Assembly (NCBI RefSeq): GCF_009176705.1
Contig: NZ_AP021846.1
Span: 2,636,001 to 2,700,000, forward strand
Direction: 5' to 3'
DNA length: 64,000 nt
DNA from: Pseudoalteromonas sp. A25
GTDB lineage: Bacteria; Pseudomonadota; Gammaproteobacteria; Enterobacterales; Alteromonadaceae
The position numbers and the translations under genes are program-made. This document shows, one piece after another, positions 1 through 64,000 of this stretch. The notes under the pieces are model-generated. The model saw only the letters and a program-made list of their open reading frames with translations, ran no database searches and was not told where the DNA came from. Position 1 is the stretch's first letter; every line of letters begins with the position of its first letter.

Positions 1-1
1 A

Positions 2-439
2 TTTGCAATCAATACGATTGTACAACGGCTGATCCGTCGTGATATTCAAACCGATCCAACACTAGATCTCGAGCCCACTGTAAGCTTATTTGCGCATCCA
101 GAATGGAAAGCAACGGTTAATTTAAGTTATGAAAACGAGCAATTTAGAGTGGGTACAGCCACACGGTATATAGGCGAACAGCGATATAGAGAGAATTATA
201 CCGCATCAACCGTCAACCCGCATGAAACACCAAGCATGTTTTATACCGACCTAACCGCATCATATAACATCAGTGAGACCATGCGCTTAAACGTGGGAGC
301 AAATAATGTTTTTGATAAAAAGACACCGCAAATGCCCAACGCGTACAGCGGCGGCGCTAACTACTACTTAGGCACTGATGGCGGCCTGTTCGACACACTC
401 GGCCGCACTTACTTCGCCAGCTTTAACTGGGAGTTTTAA
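2..439 (+). CDS. TonB-dependent outer-membrane receptor, C-terminal part (partial)
   Basis: The frame is open from the window edge (base 2) to the stop at 439, so the visible 145 residues are the C-terminus of a larger protein. Alternating short beta-strands rich in Tyr, Asn and Gly, the stretch VGANNVFDKKTPQ and a final Phe (FNWEF) are typical of the last strands of a TonB-dependent receptor barrel; the terminal Phe is the BAM-recognition signature of outer-membrane proteins. Its role would be energy-dependent uptake of a siderophore, glycan or other ligand, which cannot be specified because the plug domain lies outside the window. An internal ATG at 149 is not the real start. Confidence 0.85.
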   Translation, partial: FAINTIVQRLIRRDIQTDPTLDLEPTVSLFAHPEWKATVNLSYENEQFRVGTATRYIGEQRYRENYTASTVNPHETPSMFYTDLTASYNISETMRLNVGANNVFDKKTPQMPNAYSGGANYYLGTDGGLFDTLGRTYFASFNWEF

Positions 440-488
440 GTTTAAATTTCCAAACTACACGGCGCTGACATGGTAGCTCAGTGCCGTT

Positions 489-815
489 CTATCCCCGTTG
501 CAATAACGCTCTACCATTGACACACTTTAAATATAGATAAAACGGCAACCCAAAAGAAACACCTATGCATAGGGTACCAAGTATGGCGAATTGATACCCA
601 GTAACTTGCCGCTTTTTAGCATCTACCGTAATGAATACAATCAGTACAATCGCAGCGATGAGCACATCTAACCAAGCGAATAAGCTTATCGGATTTGCAG
701 CAACATTGTGATAAAAAAGCCCTATATTAATGCCATTATCAAACAACCAAGGTATAAATACACCAAGCGGGATAATGGCACCAAGCAAAGCAAGCATTAA
801 GTAACAGTGTTTCAT
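489..815 (-). CDS. DUF2834-like small membrane protein
   Basis: A 108-residue protein with three hydrophobic segments (about residues 5-25, 45-65 and 75-97). The central NPISLFAWLDVLIAA stretch followed by a charged turn (DAKKRQ) resembles DUF2834 membrane proteins, whose function is unknown. It lies 22 bp downstream of the DUF6279-like lipoprotein gene on the same strand, so the two may be co-transcribed. Family assignment is from memory of the motif. Confidence 0.7.
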   Translation of the reverse strand: MKHCYLMLALLGAIIPLGVFIPWLFDNGINIGLFYHNVAANPISLFAWLDVLIAAIVLIVFITVDAKKRQVTGYQFAILGTLCIGVSFGLPFYLYLKCVNGRALLQRG

Positions 816-837
816 TCAATCATCCTTGATATCAAAG

Positions 838-1671
838 TTATTTCTTTAATGATGTGAGGTCGTCAATCAATTCATCAAGCTGTGCAATCAAATGCGTTCG
901 TTGTTTGTCAGATAAGCTATCATACACATTCGCAAGAAATTGATATTCAGCCTGTTTATTATGTAAAATTCGTTCTTGTAGCGCAGCGGGTCGAAACTGT
1001 TCTGGCTGGGTAAGCAAGCGCTGTAAATCACTTACAAACGAAGCGTCTCTGTTGGGCTGTTCAAACAACGTTTTCAGCTCAGTTTGGTAGGTTGCACGAT
1101 ACGTATACCATAAGTCAGCGGTGCTGAGCTGTTGCTCAAAAAGTTGCGCTATTAAGCTTTGTTGCTCATCACTGACGCTACCAAGCCAGCGCTCTAAGTT
1201 GCTGTTTCGACTTTTTAACCAACGTTTTTTGCGCTTTTGCTCTGAGCGCTTTTGACGCTTTTCCATCGATTCAGCTTCAGACTCAGCTAAGGCATCAAAC
1301 AATTCGTCCACTTGCGCTTTGCTAAGCAAAGGTGCCATTGCGGCTAAATCTGGCGCAACTTTATCTCTTAATCTATACCAGTGCGCTTGCATTTTACGTT
1401 GATGATACGCAACCCGTTCTGCGTTGATACTGCCTGCTAACACATCTGTTTTAATTTCATTTAGTTGCATTATGTATGTGTCTAGTTCTTGCGCTTTATG
1501 CCAGTCTAGCCATGTCAATAAATGTTCGTCAAAACGTGCTTCTTGCTCATCCGACAATGAGATATAATCATCCACATACCAATAAGTTAGCCAATCTAAA
1601 TTTTTATATACAAACTTTGTTGAGCAACCGGCCATAAATAATAGTGCGGTCAGTATAAATATGTTTCTCAT
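838..1671 (-). CDS. DUF6279-like lipoprotein
   Basis: The start at 1671 gives a lipoprotein signal peptide (MRNIFILTALLFMAGC, lipobox F-M-A-G-C with Cys16); a start five codons upstream would put charged residues before it. After the lipid anchor come an aromatic stretch (YKNLDWLTYWYVDDY) and a long helical, Gln/Glu/Lys-rich body with a strongly basic segment near the middle (KRQKRSEQKRKKR). This pattern matches DUF6279 lipoproteins, whose role is not known to me. It is probably anchored in an envelope membrane. Confidence 0.7.
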   Translation of the reverse strand: MRNIFILTALLFMAGCSTKFVYKNLDWLTYWYVDDYISLSDEQEARFDEHLLTWLDWHKAQELDTYIMQLNEIKTDVLAGSINAERVAYHQRKMQAHWYRLRDKVAPDLAAMAPLLSKAQVDELFDALAESEAESMEKRQKRSEQKRKKRWLKSRNSNLERWLGSVSDEQQSLIAQLFEQQLSTADLWYTYRATYQTELKTLFEQPNRDASFVSDLQRLLTQPEQFRPAALQERILHNKQAEYQFLANVYDSLSDKQRTHLIAQLDELIDDLTSLKK

Positions 1672-1788
1672 TGTTATAGCATCCAATTACTGAATCTTTT
1701 GAGTCTATACTCCTTACTCTAAAAAATGGATTAAAAAAGTGTCTGTAAATGTTTCAAGGATCCCAACAATCCAACTCTGGATTTTTGC

Positions 1789-2181
1789 CTAAATTGACTT
1801 AAGTGCCGCCATTGCCTGCTGTGCTTTGGCGCATTGTACAAAAATATGGTCATGATAGTACCCTGCTATCACGTTTGCGCTAATATCATGCTCGGCCAAC
1901 TTACTGGCAAACGCAGCTGTTAACCCTACCGCATCAAGACTTGAGTGCACTTTGAGCGTAATACACTGAAAAATAGACTCATACTGGTGCCCAAACTCAT
2001 CGGCCTTTTGTTTTGGGATCACCAAAGTCATACCTTCATGCTCCATAATCATCGCTTTAGGAGATAAATGCACGGCATCTGCGTATTGCCCTTTAGCCAA
2101 AGTTATAAATACAAACTCTGTATCTAGCAGCTCGGGCTGCATGGCGTTCAATAACACCTCTAAATTGGTTTCACCTACCAT
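1789..2181 (-). CDS. ACT-domain protein (COG3602-like)
   Basis: A 130-residue soluble protein. The second half (ITLKVHSSLDAVGLTAAFAS, then AEHDISANVIAGYYHDHIFV) has the beta-alpha-beta pattern of an ACT domain, and the N-terminal part (FVFITLAKGQYADA) matches the paired ACT-like domain of the COG3602 family. Members are thought to bind small ligands such as amino acids, but no specific ligand is known. It stands alone, with intergenic repeat sequence upstream. Confidence 0.75.
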   Translation of the reverse strand: MVGETNLEVLLNAMQPELLDTEFVFITLAKGQYADAVHLSPKAMIMEHEGMTLVIPKQKADEFGHQYESIFQCITLKVHSSLDAVGLTAAFASKLAEHDISANVIAGYYHDHIFVQCAKAQQAMAALKSI

Positions 2182-2201
2182 AGCTTCTCCACAATTGTTT
2201 T

Positions 2202-2363
2202 ATACCAATTTTATTAATACATTGATCATTCTAGCGAGCTAAATAACTCATTAACTGCGTTATATATTTCTCATGTAGAATAACTACATAGCGAAATATT
2301 TACCTTGTTACTAAGCCATTTATCTGTCGCAATATCTGATCACCAATTTAATGCAATTGGTAT
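2202..2363. repeat. MITE-like intergenic repeat with ATACCAATT ends
   Basis: A 162-bp segment starts with ATACCAATT and ends with AATTGGTAT, a perfect 9-bp terminal inverted repeat. It has no ORF and is AT-rich. This kind of element is common between genes in Pseudoalteromonas and relatives (recollection). The rest of the 2182-2597 gap shows nothing else that I recognise. Confidence 0.6.
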
Positions 2364-2597
2364 TAGTTGACATTTTTAAGCCAACTATACCCGTAAGTAT
2401 TATTCCTAAAAAGCCCCACGGCTGTGCACTATACCTCTTCGCTTTTCGAAGAGTCTATCTAAAGCAAAGAAGTCTTGCCGTTAACAACGGAAACATATGG
2501 TTATTTGGATGTGTTAAATAAGATAAAGTGAAAACTTTATATTGCTCACTTTATAGAGCGGGCGTAAACGCAGCGAACATGACCTTAATCGTACTCG

Positions 2598-3647
2598 TCA
2601 ATAACCAGTTAACTCTGCATACCCTTTGCCTTTAAAGCCGCCCGATGCAACCACCCGCCCCTCCCAGTACGCAAACGTAAGGTCATTTCTAGAATCCTTA
2701 GTCAGGGCCTCAATAACGATGGGTGTTTCACGCCCCTTAATGTCAACTTGCCATTTACTTGGATACCTTCGCCCGTCGAGTAAAACGTGATCGAGTACCG
2801 ACAACGCTATCTGCTCTTTATCTATTACTTTAGTTTGGCCATTTTCTTCAATCTCGGTTGCGCTACAATATTCATACTCTTGGGTTTTAGAGCGAACGCA
2901 AAATAGCATTAAACCTTGCTTACGCTCCTGCTCATTCACTAAACTAAACCAATCCCAGCCGAGCTGCGACTTATCAATCAAGCTTGCTGACCACTCTCTA
3001 TCGTACCAAGCATTACCACGCACTTGATAGCGACGCCCCGCAAAAGTAACGTGACCGCTAACCTCTAAAAAAGGATAACTAAAATAATAAGACGCATGCC
3101 CACTTTGCGTCTTTTGGCTATAGCCTTGCTCACCATGTAAAACCAACGGACTATTTTGCAAAGTTAAATCAATACTATCCTGTGCTTGATTGGCAGATAG
3201 TTTTAGCGGTAAGAAGTCACGACCAACACTGCTTAAGTGCCAGTCATCAATACTGGCACTAAACGGAAAGCTGATGACTTGCGCTTGCTTAGCGCGAGCA
3301 AAACGCTCATAAGCACGATGTTGTTGCTGATGCTGAATAGCAAAATGGGCAAAATACACATTATTATCCCACCATTGCGAATGTATCTGTGCATTTAACT
3401 GTGCACGAAACAGTGTCCACTGTATGCCAAATGTTTCACCACTCTCAGTGTGTAAATTCGCGGTGATGTACCACCATTCAATGCCTTGCTTTGGGTGGGC
3501 ACCATGATCGCCTGGAAACACCAATGGCGTGCCTTTTTTAACACGCTCTCCTTGTGCCATTTGCCATGCATGTTGTTGCTCGGGTACTGCGGGTTTGCAC
3601 GCACAAAGCAAAGCACAGAGAAAAATAAGGCATAGTCTAAATTTCAT
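2598..3647 (-). CDS. AttH/CrtC-like lipocalin-domain lipoprotein of an ABC transporter operon
   Basis: The chosen start (3647) gives a lipoprotein signal, MKFRLCLIFLCALLCAC, with the lipid-modified Cys at 17. The body contains FPGDHGAHPKQGIEWWYITA and WYDREWSAS, hallmarks of the AttH / carotenoid 1,2-hydratase-like fold (COG5621, often called predicted secreted hydrolase). It overlaps the end of the permease gene by a few bases and is the last gene of a three-gene operon (ATPase, permease, this protein), the same set as the Agrobacterium att ABC genes. Its likely place is the cell envelope, working with the exporter on a lipid or other hydrophobic substrate. That role is inference. Confidence 0.8.
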   Translation of the reverse strand: MKFRLCLIFLCALLCACKPAVPEQQHAWQMAQGERVKKGTPLVFPGDHGAHPKQGIEWWYITANLHTESGETFGIQWTLFRAQLNAQIHSQWWDNNVYFAHFAIQHQQQHRAYERFARAKQAQVISFPFSASIDDWHLSSVGRDFLPLKLSANQAQDSIDLTLQNSPLVLHGEQGYSQKTQSGHASYYFSYPFLEVSGHVTFAGRRYQVRGNAWYDREWSASLIDKSQLGWDWFSLVNEQERKQGLMLFCVRSKTQEYEYCSATEIEENGQTKVIDKEQIALSVLDHVLLDGRRYPSKWQVDIKGRETPIVIEALTKDSRNDLTFAYWEGRVVASGGFKGKGYAELTGY

Positions 3648-3651
3648 TATG

Positions 3652-6054
3652 CTAGCTCCCACTAAGTGATTTTTTGGCCATCTTTCTAATTGGTAAATAA
3701 GCGCATATCATCGACACCGCAATCAATATTAAACACGTGAAAACTAAAGTGCCCAGATCCCAGCTAAAATGGATAGTCCACCCAAACGCTATCGGCATCA
3801 CAAACTTTAATAAAGCAGCCCCCAAAGCCAGACCTAATGGAATAGCGAAGCACGCCGTGAAAAACACAATGGCCGTCGTTTGTAGTAACTTCATTATCAG
3901 TATTTGACGTTGTGTTACCCCTAAATTTTGCAATATTATTAACTGCTTCAATTGCTGCGCACTCAAACTTAACAAGCTGGTACACAAGCTCAGTAATGCA
4001 ATGGCTAAAATAAATCCATTCAGCGCTTTAGTAACCACAAAGGTGTCATCGAACAACGACTTAGCCAGCTGCTTGAATTTGCGATTAGGGGTAATAAGGG
4101 TGCTGTCGATAGACAGTTCATTAACCAGATACTCACTCAACTGCGCAACCGTTATACCTTTATTCAATTTAACCGAATAGCCATAAAAGTGGCTGTGCAA
4201 ACCAGCACCTAACAAACGTGGTTCAAGGGTTAATATAGCGATTGTTGGATTACCATAATCATAAAAAAAGCCATTTACTCGACATGTAAAAGCTTGCTCA
4301 TTTTGCACAAACTTTACACTTTGACCTAATGTGATACCGTACTTTATCTTACTTTGCTCGTTTGCTAAGCAGCCTTGATTATCAAAATGCGATTTAGAAA
4401 CCGGCTTTGCTGAGGTTAAAGATATGTGCTGGTAATGATGATGATCTAGTCCATAGCTTGCAAGCTTTGCTGGCAAAGTGCCAATCACGCCTTCGCTTTG
4501 TCGATAAGTGCTTAGCCTAAAAACCCCATAATGTGCATTGAGCTCGTGTTCAAGCGCTAAGTCAGGCGCTTTCAATGGTAGGTAAATGTCGGCGCTAAGC
4601 TGCTTTTCTAAATGCGCATTGAGCGTATTGCTAAAGCTTTGTACCATAACTTGCATACCAATTGCGCTGCCTAAAGCAACTAAGATTGCGATAACCGCAA
4701 TACGTAAATCTTGTATATGATAACGAGTATCACCGTACAACCACTGCATTAATGGATGGGTAAGCTCCAATCGAATATTAAACAACGCGTGTAAGCATGT
4801 GGGTACTACCAACACAAATAACAACATCAAACACAAACACAAAGCCAGTGCCTGAATATCCGTTTTGGCGTAAAAACTTAACCAAGTCAGTAACCCCAAA
4901 ACAATCACCAGTGCAGCATAAAACGCCCGCTTGGCTTGTCTGGCAAAACGTTTTGTTTGAGCCACTAGCATCACCGTTAGCGCCATCAAGTTAAGTACAA
5001 ACCCAAGCAATACATTGACCCATTGCCACTGTACAACTAAGGCTTTGTCTAATTGATAAAGTGACATAAGTGTTCGATTTACATCAACCACCAGCGCATT
5101 GGCAATTAAAAAGCCCCCAAGCGAACCTAACAAAGCCGTTAATAAGCTCAAAATAATAAGCTCCAATGCCAACCCTAATGAAATGGCCTCTTTGCTGCAC
5201 CCCAACACATGCATTTGAGTAAGCAGTTTTGCTCTGGCACTAAGTGTTAACTTTATGGCATTAAAGCTTAAAAATGCGGCAACTACATAACCCAATGTCG
5301 CCAGTGCGGTAAGATTGAAAAAAAACGCTTGCGATAGCACATCAAAATTCTGTTGATCTGCTTTCACCAACCGGGCCTTACCTGCAAGCAACGCATTGAT
5401 GAACATCGCTTGTTCGTCGGATATGTCTGACAACTCAATAAAGCTAAGCTGCCCTTTAGCATCAAGCAATTGATCTGCATAAGCCAGATCCGTCAACGCC
5501 CAAAACCCGATACCTTCATTAAAAGTGACTTTGGGTTGTGGCCAAGCTTGCTTAAACTCAAACTCGACTATATTGAGCGCTTCATCCAGCAACCGCTCTT
5601 TGTATTGCGAGTCGACCATCAAAGTAGCAAATGAAGACAAGTGACCGTGTTCATTAACATGCTCAGCTCGAATTTGCGTGCCTCGGGCCAACCATTGCAA
5701 GGTATCAACCCCCTGTATTGCAATAGAGCGGCCTTTTTGGGTGCGTAATGTTCCTCTTAGTACCGGCTGAGCGCTAACAAAACCATTGCGACGTAGGGTG
5801 ATCCACACTTGTCCACTCAAATATGGCTCACCGATCAACGGTTTAACTAAATGTGAGATTGGGTTATTGACTAAAGCAGATGAGCTTTCATATCGCGCTT
5901 TGGCTTCTTGATTTAACCCCGAAATAGCCGTGAGTAAGGCACTACCTAAACTTAACCCCAGTAAAAATAATATTAAAAGCCAAGGGTGACGTCGGTAAAA
6001 GTAGCCGTGAGTCGCAACAACCAGTTTTAATTCATTACTCAAAGCGACCATCAC
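3652..6054 (-). CDS. ABC transporter permease, FtsX/MacB type with two FtsX domains
   Basis: An 800-residue protein with an N-terminal membrane segment (about residues 23-45), a periplasmic domain, a three-helix FtsX block, a second N-terminal-like helix with periplasmic domain, and a final FtsX block ending in LPIRKMAKKSLSGS. This duplicated arrangement is that of the large LolC/E- and AttF/G-like permeases (COG3127 type). It overlaps the upstream ATPase gene by 20 bp and the downstream lipoprotein gene, so translation is probably coupled. Such complexes do mechanotransmission or lipoprotein/lipid release rather than classical import; the substrate is unknown. Confidence 0.85.
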   Translation of the reverse strand: MMVALSNELKLVVATHGYFYRRHPWLLILFLLGLSLGSALLTAISGLNQEAKARYESSSALVNNPISHLVKPLIGEPYLSGQVWITLRRNGFVSAQPVLRGTLRTQKGRSIAIQGVDTLQWLARGTQIRAEHVNEHGHLSSFATLMVDSQYKERLLDEALNIVEFEFKQAWPQPKVTFNEGIGFWALTDLAYADQLLDAKGQLSFIELSDISDEQAMFINALLAGKARLVKADQQNFDVLSQAFFFNLTALATLGYVVAAFLSFNAIKLTLSARAKLLTQMHVLGCSKEAISLGLALELIILSLLTALLGSLGGFLIANALVVDVNRTLMSLYQLDKALVVQWQWVNVLLGFVLNLMALTVMLVAQTKRFARQAKRAFYAALVIVLGLLTWLSFYAKTDIQALALCLCLMLLFVLVVPTCLHALFNIRLELTHPLMQWLYGDTRYHIQDLRIAVIAILVALGSAIGMQVMVQSFSNTLNAHLEKQLSADIYLPLKAPDLALEHELNAHYGVFRLSTYRQSEGVIGTLPAKLASYGLDHHHYQHISLTSAKPVSKSHFDNQGCLANEQSKIKYGITLGQSVKFVQNEQAFTCRVNGFFYDYGNPTIAILTLEPRLLGAGLHSHFYGYSVKLNKGITVAQLSEYLVNELSIDSTLITPNRKFKQLAKSLFDDTFVVTKALNGFILAIALLSLCTSLLSLSAQQLKQLIILQNLGVTQRQILIMKLLQTTAIVFFTACFAIPLGLALGAALLKFVMPIAFGWTIHFSWDLGTLVFTCLILIAVSMICAYLPIRKMAKKSLSGS

Positions 6055-6688
6055 TTAACACCTTAACGGTGTCAAAATAATCGGTGAGTTGCTGGCTGTG
6101 GGTCACCATAACTAAGTTTATCTGGCGCTCTTTACATAGCTTGGTTAATAACGTTACAACCTGATGGGAACGTTTTTGATCAAGGTTGCCAGTTGGTTCG
6201 TCCGCTAAAATTAATTGCGGTTGGTTTAACATGGCTCGGGCGATACCCACCCGTTGCTGCTCTCCTCCAGAAAGCTGATGGGGTAAAGCATGGAGTTTAT
6301 CTCGCAACCCAAGCTGCGCAACTAACTCATCAAACTGCACTGCGGTTTGACCTGCAAAGTTCAGTTGATGTTGAAACAAGATATTTTGTTTTACAGTCAA
6401 ACACTCTAGCAGTTGGTAGTGTTGAAATATCAAACCAATTTTGCGTCGATAAAGCGCCAATGCTTTATCATTCAACCCGTTGAGTTCTAATCCATTGATT
6501 TTTACCGAGCCAGACTCAGGCTTTAATAGCCCCGCTAAAATATGGAGCAGAGTAGTTTTGCCCGAACCGCTATCGCCAAGCAGTGCGACATGTTGTGCTT
6601 TTGGTATTTCTAGATCTAAGTCTTTTAATATGCGGTGCTTTTCGCCGCCATCATGGCGACTAAAGCTCAGTCTTGATACTTCTATCAC
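6035..6688 (-). CDS. ABC transporter ATP-binding protein (LolD/MacB-like)
   Basis: A 217-residue nucleotide-binding subunit. Walker A is GDSGSGKTT, the Q-loop region is [14 protein letters not shown], the signature is [14 protein letters not shown], Walker B is LILADEP and the switch His is in MVTHSQ. The length and sequence type fit the LolD/FtsE/MacB branch that partners FtsX-type permeases. It is the first gene of the three-gene operon. Its promoter should be in the 224-bp space shared with the divergent CadC-like regulator at 6913. Confidence 0.9.
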
Positions 6689-6829
6689 AGTAGCTCCTTC
6701 TCTTTGACTTAGAACTTATCATTGGGGCTAATAATATACACGCTTTAAATGTACTCAGATCAGCCATTATTTTGCTCAACCATGATTGAAACAATTTGTA
6801 CTATTAGCCAGTTTGGCAACAAACAAAGG

Positions 6830-6860
6830 TTGACACCCGCAGTAAACCTGCAAATATAGG
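6830..6860 (+). promoter_or_regulatory. Candidate sigma-70 promoter for the CadC-like regulator
   Basis: A perfect -35 box TTGACA (6830-6835) is followed after 17 bp by AATATA, or after 19 bp by TATAGG. It lies about 50 bp before the regulator start at 6913. Visual match only. Confidence 0.4.
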
Positions 6861-6912
6861 TACAATCAAATCCACCAGACTATTTGGTCAAAATCAATTA
6901 AGAAGCAAATTA

Positions 6913-8280
6913 ATGACCGATATTCTCTTTAAGTTTGTTCCATGGCTTTTAGACCCTAGCAAGCGACAACTTTTTAACGGTAAACGTTTTATCTCTTTAG
7001 AAGACAAGCAATATCAACTTCTTGAACTGCTTATAATGCGCAGAGAAACAGTTAACAAAGACGATATTCTCAGTCATATTTGGCAAAATAAAATAGTCAC
7101 TGAAGATACTGTCTATGTTGCCATCAACGGATTACGACGACTGTTAAATGACAGCGCTAAACATCCAGCCTATATACAAACGGTTTCAGGGCAAGGTTAC
7201 TGCTGGGTGGGCCCAACGGTATATAAGGTCAACATCAATTCGCTGGCTCTAAGCATGGCAGCAGGCATAACGGTTGTACTTTTAACAAGTATTTTAACGT
7301 GGTATTCAGCCAAGCCAGAAACCCCTGCAGCAATCCAACACTCACAAATGAGTGAGCTGATCCAAGCACGCTATATTATTGAACATCAAAGTACGCATTC
7401 AGGTAAAGCCATAGAAATCTTGCAAAAACTGCACATTGAACATCCCAATAACACTGAAATAAAGTTTGATTTAGCTCAGGCTTATTACAAAAACCTAACT
7501 AAACAAGGCCCTTTATACGCCCACAATGCCAGCAAGGTTGAGCAAATACTAACAAGCATTTTAACGAAACACCCAACACATGCGAAAGCAAACTGGCTAA
7601 TGGCAAATTATTTAATGTTAGAGAAATTTGACGTGCAGTCTGCCGCACAATATTACCCTCACGCAACAACCTTTGCCAAAGGACACCTAGACTATGCACA
7701 ATACTTGTTAGCAATCGGCCAGTTTTCCAAGGCCCTTTACCATATTAGAGAATATCAGCAGCTTGATTTAGCTCACTATTCAAGTGAGAGTGTGGCATGG
7801 GTATATATGATGAGTGAGCACTACGAAGCTGCACTGAATGAGTTGAACAAGCTCGCACCATATGCAGCAACTCATCGTTACTATCACGTTTGCTTACGTT
7901 CAGTATACGAGCAGTTAGGAAAACAAAAAGCTGCATTTGAGGAGCTTGTGTGGGTAATGCGACATGAAAATTACTCTGAGCAGCATATCGTCGAAATTAG
8001 CCGCCGTTATAATCACTCAGGCCTAGTTGGCGCATATCAATGGCTGCTATACGACGATGATATACAAGCTGATATTGGCCATTACAGCGGACCTTATGCA
8101 AAAGCAAGATATGCGGTTTTAGCCCAAGACTACCCGCTCTCGTTAAAGTATCTTGAACAAGCATTTGAGGCAGGCCAAAAGCCATTGCTCTGGGTTGCCG
8201 TCGACCCGATTTTCAAACCGCTCAGAGAGCACAAAGCCTTCATTGAATTTATTTCAAAATTAAACTTAAAACCATATTAA
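6913..8280 (+). CDS. CadC/ToxR-like membrane-anchored winged-helix regulator with TPR-like periplasmic part
   Basis: 455 residues. The N-terminus (about 1-100) is an OmpR-type winged helix (LSHIWQNKIVTEDTVYVAIN, then YIQTVSGQGYCW). One membrane segment follows at about 108-130, and the C-terminal two thirds consist of TPR-like helical repeats predicted to face the periplasm. Proteins of this design bind DNA while embedded in the inner membrane and respond to periplasmic signals. The same-strand gene 283 bp downstream encodes a secreted PQQ-type propeller, a plausible target or partner, though nothing in the sequence proves regulation. Confidence 0.85.
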   Translation: MTDILFKFVPWLLDPSKRQLFNGKRFISLEDKQYQLLELLIMRRETVNKDDILSHIWQNKIVTEDTVYVAINGLRRLLNDSAKHPAYIQTVSGQGYCWVGPTVYKVNINSLALSMAAGITVVLLTSILTWYSAKPETPAAIQHSQMSELIQARYIIEHQSTHSGKAIEILQKLHIEHPNNTEIKFDLAQAYYKNLTKQGPLYAHNASKVEQILTSILTKHPTHAKANWLMANYLMLEKFDVQSAAQYYPHATTFAKGHLDYAQYLLAIGQFSKALYHIREYQQLDLAHYSSESVAWVYMMSEHYEAALNELNKLAPYAATHRYYHVCLRSVYEQLGKQKAAFEELVWVMRHENYSEQHIVEISRRYNHSGLVGAYQWLLYDDDIQADIGHYSGPYAKARYAVLAQDYPLSLKYLEQAFEAGQKPLLWVAVDPIFKPLREHKAFIEFISKLNLKPY

Positions 8281-8311
8281 ACAGATAATTAAATAATTTT
8301 TAGACTTACTT

Positions 8312-8331
8312 GTGGGTTTGTAAAAGCCCAC
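8312..8331 (+). terminator. Hairpin after the CadC-like regulator
   Basis: GTGGGTTT and AAAGCCCAC form an 8-bp stem (one G-T pair) with a very short loop, 31 bp after the stop. There is no clear T-run, so the strength is uncertain. The remaining bases to 8563 are AT-rich leader of the next gene. Confidence 0.4.
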
Positions 8332-8563
8332 CGTTATTTGCCCTCACTTTGCGCCCTCTGACTAATACTAAAGTCAAAACCATTTTATTTAAAAAAATTT
8401 ATCACTATAAAAAACAACAACATAATTAAAATATGTTGTACAAATTAGAAAACAAGTCATCTAAGTAAAAGCTCGGATTAAGTATTTTTAAGATAGTTTT
8501 AGTTTGCTTTAAGGACTTTTTCTTTTCATCGCGTTTAAGGTTTGCACAAATCACTAGGAGAAC

Positions 8564-9724
8564 ATGATGAAAACAACTAAAAAACTAAAACACTTAACAG
8601 CCGCCCTAGCCTTATCGTCTTGTTTGATGAACATCGGTTTTGCAGCCAGTGGCGATTACCTTTATAGCTTCAACGTTGGCGCTGAAAACTGGGGAAGCGT
8701 AAGCTATAAAGATCACACAGCCTACTTTGGCAGCGACGATGGCAAGTTATATGCTCTAAATGTTGAACAACCCTATTTAAAATGGACTTATAGCACACAG
8801 GGCATCGTTCGCTCCAAGCCGGCAATTAGTAATCATCAGCTGTTTTTTAGTAGTGATGACGGCTATTTATATGCGCTAAACCGTTGGAGCGGCACACTTT
8901 TATGGAAAGCGAATTTAGATGATGCAGATATACCCAGATACTTACCAGCCAATCATGCTCCATGGGAGTTTGACTACGCCAAGTCAAGCCCCATAGTGAA
9001 CGGGGCTCATGTTTATGTGGGGAGTGCGAACGGTAAACTGTATGCATTATCAGCATATAGTGGCCAAGTTTTGTGGACCTTTGATACCAAAGGCAAAATC
9101 AGATCAACACCTATCATTAAAGATAATTTATTGTATATCAGCAATTTCAACGGCACGACCTATGCCATCAATAGATTTACTGCAGATCAAGTATGGAGCC
9201 ACCAAAGTAGTGGTGCCATTACCTCACATCCAGAAATTGTAGATGATGCCTTGGTCATCGGTTCAAGAGACACAAAACTCTATGCTTTAGACTTAATAAC
9301 CGGTAAGGAGCATTGGCATTTACAGTACCCTGAAGCTTCTTGGGTCGACTCATCGGCAAGCGCAGATCCCAATGGCAAGTACTTCTATATCGGCAGTTCA
9401 GATCTCAACATGTTGTACAAAATCAACATTGAAAACGGTGATATTGAATGGCAATTTAATACCGGAGGATGGGCTTGGGGTAAACCACAAGTGAGCAAGG
9501 GTGTGGTTTATATGGGCAGTGTGGGCCATGATGAACCTAATTGGTATGATACAAAACGGGGGTTTTACGCAGTAGATACCCAAACAGGCAAATTGAAATG
9601 GCAGTATAACCCTGAAAAAATCAATCAATTTGTACACGGCGGTGTGCATGGCACCCCAGCCATTGGGTACGGTAAAGTGATCGTCCCAGATCTTGACGGC
9701 TATATTCACGTATACGAGCAATAA
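8564..9724 (+). CDS. Secreted PQQ-binding-like beta-propeller repeat protein
   Basis: 386 residues with a Sec signal peptide (about 1-28, ending GFAAS). The mature part has about seven blade repeats of the form GS-x-DGKLYALN-x-x-TG-x-x-W (for example GSDDGKLYALN, SSDDGYLYALN, GSANGKLYALS, GSRDTKLYALD), the PQQ/BamB-like propeller motif. Length and absence of a cytochrome or dehydrogenase domain suggest a stand-alone periplasmic or surface propeller rather than an alcohol dehydrogenase. The start has a good ribosome site (AGGAG, 7 bases upstream). It may be controlled by the CadC-like gene upstream. Confidence 0.85.
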   Translation: MMKTTKKLKHLTAALALSSCLMNIGFAASGDYLYSFNVGAENWGSVSYKDHTAYFGSDDGKLYALNVEQPYLKWTYSTQGIVRSKPAISNHQLFFSSDDGYLYALNRWSGTLLWKANLDDADIPRYLPANHAPWEFDYAKSSPIVNGAHVYVGSANGKLYALSAYSGQVLWTFDTKGKIRSTPIIKDNLLYISNFNGTTYAINRFTADQVWSHQSSGAITSHPEIVDDALVIGSRDTKLYALDLITGKEHWHLQYPEASWVDSSASADPNGKYFYIGSSDLNMLYKINIENGDIEWQFNTGGWAWGKPQVSKGVVYMGSVGHDEPNWYDTKRGFYAVDTQTGKLKWQYNPEKINQFVHGGVHGTPAIGYGKVIVPDLDGYIHVYEQ

Positions 9725-9763
9725 TAAATTAATGCCCAGGTAATACAAAACCTCAATTTTACT

Positions 9764-9787
9764 AAATAACCTCAGCTGAGGTTAAAT
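9764..9787. repeat. Minimal copy of the AACCTCAG MITE with AAAT target duplication
   Basis: The 16-bp palindrome AACCTCAGCTGAGGTT (9768-9783) is exactly the two terminal inverted repeats of the MITEs at 14.8 and 27.8 kb joined head to head. It is flanked on both sides by AAAT, the 4-bp duplication size seen at the full copies. Confidence 0.55.
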
Positions 9788-9788
9788 A

Positions 9789-9817
9789 AAAGCCCAGGCA
9801 AGGCTAGTCTGGGCTTT
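9789..9817. terminator. Bidirectional terminator
   Basis: AAAGCCCAG and CTGGGCTTT form a 9-bp stem with an 11-base loop between two convergent genes. A-rich sequence lies on the left and T-rich on the right, so it can serve both. Confidence 0.75.
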
Positions 9818-9833
9818 CGTTATCATACTTAAA

Positions 9834-11072
9834 TTAGAAAATGCGTGTTAATTGAGATTCAATTTCACCGTTTTCTTCTAAAATAGCCAATGTATCATCT
9901 TCAACACTCACCTTAAATTCACCGCTTTCGCAAGGTGACGACTGAGTGCCAGTACATTGCAAACTCTCACCCCAGTAAGAGTAAGTAATAACGAACGATA
10001 GTGTATTGGCATCAAATGTATATTTACCCACCTCATATCCAGCTTCAAAATGCCCTTCTTTATCAAACTCTACTAAATAATACTCACCTTGTGCTGTCAA
10101 AGTCATGTATTGAACTTCGTACTCACTTTCAAGTAACCAAGTCCCAGCAACTGACTCATCACTTACAGAGACATTTGCAATTTTAAGTGGCTCTTCTGAG
10201 TTTGGCGCTAAGACGATATCTCCATCTGATAGAGCAAAATCAAGCGTTAAGTCGTCAGTACATAACTCTCCACGAGGAGCACTACAAAATAGCGCTTCGC
10301 CATCACTGTTACCTGTTGTGTGAAAAGTGACTTGTGTGTCGGTAAGGGTATAGTCGCCATTTTCAACGCCTATCCAACCTGCATCTTCTTGCCACTGCAT
10401 AGCAAGGTATTCATTATTATTGAAAAAATGAAATAATACAGACTCATCTTCGATTTTGTATACACCTGCAAAAGAATCGAATGCAACGCCACCTTGCTGT
10501 AGTGTATTAGTAAAATGTGAAACGGCCTGTTGAGGTGTAATTAACGATTCAACGAAACTATCTTGACCGCCATTTTGTACCAGGTTAACTACATCTGGGT
10601 TTGTCGCAAACTCGTCTAGAGCTAGATTAAAATCAACAGGCACTGCTGTCGCTTTAGCAGTATCAGAAATGGTAATACCATTTTCTGGGTTTGCGTCTGT
10701 ATCCAACGTTTGTAGCAAGCGCAACATATTAACCACATTGGGTGCGTTAACGTTCTCAGTACCGGCAAGAGTTAATGGCGTCACAACACTTTGAGCATTT
10801 ACAGCAGGAAACTCAAGGAGCCCTAATGAGAATGTCACTGTTTCACCATCAGCATATTCAAACTCACCTTGCGCGTTGGTAACACCAGATAAAGTTTGTG
10901 TCTTGTAGTCAATGTTAGCTACGGCACTGTCCAAAAACAGGCCTTTTTTTGTAACGACGACAGGTTGCACAACCTCTTCTTTAACTTCTTCTTTAATCTT
11001 ATCGCTGTCGCTGGAGCACGCAGTCAAAGCAAGTAGCACCGCAGAAATAGAGAGTGTGTTTTTTACATTCAT
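9834..11072 (-). CDS. Secreted lipoprotein of unknown function
   Basis: Starting at 11072, the product begins MNVKNTLSISAVLLALTAC, a lipoprotein signal with Cys19; an in-frame start nine codons upstream would spoil the signal. After an acidic linker (KIKEEVKEEVV) come GLFLDSAVANIDYKT and GEFEYADGETVTFSLG, a pattern found at the N-terminus of several secreted proteins of marine gammaproteobacteria. The rest is beta-rich with paired Cys (FCSAPRGELC, LQCTGTQSSPC). I do not recognise a catalytic domain. Confidence 0.65.
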   Translation of the reverse strand: MNVKNTLSISAVLLALTACSSDSDKIKEEVKEEVVQPVVVTKKGLFLDSAVANIDYKTQTLSGVTNAQGEFEYADGETVTFSLGLLEFPAVNAQSVVTPLTLAGTENVNAPNVVNMLRLLQTLDTDANPENGITISDTAKATAVPVDFNLALDEFATNPDVVNLVQNGGQDSFVESLITPQQAVSHFTNTLQQGGVAFDSFAGVYKIEDESVLFHFFNNNEYLAMQWQEDAGWIGVENGDYTLTDTQVTFHTTGNSDGEALFCSAPRGELCTDDLTLDFALSDGDIVLAPNSEEPLKIANVSVSDESVAGTWLLESEYEVQYMTLTAQGEYYLVEFDKEGHFEAGYEVGKYTFDANTLSFVITYSYWGESLQCTGTQSSPCESGEFKVSVEDDTLAILEENGEIESQLTRIF

Positions 11073-11106
11073 AGTAAGCCGCTCATTAAAAAATATCATA
11101 ATAAAT

Positions 11107-11130
11107 ACCTATAACGCATCGGTTATAGGT
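11107..11130. promoter_or_regulatory. Perfect 9-bp inverted repeat upstream of the lipoprotein gene
   Basis: ACCTATAAC, a 6-base spacer, then GTTATAGGT. It sits about 35-58 bp upstream of the start at 11072, so it could be an operator or a 5-prime hairpin of that transcript. The rest of the 11100-11430 gap shows nothing else. Confidence 0.35.
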
Positions 11131-11430
11131 TACAAAAAGCGGCGAAATAGTAATGAACCAGAAAAAAATCGCAATAGCAGCTCACGACAAAAAATGCACA
11201 AAGCGAAACTATCAATATGTTACAGCAGTATTTCACTGTATATATTTACAAACGTTTACATTGCATATTCCATTCACGCTAGCTGAACCGAATAGCTAAC
11301 CAACCTACATATAGAGTCTTCTGGCTCTATTTTCGCACACCAAAATGAAGCCAAACATAAAGGTGTACGTGCAAAAACACTCAAAACAACTATTTACTTA
11401 TCAACAACAAAAGCAAATATACAGCCACAG

Positions 11431-12294
11431 TTAGTTCGCTGGGCGCAATTGCTCTATAAAGTCTGCACTAACCCAGAATATATCGATATCTCCCTCTTTG
11501 GATACTTTTCGATTGAAGAATAAATACTTACCGTCAGGTGTTACGCTGGCAAGTGCTTCCCATTCATTGGTATTTATCTTATTGCCTAAATTAATTGGTG
11601 TGCCCCATGTGCCATTTTTTTGTTTATAACTAATGTATAAATCAGATCCCCCAAAACCACTCTCTCGGGTACTATCAAAAATGAGGTACGATTCATCGGG
11701 TGCAATAAATGGATGAAAGCTTTTGCCGTTATTAATTTCTTTATTCAGCAACTTGGGGGCTTGATATTGGCCATTCACTCGCTTTGAGTAACGAATATCG
11801 CCAGTCAGGTCGTTTTTAAACTCATCAAAAAATACCGTGCCATTCGCTGAGGCAGATAAACGCATGATCCGCCAAGTATCTAGCGCTTCAGCTAATGGCT
11901 GTAACTCAGACCAGCCGTTTTCAGTGCGCTTTCGATAGCGCTTACCCAAATGCATGATGTCACCATTTGGAGAAAATAACGGTGTGCCATGACGAGGGGA
12001 AAATATACTTTCGTGCCAAACCCCATTTTTACTCTTAAACTCAACAATTTCTTGCTTGTTGCTCTGTTCATTGTTGCGAATATAGTAAAAGGCTGAGAGA
12101 TCAGGCGTAAATACACCACTGACTTCCCATCCATTGGTAGACACGATATCGGGAGCAAACACGGTAGGCGCAGAGCCCGGTGGTATTTGTCCAAGATAAG
12201 GTCCCGTTAAATTTTTATGGGTTACTTCTTTACTAAGCCCATCGAAACTGATTGCCAACAAACACAAAACAAATAGACAACTAATACAACGCAT
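11431..12294 (-). CDS. Secreted TolB/PD40-like beta-propeller protein
   Basis: 287 residues with a signal peptide (about 1-22). Repeats of the type FSPNGDIMHLGKR, IAPDESYLIFDSTRESGFGGSDLYIS and TPDGKYLFFNRK, each about 50-60 residues, mark a WD40-like/PD40 propeller as in TolB and related surface proteins. There are no peptidase residues, so it is a stand-alone propeller, probably binding a protein or carbohydrate outside the inner membrane. Exact partner unknown. Confidence 0.8.
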   Translation of the reverse strand: MRCISCLFVLCLLAISFDGLSKEVTHKNLTGPYLGQIPPGSAPTVFAPDIVSTNGWEVSGVFTPDLSAFYYIRNNEQSNKQEIVEFKSKNGVWHESIFSPRHGTPLFSPNGDIMHLGKRYRKRTENGWSELQPLAEALDTWRIMRLSASANGTVFFDEFKNDLTGDIRYSKRVNGQYQAPKLLNKEINNGKSFHPFIAPDESYLIFDSTRESGFGGSDLYISYKQKNGTWGTPINLGNKINTNEWEALASVTPDGKYLFFNRKVSKEGDIDIFWVSADFIEQLRPAN

Positions 12295-12484
12295 CTTAAT
12301 TTATCCTTACTTTTCAATAAACAAGATCAACAACGTGCGGCGACGCTACACTGAGCTACATATTAAAAAATGTAAGAATAAAAAACCTGATGTCTTGATG
12401 AATTATGTCTGATTTAACGTTGTGGCCACTCATTTTGTAAAACCAAGTGATTAATGGCCTTGCTCGCTCACATTTAAAATCCGG

Positions 12485-12913
12485 CTAGAGAGCGACTTTT
12501 TGCCTTTTGAACAATACAATTAAATAGCCACCTACAGTGATGTCGAAGGAAATACACATAATTGCGTACCAGTTAGGTGCAAAATGAGTGTCAGGCCAGT
12601 ATAAATGCAGTACCACATCCCACACAGGATGAACTAACCAACCGAGCGCTAAAAAGTATCTGCTGTGCGTACGCGACAGCATAACCATTATGCCAAACAG
12701 CAACACGCCCACCGTTTCTATCAAAACCCAAGCAAGCTCAAATGCCAAAACCGCAAAGCCAACATAAATCAGCGATGCGATGATCAACGCATAAGCAAAC
12801 AACGCCATTTTTGACTGCAAAGAGCGAGATTGGCCAAACCGAATCAATATCAGACTCGTTGCAAACCCAAACGCTAACCAAAAAGCCACACTCACTATCT
12901 TGCCCCCATACAA
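12485..12913 (-). CDS. DUF6010-like four-helix membrane protein
   Basis: 142 residues, almost entirely hydrophobic, with about four membrane helices. The conserved-looking LGWLVHPVWDVVLHLYW segment fits DUF6010 membrane proteins (function unknown). It lies 35 bp downstream of the AraC-type regulator on the same strand, so the regulator and this protein are probably one transcript. Confidence 0.65.
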   Translation of the reverse strand: MYGGKIVSVAFWLAFGFATSLILIRFGQSRSLQSKMALFAYALIIASLIYVGFAVLAFELAWVLIETVGVLLFGIMVMLSRTHSRYFLALGWLVHPVWDVVLHLYWPDTHFAPNWYAIMCISFDITVGGYLIVLFKRQKVAL

Positions 12914-12947
12914 AATCTTTCCATTTTACGAATTATAGAGCAATGGA

Positions 12948-14102
12948 TCAGTTATCAGTTTTAGTGAGCTTTACTTGTTTTCTGTACGCTGATGGTGTTA
13001 AGCCTACGGCATTTTTAAATGCCGTATTAAAAGTAGAGCGCGAATTAAACCCTGATTCTAATGACACATCGATAATAGAGCGCTCTGTTGTTGCTAACAA
13101 ATGCTTGGCCTCTGCAACGCGATACTCGTTTATTAGTTGAAAAAAGTTGATCCCTAAGTGCTGGGATAAAGTTTCCGATATATGATTCTCTGACACATTA
13201 ATCGCACTAGATAAGCGGCTCAGAGACAGTTCATTATCACTGAACAAGCGGTCTTGCTGCATGATATTACGTAACTTATCGGCAATGCGCGTCATGCGTT
13301 GCTGATCCAAAATAGCAACCCGCGGCACAGTTCCTGTCTCTTGGGTTTTATGTTCTTCATCTAACACCGGTTGATTTAACGCCAATTGAGCAAAAGCCAC
13401 GAGTAACGCAAATTCAAGTAAAGGGATCGCAACACCTGAGCCAAACCACTTAAAACCAACAAAACCCAAAAAGTACTCAATTGAGTAAAGTGTCCAAGCC
13501 GCCCCCCACAAAAGCAGTATAATACGCAACCAATCTAACGATTTTTTCTCTATGTCAGAAAAGCGCTGCATAAGCTGCTCTCTGTGTTTAGCCTGCAGCA
13601 CATATGCAGCTCTAAAATATAATAACGTGGTACTTAAAAACACCAAGGTGGTAACTAAGCACGTTAAAAGTGCAAACCGATAAAGCTCGGGATCTCGCGT
13701 TGCAGGGTTTGCCAGCGCAAGTTTTTGTTCAGCGCTAAGCAGCAGAGCAAAAGGCATAAAGCTGAGCATAACCAACAGCGGTCCTACGCAAGCGAGTAAA
13801 ATAGACTTGCTGCTTATTGCACTCGAACGCAGTATTAAAGAGCGCGCATAAAAGTAAAAGGCAGGCCCAATAAAAGTAGTTAGTGGTAATTGTAACCCAA
13901 CCAAATTTGGCACATAACGATAGCCACCCGACACTATCATTAAATCGCCAAGGGCATGTATAGAAAACAAAACCAATACAGCCGCCAAAAAGTAACGATA
14001 TTTTTGCAGGTCATCATGACCAAAAATTGTTTGGGAAATCGCTAATCCAGCAACGCCTAACTTGGCAGAAAAAATAATCGTTGGAAATATCGCAATGCTC
14101 AT
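12948..14102 (-). CDS. AraC-family regulator with N-terminal membrane domain
   Basis: 384 residues. The first ~240 contain about seven hydrophobic helices; the C-terminal ~100 are a two-helix-turn-helix AraC/XylS domain (ENHISETLSQHLGINFFQLI and VSLESGFNSRSTFNTAFK, then GLTPSAYRK). This membrane-AraC arrangement is common in Bacteroidetes and marine gammaproteobacteria and is thought to sense membrane or extracellular signals. The likely target is its own operon with the DUF6010-like gene, by proximity only. Confidence 0.85.
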   Translation of the reverse strand: MSIAIFPTIIFSAKLGVAGLAISQTIFGHDDLQKYRYFLAAVLVLFSIHALGDLMIVSGGYRYVPNLVGLQLPLTTFIGPAFYFYARSLILRSSAISSKSILLACVGPLLVMLSFMPFALLLSAEQKLALANPATRDPELYRFALLTCLVTTLVFLSTTLLYFRAAYVLQAKHREQLMQRFSDIEKKSLDWLRIILLLWGAAWTLYSIEYFLGFVGFKWFGSGVAIPLLEFALLVAFAQLALNQPVLDEEHKTQETGTVPRVAILDQQRMTRIADKLRNIMQQDRLFSDNELSLSRLSSAINVSENHISETLSQHLGINFFQLINEYRVAEAKHLLATTERSIIDVSLESGFNSRSTFNTAFKNAVGLTPSAYRKQVKLTKTDN

Positions 14103-14169
14103 AGGTTATCTTATTAATTGTTTGGTTTTTGAGGGCTAGCTTATTTACTCACACGTGACGCTATTAAGA

Positions 14170-14643
14170 TTATACGCGACTTACTTTACAACAAAAGCAG
14201 CCGGGGCTTGCATAATGAAGATGAATATATTCAACGCTCGGGTTAGCGAACGGCACCTGCAGCTTTAATTTAAGCTCAGAGCCTTCACAAATATCGTGAG
14301 CAATCATCATATTTGTTGCGTCGTATGCTCTAATTGACAATAACCTATGCTCTAGCATTTGTGGTACCTCATTGATACCTAACTGTGCAGTTTGGGCAAA
14401 TTCTCTGACGAGAATAGTCCCCATAGCTTTATACGCCGAGTCGACATTGTGATGCCAATAAGGCAAAAACAACACTCGCTCACCGATTTTAGCGTCTTGC
14501 ATAGATACTCTGCATGGATAGCCAGGCTCTTCATCAACAATCATCCACTTCGCATGGCGAGCTGCCAACTCAGTATCATCTAACGCCTTAAACTCGATAA
14601 AATCATCCATTGCTAGCGGAATAAATTGAAAATCCGTTGCCAC
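14170..14643 (-). CDS. DUF1203-like protein
   Basis: 157 residues, soluble. It contains DEEPGYPCRVSMQDAKIGERVLFL, split by its function-unknown family pattern, and ends with YIHLHYASPGCFCCKV, a His/Cys-rich tail that could bind metal. These features match DUF1203, a family of unknown function. The start has a plausible ribosome site (GGAGCAACTAACCTGTG region). It has no obvious partner gene. Confidence 0.7.
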   Translation of the reverse strand: MATDFQFIPLAMDDFIEFKALDDTELAARHAKWMIVDEEPGYPCRVSMQDAKIGERVLFLPYWHHNVDSAYKAMGTILVREFAQTAQLGINEVPQMLEHRLLSIRAYDATNMMIAHDICEGSELKLKLQVPFANPSVEYIHLHYASPGCFCCKVSRV

Positions 14644-14765
14644 AGGTTAGTTGCTCCTCAATTGATATTAACGTCGTTTGCACAATCTAACATGTTGAAA
14701 AAAATAAAAGTAGTAAACTGAGCAATATAGCTTTTTACACAGGCAACAAGCAGTCCAGAACTTAC

Positions 14766-14961
14766 TTAACCTCAGCTATGGATAAGAGTTTTGGTAGTTC
14801 ACAATAGAAACGTTATAACCCCTTCAACATCCAATGATGATATTTCGCTCAATATCAAGGCATTTTCGCGAAGTAATAGCGCGCTATTACAAGTAAAAAT
14901 AACGCAGAGAGTGAGCGAAATAGCTTTATTGGGCAAATTCACTTATGTGCAACTGAGGTTA
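14766..14961. repeat. AACCTCAG MITE, copy 1
   Basis: A non-coding element of about 190 bp with terminal inverted repeats AACCTCAGC / CTGAGGTT and a flanking 4-bp ACTT duplication on both sides. Its interior is about 85-90 percent identical by eye to the element at 27.8 kb. It also contains an internal inverted pair (GATATTTCGCTCA and TGAGCGAAATAG). Confidence 0.75.
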
Positions 14962-14962
14962 C

Positions 14963-16147
14963 TTATCTAATTTGTAAAAACGAATCGACTACGGCAAAAG
15001 TAAAGTCTTGGAATGCCGATTCGCAACGTGAATTTACCCCACAATTTACAAACGCGGTTATACTCACATCCCCATCTGGAATATAAATATTCTGGGTGTA
15101 ATACCCAAATTCAGTGCCGCCGTGGTGATAAAACTTTTTTCCTGCGATTTCTTCAACCCATACACCTAGCCCATAGCGAAACTTAGACGCGCTATAAAAA
15201 CGCGGACCAGATGAAGCCACTAAGTACTGCTCTCCTATCATCTGGTTTCTTACCCAATCACTGATCACTTTATTATTGCGCACTATGGCTCGCAGTAGGT
15301 TCGCCATGTCAATAACACTTGATGCCAGAGGGGCATCGGATGTCGCTGTTGTACCAATGATCTGTTTCATATCTACCCATGTATTCATCGGTATGGGAAA
15401 ATCAGGCTCCTCATCATTAATAAAAAAGCCCGAAGCAAGCGCGGGCTGATGGTCCTCAACGCCTTTTGAGTAACTAGATGTCATACCCAGTGGCTGTAAA
15501 ATCTGACTTCTAATTGCGCTTGCTGGATGAGCCTTTAGCACGTTTTCTAGTATCACTCCTGTCAGTGCATAGCCCGTATTAGAATAAGAAAACCCCTCAG
15601 TTGGTTTAAATTCCGCATCTTGGTTTAGCGCAAAACTCAATGGAAACTCGTCTGTAGTGACTTCGTTTTGCTTTGCGTATTGCGCTTTAAAAAACGCATA
15701 GTCTCCCACATCGTTGTATTCAACAATGCCACTGGTGTGGTTGAGTAACTGCCTTAAGGTCATGTTTTCTGAGTGATGGATTTGTCCGAGTAGCTTTTTG
15801 TCTAAATAACGGCTGATAGGCGCATCCAGATCTAGTAAACGTTGCTGAGCAAGCATGGCCACCAGCAGTGCAGTGAGCTTTTTACCAGCACTCCCATTGG
15901 GGATCACTATATCCGTTGTCATTGGCTGTTTTTGTTGCAAGTCTTTATATCCTGCGCTGCCCAAAAAAAGCCCTTGCTCTGACTCAATATAAAGCACCGC
16001 ACCGGGTATATGCTCTGAAACCAGTTTATCTAGCAAAGGTTGATATGTGGCTTGGTAATTTTGCTGTGTACTTGTATGAGTCCGTGCGATTAGTTGACAT
16101 GACGTCAACAAAACAAGCCATGCAATAATGATTATTCCTTTATTCAC
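14963..16147 (-). CDS. Serine hydrolase, beta-lactamase/class C penicillin-binding fold (lipoprotein)
   Basis: The start is placed at the GTG at 16147 because AAGGA lies 7-8 bases upstream and the product then begins with a lipoprotein signal (VNKGIIIIAWLVLLTSC). Catalytic motifs are S-x-x-K in GSAGKK, Y-x-N in YSNTGY and H-x-G in YHHGGTEFG. The family includes esterases, D-aminopeptidases and class C beta-lactamases; in an environmental species an esterase or peptidase role is as likely as antibiotic resistance. It lies upstream of nothing obvious and is separated from the penicillin acylase gene by a strong terminator. Confidence 0.85.
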   Translation of the reverse strand: MNKGIIIIAWLVLLTSCQLIARTHTSTQQNYQATYQPLLDKLVSEHIPGAVLYIESEQGLFLGSAGYKDLQQKQPMTTDIVIPNGSAGKKLTALLVAMLAQQRLLDLDAPISRYLDKKLLGQIHHSENMTLRQLLNHTSGIVEYNDVGDYAFFKAQYAKQNEVTTDEFPLSFALNQDAEFKPTEGFSYSNTGYALTGVILENVLKAHPASAIRSQILQPLGMTSSYSKGVEDHQPALASGFFINDEEPDFPIPMNTWVDMKQIIGTTATSDAPLASSVIDMANLLRAIVRNNKVISDWVRNQMIGEQYLVASSGPRFYSASKFRYGLGVWVEEIAGKKFYHHGGTEFGYYTQNIYIPDGDVSITAFVNCGVNSRCESAFQDFTFAVVDSFLQIR

Positions 16148-16331
16148 AGGTGCGTCCTTAAAATCGTTATTTCGTATTTCATGCCCAATCAAATCGGCAA
16201 ATAGCTTCAACAGTAATCGTACCACGTATTAAACAACTTTCCCGATATCACGCTCGTTACTTCTGGTACTAATGTTTGTAGCCAAACCATAGTTCATTAA
16301 ACTCATAGACATGATTTGATGAAGCGCTCAC

Positions 16332-16378
16332 AAAAAAGCACCTTGCAGCAGTGCTAAAATGCCCGCTGCTAGGTGCTT
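16332..16378 (-). terminator. Rho-independent terminator of the penicillin acylase gene
   Basis: On the minus strand AAGCACCTAGCAGC pairs with GCTGCAAGGTGCTT and is followed by six T residues, 19 bp after the stop. Confidence 0.85.
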
Positions 16379-16396
16379 GCTAACTATCATGCCAAC

Positions 16397-18862
16397 CTAT
16401 GGGATCAGCTTAATTTGCTCTACCGTGTTCTCGTCAATTAAGTTACTCGAATAAAACAACGGTATGCTCTCATCTGCAGCCCATTGCTGCGCTAGGTTTT
16501 GATAAAAAGAACTACTTGGGTCGCCCGATTGCCCGGGTGCATTCATCACTTTTGAGTTATCCCACTGACCGACATCGATCACCATACGCCATGTGGTACC
16601 AGCCACCGTCGAGAAGTTTCCTGTTAGATTATACGCATGCCAATTGGCATTTACCGTATCCATTGACCCTCCTCTTTTCAGGGTTTGCCAAGGATTAAAG
16701 TAACTGTGATAAGCCTCTGGTAATAGAGGCGTAATCGGATGTACTAACCTAGCCGCATGGCTTTGCCCCCAAGAGGTTGTTAAGTTTGTCGGCTCTGATG
16801 CACACGCCAACAATGTATTTGTTATTAGACTTGTCATCTGCGCTTGAGTTGTTTCATCCGAGCTTAAAAAGGCCGTTTTAACCATATTCAGCAGCACCGC
16901 TTGGTCGCCAAAGCTAGACAAGTCTGCTAGATAAGGAAATGCCTCGTTTGGAGCGAGTGTACTAACAATGGTTGGGCGTAAATAACGATGCCACCACGTA
17001 CTAAAAAAGTTTGCTTGTGTGGATGAGCTTGTCATTTGCTTATCCCATAGCTGCAGGTTGATCAGTAATTGTTGTGCAATCGGGTTGCTAATTTTGGCAA
17101 GAGGGATCGCCTCTACTAGCTCTTTAGCTGGCAGCGATAAGGTATCTGCCTGCAGCGCTAAGCTGTCTGCAATACTGTGTTCGTTGCTCTCATCAAGTAC
17201 TTGCGCTATGCGTCGATAACGGTAATCTCCAGCCCATTCGTACCCCACATGAAACGGCATACTACTTGAAAAATTCATCTCGTTTGCAGACGCAACCCAA
17301 CCTTTTGCAGGATTATGTTGATAAGGTAAAAAGTCGATAGGTAAGCGCCAAAACCACTCATAGTCGCCGTTGCCTGGCACTGGTAACAAACCATCCCAAC
17401 TATCACGAAATGGCACGTAGCCCGCTGTTTTTAAAGCAATGTTACCATCAGTGTCTGCATATACGTGGTTTTCTGATGGGTTTTTAAAAGCCGACAGCGC
17501 AAAGCGATACTCCCACCAGTTTTGTGCCTTTTGATACTCCAAACTTGCTAGATAAGGCACCATCCCGGGCTCTAACCAAGCCGCTCTAATCGCATACAGC
17601 TTATGGTTGATATCGTCACGATAGATAACCGGGCCATGTACCGTAAACTCCAGCTCAACCTCCTCATCAGCTTGGCCTTTTACTGGAATAGACTCAGTTA
17701 TCTTATCTACAGGTTGCCAGTAATGTTGGTATTTGTATGATTGACTGTCACTAGGATTGACATCGTAAAAGTACAAATCTTCTTGGTCAGCCGAAAATAC
17801 CGTAAATCCAAATGCAATATGACCATTATGACCTAAAGACACGCCAGGGATATAGGGCTCCCCTGCGCCAATCACATTCATGGTGTCAGACTTTAAATGC
17901 ACCGCATAACGCCCCGATGGCACCGTATTCACACGGTGTGGATCAGAGGCAAGAATGGCACGACCCGTTGCTGTTTTAGCAGGTGCGATAGCCCAGTTAT
18001 TACTGCCTAACTGTCGCTGTGCACTTGCAGCCAATGCTTCGTTTTCAATTTGCTTTAATAAATGTTTACCCTTTTGGGCGTGAGCAAACGATTGCGATGC
18101 GACTTCTATTTGCTGGTTTGAAAAGCGCACTCCTGACGTTGCTAACGTATACAGCTTAAGTACGTCATCAGGCAGAGTTTCGTAGCTTGCGCCTTTGGGC
18201 ACACTGAGGGTGTGCTCAGGTTCAAGTTTGACTCGCAATGCGTCTAACTCGATACTAAAGTCTCTGATCAATTTTGCCCGCGTGACTTCACTATTTACAT
18301 TGCGACTTAGCCCGTGACTACGAATTTTTAAAATATCGTCTGCATGCCACTTCAGCGGTTGATAACCTAGCAGGGTGAACTCGCTGGGCAAAGGCACTTG
18401 AGCGTCGTTTATCAGATCAATATAGTGATTGATGCCAGCAACAAAATGCTCTAGCGCAGATGCTGCACTATAACCATACTGCCAGCGCTCATGTTCCATA
18501 TTGCCACGAAATAAAAACAACCGGCTGGCTTTATCTTGCTCTATAAAAGCAGGCCCAAACGCCTGTGATAAAAGCCCCAGCCCTTTTCTGCGCCACAAAT
18601 CTATTTGCCACAGTCGCTCTCTGGCAATATTAAACCCTTGTGCAAAATACACATCTTCATCACTGCTGGCGCTGATATGGGCAATGCCATATTTATCGAT
18701 TTGAATGGTCGCGGGCTTACTCAGTTGTGGAGCGGTTAGTTCTGTTGTTTTAAACGAGGATTCATTGGCTTGGAGCATGAATGGCACGAAGCCAACGAGC
18801 ATAAACGCCGTTATTTGAGCCAGACGCCTTCGAGTGGCCCTATTTATAGTTTGTTGTTTCAC
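16397..18862 (-). CDS. Penicillin acylase family protein (Ntn hydrolase)
   Basis: 821 residues with a signal peptide (about 1-33). The predicted autocatalytic site and new N-terminal nucleophile is Ser at about residue 286 in RQLGSNNWAIAP; upstream FAQGFNIARERLWQIDLWRR is the family's alpha-chain hallmark and the beta chain has ILASDPHR. Members are periplasmic heterodimers that hydrolyse amides: penicillins, N-acyl-homoserine lactones or cyclic lipopeptides. AHL or natural-product acylation is more likely than penicillin in a marine bacterium, but substrate cannot be read from the sequence. Confidence 0.9.
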   Translation of the reverse strand: MKQQTINRATRRRLAQITAFMLVGFVPFMLQANESSFKTTELTAPQLSKPATIQIDKYGIAHISASSDEDVYFAQGFNIARERLWQIDLWRRKGLGLLSQAFGPAFIEQDKASRLFLFRGNMEHERWQYGYSAASALEHFVAGINHYIDLINDAQVPLPSEFTLLGYQPLKWHADDILKIRSHGLSRNVNSEVTRAKLIRDFSIELDALRVKLEPEHTLSVPKGASYETLPDDVLKLYTLATSGVRFSNQQIEVASQSFAHAQKGKHLLKQIENEALAASAQRQLGSNNWAIAPAKTATGRAILASDPHRVNTVPSGRYAVHLKSDTMNVIGAGEPYIPGVSLGHNGHIAFGFTVFSADQEDLYFYDVNPSDSQSYKYQHYWQPVDKITESIPVKGQADEEVELEFTVHGPVIYRDDINHKLYAIRAAWLEPGMVPYLASLEYQKAQNWWEYRFALSAFKNPSENHVYADTDGNIALKTAGYVPFRDSWDGLLPVPGNGDYEWFWRLPIDFLPYQHNPAKGWVASANEMNFSSSMPFHVGYEWAGDYRYRRIAQVLDESNEHSIADSLALQADTLSLPAKELVEAIPLAKISNPIAQQLLINLQLWDKQMTSSSTQANFFSTWWHRYLRPTIVSTLAPNEAFPYLADLSSFGDQAVLLNMVKTAFLSSDETTQAQMTSLITNTLLACASEPTNLTTSWGQSHAARLVHPITPLLPEAYHSYFNPWQTLKRGGSMDTVNANWHAYNLTGNFSTVAGTTWRMVIDVGQWDNSKVMNAPGQSGDPSSSFYQNLAQQWAADESIPLFYSSNLIDENTVEQIKLIP

Positions 18863-19109
18863 TGTGTAGTTCTCCTTAACGTGAATGTTTGTGGTTAAAA
18901 TTGGGGTGTTTTTCGTACCATTTTAGGTTACATAAGTTTTATGAAATTAAAATATTCATATTACTGTTTTTTATTTCATCAACCTATTAAACAAAAGTAG
19001 GTACAACCACACCGTTAAGTGTGCAAACATCAACCGTCGGGGTGCATTAAAAAACAGGGTAAAGTCAAAAAGGTGGGCCTACAAAGTGCATCGATGATAT
19101 GCACGCAAA

Positions 19110-19160
19110 TTTTACCTATAAAAAGCAGTGGCTGTTTGTTTGTTTTTGTATAGGTAAAAA
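19110..19160. promoter_or_regulatory. Long inverted repeat, possible terminator
   Basis: TTTTACCTATA and TATAGGTAAAA form an 11-bp stem enclosing a smaller hairpin, just downstream of the minus-strand gene at 19180. It may end that transcript. The rest of the 18863-19179 gap is AT-rich with nothing recognised. Confidence 0.4.
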
Positions 19161-19179
19161 CTACTCACAACCGCACAAC

Positions 19180-19554
19180 TTAGCACTTTAGCGCAAACGG
19201 TGGGCATGCAGTGCCTTGATGGTACTTCAATTGCCAACGCGTATCTGCAAAAATCCAAATTGAACTGCGTTTGGCAAAATCACTAACAACACCTAAACCA
19301 TTAACAAGCGCTGACTGGTATTTTAATAAGTACACGCCTGGTGCCAGTTTAATGCATTCATACTGCTGCGAATGTACACGAGTATTGGCTGGCGACTCTG
19401 CAGCCATCATTTGGAGAATTGAGGTAAAATCATAATGCTGACCAGACACCCCAACTTCCGTAAAACTGCTGTGGAGCAGACGCGCTAAGTCTAATTTACT
19501 CTGACGAATATGATATTGATGCAGTTCAATTTCATGTTTAATTAGAATATCCAT
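19180..19554 (-). CDS. DUF4440 / SnoaL-like (NTF2-fold) protein
   Basis: The start is the ATG at 19554 (GGAGAG 4 bases upstream); a TTG four codons earlier is less likely. The 124 residues begin with HEIELHQYHIRQSKLDLARLLHSSFTEVG and end with IWIFADTRWQLKYHQGTACPP, the opening helix and closing strands of a DUF4440/NTF2-like cone fold. Such proteins bind small ligands or act as simple enzymes; no catalytic pair is evident. It is the first of three small same-strand genes. Confidence 0.75.
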   Translation of the reverse strand: MDILIKHEIELHQYHIRQSKLDLARLLHSSFTEVGVSGQHYDFTSILQMMAAESPANTRVHSQQYECIKLAPGVYLLKYQSALVNGLGVVSDFAKRSSIWIFADTRWQLKYHQGTACPPFALKC

Positions 19555-19620
19555 GCAACTCTCCAAACGTGGTAGCTGACATTTCCTGCTCTTTTTTAAC
19601 GAGGTAACTCACGCCATCAA

Positions 19621-19830
19621 TCAAATGAGCCTGCGCTCTTTGATAAGCACATCAAAATATTGTGAGTCATGTGGCCTGTCATTAATATTGGTAGCAAAGT
19701 CATCTCTGCATCTAGGGTTACAAAACCCAACCGTTAAACCCCGATAATGCGTTAAAGAGTCTAGCTCAACAGGCTTACCAGAGCGAGGGCAAAACTGATT
19801 GATAACCGCTTTATTCGCTAAATAGTCCAC
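19621..19830 (-). CDS. Small Cys-rich protein, YHS/TRASH-like metal-binding
   Basis: 69 residues with GTG start (AGGAA 7 bases upstream). The segment FCPRSGKPVELDSL and then FCNPRCRDDF carries three closely spaced Cys in a YHS/TRASH-like arrangement, suggesting a single zinc or other metal site. Related short proteins are often misnamed glutathione S-transferase. Its function is unknown. Confidence 0.65.
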   Translation of the reverse strand: MDYLANKAVINQFCPRSGKPVELDSLTHYRGLTVGFCNPRCRDDFATNINDRPHDSQYFDVLIKERRLI

Positions 19831-19887
19831 TGGCTGTTTCCTTCTATTCCAAAAAACTGTAACACCAATTGCTAGCTTTATAAGCTA

Positions 19888-20250
19888 TTAAAGTGGTTCA
19901 AGCGCCGGCTCTTTAAAAGACACGCCTTGCCAACCATATTTCATAAAGTTTCTTATATTGCCATGATCAGCACCACTTGGGTTTTGCAGTACATCTTCTC
20001 GATAAAACTTGCCAAAGCAATTTAGCGTTGCTTGTTCATTAAGCTGTTGCATGTGAGCAAATGCTAGTATTTTGCACGACCCTAGATTGGTTCCCACCTC
20101 ATTGTGTTGCTCCCCATTTACAAAGGCAACAGGCGTAAACCTATAGTGGCTATCTATCAATGTTATTGTCTGCTCAAATTCAACACTGTGCCCATCACTA
20201 TTGAGCTGAGCTATAAATGCTGTGATCTCAGTTTTTTGTTCATTTGACAT
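19888..20250 (-). CDS. HopJ-family protein
   Basis: 120 residues. The pattern (FIAQLNSDGHSVEFEQTITLI, IDSHYRFTPVAFVNG, then CFGKFYREDVLQNPSGADHGNIRNFM) matches the family named after the Pseudomonas effector HopJ. There is no type III secretion system in view and the family is widespread in free-living bacteria, so the name should not be read as virulence function. The start has GGAG 7 bases upstream. Confidence 0.85.
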   Translation of the reverse strand: MSNEQKTEITAFIAQLNSDGHSVEFEQTITLIDSHYRFTPVAFVNGEQHNEVGTNLGSCKILAFAHMQQLNEQATLNCFGKFYREDVLQNPSGADHGNIRNFMKYGWQGVSFKEPALEPL

Positions 20251-20418
20251 TGGTGTGCTCCAAGTAAAAACAGAACATTATCACTTTTAGGGACTCGACA
20301 TCACCGTTTTCTGCTCTGACCTGTGCATTGGCAATAATATTGACAAACTTGACCTGCTGTAATGTAGCCCACTGTGCTAAACTTAAAATGTATATATTTC
20401 AGGGAGTAGTAACTAAGA

Positions 20419-21792
20419 GTGAGCAGAGCAACGCTAAGCCAAGATGAAAACTTATCCTTTAAAATTCAGTGCCAACTCCTACCTAAAGAGGCCAGTAAGC
20501 TCGACCTATACTTTTCAATCCCAACCGACATGGGTATTAACGAAAGTACGTTAAACGAAGTTGATTTTTTTAATGCCAATATAAAAAGCCATAGTGCTTA
20601 TTACTCAGAGCAATTGCACATACCACTGGTGCAAAGCCGCTTTATAAGTCAAAGCAAAGGGCAAAAGACCAGCTACCGAGTGAACTTAAACCTATTTTGT
20701 TATCAAGTTAGAATTGCGCTAGATGCCGATGTAAAAAGCACGCTGCAACTTAAAGAACCAGAGGCGTTTTTTCCAGAAGCCGCACTGTTAGTTGAACAAA
20801 CACAAGGGCTTTTAAAAAAGCTCAGGCGTTATACACCACCCGACAACAAGCTCAAGTCGTATTTTCAAAATGCCGACAACTATTTAAGCTGGCATACGGA
20901 GCAAGCTTTTTTAAAACTGTTAGCCAATGGTCCAAAATCCAGTGAGTTTAATGATGAACGCGCCATTCTTGTCGACTTTTGCCAACAAGAAAATCAATAT
21001 CGTACTGAACAAACATATAATTCGCAGGTCACCTTAGATGATCCGAATCGGATCACGAATAAAATGAAGTTGCTCGAACGCTTGATAGAGTACGGCGTGG
21101 TGTTTAATAAGCAAACAGTTGACTTAACCTTGAATTTAAAACGACTAGTAAAAGGTCTTGTAACTGGCGTAATCATGGCCTTTGTGATGTTTATTGTGCT
21201 TAATGCTCGCTCTAGCTTTCAAGAAGTAACGATAGCGCTGATCGCCCTACTTGGTGCAATTTACGGGCTCAGGGAAACCTTTAAAGAAGATTTAACACAA
21301 TGGGCTTGGCGTTTGATCCAACGCGGTCGCCCAAAGTGGCGCAATAAATTTAAAAACTCGGTCAGCGATGACATTATGTGCACACAAACCATCTGGCTTG
21401 AACACATTCGCAAAAAAGACCTACCGACAGAAGTAAACAAGTTACTTAAACAAAGACGTCAGCAAAACAAACAAGCGGCAAATTTGATGCACTTTTGCAG
21501 TAAAAACCAAGTCAATGTCAGCGAGTTTTTGCCCGGATACGACGAAATACAACAGCGCATTACCTTTAATATGGCATCGTTTGTTCGTTACTTAAAAAAG
21601 GGGGCCGGAAAACTCTACACTTTAGATGGTCAAAAGGTATCGAAAAAATCGGTAGAGCGTCGCTATCAAATTAACCTTGTGTTGCGCTTTACCAGCAACG
21701 AGGACGTGCAGTTAGAGCGGTATAAAATAACCATGAACCGCTCTGAAATCGTTGCCATTGAGTTGATGGATGCCGAGGTAAGTAAAAGCTAA
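20419..21792 (+). CDS. Conserved hypothetical membrane protein with two helices
   Basis: 457 residues, GTG start with AGGGAG about 12 bases upstream. The protein is hydrophilic except for two adjacent membrane helices near residues 255-292 (VTGVIMAFVMFIVLN and VTIALIALLGAIYG), with large domains on both sides. No catalytic motif or family is recognised. It is transcribed away from the HopJ-family gene and is alone in its unit. Confidence 0.75.
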   Translation: MSRATLSQDENLSFKIQCQLLPKEASKLDLYFSIPTDMGINESTLNEVDFFNANIKSHSAYYSEQLHIPLVQSRFISQSKGQKTSYRVNLNLFCYQVRIALDADVKSTLQLKEPEAFFPEAALLVEQTQGLLKKLRRYTPPDNKLKSYFQNADNYLSWHTEQAFLKLLANGPKSSEFNDERAILVDFCQQENQYRTEQTYNSQVTLDDPNRITNKMKLLERLIEYGVVFNKQTVDLTLNLKRLVKGLVTGVIMAFVMFIVLNARSSFQEVTIALIALLGAIYGLRETFKEDLTQWAWRLIQRGRPKWRNKFKNSVSDDIMCTQTIWLEHIRKKDLPTEVNKLLKQRRQQNKQAANLMHFCSKNQVNVSEFLPGYDEIQQRITFNMASFVRYLKKGAGKLYTLDGQKVSKKSVERRYQINLVLRFTSNEDVQLERYKITMNRSEIVAIELMDAEVSKS

Positions 21793-21915
21793 AAAGGCTA
21801 AAAGCGCCCACATGATACGTGTGCTTGAATTTGTTAGTTACGCGGCGCATTCATAGCTCAACCATCAACTGTGTATACATTCAATAGCGACTATTCAATC
21901 AGAGTAACTAGGCAG

Positions 21916-22266
21916 TTAGCTGCTTCCTTGGCTCACGCTAGCCCCCACGACAGCAGTGGTGCACGCTGCAGATGCTTGCTGCGCCGCAGAGTGAGCCGTA
22001 ACCGCCGATACATTTTGCACTTCAGTGCCAATAATACACGGGCCATACCCCATCCCCTCTAATTTGTTCTCCCACTTGATATCACCGCTGTGAATATCTA
22101 AACAAAACAAGTGGCCACCCGAATACGCAAATACCAAATCACCGTCAACAAACATGTTAGTTACCCCTGACGTGGCCTTTAATTTTGTTGACCAAATTTT
22201 ATTCCCTGTGTGTTTATCCAAACACACAGCATGACCTTTAATACCGAGTAATAGTTTATCCATCAT
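21916..22266 (-). CDS. Small PQQ-like propeller-repeat protein
   Basis: 116 residues, start with GGAGAAAC just upstream. Two PQQ/BamB-like blade repeats are visible (CLDKHTGNKIWSTKL and CLDIHSGDIKWENKL), far short of a full propeller, and there is no signal peptide. The C-terminal 30 residues are Ala/Ser/Val-rich low complexity, unlike the family. It may be a truncated remnant or a peptide-like product; the Cys-containing tail of small cytoplasmic propellers is sometimes seen in peptide-precursor-like families, but that is speculation. Confidence 0.6.
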   Translation of the reverse strand: MMDKLLLGIKGHAVCLDKHTGNKIWSTKLKATSGVTNMFVDGDLVFAYSGGHLFCLDIHSGDIKWENKLEGMGYGPCIIGTEVQNVSAVTAHSAAQQASAACTTAVVGASVSQGSS

Positions 22267-22314
22267 GTTTCTCCAGTACTGTCGTTGATAGCCTGCGATA
22301 ACTCAAGCATATTT

Positions 22315-22396
22315 AACCTCAGCGATGGATAAGCAAGTTTTCTTAATAACGCTGTTTTGACCACGCTAGGCGCTGCTTGGATCCAAACCAGAGGTT
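22315..22396. repeat. Shortened or decayed copy of the AACCTCAG MITE
   Basis: The left end AACCTCAGC-GATGGATAAG matches the MITE at 14.8 kb, and a right end AGAGGTT lies 76 bp later. Flanks are ATTT and GTTT, an imperfect version of the 4-bp duplication. Confidence 0.4.
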
Positions 22397-22555
22397 GTTT
22401 AAGTATGCTTTAAAAAAACAGAATTACGTTTAAGTCGCAACCCTTAGTACCTAAAAAATTAAAATAAAACTGTTATCAAATATGTCAAAGTAAGCTTTAA
22501 ATTTAATAATAACAGCGCTTTACACCTATTTAAGATGTAAAGCGAAACTTATTGG

Positions 22556-23236
22556 TTAACAGCTCTGGGGGTTAGGCTTATGGCTCAAATCAAAACCCTT
22601 AAATAGTAACCAAATGGGAAGTAAAAACTCGAACAGGCCGCCAGGTATATACATCCAAGTTCCACTAATGCTGACATCTAAAAAGTCAAAAATAACTTTT
22701 AACAGAAGCATTGCATATCCAACTAACCCTAAACCAGACAGCAGACGCGGAACCATCCGATATTTAAAAAATGTAACATTTAGGGAAAAACCTGCCAGCG
22801 CCAGTGATAACATCCCCATTGAGAAAGTGGCAAATCGCTCATGCTTCAAAGCGGTTCCCATGACATACAACTGCTCAACTTGATCCAGTGATCCCGCTAG
22901 CATTTTTTCACCCATGGCACTGAGCGTGATCAAAATGACCGCCGCTGGTAGTAACGTCGCAGCCTCAATTAAACGGCCTGATAAATAACCTATCGCAACC
23001 CTTTGACTATACGGCTTAATAATCGGGTAAATTATCACTGAAATACCGACAACCGCAGCGCAGTTTACAAACTCAAGTAGCGCTGCAAGCGACAATGACC
23101 AACTGTTTTTACCAAGTTGACTCAAAAAGTCAGAGGCGACTAGAAACTCGTAGCTCAACGAGTCTGCAATGGTATATGAGCTTGTAGAAATTAAAAAAAG
23201 TATCGCAATAATTCGCGCTGCTAGTAGATTAGACAT
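22556..23236 (-). CDS. DUF4386-like membrane protein
   Basis: 226 residues with about six membrane helices. The opening ARIIAILFLISTSSYTIAD and the later GYLSGRLIEAATLLP plus MGTALKHERFATFSMGML fit DUF4386, a family of unknown function. It is a single-gene unit. The next gene to the right is divergent. Confidence 0.8.
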   Translation of the reverse strand: MSNLLAARIIAILFLISTSSYTIADSLSYEFLVASDFLSQLGKNSWSLSLAALLEFVNCAAVVGISVIIYPIIKPYSQRVAIGYLSGRLIEAATLLPAAVILITLSAMGEKMLAGSLDQVEQLYVMGTALKHERFATFSMGMLSLALAGFSLNVTFFKYRMVPRLLSGLGLVGYAMLLLKVIFDFLDVSISGTWMYIPGGLFEFLLPIWLLFKGFDLSHKPNPQSC

Positions 23237-23509
23237 AGTCCAAATTCCTTAAAGTTATCATTTTTTAACACAGCACACTCTCTTAAAACGAGCAGTGCTT
23301 ATCAGTCTTGAGATAACTCAATTGTCTAGCAGCGGATAATTGTTGTCGTTCAAATGGGCCTATTCAAACATTTTATTCATCTATTTATTAGCAAGTTACT
23401 CGAAGTAAGATTACTTAAGTTTATAAATCAAGCCGATAGCGCATATCGGGTGCCACTCATTAAACCCGCTACCAATATATCGATTTTCTACTACAAAGCC
23501 TCGCAAGTG

Positions 23510-23538
23510 GTGAAACAATACCGCGTTACCTATATAAT
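23510..23538 (+). promoter_or_regulatory. Candidate promoter for the second CadC-like regulator
   Basis: TATAAT at 23533-23538 with a weak -35 (GTGAAA, 17 bp upstream), 30 bp before the start. Nothing else is recognised in the 331-bp divergent gap 23237-23567. Confidence 0.35.
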
Positions 23539-23567
23539 TTGCTGATAAATAATATCTTGAGCTTGCG

Positions 23568-25445
23568 ATGTATCTTTATTTTGAACACTTTCGGTATGAT
23601 GTTGAAAAGCAACAACTATACAAAGACGATGAGTTAATTCCGCTCAAGCGAAATCAAGCGGCCATGTTGGAGTGCTTCCTTGGTGATCAAGAAACGATAC
23701 ATAGCAAAGATGACCTGTTAAACGCCGTTTGGGGTGATCAAGTCGTATCTGAACAAGTTATTTTTCAAACTATCAGTCAGTTAAGAAGTATTTTTGGTAG
23801 CAAGGCAATAAAAACGTTCTCAAAAAAAGGCTATAAGTGGGAACTTAAAACGACAGATGCACCGCCAAAAAGCCAAGCTGATGATGCTATTGTGGTAACT
23901 GAACCAGCCCCTTCCCAAAACAAAGTCAAACTAAAAAGCGCCATTGCAGTGTGTATTGTTTTGTTAGCCATCGTTTTTACATACATGCTGTTAAAGACAA
24001 ATAAAAGCTTAACAAAGATAGACTTACACCTACTAACATCAGACGTACCGGAAGGGCATTCGACGTCTGTACCGCTGATAATGCAAGCTATTTCTCATTC
24101 GCCCTCTTTTAACCTTTATGAGCTGAACAAACAGCTATCACCTTATCAAGCATTCGCTTCACCAAAACACATCTATGCACAATCGGGTATCGCAACCGAT
24201 GATTGGCTGGTTGGGGGGACTACCTACTTCTCTGAGCAAAGCGCTGTTTTTCAGTATGGCCTCTTTGCATCGCACATGCACTGGCAAGGCTATGTACAAG
24301 CCGACTCCGTAAACCAGCTTACCAGTGCGGTGTCGATGCGCTTTGAGCAACTACTAAAAATGGGGTTATTTGACGCTAACTCTGACTCATGGACACACAA
24401 TCACGTTCGTGCGTTGCTAAAGCTGTATCCTGACGACCCCGACTTATTACTTCTCGCGGCTCAAAAATATGAGCATATGCAGCAAAACGATGTAGCAATG
24501 AGTTACTTACAGCAACTAGTTGCCCTGCCCTCAATTAAAGCATCTAGCCCTTATAGAGCCGTTGCACATTGGAAAATGGGAATGATTTACAAAATGCGCG
24601 GCCAACACATACAAGCTCATAATAGCTTAGCGGCTATGTCTGACGTGCTAGCGCTAAGTCCTTTGGGGCCTTTACACTTTAAATACATAAAAACAAAAGC
24701 TTGGTTAGCATATAGTGAAACAGATCATGCAAGTATGTATGAAACGCTAAAAAAAGGGTTCAGCTATTTTGAACGTGCAAACGCGAACCTACCATTGATA
24801 AAGTTCAAAATGCATATATTAAACTCAATACTCGCGCAAAAAGTATCTGATCATGAAACCAAGTATCATCACTTGAGTGAGGCGCAGGCCTTGTTGCTAA
24901 AACATAAGCTAGATGAATCAAATTACGCCCTTGTTTACTATCATCATGCGTTGTTCTCTCAATTAGCAAACACGCAAAATAGCACGACTTCAGAGGGCGT
25001 AGGAGCAAACGATAATTACGTTGCTTACTTGGACAAAATCCTTGAACTACCGAGAACCATGGATAATTTTTGGGTGCATGATGAAGCAATCGCGTTGTTG
25101 GTCAGTCATTATATTGAACAACAACGTTTTAAATCAGCCCATGGCGTGCTTTTGAATAAAGCAGCGACGCCCAAGCGACAATTTTTAAAAGCGAAAATAC
25201 AATTAGCACAAGGACATAATGCAAACGCAATCCAATTGCTTGAAAGCGCCTACCAGCAAGCAAAAATTGATTATGACTCCAGAACCGCCATCGAATCGGC
25301 ATTACTGTTATATCAGCTGTCTAACGACGCTCCAAAAAAACGGGCCGAATATCTCGCATATTTAGAGGTAAATACCAAAGCAGATTGGCTAAAAGAGCAA
25401 CTTACACTTGTACATGGTCAAACTGCTCCACTGAGCTTTAATTAA
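23568..25445 (+). CDS. CadC/ToxR-like membrane-anchored winged-helix regulator with TPR-like domain
   Basis: 625 residues. The N-terminal ~95 form an OmpR-type winged helix (LLNAVWGDQVVSEQVIFQTIS, ending TFSKKGYKWEL), then a polar linker, one membrane helix at about 124-144 (AIAVCIVLLAIVFTYMLL) and a long periplasmic part with TPR-like helical repeats. It is the second of three such regulators in the window. Likely targets are the neighbouring DUF4386 gene or the convergent secreted protein, by position only. Confidence 0.85.
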   Translation: MYLYFEHFRYDVEKQQLYKDDELIPLKRNQAAMLECFLGDQETIHSKDDLLNAVWGDQVVSEQVIFQTISQLRSIFGSKAIKTFSKKGYKWELKTTDAPPKSQADDAIVVTEPAPSQNKVKLKSAIAVCIVLLAIVFTYMLLKTNKSLTKIDLHLLTSDVPEGHSTSVPLIMQAISHSPSFNLYELNKQLSPYQAFASPKHIYAQSGIATDDWLVGGTTYFSEQSAVFQYGLFASHMHWQGYVQADSVNQLTSAVSMRFEQLLKMGLFDANSDSWTHNHVRALLKLYPDDPDLLLLAAQKYEHMQQNDVAMSYLQQLVALPSIKASSPYRAVAHWKMGMIYKMRGQHIQAHNSLAAMSDVLALSPLGPLHFKYIKTKAWLAYSETDHASMYETLKKGFSYFERANANLPLIKFKMHILNSILAQKVSDHETKYHHLSEAQALLLKHKLDESNYALVYYHHALFSQLANTQNSTTSEGVGANDNYVAYLDKILELPRTMDNFWVHDEAIALLVSHYIEQQRFKSAHGVLLNKAATPKRQFLKAKIQLAQGHNANAIQLLESAYQQAKIDYDSRTAIESALLLYQLSNDAPKKRAEYLAYLEVNTKADWLKEQLTLVHGQTAPLSFN

Positions 25446-25446
25446 T

Positions 25447-25472
25447 GAGCCAGAAAAAGTATTTTCTGGCTC
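25447..25472. terminator. Bidirectional terminator
   Basis: GAGCCAGAAAA and TTTTCTGGCTC form a perfect 11-bp stem with a 4-base loop between convergent genes, with T-rich sequence to the right. Confidence 0.85.
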
Positions 25473-25488
25473 TGGGAATAGCGCCTTT

Positions 25489-26943
25489 TTAACCGTTGGC
25501 GCAAATATCATAACCTGCAGGGCACACTTTTTCTTCAAAGTCTTTAACCCACTGGCTAAAGTCATCCATCGAAATAGTTCGCCAACTGCGTGTATCAATT
25601 AGCTGCTCTACTTCAATATTCAGCGCATCAAGAGCATTGCCAAAAATGACCATATCTTTGTAGATACGAGGTTTGCCACTCACTAAGTTCGTTTCGTAGT
25701 GCTCCTGCGCTATGACCATTTTATGTTTAGGCGAGAACACTAAAAGGTAATGCAAAGAGTGTGCGGTCGCAATATCAAACAGCTCTAATTCGCCTAATGA
25801 GAATGCTTTTCTATCATTAATAATCAAAAAGTTATCTTTTGAGTTCGGCTGCGAAAGAGCGTTTTCAATCACCTTTTTATGAGCATGAGTAACTACTAAC
25901 TTAGCCCCTAGCGCAATCGCATTATCAAGCCCGTTCAAATTACCCCGATGATGGTGCGTAACAACAAAATAGCGCAGTGGCTTATCGCTATTAGTTAACT
26001 TTTTTAAAGCGTCAAAATTGGCTGGCAGCTCATTGGCATCACCCATTGCAATATAATGATTTGCTTGTTCAATAAATACTGTTTGCGCCCTATCTTTGCC
26101 TATTTGGTAAATATGCTCAGCTAATTGCCTTGTGCTAAATTCGGTATCATCAAACGTGTCTCCCCAAGGTTTAAAATCTGCCAACGGCTTAAATGCTTCT
26201 GTGATACTAGGGTTAAGCTCTAAATCTCGAAAAACCGAAGTTAAACGTAGTTCACCATTAACAAAAAAGTTCATATCACGCGCGTAGGTAACGCCATCAG
26301 TTTGTGTGTGGTTTGAGAACACATAAATGAGGTCAGCACTTGGGTGATGGCGCACTGCTTTATTTATTAAGGCGCTGTTTTGTTCAATAAAATAACTGAA
26401 TTTTAAGCCAGAGTTGAGTGTCGCCGTTAAGATGTAATGCGCTTTACCCCGATAAAACTCATCACCTGTATAACTTACTTCACTTAAATCTGTATGTAAG
26501 AACTTGGCATGCATCGTATCACTGGAGCGAACAACCGAGCCACCAAGGTTGTGATAAGAAACCCACTCTTCGTATGAGTATTTTTTATGCAAAATATCGT
26601 ATTTAATGCCTTTTTTACCATCAAAAATCCATTTTTCTAAGTCGATGGTTGTTCTAGGCACTCGATAGGACAATAACGACTTGCGCTTGTTTACAAAATC
26701 TATCGTCAGAGCTTCGTTGATCCGCCAGATCTCAGGAACCCCTGGGTTTTCGCTCTCGCCCGGCCAAGGCCCTTTGTTATGATCAGTAATGCTTATAGCC
26801 TTAGCATGGGTTAGTTTTTCACCCCCATATGCCTCTATAACCTTATTGATGATAACTGATGCTTTATTGGTACTCGCAAAGCTGCCAAAACTTGAACAAC
26901 AAAGTATGACAACAGCAAAATAACTTAAACAGACCCTTTTCAA
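25489..26943 (-). CDS. Secreted metallo-beta-lactamase-fold-like protein with degenerate metal site
   Basis: 484 residues with a signal peptide (about 1-23). The start is a TTG (AGAGGA 7 bases upstream), unusual among its neighbours. The C-terminal half resembles the MBL fold: FVVTHHHRGNLNGLDNA aligns with the canonical H-x-H-x-D-H loop but has Gly-Asn where Asp-His are expected, and VVTHAHK and ATAHSLHYLLVF follow in the positions of later strands. The N-terminal half resembles outer-membrane-lipoprotein-like sorting domains but is not assigned. It may be a non-catalytic or altered-metal member. Confidence 0.65.
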   Translation of the reverse strand: MKRVCLSYFAVVILCCSSFGSFASTNKASVIINKVIEAYGGEKLTHAKAISITDHNKGPWPGESENPGVPEIWRINEALTIDFVNKRKSLLSYRVPRTTIDLEKWIFDGKKGIKYDILHKKYSYEEWVSYHNLGGSVVRSSDTMHAKFLHTDLSEVSYTGDEFYRGKAHYILTATLNSGLKFSYFIEQNSALINKAVRHHPSADLIYVFSNHTQTDGVTYARDMNFFVNGELRLTSVFRDLELNPSITEAFKPLADFKPWGDTFDDTEFSTRQLAEHIYQIGKDRAQTVFIEQANHYIAMGDANELPANFDALKKLTNSDKPLRYFVVTHHHRGNLNGLDNAIALGAKLVVTHAHKKVIENALSQPNSKDNFLIINDRKAFSLGELELFDIATAHSLHYLLVFSPKHKMVIAQEHYETNLVSGKPRIYKDMVIFGNALDALNIEVEQLIDTRSWRTISMDDFSQWVKDFEEKVCPAGYDICANG

Positions 26944-27251
26944 AATGTATTCCTCTTATCATTTAAAAGTTGCAATAAACTTAGCGATACACCTTGCTGG
27001 GGTCTTATTGATTTCCTATTTCTTCAATGGATAGAAAATCGATAGATTTTTTACCCCAGATTGAGATGGCCTCAAGGTCGTATTATTTCGTTTAAACACT
27101 GGTTGCCGCATTACGCGTATTAATATGTTCAACTTGCTCTCTTGTTAACTTTAATCACGTTATGTTATGTTATAACAAAATAAGAACACATCTGCTCAAT
27201 AGCGCGATGATCAATTAAAGCCCCAAGTCTAGAATCAACAGGAACCGTTAA
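26944..27251. other. Intergenic region without recognised gene
   Basis: The divergent region between the MBL-like gene and the MerC-like gene. It contains GTTATGTTATGTTATAAC (around 27157), a short inverted repeat with an ATAAC core, but no convincing MerR-type operator or promoter pair. Confidence 0.3.
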
Positions 27252-27662
27252 ATGAAAAACGCACAAAGTATGACCGACAAATTTTCTATTGGACTATCGG
27301 TGATGTGTGTCATGCACTGTTTGATGTTACCGGTACTATTATCGTTACTACCCACTCTTGCAGGGCTACCACTTAACAGTGAGCTATTTCATGTTTGGAT
27401 GGTTGCAGCCGTTATCCCAAGTAGTATTTTTGCGCTCGCGCTTGGCTGTAAGCAACATAAACACTACAGACTATTAATAACAGGAGCATTTGGCTTAGGG
27501 ATGTTAGTTCTGGCGATTAGTTTAGGTGAAAATCATATTGGTGAAGCTGGAGAAAAGCTATTAACACTGATAGGCTCAGCATTTGTTGTCATCGCGCACC
27601 TACGTAATTATAGATTGTGCCATACAAATAAAACGCAAGATTGCGCTTGCCCTAATGCTTAA
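27252..27662 (+). CDS. MerC-domain membrane protein
   Basis: 136 residues with four membrane helices. The first helix carries the Cys pair region VMCVMHCLMLPVLLSLLP typical of MerC mercury-uptake proteins, and the tail has Cys residues (CHTNKTQDCACPNA). AGGAA is 7 bases before the start. No merR, merA or merT neighbour is present, so this is a stand-alone MerC-like protein whose substrate (mercury or another metal) is uncertain. Confidence 0.85.
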   Translation: MKNAQSMTDKFSIGLSVMCVMHCLMLPVLLSLLPTLAGLPLNSELFHVWMVAAVIPSSIFALALGCKQHKHYRLLITGAFGLGMLVLAISLGENHIGEAGEKLLTLIGSAFVVIAHLRNYRLCHTNKTQDCACPNA

Positions 27663-27682
27663 AAGAGGGGTCAAATTACAGC

Positions 27683-27758
27683 GTTGAAGAGGGCTTGTAC
27701 TTTTTGCTTTAAAATTAAACGCACAGTAAAGCAAAACCAGCCCATTACTCTCTTCAAC
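27683..27758. repeat. Imperfect long palindrome downstream of the MerC-like gene
   Basis: GTTGAAGAG...TTTTGCTTTA and TAAAGCAAAA...CTCTTCAAC form arms of about 30 bases around a 15-base centre, 20 bp after the stop. It could be a terminator or a REP/MITE-like element. Confidence 0.5.
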
Positions 27759-27810
27759 CCCCAAACGTTATCAAAGCACACTAATCAGATAGCATGCTTT
27801 TTTACTTAAT

Positions 27811-28006
27811 TAACCTCAGCTGCGGATAATAGTTTTGATAGCTCACAAGAGAGACATTGCAACCCCTTCAATATCCAATGACGATATTTCGCTCACTATC
27901 AAGGCATTTTCGTGAAGTAATAGCGAGCTATTACAAATGAAAATAACAAAGAGAGTGAGTGAAATAGCTTTATTGGGCAAATTCTCTTATGTGCAGCTGA
28001 GGTTAA
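27811..28006. repeat. AACCTCAG MITE, copy 2
   Basis: The element is bounded by AACCTCAGCTG and CAGCTGAGGTT and flanked by AATT on both sides, a 4-bp target duplication. It is nearly identical in length and order to copy 1 (14.8 kb). Its right end lies about 10 bp from the stop codon of the sphingomyelinase-like gene. Confidence 0.75.
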
Positions 28007-28016
28007 TTACCAACGC

Positions 28017-29021
28017 CTATCTAAACTCAAAATTAACTTGCACGGGGTAATGATCTGATAACTCATCGTAATAACCATTGTGGTAGTATTGACCATTGCT
28101 TAGGTTCCACCTTCCTTTTAAATAGCTCCAGTACCAACTACTGTTTGCTTTAGGGTATCGAACGGCCATGCTTGGATTATTTGCTGGCTGTTTGTAGTCG
28201 CGATGCCAAAATACGTAATCAAGTGTATCATTGTAATCTAGGCTGTACTCAAAGTAGTAAGCGTTGGCTCTGGTAAACCAGTTATAGTTTGCAGGAAATG
28301 AACCTATGACTGGTGTTTTAAAATTCAATTGTCCACGCGCTGTTTGTAGCATGTCAGCGACTTCATGTTGCTTACTCCACTCAACATTCATATCGCCGCC
28401 AATAATAACAGGCTCACTGGTTGAAATGTTTTGAGCATGTATAAAAGCCTGAATTTCACTTAACTGCCCCATACGCACACGGTGCTCTTCCTCGGTGTTA
28501 CCATCATGGGTTGCCTGTAAATGGGTGCCAACTAAGTGATAGCGCTGGGCATTTTTTTCAATCTCTACATACGCAAAGCCCTTGTTAGCCATATAATCCC
28601 AGCTGCCACGCAAACTATGATTAAACACATGGGCCTTTTGAGTAATAATGGGATACTTAGAGAGGATAACCACCCCACCACGAATAACAAACGGGCTATT
28701 TGAGCACTTCCCCGTTAAAGCATCCCAGCCACTGCCGCTACAATCTTGCCCTACGTTGGGCGTTTGATATGGGTATTGGGCTGCAAGTTCAGCCAAAGCC
28801 TGCTCACCTTCGCTATTAAATACTTCGCTCACCAAAATAACATCTGGGCTATCGTTTAACGACATCAACGCTGCAGGTAAGCGTTGAGCTCTATTAGCTT
28901 GATCCCAATCCTGCACACTTAATTGCATAATGTTATAGGCCATTACTTTAAGCGAGTCAGCTGCGCTGTGCATGCTTACCAACATCAACGTACATAACAC
29001 CATATACTTAGTCAGGCTCAT
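28017..29021 (-). CDS. Secreted sphingomyelinase-like phosphodiesterase (endonuclease/exonuclease/phosphatase fold)
   Basis: 334 residues with a signal peptide (about 1-21). Motifs of the EEP fold in order are MAYNIMQLS (Asn), VILVSEVFN (metal Glu), VGTHLQATHDG (His), VIIGGDMNVEWS (Asp/Asn) and the final ELSDHYPVQVNFE (Asp-His pair). The length and ELSDHYPV ending fit neutral sphingomyelin phosphodiesterases, exported enzymes cleaving phosphocholine from sphingomyelin. The start has GGGAG 6 bases upstream. A role in attacking eukaryotic membranes or in phosphate scavenging is inference. Confidence 0.85.
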   Translation of the reverse strand: MSLTKYMVLCTLMLVSMHSAADSLKVMAYNIMQLSVQDWDQANRAQRLPAALMSLNDSPDVILVSEVFNSEGEQALAELAAQYPYQTPNVGQDCSGSGWDALTGKCSNSPFVIRGGVVILSKYPIITQKAHVFNHSLRGSWDYMANKGFAYVEIEKNAQRYHLVGTHLQATHDGNTEEEHRVRMGQLSEIQAFIHAQNISTSEPVIIGGDMNVEWSKQHEVADMLQTARGQLNFKTPVIGSFPANYNWFTRANAYYFEYSLDYNDTLDYVFWHRDYKQPANNPSMAVRYPKANSSWYWSYLKGRWNLSNGQYYHNGYYDELSDHYPVQVNFEFR

Positions 29022-29572
29022 TTTGCTCTCCCGTACTTAATTTTTTAGTTTTAATTGCACATTCACGAACTAACTTGCTGACTAAAAACAAGTAAATCGC
29101 AAAATAAGGAGGCCAAAGGTAACGGTATTTGATGTAAGAACGATTGCGTTAAGTTAGCTTTTTTATGAAGGTTTTTTGGGTTTTTTAAGACTTTTTAGAT
29201 GTTTTTTTAGGTTGGCTCGCCAGTATCTCAACTATACGACTATTGCACCATTAAGAGCCCTGCAACTTGGTAAACTGGTTTAAAGTGTTCAAGTTTCTTA
29301 ATCAACTGGTAACCATTTCTAATCACTAAAAGAACTACTTTGACCAAGCAATTTTGAGCATAGATTAAGCAAAAATATTAAGTACGACATTTCCACTCCT
29401 TTTATAGAGAGCCCTTGTAATGAAGCGATTGAACAGCATGTAAAAGAGTTTTAGAAGTTGCATAGCCTTGCAAAATACCTCTAAAATTCGCTTGGGCTGC
29501 ATCACCAGACGTGGTTATGCCCATTCTCTGATCTTATTGTAATCATCTTGAGTGTGGGTAATAATTATCAAC
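29022..29572. other. Non-coding region with phased T-tracts
   Basis: No gene is recognised. Runs of 5-7 T at 29159-29164, 29172-29177, 29181-29186, 29192-29196 and 29202-29208 have centres 9-13 bp apart, the spacing of intrinsically curved DNA. They lie 140-190 bp upstream of the sphingomyelinase-like gene start. Confidence 0.4.
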
Positions 29573-29574
29573 GG

Positions 29575-29648
29575 TGGTAGTGTTTCCAACGGGTAAGGGT
29601 TGTATGCACTGCATATATGATGTGAGTTCGAGTCTCACCCTACCACCA
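29575..29648 (+). tRNA. tRNA-like sequence, probably a pseudo-tRNA
   Basis: TGGTAGT at 29575 can pair with CCTACCA (29639-29645) except at the last position. A D-like arm (TTCC/GGGT) and a clear T arm (GTGAG-TTCGAGT-CTCAC) follow in proper order. The anticodon stem is weak (GTATG/TATAT), position 33 is not T in this fold, and position 8 is G, so function is doubtful. The string TACCACCA closes it. Confidence 0.35.
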
Positions 29649-29805
29649 AGTTTTATAAATGTCGCCTTTGCACCTCGTTAAATTGCAGTGCTTTCAATTT
29701 TTGAGACTTTAACTTTGAACGCCTGTCTGTTTATATATTTACAATGAGAATGCAATGTATCTACTAACCTGATTTAACACTTCCTTGCTAATCACATCGT
29801 TCACC

Positions 29806-29859
29806 ATTTGAACTTAGTATTTGAATTGATTTTGAAGAACTAAAAGCGTAGACAAGGCA
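29806..29859. repeat. Repeat X, left copy
   Basis: TTTGAACTTAG...GAACTAAAAGCGTAGACAAGGCA recurs at 30907-30948 with an 11-base difference. The two copies flank the small cassette segment. Confidence 0.55.
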
Positions 29860-29928
29860 TACCAACATGCAAATTGGAATGACAGCCCAGAGACACACAG
29901 TCCCGTCAATTTATTGGCTTGTTAGCAT
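29860..29928 (-). repeat. attC site a1 (short, 69 bp)
   Basis: On the minus strand it starts GCTAACA and ends GTTGGTA, with imperfectly pairing arms around CCAATAAATTG and CAATTTGCATGTTGG. It overlaps the stop codon of the cassette gene at 29922. Confidence 0.6.
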
Positions 29929-30227
29929 TTATTGAAACCTTCGATAAAAAACTCAACTTTACCGCAAGATTTACATGCATACATATCTAAGTTTTCTTTA
30001 TTTACAAGTAGCTCTCCCAACCCTCCAAGAGCGCCCCAACGCGTTCCTTCATGGAAATTTTTTGTTCCAAGAAAAGTTAAACTTTCATCACATCTAGTAC
30101 AGTCAGGAATTTTTTTAATAAAGTCCCGTTCTGGTTTTAACTCTCCTTTTCCACAACTACAATTCCAACAGATTTCAAATGAATCATCATCCATTACAGT
30201 GTTGCAGTTTTGGCACGTCCACGACAT
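29922..30227 (-). CDS. Cassette-encoded double zinc-ribbon protein
   Basis: 101 residues from the ATG at 30227 (GGAGAG, 5 bases upstream). Two Cys4-type knuckle pairs are visible: CQNCNTVMDDDSFEICWNC near the N-terminus and CTRCDESL with CKSCGKVEFF later. Between them is a GTRWGALGGLGELL motif found in many small hypothetical zinc-ribbon proteins. The stop lies in attC a1 and the start follows attC a2, the layout of an integron gene cassette. Function unknown; nucleic-acid binding is possible. Confidence 0.7.
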   Translation of the reverse strand: MSWTCQNCNTVMDDDSFEICWNCSCGKGELKPERDFIKKIPDCTRCDESLTFLGTKNFHEGTRWGALGGLGELLVNKENLDMYACKSCGKVEFFIEGFNKC

Positions 30228-30244
30228 CAAATCTCTCCATGAAT

Positions 30245-30344
30245 GCTAACGCTTGCCTAACAGGCGTAAAATAGTTGGCTAAAATTAACGACGAAGGAGC
30301 GCAAACCAGCTGTTTTGCGCCCTTTGGTTTAGGTTCTTGTTAGG
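30245..30344 (-). repeat. attC site a2
   Basis: Minus-strand core sites CCTAAC (right) and GTTAGC (left) bound about 100 bp. The interior pair GCGCAAAACAGCTGG / CCAACTATTTTACGCC and the motif CTCCTTCGTCG are shared with sites a7 and a9. Confidence 0.8.
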
Positions 30345-30345
30345 G

Positions 30346-30696
30346 TTACTTTTCAGTAAAGCTTCTGAATACTACTTCAATAAAAGAACCAATTTCATTA
30401 AACCCTATAAACCAATGTTTAAAACCTTCCTCTGCTGCTATTTCATCACACTGAATTAAATTTTCCAGTAGATCTGAGCTTTGAACTTCATAAACTTGAT
30501 CATCACTTAAGTTAGAAACAGTGCTTTCATCGCTACTTAGAAACTTAAAATGGGGTACGTCGAAGAAATTAAGTTGAACATCTTCGTTCATCCAATTTTT
30601 AAACCGAACGCTTAAATCAAAGTTACTCCATTCAACCGTAGGCTGCTCTTTACAGTCAGCAGTTGATGATCTTAAATTTATCGATTTAACTTCCAT
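30346..30696 (-). CDS. Cassette-encoded protein of unknown function
   Basis: 116 residues, acidic and soluble (for example VQLNFFDVPHFKFL and EGFKHWFIGFNEIGSFIEV). The 3-prime end abuts attC a2, so it is the gene of that cassette. No attC is seen on its 5-prime side, meaning it is the last recognisable member of this array piece. Its compact acidic character resembles immunity-type small proteins, but I recognise no family. Confidence 0.6.
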   Translation of the reverse strand: MEVKSINLRSSTADCKEQPTVEWSNFDLSVRFKNWMNEDVQLNFFDVPHFKFLSSDESTVSNLSDDQVYEVQSSDLLENLIQCDEIAAEEGFKHWFIGFNEIGSFIEVVFRSFTEK

Positions 30697-30906
30697 CTTT
30701 CAGTAACTCTAACAGCTTATTCTCTCCCAAAATGCCGGAATAAATACCGACAAAACGGCTCATATCACATGTTCCCATTTTTACACGCAAAAACTTCAAT
30801 GTAAACGAAGCATAAGAAACAGCATCTTTTAACAAATGGGATTGTTTATAAAGTCACCCTTTTTAACTGTGGTATCTGAATGCCTGTCCACTTAACTTAT
30901 TCGCTC

Positions 30907-31021
30907 TTTGAACTTAGAGTTTGAAGGACTAAAAGCGTAGACAAAGCAGCATTTGGCGTGAATTAGCGTTAATGTTTTACCCACTAGCCCTACATCACAC
31001 CAATTAACAGATTTAATTGCG
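30907..31021. repeat. Junction of repeats X and Y
   Basis: 30907-30948 matches repeat X at 29.8 kb. Immediately after it, 30955-31021 matches repeat Y at 47592-47658 (about 60 of 67 bases identical). So one locus carries, side by side, sequences that elsewhere flank the two ends of the cassette region. The rest of 30697-31170 shows no gene. Confidence 0.6.
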
Positions 31022-31170
31022 TATCAATAGCTTTCACTCAATAGTGGGCACCTTCTACAATCTCTTAACGCATTGTTCACGGGATAAAACCATGGATATT
31101 TTGCGATGTTTACTTATCCCTGTATAAAACCCCATTGTGCGCGCCTATTTTTAAATTATTCGCTGCAATA

Positions 31171-31199
31171 AAAAAGCTCAGCAACGTGCTGGGCTTTTG
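31171..31199 (-). terminator. Terminator of the regulator/small-protein operon
   Basis: AAAAGCTCAGCA and TGCTGGGCTTTT form a stem around ACG, 45 bp after the stop at 31244, followed on the minus strand by a T-run. Confidence 0.75.
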
Positions 31200-31243
31200 A
31201 TAATTAAGAATAAGTAGGCTTTCCAAAGTTAACCCTTGCGTTG

Positions 31244-31642
31244 TTACATGTCTACCACTGGTGGCTCAGCTGTGTTCTCTACTTGTGGGTCGCAGGGGAT
31301 TGACTCTGTTGGATTATTAGCGTCTTTACACCAAACTCGAAAATAGAAGGTTTCATTCTTGGTATGACTATCATTAAATACGATTTGATTTGGTTTAAAC
31401 GCCACTATTGTTAATTGGTTTGTATCATTTTTGTCGAACGATTGCGTTGCACCAACAATGGTAATATTTTTGTCGGTATCATCATCGAGTGTAACGGAAA
31501 TATCACCCGCACTGTACATAACTAGTTGTTGTGGCATTGGCACCTTCTTGCCATTTTCACACAAATAGTATGCATATTGGTATTTGCCATTGCATGTATT
31601 GCCATTTCCATTTGCTTTTTGAACACTTAGCATCAGTTCCAT
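31244..31642 (-). CDS. Small beta-rich protein, possibly DP-EP family
   Basis: 132 residues, no signal peptide, start with GAGGAACTGTT upstream. The C-terminal CDPQVENTAEPPVVDM suggests the small DP-EP family, recalled rather than searched; its role is unknown. Four Cys residues are present (NTCNGKYQYAYYLCENG, RVWCKDAN, PCDPQ). It begins 19 bp after the large regulator gene and shares its terminator, so the two form an operon and may function together. Confidence 0.5.
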   Translation of the reverse strand: MELMLSVQKANGNGNTCNGKYQYAYYLCENGKKVPMPQQLVMYSAGDISVTLDDDTDKNITIVGATQSFDKNDTNQLTIVAFKPNQIVFNDSHTKNETFYFRVWCKDANNPTESIPCDPQVENTAEPPVVDM

Positions 31643-31661
31643 AACAGTTCCTCTATTTTAA

Positions 31662-34600
31662 TTAAAATAACAATGTAAACTCATCTGGCCGGTAGCCAGA
31701 TGCCTTAAATGAGTCAAGTAATTCAGGGGTAAGAGGTTTATTGAGCAATCTTTGCAACAATAAATAATGCCCTACTATCTCCCACTTTATGAATTGGTCT
31801 TCACCATTTTGATGCGCCTCTATCAAAGGCCGATATAGCGTTAACCATTGTTCTGCTTTTTGTTTGTGTATTGAGTCAAAAGTTTCGTGCTGTGTAGCTA
31901 ACAGCTCAAGGTAGCGTGTAAAAACAACAAACTCTGACAATGTCAGAAGGTTCGGCTCGGTGCCTTCAGGTACGGCAAGTTGAATACTTTTGAGATACGC
32001 AAGTGCCACTGGCACCGAGCGGTTAGCCAGCGAGTAAGCTCTTTCCAGTTCAATTTTTTTCAATGTTGAACGGGCTAATATCGACAATTCAGAATTTGGC
32101 GGTTTCAACCCGCTATTGTCCAGTGTCGTCAGATTAAGCATTACCTGCTCATCCTGATCGGTTTGTCGCAAGGCAATTAATTCGATCAGGGTATTGATCA
32201 ACGACTTTTCGTTGTGCGATACGTTTTCCCTATCAAGGTCCTGCAGCTGAGTGATTAAGATGTGACTGTTGTTAAATTCATCCAGTACTCTTTGATATTG
32301 GCCCAAACTCAATAACGTTGCGCTCTTTTTCTGCAGCACATCAAACAGTCGGATCATGCTGAGTGTATTTTCAGTATCCTTGTTATAAATAACTTTTCTA
32401 AGTTCTACTGCTTTTTCGTAATAGGGTAACGCTTTATCAATCGCGCCTTTTCTATCCTGAATATTACCTTGCCACGAATAGGTGCCAGCAATGTCTGAGA
32501 TAAGCGCATTATTACCCGGCTGATATTTTAACAGGTCAGACTTTAAATCCAGTGAGCGATTAAAATATTGCTCTGCTGCCAAAATATTATTTTGTTTGTA
32601 AGCCACTGAGCCGAGGTTATTAAATGCATAAGACAGCTCCAATTGATAATGTTGATTGTCTGGCTGCAGCGCCAGTAAATGTTGAGCATTGTGTAAGTAG
32701 CCTTGAAAAGCCTGTTGTGCAGTGTCGTATTGTTCTTGTTGATAATGCAGCTGTCCTAACCAAAAGTAATTCAGCATCTGCTGCTCTAGCAGCGGCTCTG
32801 CATTGGGGGCTTTGTCCAGCTGTGTACGCAATGCCTGTGCACCTTGGCGAAACAATTTATGTGCCTGCTCAAATTGCCTTTTTTGATAAGCAACCTGACC
32901 AAGTAACGTAAACGCATCGGCCAATTGAATGGCTGCGTTTTGGCTAAGCTGTTCGCTGCCCTGATCCGCAAAGTACTGTAACGCCTGATTAGCCACCATA
33001 GACAATAGCTCTAACTTACCGATGGGTTCGAGTTTCGCTTTAAGATCAGAGAGCATAAATGAAATAAGGTTCTCTGCTGCCTGATTAGCCTCGCTGATCT
33101 GTGTATTTTGTTGCTGTACTTTAATGCCAAAAAATACCAACGCACTGCTAGCCAATAGCAATACTGCTGCAACAGATTGCTTTAAGCGATTACCAGCTCG
33201 ATACTTTTTTACGCTCAGAGCGAGATACTCTCTTATATTACGATTAATGAGTAGTGAGCTACTTTTCATTAAGCTGCTCTTGGCTATTTTCTGCAACTGA
33301 CTAGGATTACTAAGCAAATAGTCACGATGGCGGTTTTGCCCCTCCCAGCGGCTATAGGCGATGGTAATATCTTGTGTTAAAAATAACTCATGCAAATTAC
33401 GCTCGATCCAGAGCGATAGCATTTCCCACTCATCCAGCAACAAATCGCAAGACAGCATAAAAGCAACTTTTTCGGTCCCGTTTTGCACATACTTTGACAC
33501 CGGCATCAGTAAATCACTTTCAACCAACAAAGTAATACTGTTCATCGTTAGCGCTTGTGCATTGGCATCCAAAACCAGCGTTTGCCTGACTCGCTGATGG
33601 TGATCTTCACTGGAGATAGTCACAAGGCTAGGAAACAACGCAGTAAGTTCGGCTTTGTCAACATCGCTCAGTTGCTGCATTACCTGTGTTGTGTACTGCT
33701 TTAAAAACCGCGCAAACGTAAAACGCGGATAACTTTGTGCGCCTAACGGAGTGTTGCTGTGGTTCATAAATAACTGCTGCAAATACCGCTGCAATAGACC
33801 TATTGCATAGCCATGAGTAGTGACATCTTCGAGTATCAACTCATCTATCGCCCCCGCAGCATGCAATGAATGGCCTGCCAATTCAAAAGGACGGCTGATA
33901 AGCTGGTACAGCTCTGCGTAATTAAATGCAGGCATGGCTGTTAGCGCTTGCTCATATGCTTGGGTGTCGTCAATCAGGCCAAGGGCTTGAAGTTGTTTAA
34001 GCGATTGCGATTCAGACCAAGTTGCACAGGGGATAACCCAATGAACTCGAGCCACAGAGGCAAACTCTTTAAGCCGTGCCAGTATCTGGGCAGACGCATC
34101 TTGCTGATGTAAATTATCTATATCATCCAGCAAGATCAGCAGCCTTTCAGCGCTACCAAGCTGCGTCAAGGTTGCCGCAATCTCATTAAATACCAACGCA
34201 GGCTCACAAGTAACACAGCAGTAAAACACCGCCTTAAAATTGTTACTTTGCTGCAAGGTCAACTTTCTAAATGCAGGATATAACCCAGCTTGCAGCAAAG
34301 ATGTGCTGCCTTGCCTAGGCAATGTACTAATAATCTGTAATCGTTCTTCTAAACTGCGCGTCACACATTGGCGAATAAAGCGCTGCCTGCCCATAAAAAC
34401 ATCTTGTAAGTGCAACTCATAAGCCCCCTGACCAGGATACGGGTTACCACTGAGCCACTCAGAAGTTGGGCTACTCGACACGTTCATTGCACCACCGCTT
34501 TGCTGTGCGCTGTGATCAACACAAGTAACATTGGCTACCAATAAGTAACCTTTTTTAGGCAATGTTTTTATATAGTTAGGGTGGGCTTTGTCGTCTTCCA

Positions 34601-34853
34601 GTGCTTTTCTTAATGACGCGATACACTTGTGCAAAGGGCTATCACTGATATATTGATTTGGCCAACAGTTTTCGATCAACGCTTCACTGGTTACCAACTC
34701 TCCCGCATGGTCAGCAAAATAACACAACACATCCATTTGCTTTGGTTGAACCGTGATTGAGTGGCCAGCTCGTTCCAGCACATTCTTATCTGGTATCACC
34801 AACGTATTATTGAGGTAAAAAGGACTATGCTGTTTAGATGTTGGCCCTGTCAT
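31662..34853 (-). CDS. Winged-helix / nSTAND-like NTPase / TM / TPR regulator
   Basis: 1063 residues. About 1-110 is an OmpR-type winged helix (LIENCWPNQYISDSPLHKCI, then YIKTLPKKGYLL). About 150-480 resembles an nSTAND1-type NTPase: FMGRQRFIRQC, then LPRQGSTSLLQAGLYPAF in the Walker A position (the P-loop Lys is absent) and RLLILLDDID as Walker B. One membrane helix lies at about 558-576, and TPR-like repeats fill the C-terminus (for example LGSVAYKQNNILAAEQYFNR). It combines a transcription factor, a signalling ATPase-like module and an outer sensor. It is divergent from the PI-PLC gene, its probable target by position. Confidence 0.75.
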   Translation of the reverse strand: MTGPTSKQHSPFYLNNTLVIPDKNVLERAGHSITVQPKQMDVLCYFADHAGELVTSEALIENCWPNQYISDSPLHKCIASLRKALEDDKAHPNYIKTLPKKGYLLVANVTCVDHSAQQSGGAMNVSSSPTSEWLSGNPYPGQGAYELHLQDVFMGRQRFIRQCVTRSLEERLQIISTLPRQGSTSLLQAGLYPAFRKLTLQQSNNFKAVFYCCVTCEPALVFNEIAATLTQLGSAERLLILLDDIDNLHQQDASAQILARLKEFASVARVHWVIPCATWSESQSLKQLQALGLIDDTQAYEQALTAMPAFNYAELYQLISRPFELAGHSLHAAGAIDELILEDVTTHGYAIGLLQRYLQQLFMNHSNTPLGAQSYPRFTFARFLKQYTTQVMQQLSDVDKAELTALFPSLVTISSEDHHQRVRQTLVLDANAQALTMNSITLLVESDLLMPVSKYVQNGTEKVAFMLSCDLLLDEWEMLSLWIERNLHELFLTQDITIAYSRWEGQNRHRDYLLSNPSQLQKIAKSSLMKSSSLLINRNIREYLALSVKKYRAGNRLKQSVAAVLLLASSALVFFGIKVQQQNTQISEANQAAENLISFMLSDLKAKLEPIGKLELLSMVANQALQYFADQGSEQLSQNAAIQLADAFTLLGQVAYQKRQFEQAHKLFRQGAQALRTQLDKAPNAEPLLEQQMLNYFWLGQLHYQQEQYDTAQQAFQGYLHNAQHLLALQPDNQHYQLELSYAFNNLGSVAYKQNNILAAEQYFNRSLDLKSDLLKYQPGNNALISDIAGTYSWQGNIQDRKGAIDKALPYYEKAVELRKVIYNKDTENTLSMIRLFDVLQKKSATLLSLGQYQRVLDEFNNSHILITQLQDLDRENVSHNEKSLINTLIELIALRQTDQDEQVMLNLTTLDNSGLKPPNSELSILARSTLKKIELERAYSLANRSVPVALAYLKSIQLAVPEGTEPNLLTLSEFVVFTRYLELLATQHETFDSIHKQKAEQWLTLYRPLIEAHQNGEDQFIKWEIVGHYLLLQRLLNKPLTPELLDSFKASGYRPDEFTLLF

Positions 34854-35090
34854 TATAATTGTTGCAACTCACTAAAACGCCTTATATTTTTTTATCTTAG
34901 CGTACCCCTAATGCGAAATCATTAAAAAAAATATAAATAATTTAATTTTATGTTGCACTTTAGGTTAATGGTTTTGTTCCTTATGTTAGCTTTGCGATCA
35001 CACTACACTGTGCGTTATCAACGCCACTAAATTGCAATTTTATTTACCCTGCATTAATTTAACTATTTGATAATAAACAATATAAAAACA

Positions 35091-35107
35091 GGTAAGGTAA
35101 AGGTAAG
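35091..35107 (+). promoter_or_regulatory. Triple GGTAA direct repeat upstream of the PI-PLC gene
   Basis: GGTAAGGTAAAGGTAAG gives three GGTAA units spaced 5-6 bp apart in the 376-bp divergent region 34854-35229. Half-helical-turn repeats are a plausible binding site for a winged-helix regulator. The rest of the region is AT-rich with no clear promoter. Confidence 0.25.
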
Positions 35108-35229
35108 AAAAGACCAGCCAGCCGTAAGGTGTTCCTCTACTCATTATTCTAATTTGTAAAGCATTGGACGAGGCAAGCAAAACGCTTCGAGCTAATAAAC
35201 AAATTTAAACAACACAGAAGGAACAGATC

Positions 35230-37020
35230 ATGAACCTAACACATACATCTCGCACAATTAAAGTAATCGCAAAACGTTCTATGATTGCTACAACATTATC
35301 TGCCTTGAGTATGGCAACCGCGTTTGCTCACAATAACCCAGGCTACTCACACGACGATCACATTGGCTATACCAATACAAATTGGATGGCCAGCATACAA
35401 AATGGTGCGCTACTGAGCCAGTTATCTATACCTGGCACCCACGACTCAGGTGCTTATAAATTTGGTGGTGACGCTGTTGAAACGCAAACGATGTCGCTAT
35501 CAACACAGCTTAATTCGGGCATTCGTGCCTGGGACATTCGCCTAGGCTCATGTTTGATAGAAATTCCCAGTTCATTATGTGTTTACCACGGCGTAGCCCC
35601 GCAGGGAATTGGTTTTGACAGCGTGCTACAAGACGCCGCCAACTTTTTATCAAACAACCCCAGCGAAACCGTATTGATGCGTATTAAGCATGAAACAGGC
35701 ACAGAACATTACTTTGAACACTTCGTAAATCAAGACCTTGATCGGTTTGACCACCTCTTATACAAAGGACAAAGTGACAACCCAACAATGGGCGAAATGC
35801 GCGGTAAAATCGTAATTTTACAAGACTACGACGGTGCAGATAAAGGGATCCCATGGGACAGCTTCAATACACAAGATAACTACCACCTGAGCACCAACTG
35901 GGACCTATATAGCAAATGGGAATCCGTTAAGTACCACCTTAGTAGTGCATCAAGCGGTGCCATGGCCAGCAAATACATTAACTTTTTAAGTGGTTCTGGC
36001 GGCTCATTTCCTTACTTTGTAGCAAGTGGTCACTCTAGCCCAGGAACAGGCGCATCAAGGCTTTCAACAGGTAAAACGATTGGTGTTTTTCCTAATGATT
36101 ACCCTGATTTTCCGCGTGTAGCATGTGCGTTTAATCCATTCATTATGGGCGAAGACTGTACAATTGCATTTGAAGGTACAAATACCCTAACCATGGATAG
36201 AATTACAGGCGGTCATGTTAGCCGTGCTGGTATTGTCTATGCTGACTTTCCTGGGAGCGGTCTGATTGACTCAGTGATAGGCTTAAACTATACGCTGACT
36301 TCACGGGTAGCTCGTGTCAATAACGTGAACTTTACCTGGAGCTCAAGTGGCGCAATTCCATTTATGCACTGTACTCACATTGTTGAAACCGCAGATATTA
36401 ACGGCTGGCATGACAACTACTTCTGTAGTTCGCAAGACATTGGCATGCGCTGGAGTAGTGCAGGTCCTATCGCTGATATGAAATGTACTCAAATTGTAGA
36501 ACCTTCTGACCCACACACTTGGAATGACAACTATCTGTGTTTGCCTAATTCTTCTGAGTTTGGTTTCCAGTGGAGTTATGCAGGCAGTAACAGCGCCAAC
36601 GCCGTACAGTGGTCAGAGCCAACAGATCCGCACACATGGCATGATAACTACCTAACGGTAACACATGGCGATGTTCTAAAAGCAGGTCAATTTTTAGAGC
36701 TGGGTGAACAGTTGGTGTCAAACGATGGCCGTCACATACTAGCAATGCAAGGCGATGGCAATTTAGTGATTTACTCAGGTGGCCAGCCTATTTGGGCAAC
36801 CAATACAAATGGCTCTGATGCCATAAGAGCTCACCTATCAACAGGCATCTTTGGCATCAACAGTGGTAACCTGACACTGCTCAATGCTAACGGCTCGGTG
36901 GTTTGGCAAAGTAACAGCAACGGCGTATTATCAAGCTTGATTATGCAAAATGATGGCAACCTCGTTATCTACGATGTTAACGGTACACCTATTTGGGCTA
37001 CTAATACCTGCTGTCGCTAA
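35230..37020 (+). CDS. Secreted phosphatidylinositol-specific phospholipase C with lectin repeats
   Basis: 596 residues. A signal peptide (about 1-34) is followed by a PI-PLC X domain with the two catalytic His in SIPGTHDSG and CVYHGV, and MRIKHET. After about residue 350 come three ~40-residue repeats with W-HDNY-type ends (GWHDNYFC, TWNDNYLC, TWHDNYLTV), then a C-terminal bulb-type lectin with two Q-x-D-x-N-x-V-x-Y sites (MQGDGNLVIY, MQNDGNLVIY). The lectin part should bind mannose-type glycans and target the lipase to eukaryotic or algal surfaces. AGAAGGAA precedes the start. Confidence 0.9.
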   Translation: MNLTHTSRTIKVIAKRSMIATTLSALSMATAFAHNNPGYSHDDHIGYTNTNWMASIQNGALLSQLSIPGTHDSGAYKFGGDAVETQTMSLSTQLNSGIRAWDIRLGSCLIEIPSSLCVYHGVAPQGIGFDSVLQDAANFLSNNPSETVLMRIKHETGTEHYFEHFVNQDLDRFDHLLYKGQSDNPTMGEMRGKIVILQDYDGADKGIPWDSFNTQDNYHLSTNWDLYSKWESVKYHLSSASSGAMASKYINFLSGSGGSFPYFVASGHSSPGTGASRLSTGKTIGVFPNDYPDFPRVACAFNPFIMGEDCTIAFEGTNTLTMDRITGGHVSRAGIVYADFPGSGLIDSVIGLNYTLTSRVARVNNVNFTWSSSGAIPFMHCTHIVETADINGWHDNYFCSSQDIGMRWSSAGPIADMKCTQIVEPSDPHTWNDNYLCLPNSSEFGFQWSYAGSNSANAVQWSEPTDPHTWHDNYLTVTHGDVLKAGQFLELGEQLVSNDGRHILAMQGDGNLVIYSGGQPIWATNTNGSDAIRAHLSTGIFGINSGNLTLLNANGSVVWQSNSNGVLSSLIMQNDGNLVIYDVNGTPIWATNTCCR

Positions 37021-37067
37021 TTGAGTTGTATACACAATAAAAGCGCGAAAGCCTGCCTTTTATATAC

Positions 37068-37100
37068 AAATCCTCGCTGAGTAATTAGCGGGGATTTTTT
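37068..37100 (+). terminator. Terminator of the PI-PLC gene
   Basis: AAATCCTCGCT pairs with AGCGGGGATTT around GAGTAATT and is followed by T residues, 48 bp after the stop. Confidence 0.85.
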
Positions 37101-37227
37101 GTTGCCACACGCAAAGCAGCTTTTTGCGCGTTCTGCCAAAGTAAACTGCCCACGCTTAAATTAATTGCTGAAAATGCTACAAAAGAGCTTAAGGATCACG
37201 TCTTGTATTGTGAGACCCACTTGATTG

Positions 37228-37262
37228 CTGATAGGTCAAAAAGCAAGACCTGACCCCGTTGC
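37228..37262. repeat. REP-like short repeat
   Basis: GGTCAAAAAGCAAGACCTGACCCC resembles REP/RAYT-associated sequences; a diverged copy (AGTCAAAAAGCAAAACCTG) is at 47985-48004. Confidence 0.4.
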
Positions 37263-37270
37263 TTTATGCT

Positions 37271-37774
37271 TTATGTGTGGACTGACTGATACACGTTATT
37301 TTCTATTAAAGCCCCTGCAAACTCAAAGGTTAGAAGCCCTATTCGATTCAACCCCAGATGCTCATAAAAGCCATTTGATTCATTTTCAACCCAAGTGTAA
37401 AGCCAGTATTTATTACCAAACTGATTCTCAACTTCATTCAATAGCTTTCGACCTAACCCTTTTCCTCTGAAAGTATAATCTATATAAAGCTTTTCTACTT
37501 CAAAGCCATTACTAGGTGTTTGATAATGGGATTCAAGATTAACCTTTACATAGCCTTGCAGAACCTCATGCTCTTCACTTACAAACACACGATATTTAGT
37601 CGTATTCAATATTTCAAAGAAGTAGCTTGCAGTGAAAGTGGACAAGACATACTCAGCGTATTCAGTTTTGATACCTTCTCTAGCATATGTGTCTAGCCAT
37701 ACCTTAATAGACAATACCGCTAATTTTACGCAATCGTCTTTTGTCGCTTCCCTAATCACTTTCCCTCCAAACAC
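37271..37774 (-). CDS. GNAT family N-acetyltransferase
   Basis: 167 residues (or 162 if the GTG at 37759 with GGAGG just upstream is used). The acetyl-CoA loop is FRGKGLGRKLL (R-G-x-G-x-G), preceded by KLYIDYTFRG and followed by VENESNGFYEHLGLNRIG, the C-terminal motif of ribosomal/small-molecule GNATs. It lies just beyond the solo IS right end and attC a3, but no attC is visible at its own 3-prime end, so whether it is a cassette is open. The substrate is unknown. Confidence 0.8.
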   Translation of the reverse strand: MFGGKVIREATKDDCVKLAVLSIKVWLDTYAREGIKTEYAEYVLSTFTASYFFEILNTTKYRVFVSEEHEVLQGYVKVNLESHYQTPSNGFEVEKLYIDYTFRGKGLGRKLLNEVENQFGNKYWLYTWVENESNGFYEHLGLNRIGLLTFEFAGALIENNVYQSVHT

Positions 37775-37868
37775 ATAACGAACCTTTTGAGTTACTCGTT
37801 TTTAATACATTAGCCATTATTATATCAACCTTAGCTGAGTTCATTATTTTGCTTAAGTGCTTCGAGGG

Positions 37869-37996
37869 ATATCAGCATGATAACCGACAACATTACTTGC
37901 TTCATCCTATGCGTTAACTCTCTCTAATTCGAGTTAAGAAATTATGGCTTATAGTTAGGCAAGGATCAGTGTGTTTAACTTGACAGTGGGAGTCAT
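37869..37996 (+). mobile_element. Solo right end (128 bp) of the IS1111-group element
   Basis: The 128 bp match the right end of the IS at 41474-41601 with only a few differences, all in the first ~25 bases. It ends in GTGGGAGTCAT directly against an attC core (ACCAACGCC). The transposase and left end are missing. TTGACA and GTTAGGC of the full copy are both preserved. Confidence 0.8.
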
Positions 37997-38097
37997 ACCA
38001 ACGCCCATTTATGGGGCGAGCTTAGGCTTGCTAAAATTAGTGAGGAACGAACCCGAGCAAGCCATGGCGAATCCCTTCATAAACCGCTTGTTATACA
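37995..38097 (-). repeat. attC site a3
   Basis: Minus-strand core GTATAAC (right) and GTTGGTAT (left) bound about 100 bp, with complementary arms containing GGCTTGC and GCAAGCC. Confidence 0.85.
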
Positions 38098-38102
38098 TGC
38101 CG

Positions 38103-38402
38103 CTATTTTCTAAAAATTGACCAGAGTGTATTTTCAGCACGTCTAATATTAGCAACATCATTTCGAGTAACTAAATTCAACACAACTCCCACGGCGATAA
38201 AAATCACTGGTAGGAAAAAGCTCATTAGCTTCGCTTCAGCATCCGAACGTTCTACGCCGTTTATTACAACCGTAGCTGCTGGATTTGAAATTAGCTGAAA
38301 TGCATCATAGCCAGACAATACCCCAAATATGATACATAGGACTCCAAAGAATCTCAGGTATTTGTATTTTAAATTGTCGTTCAGTCGCATCAATATTTCC
38401 AT
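38103..38402 (-). CDS. Cassette-encoded two-helix membrane protein
   Basis: About 99 residues from the ATG at 38402; an upstream in-frame start lies inside attC a4 and is rejected. Two hydrophobic segments are visible (YLRFFGVLCIIFGVLSGYDAF and SFFLPVIFIAVGVVLNLV) with a short loop between (VVINGVERSDAEAK). It ends 5 bp before attC a3. It belongs to no family that I recognise. Confidence 0.65.
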   Translation of the reverse strand: MEILMRLNDNLKYKYLRFFGVLCIIFGVLSGYDAFQLISNPAATVVINGVERSDAEAKLMSFFLPVIFIAVGVVLNLVTRNDVANIRRAENTLWSIFRK

Positions 38403-38407
38403 GGTAT

Positions 38408-38533
38408 GTACCAACGCCCGCTTAAGTGGTGAGCAACGCAATACGATGCTTCCGCATACCACCTAAACCACTAAAATAAACGCATGACAAAAACGCCACG
38501 CGTTGCGAATCCGTCTTAAAGCGCTTGTTAGGC
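38408..38533 (-). repeat. attC site a4
   Basis: About 126 bp, the longest attC here, bounded by GCCTAAC and GTTGGTAC on the minus strand. The long extruded hairpin contains GATTCGCAACGCG and GTGGTGAGCAACG. Confidence 0.8.
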
Positions 38534-39139
38534 TAACTGTTCGATGATTTCGCTAGCAACTGGAACAACTGACAAGACCAGTAACCCCGACATTACATAG
38601 TTAAAAGCAGCTCTGCTCCTTGGGCTATTGAGCGCATTTTTTAGCATAGAACCAAACATTAACCACACACCTACACATGGAAACGAAACCAAGAAAAATG
38701 TTGCTGCTATCATTAAGTTTTGACTAAAGAAGCTAGCCCCTACCGTTGTAAACGCAGCTATTGCACCTGTAGCGACCACCCAAGCTTTAGCATTTACCCA
38801 CTGAAATAGCGCGCCTTTCATAAAAGTAAATGGTTGAGATTGTTCACTTGATTCAACTTTACCCGCGGAACGCACAATAAGGTAAGCAAGGTATAACAAA
38901 TAAAGTACGCCAACACACTTGATGATTAAGTGTAGGCTAGGAAACTTTACGAATAACTGCGCAAAACCAAGACCTACAAGCAGAAGCATAACTGTAAAAC
39001 CAACACAAATACCTGTCAGTAGAGGTAAGCTTTTCTTCACGCCAAAATTCAGCCCCGATGTCATGACCATAATGTTGTTCGGGCCGGGAGTCACTGAAGA
39101 TGAAACGGCAAACAAAACAACAGCATAGAGGTGTTCCAT
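38528..39139 (-). CDS. LysE family amino-acid exporter (cassette)
   Basis: 203 residues from the ATG at 39139, chosen because AAGGA lies 7 bases upstream; the ATG seven codons earlier has no such site. Six membrane helices, with the family signature SSSVTPGPNNIMVMTSGLNFG near the N-terminus and AKAWVVATGAIAAF in the centre. LysE/RhtB proteins export basic amino acids, threonine or homoserine lactones. Its stop overlaps attC a4, the usual cassette compactness. Confidence 0.85.
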   Translation of the reverse strand: MEHLYAVVLFAVSSSVTPGPNNIMVMTSGLNFGVKKSLPLLTGICVGFTVMLLLVGLGFAQLFVKFPSLHLIIKCVGVLYLLYLAYLIVRSAGKVESSEQSQPFTFMKGALFQWVNAKAWVVATGAIAAFTTVGASFFSQNLMIAATFFLVSFPCVGVWLMFGSMLKNALNSPRSRAAFNYVMSGLLVLSVVPVASEIIEQLA

Positions 39140-39213
39140 GTAGCATTCCTTGTTTATCAATTCCTAAAACCTACACATGTGGTCAGCTCAAAGAGTAATC
39201 AAGCTTTCTATTG

Positions 39214-39315
39214 GTACCAACGCCCTGTTAAGGGGCAAATTGTAGTTGGCTACAATGTGAAGCGGAGCGGAACCAGCCAACTGTTATTTGTCCCGCTTGA
39301 ACAGCTTGTTATAGC
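39214..39315 (-). repeat. attC site a5
   Basis: Minus-strand core GCTATAAC and GTTGGTAC bound about 100 bp. The stretch GTTCCGCTCCGCTTCACAT is shared with a6. Confidence 0.85.
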
Positions 39316-40019
39316 TTATTTGCTACAGTAATACACTTCTTACTTACATCATCATTTTCAAAGTATGGATGGGAAGACATTAACTCTAATGATCTTTTTA
39401 ATTTAGTTTGGTCTTCTGGGCTTATAAGTGAAACCTCATTTTTATTGTTTAAGTTAATTATTGAATCTATTGCCATAATAATCCTGAAGGCGACTTTTAA
39501 TCTAAATGGTTTTAAATCTCTAGTTGAAGCAAGCTCTTCAATTAGAGAAATTAAAGAAGATAAAAGGTGAAATTGAGGCCTAACATGAATTGCGCATGCT
39601 GCACCAAGAATTTTTCCTTGCGGGGATTTTATGGATAATTCATTAAACAAGAAATCTATAGAGGAAAGTCCTTTAGCTTTGGCTTTTAATTTTGAAGCAA
39701 GTTTATCTAAATCTTCACTTTCAGCAGTAACTCTAAATTCGTCACAGGATTCTAGGTATTCTTCTTCTAAAGCAGAGTACCTAACTTTAAGGTTATCTAG
39801 CTCTTGTTCTGTTTTCTCAACTTTTCCTTCTAGCTCTCGAAATTTAGCCTCAAAGCCTCCCATTTTTATACTCGATAGCCACTCTGAAACCCAAGGTATA
39901 ATACCAATACAAATTAATACTATTGATATTTCATCTAAAGATACATCATTTGGATATTCATGAATAATTAAGCCGAATAATGCTATCAAGGATATTACAA
40001 TTTTTGGAGTATTACTCAT
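39309..40019 (-). CDS. Cassette-encoded membrane/coiled-coil protein of unknown function
   Basis: 236 residues. Two short hydrophobic segments at the N-terminus (KIVISLIALFGLII and ISIVLICIGIIPWVSEWL) are followed by a coiled coil (about 55-95, FRELEGKVEKTEQELDNLKV) and a compact helical C-terminal domain (RLKVAFRIIMAIDSIINLN). GGAAGG lies before the ATG. The gene is severed from its upstream attC by the IS1111 element, which sits only about 25 bp upstream. Two-TM plus coiled-coil plus soluble effector is a shape often seen in phage-defence proteins, but I see no catalytic motif. Confidence 0.6.
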   Translation of the reverse strand: MSNTPKIVISLIALFGLIIHEYPNDVSLDEISIVLICIGIIPWVSEWLSSIKMGGFEAKFRELEGKVEKTEQELDNLKVRYSALEEEYLESCDEFRVTAESEDLDKLASKLKAKAKGLSSIDFLFNELSIKSPQGKILGAACAIHVRPQFHLLSSLISLIEELASTRDLKPFRLKVAFRIIMAIDSIINLNNKNEVSLISPEDQTKLKRSLELMSSHPYFENDDVSKKCITVANKL

Positions 40020-40141
40020 GAGCCTTCCTTAAGCTATAGACATAATGACTCCCACACGGTGCTAGCCTCCGCATTTTCGTGGGTTAGCTTAAAGCCAGAG
40101 CCATAATTAGTTTGTCAAATAACTAAATAGCAGAGGCTAGC

Positions 40142-41296
40142 ATGACTAAACATAACATACTTTTCATTGGCTTAGATACTCATAAAGAGTTCATTGAAGT
40201 TGCCTACATCGAAGATAACCGCGGCGCACAACCCATTCATTTCGGTCGCATTTCTTCTGCTAAAGCCGCTATTAAAAAGCTTATCAGGCAATTTGAATCT
40301 AAATACCCAAACGCAACTCTGCATTTCGTTTATGAAGCTGGCCCTTGTGGTTACTGGATTTACCGCTTAATCACTTCTCTTAGGCACTGTTGTTACGTTG
40401 TTGCACCTTCGCTTATTCCTAAAAAACCTGGCGAGCGTGTAAAAACTGACAAGCGTGACGCACTTAAACTGGCTAAATTACTTAAGTCTGAAGACTTAAC
40501 TCCTATTTATGTGCCTGAGCCAGAAGATGAAGCTATTCGTGATTTATCTCGTGCTCGAGAAGTCGCGATGAAAGACTTAAAAGATGCAAAGTACCAGCTA
40601 AAAGCACTGCTGCTTCGCAACAATATTAACTACGCAGGCACTGCAAACTGGTCTCTTAAACACTTACGTTGGCTCACTGAACTGGTGTTGCCACACCCCG
40701 CACAACAAATCGTTTTACAAGAGTTTATTCAAACTATAAACGAGCGAACTGCACGATTAGAGCGACTCGACAATGAACTCTCTCACCATGTTTGTCAATG
40801 GCGATACTATCCTGTTGTTAAAGCCATTCAGGCTATGCGTGGCGTTCGCTTACTCGTGGCCGCTGGCGTTGTGGCTGAGCTTGGCGACTTAACCCGCTTC
40901 GACCATCCGCGTAAATTGATGAGTTACCTTGGCCTTGTACCAAGTGAGCACTCGAGCGGTGGTAAAAGGCACATTGGCGCAATTACTAAATGTGGCAATG
41001 GTCGTGCAAGGCGCTTATTGGTCGAAGGTGCTCATAGTTACCGTCATGCAGCCAACATATCGACCGAGTTACAAAAACGACAAGAAGGTTTACCAAAACA
41101 AATTGTTGATATCGCATGGAAAGCACAATTAAGACTGTGTAAACGTTATAAAAAGCTCATTAATAAAGGCAAGCATTACAACTTGGTTGTCACCGCCATT
41201 GCCCGTGAAATGATTGCTTATATCTGGGCAATCGCTAAACAGATTGTACTCTCACCGATAAATCCTAAATTACGATTATCAAGAGTACCTGCTTAA
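40142..41296 (+). CDS. IS110 family (IS1111 group) DEDD/serine transposase
   Basis: 384 residues. The N-terminal RuvC-like DEDD domain has LFIGLDTHKEF (Asp), VYEAGPCGYW (Glu) and KTDKRDALKLA (two Asp). The C-terminal Transposase_20 domain has VVAELGDLTRFDHPRKLMSY and the catalytic-Ser region GLVPSEHSSGGKRHIG. In this family the enzyme recombines DNA guided by a bridge RNA made from the element's own non-coding end, which for IS1111 is the right one. The frame is intact and AGAGG precedes the ATG, so it could be active. Confidence 0.9.
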   Translation: MTKHNILFIGLDTHKEFIEVAYIEDNRGAQPIHFGRISSAKAAIKKLIRQFESKYPNATLHFVYEAGPCGYWIYRLITSLRHCCYVVAPSLIPKKPGERVKTDKRDALKLAKLLKSEDLTPIYVPEPEDEAIRDLSRAREVAMKDLKDAKYQLKALLLRNNINYAGTANWSLKHLRWLTELVLPHPAQQIVLQEFIQTINERTARLERLDNELSHHVCQWRYYPVVKAIQAMRGVRLLVAAGVVAELGDLTRFDHPRKLMSYLGLVPSEHSSGGKRHIGAITKCGNGRARRLLVEGAHSYRHAANISTELQKRQEGLPKQIVDIAWKAQLRLCKRYKKLINKGKHYNLVVTAIAREMIAYIWAIAKQIVLSPINPKLRLSRVPA

Positions 41297-41480
41297 TATG
41301 AACGAATTTGAGTTAATGCATTGGGTCAAGCATCGGGTGTGGCACAACCACCGACGGCGTTAGGATGGCAATGTTGTTACCGCGGCATTGAACCACGAAC
41401 ATAGACTGAAGATAGGTGCCACGTCGAGTTAAGTAAGGTCTGCTCTGTTACTAGAAATAGTAATAACCAACGAATACCAG
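41297..41480 (+). ncRNA. Candidate bridge RNA region of the IS1111 element
   Basis: The space between the transposase stop and the terminal 128 bp is the expected position of the IS1111 bridge RNA. It contains GGCGTTAGG (41356-41364), identical to the minus-strand core of attC sites such as a9, and sharing GGCGTT with the two cores next to the IS ends. Structure and boundaries were not computed. Confidence 0.45.
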
Positions 41481-41601
41481 CATGAAAACCGACGAAATTA
41501 CTTGCTTCATCCTATGCGTTAACTCTCTCTAATTCGAGTTAAGAAATTATGGCTTATAGTTAGGCAAGGATCAGTGTGTTTAACTTGACAGTGGGAGTCA
41601 T

Positions 41602-41704
41602 ATCAACGCCCCAATAAGGGGCTGATAATGCTTGGCTAAAATGTGAAGCGGAGCGGAACCGAGCCAAGCTTTAGCAGTCCCGCCTTAATTGGCTTGTTAT
41701 GTTT
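41602..41704 (-). repeat. attC site a6
   Basis: Minus-strand core CATAAC and GTTGATAT bound about 100 bp. The left core abuts the IS right end. Confidence 0.85.
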
Positions 41705-41706
41705 CT

Positions 41707-42123
41707 TTACTCAATATTCACGTCAAATTTGGAAAATACTCTATCTATACTCTCAGGTCGAGGTAATTGAAAACCAATAGCGACTTCTTCAATACATTTC
41801 TGTTTTCTTTGCTTATTTGCTCGTTGGTCTTTTGACACATACAACGCAGAAGATATAACACCTTGCTCTGTTAAGTCATAAATAACAATACCGTTTAATG
41901 GGATACTAACTAATTCGGCAAAGTTTAGATTTTTACTATTCATCCTTTTAAACACGCATTCATTATTGATTTTTGCCGATAACTCTTCGATTTTATTTCC
42001 ATGAATTATATTATAGGCACTCATTGCTTCGTAGTTTCGTTCAAAATACTCTACTTCTGGAGGTGTTGACTTACAGCCAAACAGCCCCAGTAAACAAAAC
42101 ACCAATGAGATACTTCTGCTCAT
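41707..42123 (-). CDS. Cassette-encoded lipoprotein
   Basis: 138 residues from the ATG at 42123 (AGGAG 6 bases upstream; the earlier ATG lies in the attC-adjacent leader). A lipoprotein signal MSRSISLVFCLLGLFGC gives Cys17. The mature part is short, helical then beta, with a Cys pair (NECVFKR, KQKCIEE). It belongs to no family known to me. Small secreted lipoproteins are frequent in Vibrio and Pseudoalteromonas cassettes. Confidence 0.7.
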   Translation of the reverse strand: MSRSISLVFCLLGLFGCKSTPPEVEYFERNYEAMSAYNIIHGNKIEELSAKINNECVFKRMNSKNLNFAELVSIPLNGIVIYDLTEQGVISSALYVSKDQRANKQRKQKCIEEVAIGFQLPRPESIDRVFSKFDVNIE

Positions 42124-42137
42124 AAATTCTCCTTGAA

Positions 42138-42241
42138 ACATAACGCCTCGCTTAACCGGCGCAAAATAGCAGGCTAAAATTAGCGACGAAGGAGCGCAAG
42201 CCTGCTGTTTTGCGTCCTTTGGTTTAAGCGTTTGTTATACC
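42138..42241 (-). repeat. attC site a7
   Basis: Minus-strand core GTATAAC and GTTATGT bound about 104 bp. Interior GCAAAACAGCAGGCTTGCGCTCC pairs with GCCTGCTATTTTGCGCC. Confidence 0.9.
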
Positions 42242-42663
42242 TTCTTTATTGCCAAATCACTTATTTTATATATTGCTATTGGCCCTCTACAAAAAGCAAT
42301 TAAATCACCTTCAACCTTCTTAGGCATGTAATATACAGTAAGAAAAGCTTTATCAAACACCTGTTGATTACTTTCAAACTCTGAGTAGTTATAACCTTTT
42401 AAATCAATTTTTGTCTTTGTTGTATCTGAAACAATTGTAGATGATGTAAAAGACGGGTTATCAAAGTCATCTCCAAATGAAATCTTTGCGCGAAATGCTT
42501 TAGCCCCTAAGTACTCTGAAGGATAATAAATAGATACATGATATAAATCAGAATATTCTACTTTTTCTTTAATGATAAAAGTATTTAATTCCTCTTCAGC
42601 TTCAATCTCTACACAAGCTAGGCTAGGTAATGAGATAAATAAAAATAAAGCTAAAATCTTCAC
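42235..42663 (-). CDS. Cassette-encoded secreted protein
   Basis: 142 residues from the GTG at 42663, selected because AAGGAGG lies 4-5 bases upstream and the product then begins with a signal peptide (VKILALFLFISLPSLAC, possible lipobox). The mature part is beta-rich (LYHVSIYYPSEYLGAKAFRA, FLTVYYMPKKVEGDL). The stop lies inside attC a7. Function unknown. Confidence 0.65.
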   Translation of the reverse strand: MKILALFLFISLPSLACVEIEAEEELNTFIIKEKVEYSDLYHVSIYYPSEYLGAKAFRAKISFGDDFDNPSFTSSTIVSDTTKTKIDLKGYNYSEFESNQQVFDKAFLTVYYMPKKVEGDLIAFCRGPIAIYKISDLAIKKV

Positions 42664-42677
42664 CAATCCTCCTTGAA

Positions 42678-42781
42678 GGTATAACGCCGTTTTAAGCGGC
42701 AAATTGCAGTTGGCTAAAATAAGTGAGGTACGAACAAAAAGCCAACTGTTATTTGTCCGGCTTGAAAACCCTTGTTAGGTT
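42678..42781 (-). repeat. attC site a8
   Basis: Minus-strand core ACCTAAC and GTTATAC bound about 104 bp; interior AACAGTTGGCTTTTTG pairs with GCCAACTGCAATTTGCC. Confidence 0.9.
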
Positions 42782-42795
42782 TTTGGTTTTTGCAG

Positions 42796-44247
42796 CTATG
42801 TAAGCTTAACCCAACCTTTATTCGGCATTCCCACATGTGCTTCCGGAACAGATGCACCAGAAAAATTAATTTCGAATTTCAAAGGCTCAATTGTTAAAGA
42901 CACATTTGAGACAACTTCAATATATCTAATTAAAACAACCAAACTGACTTCTTTTAACGCTCTATAATCAGATTCATACTCATACTGCTTTGAGACTGGT
43001 TTGGATTCCGTTGGAATAGCCTTAGGAAGCCCAGCAAAATTTTTTCCATCCATATTTTGAGAGAATTCCTCAAATCTAATATTAGCGCCATGGACATAGC
43101 TTGAACGATGATCGTTATATATTTTTTTTGACCATTTATCTATACTTCCTTCTTGTTCTGAATACGATAGAAGTTTAACTATCGTTTGGACCAAAGCCTT
43201 TCTAGAACCGTGCTTATCTCGAACTTGAGGACAATACTCTTTGGCTATAGCATCAAGACAGGCGACATAACTAACTAGCGCTACGGTCTTATTTATTGCT
43301 TCTGTTTCTCTCGCAGAATAATAAGAGAATGCAATATTCACTATTTTTCTTTTAGATTTTTTACAACCAAGATTGTCTATAATTTCAATAACTTTAGTTA
43401 TAAATTCACTATTGCTTTTTGTGAAACTCTGTTTTATTCCGGTCATTCCCTCTTTTATTTCAGGATAAAAATCATCGTAATTCATATCGGAAATTTTTAT
43501 TGTTTTATCTGGAGGGGAAATATGCGATGGAAGTTTCTCCATATTAACCAACTTTGCTTTATCAAGTATTAATGATAGCAACGCACAAGTTAAATTAACC
43601 CTCTCATCCCCGAAACGTTTTGCAGATAAATATGAATGGCCTAGCTTATTTATTACAACAGCGGAAACAATCTTGCCATCAACTAGTCTTGAAGGTAGAA
43701 CTTTAACATCTGTAGCTAGTTCAATGAGATCTAAAACAGGAACATTTAATTCAATGTAATATAAGATATTGAAGGATTTATGGAGATCTAGTTCAATTCT
43801 ATTGTTAGCTTCTTCAATACTTTCGTGAATATACTGTTTAATTTTTTCATATTCATTACCATCAATTGAATATTCCTTTCGTTCATCGTCCTTCTTTTTA
43901 TAATGTTCATGTGGTACGACATAATAGCCAATATCTGTAATTTTTGAATTAGCTACCTTAAAAGACAAACCCAAACGAAGTTCATACGGATTTCCAAGGT
44001 AATCATAATGCCATTCAAATCTGCATAAATTACTGCCTGTTTCAAGATTGGGGTAAAAATACGAAAACCCATTTCTCTCCATAGTGATAAAATATAGATG
44101 CTCAACAAATTTTGCGACGTTCATTTTCTTTATGTTCGGAAATGATTCTAACTTTGACAACGGAGGCATAAAATTAGGCTGAGAATAAATGGCAGTATTG
44201 TCATCATTTTGGTCTAGTGGGTTTCCACCAATAAATATATTCATCAT
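42796..44247 (-). CDS. Cassette-encoded HEPN-like protein, candidate defence RNase
   Basis: 483 residues, unusually large for a cassette and AT-rich. The N-terminal ~250 are a beta-rich domain without recognised motif. The C-terminal part (about 290-440) is helical and carries NDHRSSYVHGANI at about residue 381, an R-x4-H motif of the HEPN RNase superfamily. The preceding TVALVSYVACLDAIAKEYC and trailing EVSLVVLIRYIEVV resemble the ApeA-type HEPN domain found in a single-gene anti-phage system. Activity and defence role are inference. It lies between attC a8 and a9. Confidence 0.7.
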   Translation of the reverse strand: MMNIFIGGNPLDQNDDNTAIYSQPNFMPPLSKLESFPNIKKMNVAKFVEHLYFITMERNGFSYFYPNLETGSNLCRFEWHYDYLGNPYELRLGLSFKVANSKITDIGYYVVPHEHYKKKDDERKEYSIDGNEYEKIKQYIHESIEEANNRIELDLHKSFNILYYIELNVPVLDLIELATDVKVLPSRLVDGKIVSAVVINKLGHSYLSAKRFGDERVNLTCALLSLILDKAKLVNMEKLPSHISPPDKTIKISDMNYDDFYPEIKEGMTGIKQSFTKSNSEFITKVIEIIDNLGCKKSKRKIVNIAFSYYSARETEAINKTVALVSYVACLDAIAKEYCPQVRDKHGSRKALVQTIVKLLSYSEQEGSIDKWSKKIYNDHRSSYVHGANIRFEEFSQNMDGKNFAGLPKAIPTESKPVSKQYEYESDYRALKEVSLVVLIRYIEVVSNVSLTIEPLKFEINFSGASVPEAHVGMPNKGWVKLT

Positions 44248-44276
44248 GCCTCTTTAGTAGAGCTATGCAAAAAAAA

Positions 44277-44376
44277 ACCTAACGCCTTACTAATGGGCGT
44301 AAAATGCTTGGCTAAAATTAGCGACGAAGGAGCACAAGCCAAGCGTTTTGCGTCCTTTTGAGTAACTTGTTAGTTG
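44277..44376 (-). repeat. attC site a9
   Basis: Minus-strand core CAACTAAC and GTTAGGT bound about 100 bp, with the same interior arms as a2 and a7. Confidence 0.9.
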
Positions 44377-44377
44377 C

Positions 44378-44785
44378 CTACTGTTCTAGACTTTTTAGAA
44401 TCTGTTCAGCTTCCTTATCTAAGTACCTTACCCAAACTCTAGAGCCTTTTTTCAGTAAAATTCTTCTGTCCATTAACTCTCCTGAAAATGAACAGCTAGT
44501 GCTCGTTTCGTTAATTTTATTTGCTGTTCCTTTCAAGGAACGCTCTGTAATTAACCTAACACTCTTTTGAACAGGAATGATAATACGAAATTCAATTTCC
44601 TCTGGTGGTTCGTTTGAATCATTTAGCAATACTGCCTCAGCTTCTGGAGAAAAGATTCCAGTGATGTAAGCTATGGCAACAACGTCAGCTTCAGCAACCT
44701 CTTTTGCAAGATCAAACGGCGCTGGTCGACATGCCAGCAATGGGAAACAAGTTATGGAGAGTAATAAAGCCAGAATCGTACGCAT
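44378..44785 (-). CDS. Cassette-encoded secreted protein
   Basis: 135 residues from the ATG at 44785 (AAGGAAGAAT directly upstream). A signal peptide MRTILALLLSITCFPLLAC suggests a lipoprotein (Cys19). Mature features are ADVVAIAYITGIFSP, RLITERSLKGT and a conserved-looking Cys (TSCSFSGELMDRR) with RVWVRYLDKEAEQ near the end. This pattern resembles small secreted proteins with a TIMP/netrin-like fold, but I am not sure. Compact cassette layout with attC a9. Confidence 0.65.
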   Translation of the reverse strand: MRTILALLLSITCFPLLACRPAPFDLAKEVAEADVVAIAYITGIFSPEAEAVLLNDSNEPPEEIEFRIIIPVQKSVRLITERSLKGTANKINETSTSCSFSGELMDRRILLKKGSRVWVRYLDKEAEQILKSLEQ

Positions 44786-44799
44786 ATTCTTCCTTGGCA

Positions 44800-44900
44800 A
44801 CTAACGCCTTAATAAACGGCGGAAAATAGCAGGCTAAACTAAGCGAAGAATGAGCGCAAGCCTGCTGTTTTGCGTCCATTGTTTAATTAATTTGTTGAAC
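44800..44900 (-). repeat. attC site a10
   Basis: Minus-strand core GTTCAAC (44894-44900) and GTTAGTT bound about 100 bp. The right core touches the left end of the IS91-like element. Confidence 0.85.
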
Positions 44901-44998
44901 GAAGCCGCTGCGCGGCAGAGTTAAACACACATCTTCCCACTGATATTTAATACTTTCTAGATGCCATCTATCTCGGTGGCCTTTCTAGGAGTAATATC

Positions 44999-45889
44999 AT
45001 GAACTCGTCCGAACAACTTCGGTTTAATCACCTTTACCAACAACATCTTACCAATTTAACCCTGCAAGGCAAGCGCCCAGCTACCATCGATGCCTATAGC
45101 CGCGCCGTGCGTCGTATCGCTGCTTTCTTTGATTGCTGCCCTGATAACTTAACCACCCAGGACCTTAAAGCGTACTTTGCACAGCTCATTGCCTCCCATT
45201 CTTGGAGTACCGTGAAGCTCGACCGCAATGGGTTGCAGTTCTTTTATCGGCATGTGCTCAATAAAGAGTGGCAATGGCTTAATATTGTAAAGCCCCCTCA
45301 ATCTAAAACTCTCCCTGATATTCTCACTGCCAATGAAGTGGCTGCTGTTATTAACCACACCCGACAACTGCGCTATCAGGTCTTTTTTTTGACGCTTTAT
45401 AGTATGGGACTTCGGTTAGGTGAAGGTGTCTCTTTGCAAGTCTGTGATATAGACTCAGCACGTATGCATGTGCATATTCGCAATGCTAAAGGCGCTAAAG
45501 ACCGCTTTGTGCCTTTGCCTGAGCGTACGTTATCTGCGTTGCGGTTTTATTGGCAGACTCATCGCCACCCTACTTTGTTGTTCCCCGGCAAAGGCGCTAA
45601 ACCTGACGCTGTGATGGATAAAGGCGGTGTGCAAAAAGCCCTTAAACGCGTGTTGTGTGATTGCAACATTGCCAAGTCCATTAGTCCACATAATTTACGT
45701 CATAGTTTTGCCACTCATTTACTAGAGCAAGGCGTCGATTTACGCTCTGTACAGACTTTACTTGGTCACAACAGTCTCAATACCACCGCCCGCTATACTC
45801 GGCTGACCCATATTACTTGCCTTAATACCTGTGATGTCATCAATCAACTGGCCAATGGGTTAAGTTTGTCTTGGGAGTGTGAGTTATGA
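44999..45889 (+). CDS. Tyrosine recombinase of an IS91-like element
   Basis: 296 residues. A SAM-like N-terminal domain (about 10-95) and a catalytic domain with Arg in YSMGLRLGEG, H-x-x-R in HNLRHSFATHLLEQG and the distal His and nucleophile Tyr in LLGHNSLNTTARYTRL. The sequence lacks the extra helix that distinguishes integron integrases. It overlaps the following transposase start by a few bases (ATGA-type), so both are translated together. Recombinase-plus-HUH pairs occur in several marine IS91 elements. Confidence 0.85.
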   Translation: MNSSEQLRFNHLYQQHLTNLTLQGKRPATIDAYSRAVRRIAAFFDCCPDNLTTQDLKAYFAQLIASHSWSTVKLDRNGLQFFYRHVLNKEWQWLNIVKPPQSKTLPDILTANEVAAVINHTRQLRYQVFFLTLYSMGLRLGEGVSLQVCDIDSARMHVHIRNAKGAKDRFVPLPERTLSALRFYWQTHRHPTLLFPGKGAKPDAVMDKGGVQKALKRVLCDCNIAKSISPHNLRHSFATHLLEQGVDLRSVQTLLGHNSLNTTARYTRLTHITCLNTCDVINQLANGLSLSWECEL

Positions 45890-46977
45890 GGTTCAGTGAT
45901 ATTTTACGCACCCATCTCGATGCGTTTGTTGCCGAGTATTCTGCGCAACTTACCCCACCCATATATCAGGCTATGGCGGCCATTTTACGCTGTCGCACTG
46001 AAACGGCGCAGCGTAGTCACTGGCAATGCCGTGAATGCGTTACTCAGTTGGACTGCCCGCTATCGTGTGGTCCCCGTAGTTGCCCACAGTGTTTGTATAA
46101 CACCACCTCTGATTGGTTGGCTAAACAGCAGAGTAAACTGCTCCCCGTTCATTACTATATGGTGACTTTTACCTTACCGTATGAGTTCAGAGGAATGGCG
46201 CAACACCACCCCGATACGCTTTATCGCGCCATGTTTGTTGTAGCGGCCGATGTGCTTAAGTCATTTGCTTTACGCGCTAAACAACTACAAGGGAAGATTG
46301 GCTTCACAGGTGTGCTTCATACCCACAATCGTCGACGTGACTTGCACCCGCACATTCATTTCATTGTGCCTGCCGGCGCGTTTGATAAAGCTAAAATGCA
46401 GTGGCGTAAAAGTCGTAACCGGTATTTGTTCAACGCTTTTAATCTTGCCGCTGTGTGGCGAGCTCGGCTATTAGATTACCTGACTCAGCGCACAGCTCTC
46501 ACGCTACCATCCAATTTACCTAACAAGTGGGTGGTTGATTGTAAATATGTGGGCAAAGGCTTGCCTGCACTCAAGTATTTATCTCGCTATTTATACAAAG
46601 GGGTATTGCCTGATAAAGACATACTCAGTGACGCCGATGGGAACATATGCTTTGCTTATCTAGATAGCAAAACCAATACCCGTAAAACGCGCACCTTACC
46701 CGCCACTCAGTTTTTATGGCTGATATTACAACATGTGTTACCTAAGGGATTTCGGCGAGTTCGTGATTATGGCTTGCTGCACCCAAGCAACACCGCGCTT
46801 CGACAGCGAATACAAAACTTGCTCGCGTTAATGAGTAATACTGCCCCTGCAATTCAAACCGAGCCGCGAAAGAAAGCCAAATTCACTTGCCCTTGCTGCA
46901 AAAAGCCCATGCAGTTTATGGGCATTCAAGCACGAACGATAAGCTTTAAGTCAGACTCACAAAGCGGGTCATCTTAA
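45886..46977 (+). CDS. IS91 family HUH transposase
   Basis: 363 residues. The N-terminal zinc-binding domain has CRECVTQLDCPLSCGPRSCPQC split over four to six Cys, the HUH motif is LHPHIHFIVP (after HTHNRRRD), and the candidate nucleophile Tyr is in YLSRYLYKGVL. A second Cys-rich knuckle near the end (FTCPCCKKPMQFMG) is usual for the family. It performs rolling-circle transposition. The C-terminus ends shortly after this knuckle, slightly shorter than typical, so minor truncation is possible. Confidence 0.85.
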   Translation: MRFSDILRTHLDAFVAEYSAQLTPPIYQAMAAILRCRTETAQRSHWQCRECVTQLDCPLSCGPRSCPQCLYNTTSDWLAKQQSKLLPVHYYMVTFTLPYEFRGMAQHHPDTLYRAMFVVAADVLKSFALRAKQLQGKIGFTGVLHTHNRRRDLHPHIHFIVPAGAFDKAKMQWRKSRNRYLFNAFNLAAVWRARLLDYLTQRTALTLPSNLPNKWVVDCKYVGKGLPALKYLSRYLYKGVLPDKDILSDADGNICFAYLDSKTNTRKTRTLPATQFLWLILQHVLPKGFRRVRDYGLLHPSNTALRQRIQNLLALMSNTAPAIQTEPRKKAKFTCPCCKKPMQFMGIQARTISFKSDSQSGSS

Positions 46978-47191
46978 GTTCACTAAAGAAAAGCTGAAAA
47001 CACTTAAAGTGCTTTCAAAAGGAGGTAAGTAAAAATAAACGACTGATTAAACGATAAATTTTAATTAGCGCGCAAAGCTAAGGGTTGACTGCGTTTAAAA
47101 AAAAGAAAGTAGGAGTCAACCACCTTCAATATACCTCTATTTTTACATCGCTATTTACTATATAGAAGCATCACACAGAGCGGCAGGGCTT

Positions 47192-47246
47192 GTTCAACAC
47201 CCAGATAAGGTGTCGGCTTCGCGACACCTATCCTTATTTGTTATGT
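47192..47246 (-). repeat. attC site a11 (short, 55 bp)
   Basis: Minus-strand core ACATAAC (right) and GTTGAAC (left). Arms AGGTGTCG and CGACACCT pair around a GCTTCG-like tip. Confidence 0.75.
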
Positions 47247-47564
47247 GGCTGCACTTTTATACTTAAACCGAATTGTTAAACAGTTTTGGGTTGAAAGTGC
47301 TGAAATCGCTAAGTTAAGACTGTCACTTGGAACTGGAATTTGACTATTGCCTAAAAAGGTTGCCACGACATCACCGTTAACTACCGCACTCCACGAATGA
47401 TTCCTACCAGCAACTGATGCAAGATAGTTTCTACTGCTTAAATGCGAAAATATTGTACTTAAAGAAGTATTAGCTTCAGCACTAAAGGAATAGTAATGAG
47501 GGGCTTCAACATCGTCGCCCATGCAAACACTATCCCTTGTAACTTGTATCTCGATGTTACTCAT
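47241..47564 (-). CDS. Cassette-encoded protein of unknown function
   Basis: 107 residues from the ATG at 47564; the longer frame begins inside repeat Y and is rejected. A soluble beta-rich sequence (MSNIEIQVTRDSVCMGDDVEA, then NHSWSAVVNGDVVATFLG and LTIRFKYKSAAT). The stop lies in attC a11. It belongs to no recognised family. It is the rightmost cassette. Confidence 0.6.
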   Translation of the reverse strand: MSNIEIQVTRDSVCMGDDVEAPHYYSFSAEANTSLSTIFSHLSSRNYLASVAGRNHSWSAVVNGDVVATFLGNSQIPVPSDSLNLAISALSTQNCLTIRFKYKSAAT

Positions 47565-47591
47565 ATCTACGTTGCCACATAACAGTGTATT

Positions 47592-47658
47592 AGCGTGAAT
47601 TCGCGTTAATGTCTTACCCACTATCACTACATCACACCAATTAACAAATTTAATTACG
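47592..47658. repeat. Repeat Y, right copy
   Basis: AGCGTGAATTCGCGTTAATG...CAATTAACAAATTTAATTACG matches 30955-31021 in the same orientation at about 60 of 67 positions. Confidence 0.65.
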
Positions 47659-47672
47659 CCGAATATTAGCAT

Positions 47673-48351
47673 GTTAAACTCTATTTAGTCCTCAAAAAAT
47701 CAACAACCACTCTAGAACAAAACGAGAATCTACTTAAACGAGAATGAGTCAATTTATCTTAAAGATCGAATCTAATTAGAATCAATTAGATAGGCCATCT
47801 TTCGAGTCTTCGGTCGTAAAATCGAAACAAAAATTAACGGGGCCCCTAGTTGCAAAGTTTAATGCCTTAAATTATACCTGTATAAAACCACAGTAAATGG
47901 ATTTACTATGAACAAGTCACTTTTTTAGAGTCAGTGCGCGTCTACAGGGTCAGATCTCGTAATTTGATACAAACTTGCTCGCTGGTAAGTCAAAAAGCAA
48001 AACCTGCTGCTTTCGTTCTTTTTTACCCACAACTTATCTACTCTCAACTTTGCATAACTTGAGCCCAAGGGATACCGCTACAAATCACCTAAGCAAATTA
48101 AGTTGCAGCTTGAGAAACCTACATGGCCAGTCGATCTCTCGCTGTTTTTTCAAAGTAAGATAGGATAATTTTAAATAGTTGAGTTATGCCAGAGCTAGAC
48201 AGTAGCACTGTGAAATTAGTAGAGAAAGTACCATTGATTTAATGAGCTAAGAATGAGTTTTTTATTGGGCTTATAAAGGAATGAGTATGTTTTAGTATAG
48301 GTTTAAGTGCTATTAATAAAACTTACACTTCAAACAACAAAGAAAAAAGAG
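47673..48351. other. Non-coding region without recognised gene
   Basis: AT-rich, with stop codons in all frames at short intervals. It holds a diverged REP-like unit (AGTCAAAAAGCAAAACCTG, 47985-48004). An integron integrase or attI would be expected in this direction from the cassettes, but no integrase remnant was recognised. Confidence 0.4.
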
Positions 48352-48354
48352 TTG

Positions 48355-48470
48355 GGTGGCAGTCTTACCAGCCACATCTCGGCACACAAGTCACAAGCTG
48401 TGGCTGCTCCCTTCCGGGCCTGACCAGGTTCACCTGCTATTGTTGCGAGAGGACCAATAAGACTACCATT
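48355..48470 (-). ncRNA. ffs: 4.5S RNA (signal recognition particle RNA)
   Basis: The minus-strand transcript contains the SRP hallmark CAGGCCCGGAAGGGAGCAGC (apical GGAA tetraloop and flanking symmetric loop). GGTAGTCTTA at the 5-prime end pairs with TAAGACTGCC at the 3-prime end. Length is about 110 nt, as for the bacterial small SRP RNA that partners Ffh. A T-run (CTCTTTTTTC) follows the 3-prime end. Confidence 0.95.
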
Positions 48471-48495
48471 GAGGGCCTTGTTTGGCGCGGAAAGG

Positions 48496-48524
48496 ATTAT
48501 CTCTACTTTCGACTTGAGTTTCAA
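48496..48524 (-). promoter_or_regulatory. Promoter of the 4.5S RNA gene
   Basis: On the minus strand TTGAAA (48519-48524) and GATAAT (48496-48501) are separated by exactly 17 bp, about 30 bp before the mature RNA. A short leader would be removed by processing. Confidence 0.75.
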
Positions 48525-48542
48525 GGGAAAACTCATTTATTC

Positions 48543-48575
48543 GCACCGACTGCTGGATGTTTAAGCAGTCGGTGC
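48543..48575 (-). terminator. Terminator-like hairpin of the DUF3014 gene
   Basis: GCACCGACTGCT and AGCAGTCGGTGC form a perfect 12-bp stem 8 bp after the stop. The T-run is weak. Confidence 0.65.
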
Positions 48576-48582
48576 CTGTGAG

Positions 48583-49482
48583 TTACTGATTAAGTGATTT
48601 TTGTAATGCACTTAAACGTTGTTTTATTTTTTCCATATTTTCTGGACCCATACGCAAAAACTGCTTTTGCGCTTGCGATAACTGCTCCCACTCAGGGTAG
48701 GCATAGCGATACGTTACAGAGTCTTTGATAAGGGGCACGCTGCTTTTTGGAATTGGCGTGTTTAGCAACTCCGTAATAGCCTTGTCGAGTGTGGCATTAA
48801 AGTCACTGCCCTCGTAGCCAATCTCTTCGTAAGCTTGTGTTATTAAAGGTTTAAACTTATCTAACATGCGCATTACTTGAGCCGTACTCATACTGGTGAG
48901 TATATCGACATAAGGCGTATAGCGCTCAAAGCTGTTTGGATCAGTTATTACTATGTCGCCTTCAAGGGCCATAAATGGTTCTTGCGGCTTTTTAACGGGT
49001 ATATGCTTTTGCGCAATTTCACCCTTGGCTAGGTTATCAACAAATACCACACCACGTCTTACCAAATCATCACTAACAATTAACGCCAACGCTTTTTCGG
49101 TCATAATTTCAGCAACGGTTTGTTTTACCAGTTCATCACTGTTATCAAGACTAGGCAAAGGAGGCGCACTTGGCTCAGCGGTTGGCACATCGACGGGCGT
49201 TTCATCGCGCTCAATTTGTGAAGGTTGCGCAACGGGTTCTGGTGCTTCAATTGGTTCTGGCTCAACAGGCTTTGATTGAGCCGTGTTAATTGGCGCGCGC
49301 GCTTGCGGTTGCTCAGCTACCACATCTTGCGCGTACTTTGTGTTGGTTTTCGTTTGCTCATTTTGCTTTGAAAGCACAAATATCAACACAATCACAAGCG
49401 CGACTATAACTGTAGCGGCAAGCAATAATTGACTACGCGATGGTTTTGCTTTTTGAGAATGTTCTGAACCGGGCTCTGACAT
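48583..49482 (-). CDS. DUF3014 single-pass membrane protein
   Basis: 299 residues. A short cytoplasmic N-terminus is followed by one membrane helix (about 19-41, LLLAATVIVALVIVLIFVL), a Pro/Glu-rich linker (about 55-105) and a C-terminal domain with RGVVFVDNLAKGEIAQKHIP and RYTPYVDIL, the DUF3014 pattern. Its role is unknown; the layout suggests a periplasmic domain tethered by a flexible linker. It is a single-gene unit. Confidence 0.85.
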   Translation of the reverse strand: MSEPGSEHSQKAKPSRSQLLLAATVIVALVIVLIFVLSKQNEQTKTNTKYAQDVVAEQPQARAPINTAQSKPVEPEPIEAPEPVAQPSQIERDETPVDVPTAEPSAPPLPSLDNSDELVKQTVAEIMTEKALALIVSDDLVRRGVVFVDNLAKGEIAQKHIPVKKPQEPFMALEGDIVITDPNSFERYTPYVDILTSMSTAQVMRMLDKFKPLITQAYEEIGYEGSDFNATLDKAITELLNTPIPKSSVPLIKDSVTYRYAYPEWEQLSQAQKQFLRMGPENMEKIKQRLSALQKSLNQ

Positions 49483-49638
49483 AACAGCTCCATAAAATTA
49501 GCTTGAAAAACAATATTCTTTTGAATATTTAAAAATTAAAACATAAAGTAAAAGTTATAGCACTTATAATGCGATGATAGCAGGACTAATTCTACTGACG
49601 AGCAATATAGTAAAAAGTTCATTGTTTTTCGAGGATTT

Positions 49639-50793
49639 ATGAATTTAAAACAACGTTTAGCCAAACGCCCGCCTGTCGCCCTATTATTAACAGGTGGTGG
49701 TGCTCGCGCTGCTTATCAGGTGGGAGTATTGAAGGCACTCGCTTTGAGCATGCCTCGCACCGCTCCGATCCCATTTCAAATTATTAATGGTACATCGGCA
49801 GGCGCAATTAACTCTGCGGCATTAGCCTGCTACGCCTCATGCATGCACCTGGCGGTGCGTAAAATTGAATGGGTTTGGAAAAACTTTCACTCTCATATGG
49901 TATATCGCAGTGACTTTATCGGTGCCTTTGGGCATTTGTTAGGTAACGTAATGCGAAGTTTCCAATCAGGGCATTTAAATCATCCGCCAGCGAGTTTACT
50001 AGATAACTCACCACTGCGAAATTTGTTAGACGAGGTGCTCGACCTAACTCGTATCGAGCGCAACATTCATAAGGGCTACCTAGACGCTGTGTCGGTTACA
50101 GTATCAAGTTACTCTACAGGGCGCTCTGTGGCCTATTACCAAGCCAAAGAGGCGCAAGCTTGGCAACGCGCTAAACGGCAAGGTGTACCAGGGCGGATCT
50201 CTTTAGATGTGTTAATGGCCTCAAGTGCCATACCAATGGTGTTTCCAAGCGTACGCGTTAAACATCATTACTACGGTGATGGTTCTATTCACCAACTCTC
50301 CCCGCTAAGCCCCTCAATTCATTTAGGCGCTGAGAAAATTTTTGTTATTGGTGTAGAGCAACCTAAGATCCGCGCCCCCTTAGGCTATGAGCCACATTTT
50401 CCGGGTATGTCTGCCATTGCAGGTCACTTACTTGATAGTGTGTTTAGCGACACACTCCAGTCAGACTTAGAACGCTTAGAGCGCGTAAATCGCACAATCG
50501 GCCTTTTGCCCACAAAAGCCCGCGATAAACATAAAGAGCTTAAACCTATCAACACATTGGTTGTTAACCCAACGGTTAACTTTAGAGATATTGCCGACCA
50601 GTATTATGATGATATGCCATTAGCCATAAAGTTATTGCTACGTACGATTGGGGTAAAACGTCATTCAACGTCAAGTTTAACCAGTTATTTATTATTCGAG
50701 CAAAACTATACCCGACACTTGATTGATATTGGCTATCAAGATGGCATGGCAAGGCTAGACGAAATACGCCATTTTTTAGAGTTAGATGCTTAG
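49639..50793 (+). CDS. Patatin-like phospholipase
   Basis: 384 residues, no signal peptide. The oxyanion hole GGGARAAYQVG, the nucleophile elbow NGTSAGAIN (G-x-S-x-G) and the catalytic Asp in YYGDGSIHQLSPLSP define the Ser-Asp dyad of patatin-type acyl hydrolases. A conserved DUF3336-like extension is absent. The function would be cytoplasmic hydrolysis of phospholipid acyl chains. It is convergent with the antiporter gene only 7 bp away. Confidence 0.9.
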   Translation: MNLKQRLAKRPPVALLLTGGGARAAYQVGVLKALALSMPRTAPIPFQIINGTSAGAINSAALACYASCMHLAVRKIEWVWKNFHSHMVYRSDFIGAFGHLLGNVMRSFQSGHLNHPPASLLDNSPLRNLLDEVLDLTRIERNIHKGYLDAVSVTVSSYSTGRSVAYYQAKEAQAWQRAKRQGVPGRISLDVLMASSAIPMVFPSVRVKHHYYGDGSIHQLSPLSPSIHLGAEKIFVIGVEQPKIRAPLGYEPHFPGMSAIAGHLLDSVFSDTLQSDLERLERVNRTIGLLPTKARDKHKELKPINTLVVNPTVNFRDIADQYYDDMPLAIKLLLRTIGVKRHSTSSLTSYLLFEQNYTRHLIDIGYQDGMARLDEIRHFLELDA

Positions 50794-50800
50794 TGCTGCG

Positions 50801-52768
50801 TTAACCATTAAGCAAGTATTGCTCTGCGCGCTCTACTCGCCTTGGTTTACCTTTAAGCAACAGCACATCGTTGGCCTTAAGCACCATACTTAATTGCGGT
50901 GCGGCCAGCTCTTGACCGTCTCGACGCAATGCAGTAATTGCTACTTTTTGTTTCTCTAAACTCAGTTGTTCAATGCTTTTATCAACAGCAAAAGCAGACT
51001 CAGGTAATGCCATGGCATGCAAATACTCCAGCTTATCGATACTATCGCCCACAGGGTCTTGATCATCGCCTGCAAAAAAGCCATGCAGATATTCGTAGCG
51101 ATTGTGCCGCTCTTTACTCACACGCTTAAAAATACGCCGCATCGGCACCCCCGACATATGAAGCACATGCGATACCAACATTAAACTGGCCTCTAAGGCC
51201 TCTGGAACCACCTCTGTCACGCCTAATGCTTTTAGCGCATCAAGATTACTATCATCTGTTGAGCGCGCCAGTATTTTAACCTCAGGCGCTACACACTTAA
51301 TTGCATCAATTACCTCATGGCTTTGATCAAAGTCAGAGCAAGTGATGATCACAAGTCGGGCTTTATCTACGTTGGCCTGCTCTAGTAAAGCTTGTGAACC
51401 TGAGTAACCAAACATAACCGGCTCACCTGCTGTTTGGGCCTCTTCAACTAAGCGTGGGTTACGCTCTATTGCCACATAAGGTATGGCTTCTGGTTTTAAA
51501 AACCGAGCAATGGTTTGCCCCACTCGCCCATAACCTAAAATAACCACATGATCAGTTATGCTTTCATTAAAATGAGTTTGGCTAAAGTCATGCGAATACC
51601 GTTCACCATTTACTTTGAGTTTTTGCAAAATAACGGGGGTTCGTTCAATTAAATATGGCGTTATAGCCATAGATAAAACGCCCAAAGCAATCAAAAACGA
51701 TGCACTATTTAATGCAAGCAAATTATGTTTGCTGGCAAGCGCAACCAGCACAAAGCCAAACTCGCCCATTTGCCAAAGCAAAATACCCGCTGCAACCGCA
51801 TCTTTTTTACGCTCTCCCATTAGCTGTGCTAACAACGCTATAATGAGCACTTTAAACAATAATAAAGCGGCTAGCGCCAAGACTATGTAGGCAATTTTAT
51901 CTATCACATAAGGAATATCTAACTGCATACCAACTGTCACAAAAAACAGCCCCATCAAAATATCACGAAACGGTCTAATTTCAGCTTCTAGTTGATGACG
52001 ATACTGGCTTTCACCAAGCATCATCCCCGCCAAAAAGGCCCCTAAAGCCATCGACAAACCAAACTGATAAGTCAATCCACCAGCGCAAAGTGCTACCACT
52101 ATTGTTGTTAGAACAAACAACTCATCAGTACGAACAGAGGCCACTTCATTAAAGATTTTCGGTAAGAACCATTTACCAATGGCCCACAGCAAAAAGCATA
52201 CAAACGCCCCTTTGGCTAATGCAAACATTAACGCGCCGAACAAAACTTGATTATCTGATTGTGCAATCAGTGGCAGAGCGATAAGTAGTGGCACAACAGC
52301 AATGTCTTGAAACAACAACACACCTATTGCAAGCTGACCACGTCGCAAGTTGAGGTTGCCACTTTCTTTTAAAATTTTAACTACTACGGCAGTTGACGAC
52401 AGCGCCATTAAACTGGCGATAATAAAAGCGGTTTGCCAGTCATAGCTCAGCGCTTTGATCACAAGCATACCTGCTACGGTGGTAACCAACACTTGTAAAC
52501 TACCTAAGCCAAATACCAAGTTACGCATTGCCATAAGCTTTGGCACCGAAAACTCAAGCCCCAAACTAAACAGCAAAAACACAATGCCAAGCTCAGCAAT
52601 AAAGTGCATTTCATAGCTGATACTCATCCAACCTATGCCATGGCTGCCGGCTAAAACGCCAGTAACCAAATAAGCCAAAATAGCGGGTAGGCCAATACGC
52701 TTAAAAAGCCACACCAACACCACAGCGGCAAACAATAGGGCAAAAACCTCGGCAAAAATACTCTGCAA
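50801..52768 (-). CDS. CPA2-family monovalent cation:proton antiporter (KefB/YbaL-like)
   Basis: 655 residues. About 1-380 is a 12-13-helix Na+/H+ exchanger domain (SLGLEFSVPKL, LFQDIAVVPLLIALPL, TVGMQLD). About 410-530 is a TrkA-N Rossmann domain (VVILGYGRVGQTIARFL, IERNPRLVEEA), and about 570-650 is a TrkA-C ligand domain. The arrangement is that of K+ efflux antiporters gated by nucleotide or metabolite binding. It is monocistronic here and has no KefF/KefG partner. Confidence 0.9.
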   Translation of the reverse strand: MQSIFAEVFALLFAAVVLVWLFKRIGLPAILAYLVTGVLAGSHGIGWMSISYEMHFIAELGIVFLLFSLGLEFSVPKLMAMRNLVFGLGSLQVLVTTVAGMLVIKALSYDWQTAFIIASLMALSSTAVVVKILKESGNLNLRRGQLAIGVLLFQDIAVVPLLIALPLIAQSDNQVLFGALMFALAKGAFVCFLLWAIGKWFLPKIFNEVASVRTDELFVLTTIVVALCAGGLTYQFGLSMALGAFLAGMMLGESQYRHQLEAEIRPFRDILMGLFFVTVGMQLDIPYVIDKIAYIVLALAALLLFKVLIIALLAQLMGERKKDAVAAGILLWQMGEFGFVLVALASKHNLLALNSASFLIALGVLSMAITPYLIERTPVILQKLKVNGERYSHDFSQTHFNESITDHVVILGYGRVGQTIARFLKPEAIPYVAIERNPRLVEEAQTAGEPVMFGYSGSQALLEQANVDKARLVIITCSDFDQSHEVIDAIKCVAPEVKILARSTDDSNLDALKALGVTEVVPEALEASLMLVSHVLHMSGVPMRRIFKRVSKERHNRYEYLHGFFAGDDQDPVGDSIDKLEYLHAMALPESAFAVDKSIEQLSLEKQKVAITALRRDGQELAAPQLSMVLKANDVLLLKGKPRRVERAEQYLLNG

Positions 52769-52912
52769 ATGGCCTCCAAAGCGTCAAAAATGTGGAAATG
52801 AGCGAGAGTGCTCGTCATTAACTATAGCAAGCAACTGTTTTTCAGCCAGTTTAATTTATTGGCATGTTTTTCGCTTAAAGTAAGTAAATAGTAGTAGTTA
52901 GGGGAATACTCG

Positions 52913-53809
52913 ATGGAAAATGTCCATATTTTGGCTCAACGCGTATCAACACGCGGCGATTATTTGCCGTTCGATACCGAGCAATTCGTAACCACAAATG
53001 CGGATCCCATCTATAAGCTTGTAGAGCAGTTACAAACCACGCTGCACATCGACGAGCTGCTGACCGTATTTGCCGAGCATGCTCAGCGAATAATTAAACT
53101 ATCAGGGCTACAGTTCCATTCATCTTTGGGCGTAGCACAAATGCATCAAAGCGATAATCAGCATGTACCCTATAAGTTTGATTTAGAACTCAACGAAGAG
53201 CATCTTGGGCAACTCGTTTATTATTGCCAGTACCAGTTAAGCGAAAGCATAAAGGCAAAGTTATGCCGTTTGCATAGCGCGTTGCTGTATCCTTTACGCA
53301 ACGCACTTACCTACAATCGAGTGCTAAAGCTTGCCACAAGAGATGCCTTAACGGGGCTAAATAACCGTAGCCAGTTTAGCGATAACCTGGCACAGCGTAT
53401 TGAACGAGGCCGCCGCTTACAAAGCAAGTTTAGCTTAATGTTGCTTGATTTAGATAACTTTAAACAAGTTAACGATAAGCATGGCCACAGCACGGGTGAT
53501 GAAGTATTAACCAGGTTTGCTGAAATTCTAAAACTGTCTGTACGCAGCACAGATACAGTGTATCGGTTTGGCGGTGATGAGTTTGCGATTATTATCGACG
53601 ATCCGGAGTTTACAACTAACAAGGTGATCGCAGAGCGGATAATGCAAACCGTACGTTCGTGTCACATGCTTTCCAAGTATGATGTCACAACCAGTATCGG
53701 ATTTACTTTATCAGCCGCCCAAGACTGTGAAAACAGTATTTTCTCGCGCACCGATAAAGGCCTTTACCGCGCCAAAGCGGATGGCCGAAACTGCGCAAGA
53801 ACCATGTAA
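52913..53809 (+). CDS. Diguanylate cyclase (GGDEF)
   Basis: 298 residues. The N-terminal ~130 resemble an own sensory domain without membrane helices; about 140-298 is a complete GGDEF domain (RDALTGLNNRSQF, LLDLDNFKQVNDKHGH, RFGGDEFAII). An allosteric inhibitory I-site R-S-T-D lies five residues before the GGDEF motif. It makes cyclic di-GMP from GTP and is probably subject to product inhibition. Its sensory input is unknown. Confidence 0.9.
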   Translation: MENVHILAQRVSTRGDYLPFDTEQFVTTNADPIYKLVEQLQTTLHIDELLTVFAEHAQRIIKLSGLQFHSSLGVAQMHQSDNQHVPYKFDLELNEEHLGQLVYYCQYQLSESIKAKLCRLHSALLYPLRNALTYNRVLKLATRDALTGLNNRSQFSDNLAQRIERGRRLQSKFSLMLLDLDNFKQVNDKHGHSTGDEVLTRFAEILKLSVRSTDTVYRFGGDEFAIIIDDPEFTTNKVIAERIMQTVRSCHMLSKYDVTTSIGFTLSAAQDCENSIFSRTDKGLYRAKADGRNCARTM

Positions 53810-53820
53810 TTTATCTATAC

Positions 53821-53845
53821 CGGCTCAGCACCCCTAGCTGAGCCG
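53821..53845. terminator. Hairpin between convergent genes
   Basis: CGGCTCAGC and GCTGAGCCG form a 9-bp stem just after the diguanylate cyclase gene and before the convergent gene's stop. Confidence 0.6.
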
Positions 53846-53854
53846 ATTTCACGA

Positions 53855-54205
53855 CTAACGCGTTGCTTTTAAATACACCAACTTGTAGAGCAACAATAGC
53901 AATGCAAAGCCACAAAAGTAGCCATTAATAAGCCAAGCCAAGGCGATAAAGCTGGTTAACTCGCTGACAATGATGAGCAGCAACGGCATCAATAAAGCCA
54001 AAATGAAAAAGTGCGCCCCTTTTTCATGCCAGTAGCCCAGTAATGTACCAGCACTCGCAAGGCCAAATAGCACGGCATAGAGCATATTACTTACAACGGG
54101 TGCACCATCTACCACCGCCAGCACAGCAAACACTAAAGTATTAAACAGCAATGCCCAGATAGATTTATCTGCCAACGAACGACCAATCTCTTTTTTATTT
54201 ATCAT
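53855..54205 (-). CDS. Small membrane protein downstream of tilS
   Basis: About 116 residues from the ATG at 54205, which overlaps the end of tilS (ATGATAAATAA) and implies translational coupling; an ATG 21 codons upstream is less likely. Four hydrophobic segments are visible (IWALLFNTLVFAVLAV, MLYAVLFGLASAGTLLG, FFILALLMPLLLIIV, LINGYFCGFALLLLLY). No family recognised with confidence. It probably belongs to the tilS transcript. Confidence 0.7.
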   Translation of the reverse strand: MINKKEIGRSLADKSIWALLFNTLVFAVLAVVDGAPVVSNMLYAVLFGLASAGTLLGYWHEKGAHFFILALLMPLLLIIVSELTSFIALAWLINGYFCGFALLLLLYKLVYLKATR

Positions 54206-55511
54206 CAACGATTTCCCAACGAATACCCTGTTGTGACTCAAAAGCGCAATGCTCAATATAAAAGCCAACGACTTGAACTAATTGTTCATCATAAAAAACC
54301 AACGGTACTTGCGCTCTTTGCCAACTTGGTACCCCTGCCTCTTTAAGCCAGTGTTTAACCGTATTCCTGCCCGGTTTATTGCGTGGCCTGATCTTGGTAT
54401 TAAGCAACCCAAACTGGATAGATACTCGCTCACCACTTAACGGTAGCCTAAGTCCAGCGCCATGCTCTGCCCTCATAGTACGACCATCGCTTAAATAAAT
54501 AGGGTCAAAACCAACATTTATGCATGCTTGCGGCACTTTAATATCTTTCACAAAATACAGGTAGCCTCGGTATTTTTTGATACTTCCTTTTTTCATCAAA
54601 ATGTTTACTTGTGCATCGTCTTTACTGGTTAATGCTTGATGAATTAACTGATCTAGTTGCACTTTTGAAGGCATGTTTTCGCCCTGTAAAGACAGCCATG
54701 CACGTAACACATTCGCTTGCCTAAGTTCACTCAGTGACCCTAGCATATGCAAGTTAAGTTTATCTGTATCTTGGCTGCAGGCAGTAAGATCTTGCTGGGT
54801 AAGCTCTGCGATAAGGCTTTGCTGCTGCTGCAATATGTCGATACTGCGCAGCGCACTTTGTAAAAACCCGTTAAAGCGAGATTTCAGTAAGGGGATCACT
54901 TGATTACGCAAAAAATTACGATCAAAGCGATTATCTTTATTCGAGTGATCTTCAATGTGTTCGATGGAAAAGGTACGCGCAAATGCTTCGATCTCTTCTC
55001 GAGAAGCGCTGAGCAACGGCCTGATACACACCCGACCTGAGTCTAGAACCCGCTGCTTACGCATCGACGCTAACCCCTCAAGGCCGGAGCCGCGCTTTAA
55101 ACGCAGTAAAAAGGTTTCTAGTTGGTCATCACCGTGTTGGCCCAATACAATTAAGCTATTTGGCATTGCCATTGAATCGAGCGCTGCATAACGTGCATCG
55201 CGCGCTTGCGCTTCTAGGCTATGGCGTGCTTTTTGCTCAACCTCAACGGCGCAGGTTTTAAACTTAATATTAAGCGACCCACATAAATTCTGACAAAATG
55301 CGCGCCACGTATCAGCATCTTTAGACAAACCATGATCGATATAAATGGCTTCTATCTGGCGCTCGGGGGTTTGTTCACGTAACGTGTAACACAAATGCAG
55401 CAAAACAACCGAATCCACGCCGCCAGACAACGCAATGCTCAGTGGTTTTTGATGAAAATTTGGCCCGTTTATCGCAACAAAAAATTTTTTATAAAGCGTG
55501 GTATTTTTCAT
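54195..55511 (-). CDS. tilS: tRNA(Ile)-lysidine synthetase
   Basis: 438 residues. The PP-loop SGGVDSVVLLHL near the N-terminus, the following AIYIDHGLS and HGDDQLETFLLRLKRG-type motif, and the central and C-terminal TilS domains (KSRFNG, RPRNKPGRNTVKHWLKEAGV) identify it. It converts C34 of the minor tRNA-Ile anticodon to lysidine using ATP and lysine, an essential step for AUA decoding. A terminator separates it from accA upstream. Confidence 0.95.
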   Translation of the reverse strand: MKNTTLYKKFFVAINGPNFHQKPLSIALSGGVDSVVLLHLCYTLREQTPERQIEAIYIDHGLSKDADTWRAFCQNLCGSLNIKFKTCAVEVEQKARHSLEAQARDARYAALDSMAMPNSLIVLGQHGDDQLETFLLRLKRGSGLEGLASMRKQRVLDSGRVCIRPLLSASREEIEAFARTFSIEHIEDHSNKDNRFDRNFLRNQVIPLLKSRFNGFLQSALRSIDILQQQQSLIAELTQQDLTACSQDTDKLNLHMLGSLSELRQANVLRAWLSLQGENMPSKVQLDQLIHQALTSKDDAQVNILMKKGSIKKYRGYLYFVKDIKVPQACINVGFDPIYLSDGRTMRAEHGAGLRLPLSGERVSIQFGLLNTKIRPRNKPGRNTVKHWLKEAGVPSWQRAQVPLVFYDEQLVQVVGFYIEHCAFESQQGIRWEIVDDK

Positions 55512-55523
55512 AATTCATAACGT

Positions 55524-55549
55524 AAAAAAGCCGCTTAAGCGGCTTTTTT
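55524..55549 (-). terminator. Terminator of the accA operon
   Basis: AAAAAAGCCGCTTAAGCGGCTTTTTT is a perfect palindromic stem with T-run, 15 bp after the accA stop and upstream of tilS. Confidence 0.9.
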
Positions 55550-55563
55550 AGTTTAGCATTTAC

Positions 55564-56520
55564 TTAGCAGTAACCAAAAGACATCAGCCTTTGGTAACGC
55601 TGTTCAAGCATGGTGTCTGTGCCTAGCTCTTCTAGCTCAGCCAAATCACGCTTTAGTTGAGCTTTAAGGTTTTTCGCCATAACGTCGTAATCACGATGTG
55701 CGCCACCTAATGGCTCTTCTACAATGTTATTGATCAAGTCTAGCTCTTTAACGCGTTGCGCTGATACGCCCATCGCTTCGGCTGCTAGAGGGGCTTTTTC
55801 TGCACTCTTCCAAAGAATTGATGCACACCCTTCTGGAGAGATAACCGAGTACGTGCTGTATTGCAGCATGTTTACGCGGTCGCCTACACCAATTGCCAAT
55901 GCGCCACCTGAGCCACCTTCACCGATAACCGTACAAATAGTTGGTACTTTTAGCGCCGCCATCACTTTTAAATTACGAGCAATCGCTTCGCTTTGACCAC
56001 GTTCCTCTGCACCTACACCTGGATATGCCCCTGGCGTGTCAATAAAGGTAATGATTGGCATTTTAAAGCGTTCAGCCATTTCCATTAAGCGTAATGCTTT
56101 ACGGTAACCTTCAGGCTTTGGCATGCCAAAGTTGCGCTTGATTTTTTCAGCGGTATCGCGGCCTTTTTGCTGCCCGATCACCATAACTGGCTTGCCATCT
56201 AAACGCGCTACACCACCTAAAATAGCAGGGTCATTAGCAAACGTACGATCACCAGCAAACTCATCAAACTCCGTAAAAATACGCTTGATATAGTCGCGAG
56301 TATATGGACGAAGCGGATGACGAGCTAATTGAGAAACCTGCCAAGCACCCAAGCCTGAAAAGACCTTTTCGGTTAGCTCAACGTTTTTCTCCTTCAAACG
56401 CGTGATTTCTTCTTCTAGGCTCAGATCTAAGCTACCTGAGCGGCTAACATTTTGTAACTCTTTAATTTTCGCTTCCAATTCTGCAATTGGAAGTTCAAAG
56501 TCAAGATAATTGAGGCTCAT
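55564..56520 (-). CDS. accA: Acetyl-CoA carboxylase carboxyltransferase subunit alpha
   Basis: 318 residues, the usual length. Motifs are [18 protein letters not shown] at the start, [29 protein letters not shown] and [17 protein letters not shown]. It forms the carboxyltransferase with AccD and makes malonyl-CoA for fatty-acid synthesis. It follows dnaE by 16 bp in the classical cluster, so it is the last gene of the operon before the terminator. Confidence 0.97.
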
Positions 56521-56536
56521 GCTCTAAACTACCTAA

Positions 56537-59500
56537 TTAGTTAAATTCTAGTTCTATTTCTTGCGCCGCCATTTGTGATAATCGAGTCAAAAGATCATCA
56601 GTTGGCGTCACACACCATTGGGTTCCCAGCGTTAGCTCTGCTAAAGCGTCCGGTCGTTGATACATAATCTTTATGGGACATGTACCAAATTTATACGGTT
56701 CTAACACTTTTCTTAAATTTTCGAAGAAGTTTGCTTCAATTTGAACCATATTTAATGTCATTTTTATTGCTCTGATCCGCTTTTCTCGCGCCTGAGCTAT
56801 AGTACATACGTCTCTGGCGGTCATTGTAATGCCCCCAGAGAAGTTATCAAAGCTGACCTGTCCGGTTACAACCAAGATTTGGTTAATTTGCAGCAATTCT
56901 TGGTAAACTTCAAACTGTTCAGGGAATAAGCGTACATCAATCCGGGCACTCTTGTCATCTAAAGTTATCAGTCCCCAGCGATTCCCTTTCTTATTTATTA
57001 ACGTTCTTGCATTAATCACCAACCCTGCCGCGGTTGATTGCACATCACGGTTAGTCGGTTGCAAGTCAATAAGTCGACCCGATGTATAATGTTTGAGCTC
57101 TTTTCTATATTGATTAATCGGGTGACCCGTCAAATACAGACCTAATGTTTCCTTTTCGCCGTCTAACCACTGATTATCAGTCAAAGGTATGGCACTAGTA
57201 AATGCCTGCTCAACTTGCTCAGGCTCAACAGCCAATAAACCAAACAAATCAGATTGTCCGAGCGATTCTGCTTTGTGGTGCTGCTCAGCTGATTTCATCG
57301 CGCCACTTAAGCTTGCAAGCAACGTAGCACGACCAGGTTGGTTTTTCTCAGGTCCCAGTTTATCTAGTGCCCCAGCGTAAATAAGCTTTTCTACAACACG
57401 CTTATTAAGCCGCTTTAAATCAACTCGGGCACAAAAATCAAAGAGATCTCTAAACTCACCGCCTTGCGCTCTGGCTTCAAGGATAGCCTCAACAGGGCCC
57501 TCACCCACGCCTTTAATAGCACCAATACCGTAAACAATTTCGCCTTGGCGGTTAACGGTAAATTTATACACCCCAGCATTTACATCAGGTGGCAGCAGTG
57601 TCAACTTCATGTTTTCACACTCATCCACCAAAGTCACGATTTTGTCGGTGTTATCCATATCCGCAGACATAACCGCAGCCATAAACTCTGCTGGATAATG
57701 CGTTTTCATCCACAACGTTTGATACGACACTAAAGCATAAGCGGCTGAGTGAGACTTGTTAAAGCCATAACCTGCGAACTTCTCTACAAGATCGAAGATT
57801 TTCATTGCAAGTTCGCCATCAACTCCATTGGCGATTGCACCTTCTTCAAAGGTTGAGCGTTGCTTGGCCATTTCTTCGGGCTTTTTCTTACCCATTGCAC
57901 GGCGTAACATATCAGCGCCACCAAGCGTGTAGCCTGCGAGCACCTGTGCTATCTGCATAACCTGCTCTTGGTATAAAATAATACCGTAGGTTGGCTCAAG
58001 GATCGGAATAAGGCTATCGTGTTGCCACTGTACGTCTGGGTAAGATAACTCTTCACGGCCATGTTTACGGTCGATAAAGTTATCTACCATGCCTGATTGC
58101 AATGGCCCAGGTCGAAATAGTGCCACCAATGCAATCATATCTTCAAAGCAATCGGGCTTTAAACGACGAATGAGGTCTTTCATACCTCGGGATTCTAGCT
58201 GGAATACCGCGGTGGTTTCAGCCCTCAGTAACAGCTCAATACTCTTTCTGTCATTTAGGGGGATCGCGTTAATATCGACTGGCTCTTTGCCTTCTCTTGC
58301 CAGTCGCTCGTTGGTCATATCCAATGCCCACTGCAAAATCGTTAGTGTTCGCAGACCCAAGAAGTCGAATTTAACCAAACCCGCAGTTTCTACATCATTT
58401 TTATCAAACTGCGTAACCGGAAACTTACCTTCTTCATCACAATACAAAGCGGCAAAATCGGTGATGGTGGTAGGCGAGATAACTACGCCCCCTGCGTGTT
58501 TACCCGCGTTTCGTGTACACCCTTCTAAAATTCGGCACATATCGATGAGATCTTTCACTTCTTCATCGCCGTCATAGGCCTCAGGAAGACGAGGCTCTAC
58601 ATCAAACGCTTTAGCAAGGGTCATACCTGGATCGCCCGGTACAAGCTTTGAAATACGGTCAACAAACCCGTATGGATGACCAAGTACACGCCCGACATCA
58701 CGAATAACGGCTTTTGCCGCCATGGTACCAAAGGTGATGATCTGCGATACAGCTGCTCGCCCATATAGCATCGCTACATGGTCAATTACTTCATCTCGGC
58801 GGTCCATACAAAAGTCGACGTCAAAGTCGGGCATCGAGACACGCTCAGGGTTTAGAAATCGCTCGAAAAGTAAGTCAAATTCCAGCGGATCTAGGTCGGT
58901 AATTTTGAGCGCGTAAGCAACCAAAGAGCCGGCACCTGAGCCTCGCCCTGGGCCTACAGGAATGTTGTTATCTTTACTCCACTGGATGAACTCCATTACG
59001 ATCAAAAAGTAACCAGGGAATCCCATTTGGTTGATAACGTCTAGTTCAATCTGCAATCGCTCGTCGTATTCTTTACGTTTTTCTTGGCGCTCTTGCTCAT
59101 CGGGAAATAAAAACTGTAAACGCTCTTCGAGGCCATCACGCGATACTTTAACTAAAAAGTCTTCAATTTTTAGATCCCCAGTTGGGTAATCTGGTAAAAA
59201 ATACTTACCTAACTGTACGGTAACATTACAGCGTTTTGCGATTTCAACAGAGTTTTCTAATGCCTCTGGAATATCGCTAAAAAGGTCGAGCATCTGCTCA
59301 GGTGTTTTAAGGTACTGCTCTTTTGAGAAACGTTTTGGGCGGCGCTTATCTTCTAATGTATAACCGTCATGAATCGCAACTCGAATTTCGTGCGCTTCAA
59401 AGTCTTCTTCATGTAAAAACACCACTTCATTAGTGGCAACAACCGGTATGTCGCGCTCACTTGCAAGCGCAACCGCTGCGTGTAAATACTCTTCTTCTTG

Positions 59501-60028
59501 TGCGCGACCGGTTCGTGTAAGCTCTAAATAAAAGTGGTCTTCAAAATGCTGTTCATAAAACGACAGCACATCACGCGCTAGTTGCTGATTGCCTTTTAGT
59601 AAAGCTTTACCGACATCACCATCTTTAGCACCAGAGAGTAAAATCAGGCCCGCTTTGTACTCTGCAAGCCATTGCTTATCAACTACGGGGCGATGGAAAA
59701 CATGCCCCCTTTGATACGCTTTTGAGATCAACAAAGTGAGGTTTTTATACCCTTCGTTATTTTTGGCCAGCACCACAAGACGACACGGCTCATCTGCAAA
59801 TTCATCGCTTTTGAGCCAAATGTCAGCACCGACTATAGGCTTGATCCCCGCGCCATGGGCAGCACCATAAAACCGTACCAAACCGCATAGGTTCATTTGA
59901 TCAGTGATGGCAAATGCTGGCAGCCCTAACTCTTGTGCTCTGGCAACGATAGGTTTCGTTTTCGCCAGTCCATCCACCATAGAAAAGTCACTATGCACAC
60001 GTAAATGAACAAACTGGGGCGCAGCCAT
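56537..60028 (-). CDS. dnaE: DNA polymerase III alpha subunit
   Basis: 1163 residues, full length. The order is PHP domain (about 1-270, [19 protein letters not shown]), catalytic C-family polymerase ([14 protein letters not shown] and [15 protein letters not shown] with the metal-binding Asp), helix-hairpin-helix ([10 protein letters not shown] region) and OB fold ([20 protein letters not shown]). It is the replicative polymerase of the cell. It starts 2 bp after rnhB, so translation is coupled. Confidence 0.98.
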
Positions 60029-60030
60029 AA

Positions 60031-60630
60031 TTACAACTCCTTCATCGCTAAAATACGTTGCACCGGTTTAAAGCTCTTTCTATGGTGCGGGGTAATACCA
60101 TGCTGCTCAAGCGCTGCAAAATGCGCTTTGGTTGGGTAGCCTTTATGGCCTGCAAATCCAAATTCTGGGTACAGTGCGTCCAACTCCATCATTTCTTGAT
60201 CTCTTGCTACTTTTGCGATGATTGAGGCTGCACTGATTTCAGCTACCAAACTATCGCCTTTAACCACGCTTTGTGCGGCCATATTAAGCGAAGGTAAACG
60301 GTTGCCGTCCACAAAGACAAAATCGGGTGTGATACTCAACCCCTCAACGGCGCGGCTCATCGCTAGCATAGTCGCATGAAGAATATTAAGCTCGTCGATT
60401 TCATCAACTGAGGCGCGAGCAATGCAATAACACAGCGCTTTTTGTTTTATCTCTGTAGCTAGCAGCAGACGTTTTTTTTCAGTTAACTTTTTAGAGTCTG
60501 TTAACCCTTCGATAGGATTGTTGGGGTCAAGAATAACCGCAGCCGTGACAACATCACCCACTAACGGCCCTCGCCCCACCTCATCTACACCCGCAATGTA
60601 TCGAACATTAGGACGCTCAACTTGCATCAA
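60031..60630 (-). CDS. rnhB: Ribonuclease HII
   Basis: 199 residues. The first catalytic Asp-Glu is in [20 protein letters not shown], and [11 protein letters not shown] and [12 protein letters not shown] carry further conserved residues. It removes ribonucleotides and RNA primers from DNA-RNA hybrids. It overlaps lpxB by 14 bp, a conserved arrangement. Confidence 0.97.
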
Positions 60631-61774
60631 TCAACTCCTCAACTGCGTTTGCCGCTTGTTTGCTGGCATTTAGGCGGATATTACGGTGGATATCATAAAA
60701 CTTCTGAACAAGCGCGTCGTTGTTACCCTTTAACATAGGGTATAGCGCATCGACCAAAGCATCAGAATTGCACTCTTCTTGTAAAAATTCTGGCACCAAA
60801 GGCGCATCGGCGAGCAAATTAGGTAACGAAAAATACTTAATATTAAAAGTAAAAAAATGCTTAAAAATCCAATAACTCACTGGCTTAAATTTATAGCCCA
60901 CCACCATAGGCTTTTTATACAGCATCGCTTCTAATGTGGCAGTACCTGAGGCTAATAATACCGCATTTGCCGCCGCCATCACTTTGCTTGACTGACCATC
61001 AACTAAAATGGGGGATAGGCTAGGTGCTACCTGTTGCAAAATGGCTTCAAATTGCGCGCGACGCTTGGCATTAACAAGCGGCACAATAACTTTTAAATTT
61101 GGTAAGCGTTGGCTTAATTTCACAGCGGTTTGAAGATAAGTTTCACTCAATAGCCCAACTTCTGAACCACGGCTACCCGGCAGTAATGCCAGAACCAGAT
61201 CGTCTTGAGCCAAACCGAGTGCTTGTCGCGCCGCACTGCTATCGTGATCGAGCTCAATTTCATCAGCTAATGTATGACCCACAAACTTACAAGGCACATC
61301 GTGCTTGTCATAAAATGCTTTTTCAAAAGGCAGTAATGAAAGCACTAAGTTCGTGGCTTCGGCAATAGTGAAAATGCGCTTTTGACGCCATGCCCATACT
61401 GAAGGGCTCACGTATTGAACGGTTTTAATACCCGCTTTTTTAAGTGGCTTTTCAACTCGAAGGTTAAAATCCGGTGCATCAATACCAATGTAAATATCCG
61501 GCGGATTATCGATAAAATACTGTACTAATTGCTTGCGTATTTTCAGGAGTCTAGGCAAGCGCCCCAATACTTCAACCAAGCCCATCACCGCCAGTTCTTC
61601 CATATCAAACAACGTTCGGCATCCTGCTGCCTGCATTTTAGGACCTGCAATACCAACAAACTCTGCATGAGGATACTTTTCCTTCAATGCGTCAATGAGT
61701 CCAGCCCCTAAAATATCACCTGACAATTCACCTGCCACAAGGCCAATAGTTAACTTTTTGTTGTTCGTCATCAC
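60617..61774 (-). CDS. lpxB: Lipid-A-disaccharide synthase
   Basis: 385 residues, GT19 fold. Motifs are [43 protein letters not shown] and [20 protein letters not shown]. It joins UDP-2,3-diacyl-glucosamine and lipid X to give the lipid A disaccharide at the inner membrane. A hairpin lies between it and lpxA, so it may have both read-through and own transcription. Confidence 0.97.
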
Positions 61775-61794
61775 ATTAATCTATTTATAAATAA

Positions 61795-61824
61795 AAACGC
61801 CATACAAGGCATCGTATGGCGTTT
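61795..61824 (-). terminator. Hairpin between lpxA and lpxB
   Basis: AAACGCCATAC and GTATGGCGTTT form an 11-bp stem with an 8-base loop, 28 bp after lpxA. It may partially terminate the transcript or stabilise an mRNA end. Confidence 0.7.
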
Positions 61825-61852
61825 ATCAGCATCTTGCTATTACAGGCATTAT

Positions 61853-62623
61853 CTAGCGAATAATGCCGCGATCTGAGGTATCTAAAAAGTCTATCATTTG
61901 CTGAACAGCAGCAAACTCAGACGCATCGTCTTGCATTGCTGCAACTGCGTCCTCAAGATTTAAGCTCTTGCGAAACAGCGTTTTATATGCGCGGCGCACA
62001 GCCATAATTTCTTCGCTACTAAATCCGCGGCGTTTCATTCCTTCGGTGTTAATAGCAGCTGGCCTTGCTGGTGTGCCTGTAGTAGTTACAAACGGTGGCA
62101 CATCTTTACTCACTCCTGAGTACATACCAATAAAGGCATGTGCTCCGACTTTGCAAAACTGATGAACACCCGTATTGCCAGCTAAAATCGCCCAATCACC
62201 TACATGAACATGGCCGGCAACACTTGCTCCATTTGAGAAGATAACATTGTTGCCAATCACTGCGTCATGTGCCACATGCGTGTATGCCATAAACAGGTTA
62301 TTGCTGCCTATTTTGGTTACGCCTTGATCTTGAATAGTACCACGGTGAATAGTGGCACACTCACGAATGATATTGTTATCACCCATGATAAGTTGAGTCG
62401 GTTCATCCTTGTACTTTTTATCTTGGCAGGCCTCACCCACTGACGCGAACTGGTAAATGTGATTACCAGAGCCAATGGTTGACGGTCCCTTAATTACCAC
62501 GTGTGATTCGATGATACAGTTATCACCTATCACTACATCATTCCCGATGTAACTGTAAGGACCCACAGAGACGTTCTCGCCTAACTGTGCGCCAGATTCA
62601 ATAATCGCAGTAGGATGGATCAC
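61853..62623 (-). CDS. lpxA: UDP-N-acetylglucosamine acyltransferase
   Basis: 256 residues from the GTG at 62623, which puts HPTAIIESGAQLG near the N-terminus as in the family and lies just after the fabZ stop; an ATG eight codons upstream would overlap fabZ. Left-handed beta-helix hexapeptide repeats fill the first two thirds; the catalytic His is in YTHVAHDAVIG. It adds the first acyl chain of lipid A. Confidence 0.95.
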   Translation of the reverse strand: MIHPTAIIESGAQLGENVSVGPYSYIGNDVVIGDNCIIESHVVIKGPSTIGSGNHIYQFASVGEACQDKKYKDEPTQLIMGDNNIIRECATIHRGTIQDQGVTKIGSNNLFMAYTHVAHDAVIGNNVIFSNGASVAGHVHVGDWAILAGNTGVHQFCKVGAHAFIGMYSGVSKDVPPFVTTTGTPARPAAINTEGMKRRGFSSEEIMAVRRAYKTLFRKSLNLEDAVAAMQDDASEFAAVQQMIDFLDTSDRGIIR

Positions 62624-62625
62624 TA

Positions 62626-63078
62626 TTAAAACTCTCTTCTTGCACACATTAGGTCTGCACTACAGACTACTTTGCCATCAACCTTAGCTTCGCCGTAAAA
62701 CTTCCAAATATTGCGACGCTCTTTAACAAAATCAATGTGTAAGTGCATAGTATCGCCAGGAAGCACAGGCTGCTTAAAGCGTGCATTGTCAATTGCTGCA
62801 AATAAGTATAGCTCGTTCTCGCTACGATTCTCGACTGTTTTAAAGCCCAATAAACCGGTAGCTTGCGCCATTGCTTCTAAGATCATTACACCAGGAAAAA
62901 TTGGTTGATCTGGAAAGTGCCCTGTAAAAATAGGTTCGTTTACCGTGACGTTTTTTACTGCATGCAGGTATTCACCCGCTTTGTAGTCGATCACTTTATC
63001 AACTAACAGCATTGGGTAGCGATGCGGTAATAACTTCAAGATTTCTTGGATATCAAAACCATTCAGTTCGTTTGCCAA
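62626..63078 (-). CDS. fabZ: 3-hydroxyacyl-[acyl-carrier-protein] dehydratase
   Basis: 150 residues, hot-dog fold. The catalytic His and Glu are in [13 protein letters not shown] and [10 protein letters not shown]. It dehydrates 3-hydroxyacyl-ACP in fatty-acid elongation and competes with LpxA/LpxD for substrate. It lies between lpxD and lpxA, 15 bp after lpxD. Confidence 0.97.
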
Positions 63079-63093
63079 AATAGCGTCCTTTTA

Positions 63094-64000
63094 TTATTCG
63101 TCTATTGTTTTGAGCTGTTCTGTTAAAGATTCTAAAGCTTTTAAGCGCTGTTTAAAATCAGTTAGATTTCGTAAATGAGCCATGTTACGACGCCACTCTT
63201 TATTGGTGCTATGAGGCACACCTGAAGAGTAAACACCCGCTGAGGTGATGGATTTGGTGATCATTGTCATACCAGTGATGATAACACCATCACAAATCTC
63301 CATGTGTCCATTGATACCTACAAGCCCAGCAATTTGGCAATACTTACCAATTTTGGTGCTGCCAGCAATTACCGACGCACCAGCAATAGCAGTGCCTTCG
63401 CCAATTTCAACATTGTGTGCAATTTGAATCAGGTTATCTAAAATCACGTTATCATGAATAATCGTGTCATCGAGTGCGCCACGGTCAATAACCGTGTTCG
63501 CGCCGACTTCGACACTATCACCAATAATCACGCGTCCAACTTGCGGTATTTTAACCCATTTACCGGTTTGGTTAGCGTAACCAAAGCCGTCACTGCCCAC
63601 CACAGCCCCAGACTGAAATAAACAATCTTTACCAATCTCGACTTCGTGATAAACACTGACATTAGCCCAAAGCTTTGTATTTTCGCCAATTTTTGCGCTA
63701 TTACCAACAAAACAGCCGGCACCAATTTGAACATTGTCACCCAGTACTGCATTTGCTTCAATTACCGCATTTGCCGCTATCGCGACATTTTTGCCAAGTT
63801 TAACACTTTGATGAACTACAGCACTTGGGTGAACGCCATCGGCAGCCCTTGGTGTTGTATCCATTAACTGTGCTAATTTGGCATAGGCAATATAGGGGTC
63901 TTTTACGACCAATTTATTGCCTTCAAAGTGCTTAGCGTCAGACTCAGATAAAATAACAGCACCCGCGTTGGTTGTTTCCAACTGGGTGCGATATTTGCTA
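63094..64000 (-). CDS. lpxD: UDP-3-O-(3-hydroxymyristoyl)glucosamine N-acyltransferase (partial)
   Basis: The frame continues to the window edge ([17 protein letters not shown]), so the N-terminal ~40 residues are outside; the TTG at 63981 is not the start. Hexapeptide repeats build a beta-helix, with the catalytic His in QIAHNVEIG and a conserved C-terminal helix ending in [11 protein letters not shown]. It adds the N-linked acyl chain in lipid A synthesis. Confidence 0.95.

Follow-up and report, generated by a model that had tools for sequence, protein, structure and literature searches.

A predicted guide RNA in the right non-coding end of an attC-targeting IS1111-family element of Pseudoalteromonas sp. 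A25

A stretch of 64,000 nucleotides from Pseudoalteromonas sp. A25 (the window) contains an IS1111-family insertion sequence (IS) in an attC site, and with a probability of about 90% we read it as an attC-targeting element that is steered by an RNA from its own right non-coding end. The element has an open transposase gene (tnp), 11-bp subterminal repeats, 7- and 3-bp extensions, an insertion point between T and A, a covarying RNA domain of 84 nt, and a guide that changes together with the target among its relatives. According to the mechanism that we propose, the non-coding end would be transcribed and the RNA would be bound by the transposase. In an internal loop of this RNA, GGCGUUA would pair with the target's top strand (T/AACGCC; the slash marks the insertion point), and ACAUA would pair with the bottom strand to the left of and across the cut (ACAT/A), so that both guides would overlap in the TA at the entry point of the IS. 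The target would then be chosen by a word some seven letters long, with a weak preference added on the left, and attC sites would be chosen because their core carries the seven-letter word.

The element, its ends and its setting

The A25 genome comprises 4.74 Mb, and the window lies within its 3.89-Mb contig. Minus-strand genes with attC-like cores (AACGCC in the orientation of the IS) occupy about 38.0 to 44.8 kb of the window, within which no integron integrase scored above the family cut-off; the sole integron integrase gene of the genome above the cut-off was located at C1:1740911-1741849, and two other copies of the IS lie nearby. The element and the interrupted attC comprise the following features.

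40038-41604, + strand: complete IS1111-family element, 1567 bp (ends from sites that have or lack a relative of the IS and from the sequence)
40038-40044, + strand: left extension AGACATA, 7 bp (from the sequence and the 7/3-bp rule in the available part of PMC11187229)
40045-40055, + strand: left subterminal inverted repeat ATGACTCCCAC (from the sequence)
40142-41296, + strand: tnp, IS110/IS1111 (DEDD) transposase of 384 aa (PF01548, PF02371, NF033542)
41297-41604, + strand: right non-coding region, 308 bases between the tnp stop and the IS end
41591-41601, + strand: right subterminal inverted repeat GTGGGAGTCAT (from the sequence)
41602-41604, + strand: right extension ATC, 3 bp (ACC in the other A25 copies)
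41605-41699, - strand: attC of the neighboring cassette, interrupted by the IS (core AACGCC at 41605-41610, far core TTGTTA at 41694-41699, last core base T at 40037)

The subterminal repeats form a perfect pair of 11 bp, within the 11 to 13 bp that define the IS1111 family, and the extensions of 7 bp on the left and 3 bp on the right are those given for this family in the accessible text of PMC11187229. The tnp frame is open over its full length, and its product matched PF01548 and PF02371 over the cut-off as well as NCBIfam NF033542, which places it in the family by its domains. Among the matches listed, its nearest named relatives came from Pseudoalteromonas. Residues 197 to 268 also gave a weak, sub-cut-off match (E 9e-7) to a TIGR-Tas RNA-guided endonuclease model. 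As expected for IS1111, more non-coding DNA lies downstream of tnp (308 bases, close to the 305 bp estimated in the original prediction) than upstream (104 bases). An IS621-type RNA would be located in the left end, upstream of tnp; in the window copy, our RNA model matched on the downstream side of this gene. No target duplication was seen in a relative of the IS for which occupied and empty sites could be compared (L133 versus L238). Insertion at one end of an attC is the trait of the IS1111-attC group, and the relatives also insert elsewhere.

The IS ends were fixed with the help of IS-free sites. A Klebsiella pneumoniae IncC plasmid (NZ_CP095763.1) carries a relative with a 78.9%-identical transposase (L133 2501-3655) in the attC between arr-3 and qacEdelta1; the corresponding site of a Raoultella plasmid is free of the IS. 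Among the attC-like AACGCC sites in the fetched DNA, T preceded AACGCC at 86 of 110 sites without an IS versus 0 of 64 sites with one; the 64 occupied sites showed ACC (56) or ATC (8) instead. The letters A[C/T]C that separate the right repeat from AAC had first been taken as part of the target because it is present at nearly every occupied site. The IS-free sites ruled this out, and the letters belong to the IS end. Because of these sites, the IS was defined as 40038-41604 with extensions of 7 bp and 3 bp, entering T/AACGCC. It thus sits between T and A of TAACGCC (attC core GGCGTTA), and the interrupted core reads GGCGTT/ATAG. Cores sharing GGCGTT had been predicted at both IS ends; this was borne out at the right end, where AACGCC begins at 41605, and failed at the left end, where the flank ends in CTTAAGCTAT and the nearest AACGCC leftward lies at 39219. 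An empty version of the left cassette of the window was found neither in 60 genomes (own copy and one short weak match only) nor in plasmids.

The plasmid with the 78.9%-identical relative also carries blaNDM-1. The clade of this IS has thus reached clinical integrons, and with a relative in a clinical class 1 integron, the rule of targeting is relevant to the interruption of cassette arrays. The A25 genome itself contains five full-length copies of the transposase (99 to 100% identical) and three fragments, and the covariance model of the RNA domain (see below) detected six copies of that domain. The window also contains, at 37869-37999, a fragment from the right end of the IS that lacks the RNA domain and adjoins an attC core AACGCC at 38000. 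Two further sites in the window (38409-38418 and 39215-39224) read TACCAACGCC without an IS; as ACC are the letters supplied by the IS end, these sites may be footprints of lost IS copies, or they may be natural core variants. At the edge of the cassette cluster, an IS91-family transposase gene (44999-46977) is preceded by an overlapping tyrosine recombinase gene, which scores below the integron integrase cut-off.

The guide word and the fold of the right end

The word GGCGTTAGG was found exactly where it had been predicted (41356-41364) and occurs once in the right non-coding end. In 2000 dinucleotide shuffles this 9-mer arose once (0.0005), and the 7-mer GGCGTTA was present in 2.1% of 5000 shuffles, so that the word match by itself is suggestive and falls short of proof. 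The 9-mer was originally equated with the minus-strand core of attC. Its first seven letters complement T/AACGCC, while the final GG is unmatched at the window site (GGCGTTATAG): seven of the nine letters can pair and the last two cannot, because the insertion point lies between the T and the A of TAACGCC. The right end was further resolved into the following features.

41339-41422, + strand: RNA domain, predicted short seekRNA of 84 nt (consensus fold of 48 relatives, pair counts, and a model match in the own genome)
41339-41345, + strand: 5′ arm of the outer stem, GUGGCAC, pairing with 41416-41422
41356-41362, + strand: right target guide GGCGUUA, complementary to the top strand T/AACGCC
41369-41390, + strand: terminal hairpin (stem 41369-41376 with 41383-41390)
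41399-41403, + strand: left target guide ACAUA, same letters as the top strand ACAT/A; weaker than the right guide
41416-41422, + strand: 3′ arm of the outer stem, GUGCCAC
41474-41480, + strand: tentative donor guide AUACCAG, the letters of the joined IS ends ATACC/AG

The fold was derived from an alignment of 48 of the 52 distinct non-coding ends. Its consensus has a large internal loop between the outer stem and the hairpin, with GGCGUUA on the 5′ strand and ACAUA on the 3′ strand. In the two helices, 96.4% of the cells were paired versus 82.4% in shuffles, double-sided changes were counted in 112 cells versus 31.8 in shuffles, and sliding the helix partners left 24 to 48% paired. The RNA had been expected within 41297-41480; a structured domain indeed lies inside this span and is shorter. 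The word itself falls in the internal loop, as a target guide should, though not as fully open sequence: RNAalifold placed its GUU in a weak helix of three pairs with AAC or GC on the other loop strand, and the mean unpaired probability of GGCGUU was about 0.5. The order of the guides, with the complement of the top strand 5′ of the match to the bottom strand and both overlapping in the target, is that of IS1111-type seekRNAs; the left match is short. The hairpin loop (TTACC, 41378-41382) was considered as a second guide, which was rejected because the hairpin covaries and its loop varies. Rfam returned no match for the element.

The 9-mer could also be a chance word in an unstructured end. 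The frequency of GGCGTTA in shuffles leaves some room for this explanation, and the RNA showed no stability beyond that of shuffles (z 0.50 and -0.38), its single-sequence folding energies being ordinary. Conservation of the word in 48 relatives, the covarying helices, the letters that covary with the targets and a published precedent argue so strongly against coincidence that we give it hardly any credence. The reading as an IS1111 bridge RNA was supported, the word lying in a loop between covarying helices and changing with the target across relatives.

Guides and targets across insertions

Relatives were sampled in two steps. Of 164 relatives, 80 were listed and, together with 5 own copies, gave 85 loci, 8 of which had no readable right end (L005, L007, L018, L027, L028, L031, L052 and L060). 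Then 295 genomes of the family were searched with a covariance model of the RNA domain, built on 37 sequences, and 46 of them, the own genome included, contained the RNA. Sixty stretches were fetched after this search, and seven of them (L181, L182, L184, L185, L186, L187 and L190) gave no guide by pattern. Among these uncounted stretches, L184 would fit and L190, which is decayed and has AAAGCC, does not; L185 differs in a letter of the right end, and L182, L186 and L187 are partial. In L181, about 45 bp (~1680-1740) split the guide between GGGCGTT and TTAGG, and a similar stretch in L182 (~1700-1760) abuts the same point; Rfam had no match to these split stretches and one weak match elsewhere in L182. 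The remaining stretches, the readable earlier loci and L133 together amounted to 131 insertions, which were reduced to 117 by merging equal flanks; 105 of these had enough right flank. A pattern search with the wrong spacing gave hits in 7 of 394 genomes, which were taken as chance, and one with the right spacing gave hits in 192 of 395 genomes, many of them by chance according to a reversed control; the covariance model performed better than both. One relative (L078) has a left repeat of the GACCCCC type and a right repeat of the other type (GGGGAGTC), and its sequence suggests recombination between two IS copies.

All seven letters of the guide matched the target in 87 of the 105 distinct insertions, and in 97 when G.U pairs were allowed. 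Target positions +1 to +3 read AAC in 105 of 105 insertions. At +4 to +6, 292 of 315 letters complemented the guide of the same element, compared to a mean of 275.7 and a maximum of 287 in 20,000 re-pairings, a permutation that ignores the relatedness of the elements and is inflated by it. Three relatives carry changed guides at correspondingly changed targets (GGAAGUU at AACTTCC in L013, AAAAGUU at AACTTTT in L033, and GGGUGUU at AACACCC in L196), which is consistent with a reprogrammable guide. The cores TAACTTCC and TAACTTTT also exist without an IS in the fetched relatives.

These data bear on the possibility that the transposase or the folded single-strand attC performs the recognition and that the non-coding word is conserved for another reason. 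The AAC at +1 to +3 and the GUUA of the counted guides are invariant, so this part provides no covariation, and eight insertions (L017, L019, L025, L026, L042, L045, L070 and L073) were unmatched by their own guide even with G.U pairs. Recognition without a guide is nevertheless difficult to reconcile with the three relatives in which the letters past AAC change with the guide, or with insertions outside attC. In Vibrionales bacterium SWAT-3, the site was T/AACGC at all 10 loci read (L066-L072, L074-L076), followed by C in seven, T in two and G in one. Gene interruption was classified at five of the 10 loci. Frames on both sides of the IS matched LysE in L067 (4-61 and 63-190) and Na_H_antiporter in L069 (1-244 and 247-303). 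One side matched a Pfam family over the cut-off in L066 and L072, and below it in L068. Judged by these frames, at least two SWAT-3 copies (L067 and L069) interrupt ordinary genes without an attC. As these copies sit in ordinary genes at the same short word, the attC fold is not required, and a short linear word suffices in at least two cases. We therefore regard recognition without a guide as improbable and favor steering by the RNA.

The evidence for the left guide is weaker. The flank letter beside the invariant T was A in 77 of 112 insertions, and the RNA mostly has A at this position. Where the RNA has C, the flank had C in 9 of 11 cases, compared to 20 of 101 where the RNA has A (Fisher 7e-5), with one strain supplying five of the nine cases, three of which have a one-letter flank at a contig end. 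Within the GTTATG clade (mostly Alteromonas-like hosts), the proportions were 7 of 8 and 4 of 15 (p 0.009), five of the seven coming from the same strain. In the copy of the Klebsiella plasmid, five letters are common to the RNA (AAUCUA) and the flank (CATCTA). An extension of the left guide beyond three letters plus UA was rejected, the next position matching in 26 of 105 insertions only. Empty sites as a background for the left guide amounted to 2, found with the first target definition, which included A[C/T]C.

For the donor side, AUAYCA with G or C as the next letter was found in 123 of 126 copies, duplicates counted, and ATACCAG occurred in 1.5% of shuffles. Among 65 distinct sequences, a U in the RNA was accompanied by T at the right end in 12 cases and by C in 23, and a C in the RNA by T in 2 cases and by C in 28 (Fisher 0.013). 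The two exceptions, with C in the RNA and T at the right end, include the window copy (end ATATC). This pattern would tentatively fit pairing with G.U allowed, and it also follows lineage. A wider proposal, which we put forward as a conjecture that may well be wrong, is that the guide RNA evolves within one attC-targeting clade toward the core variants AACGCC, AACTTCC, AACTTTT and AACACCC, that a few letters set which cassette arrays or ordinary genes can be invaded, and that the conserved 3′ AUAYCAG is a donor guide in its own right, which recognizes the joined IS ends.

With these comparisons, a word match has been turned into a tested relation between guide and target in a large clade of attC-hitting IS, which is mostly marine. 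The three natural guide changes and the insertions outside attC constitute ready experiments on the minimal length of the target.

Comparison with known systems

RNA-guided targeting of attC is already known; new is this member, with broader natural evidence for the relation between guide and target than a single element gives. No description of the guides of this clade was found among the open-licence papers listed. Class C-attC group II introns are retroelements. Like the IS described here, they are mobile elements entering attC (available part of PMC9229058), and Rfam at gathering scores detected no class C-attC group II intron RNA in the window. Bridge RNAs of IS110 and IS1111 are described in the accessible text of PMC11208160. 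According to that text, the IS621 type (IS110 group) shares the DEDD transposase, the RNA from a non-coding end and the internal loop with two target guides; its RNA lies in the left end, whereas the A25 RNA lies in the right end with the guide order reversed, as for IS1111. The closest precedent is that of Siddiquee et al. 2024 (PMC11187229), which, in its available part, reports seekRNA-guided attC targeting for ISKpn4 and ISPst6 and predicts it for ISPa25. The A25 element is likened to these three by their published description, its own RNA being predicted. Its transposase of 384 aa exceeds the 330 to 350 aa given there for the family, and its predicted RNA of 84 nt stands beside seekRNAs of 82 nt (ISKpn4) and 86 nt (ISPst6), with the guides in the order of the published IS1111 seekRNAs.
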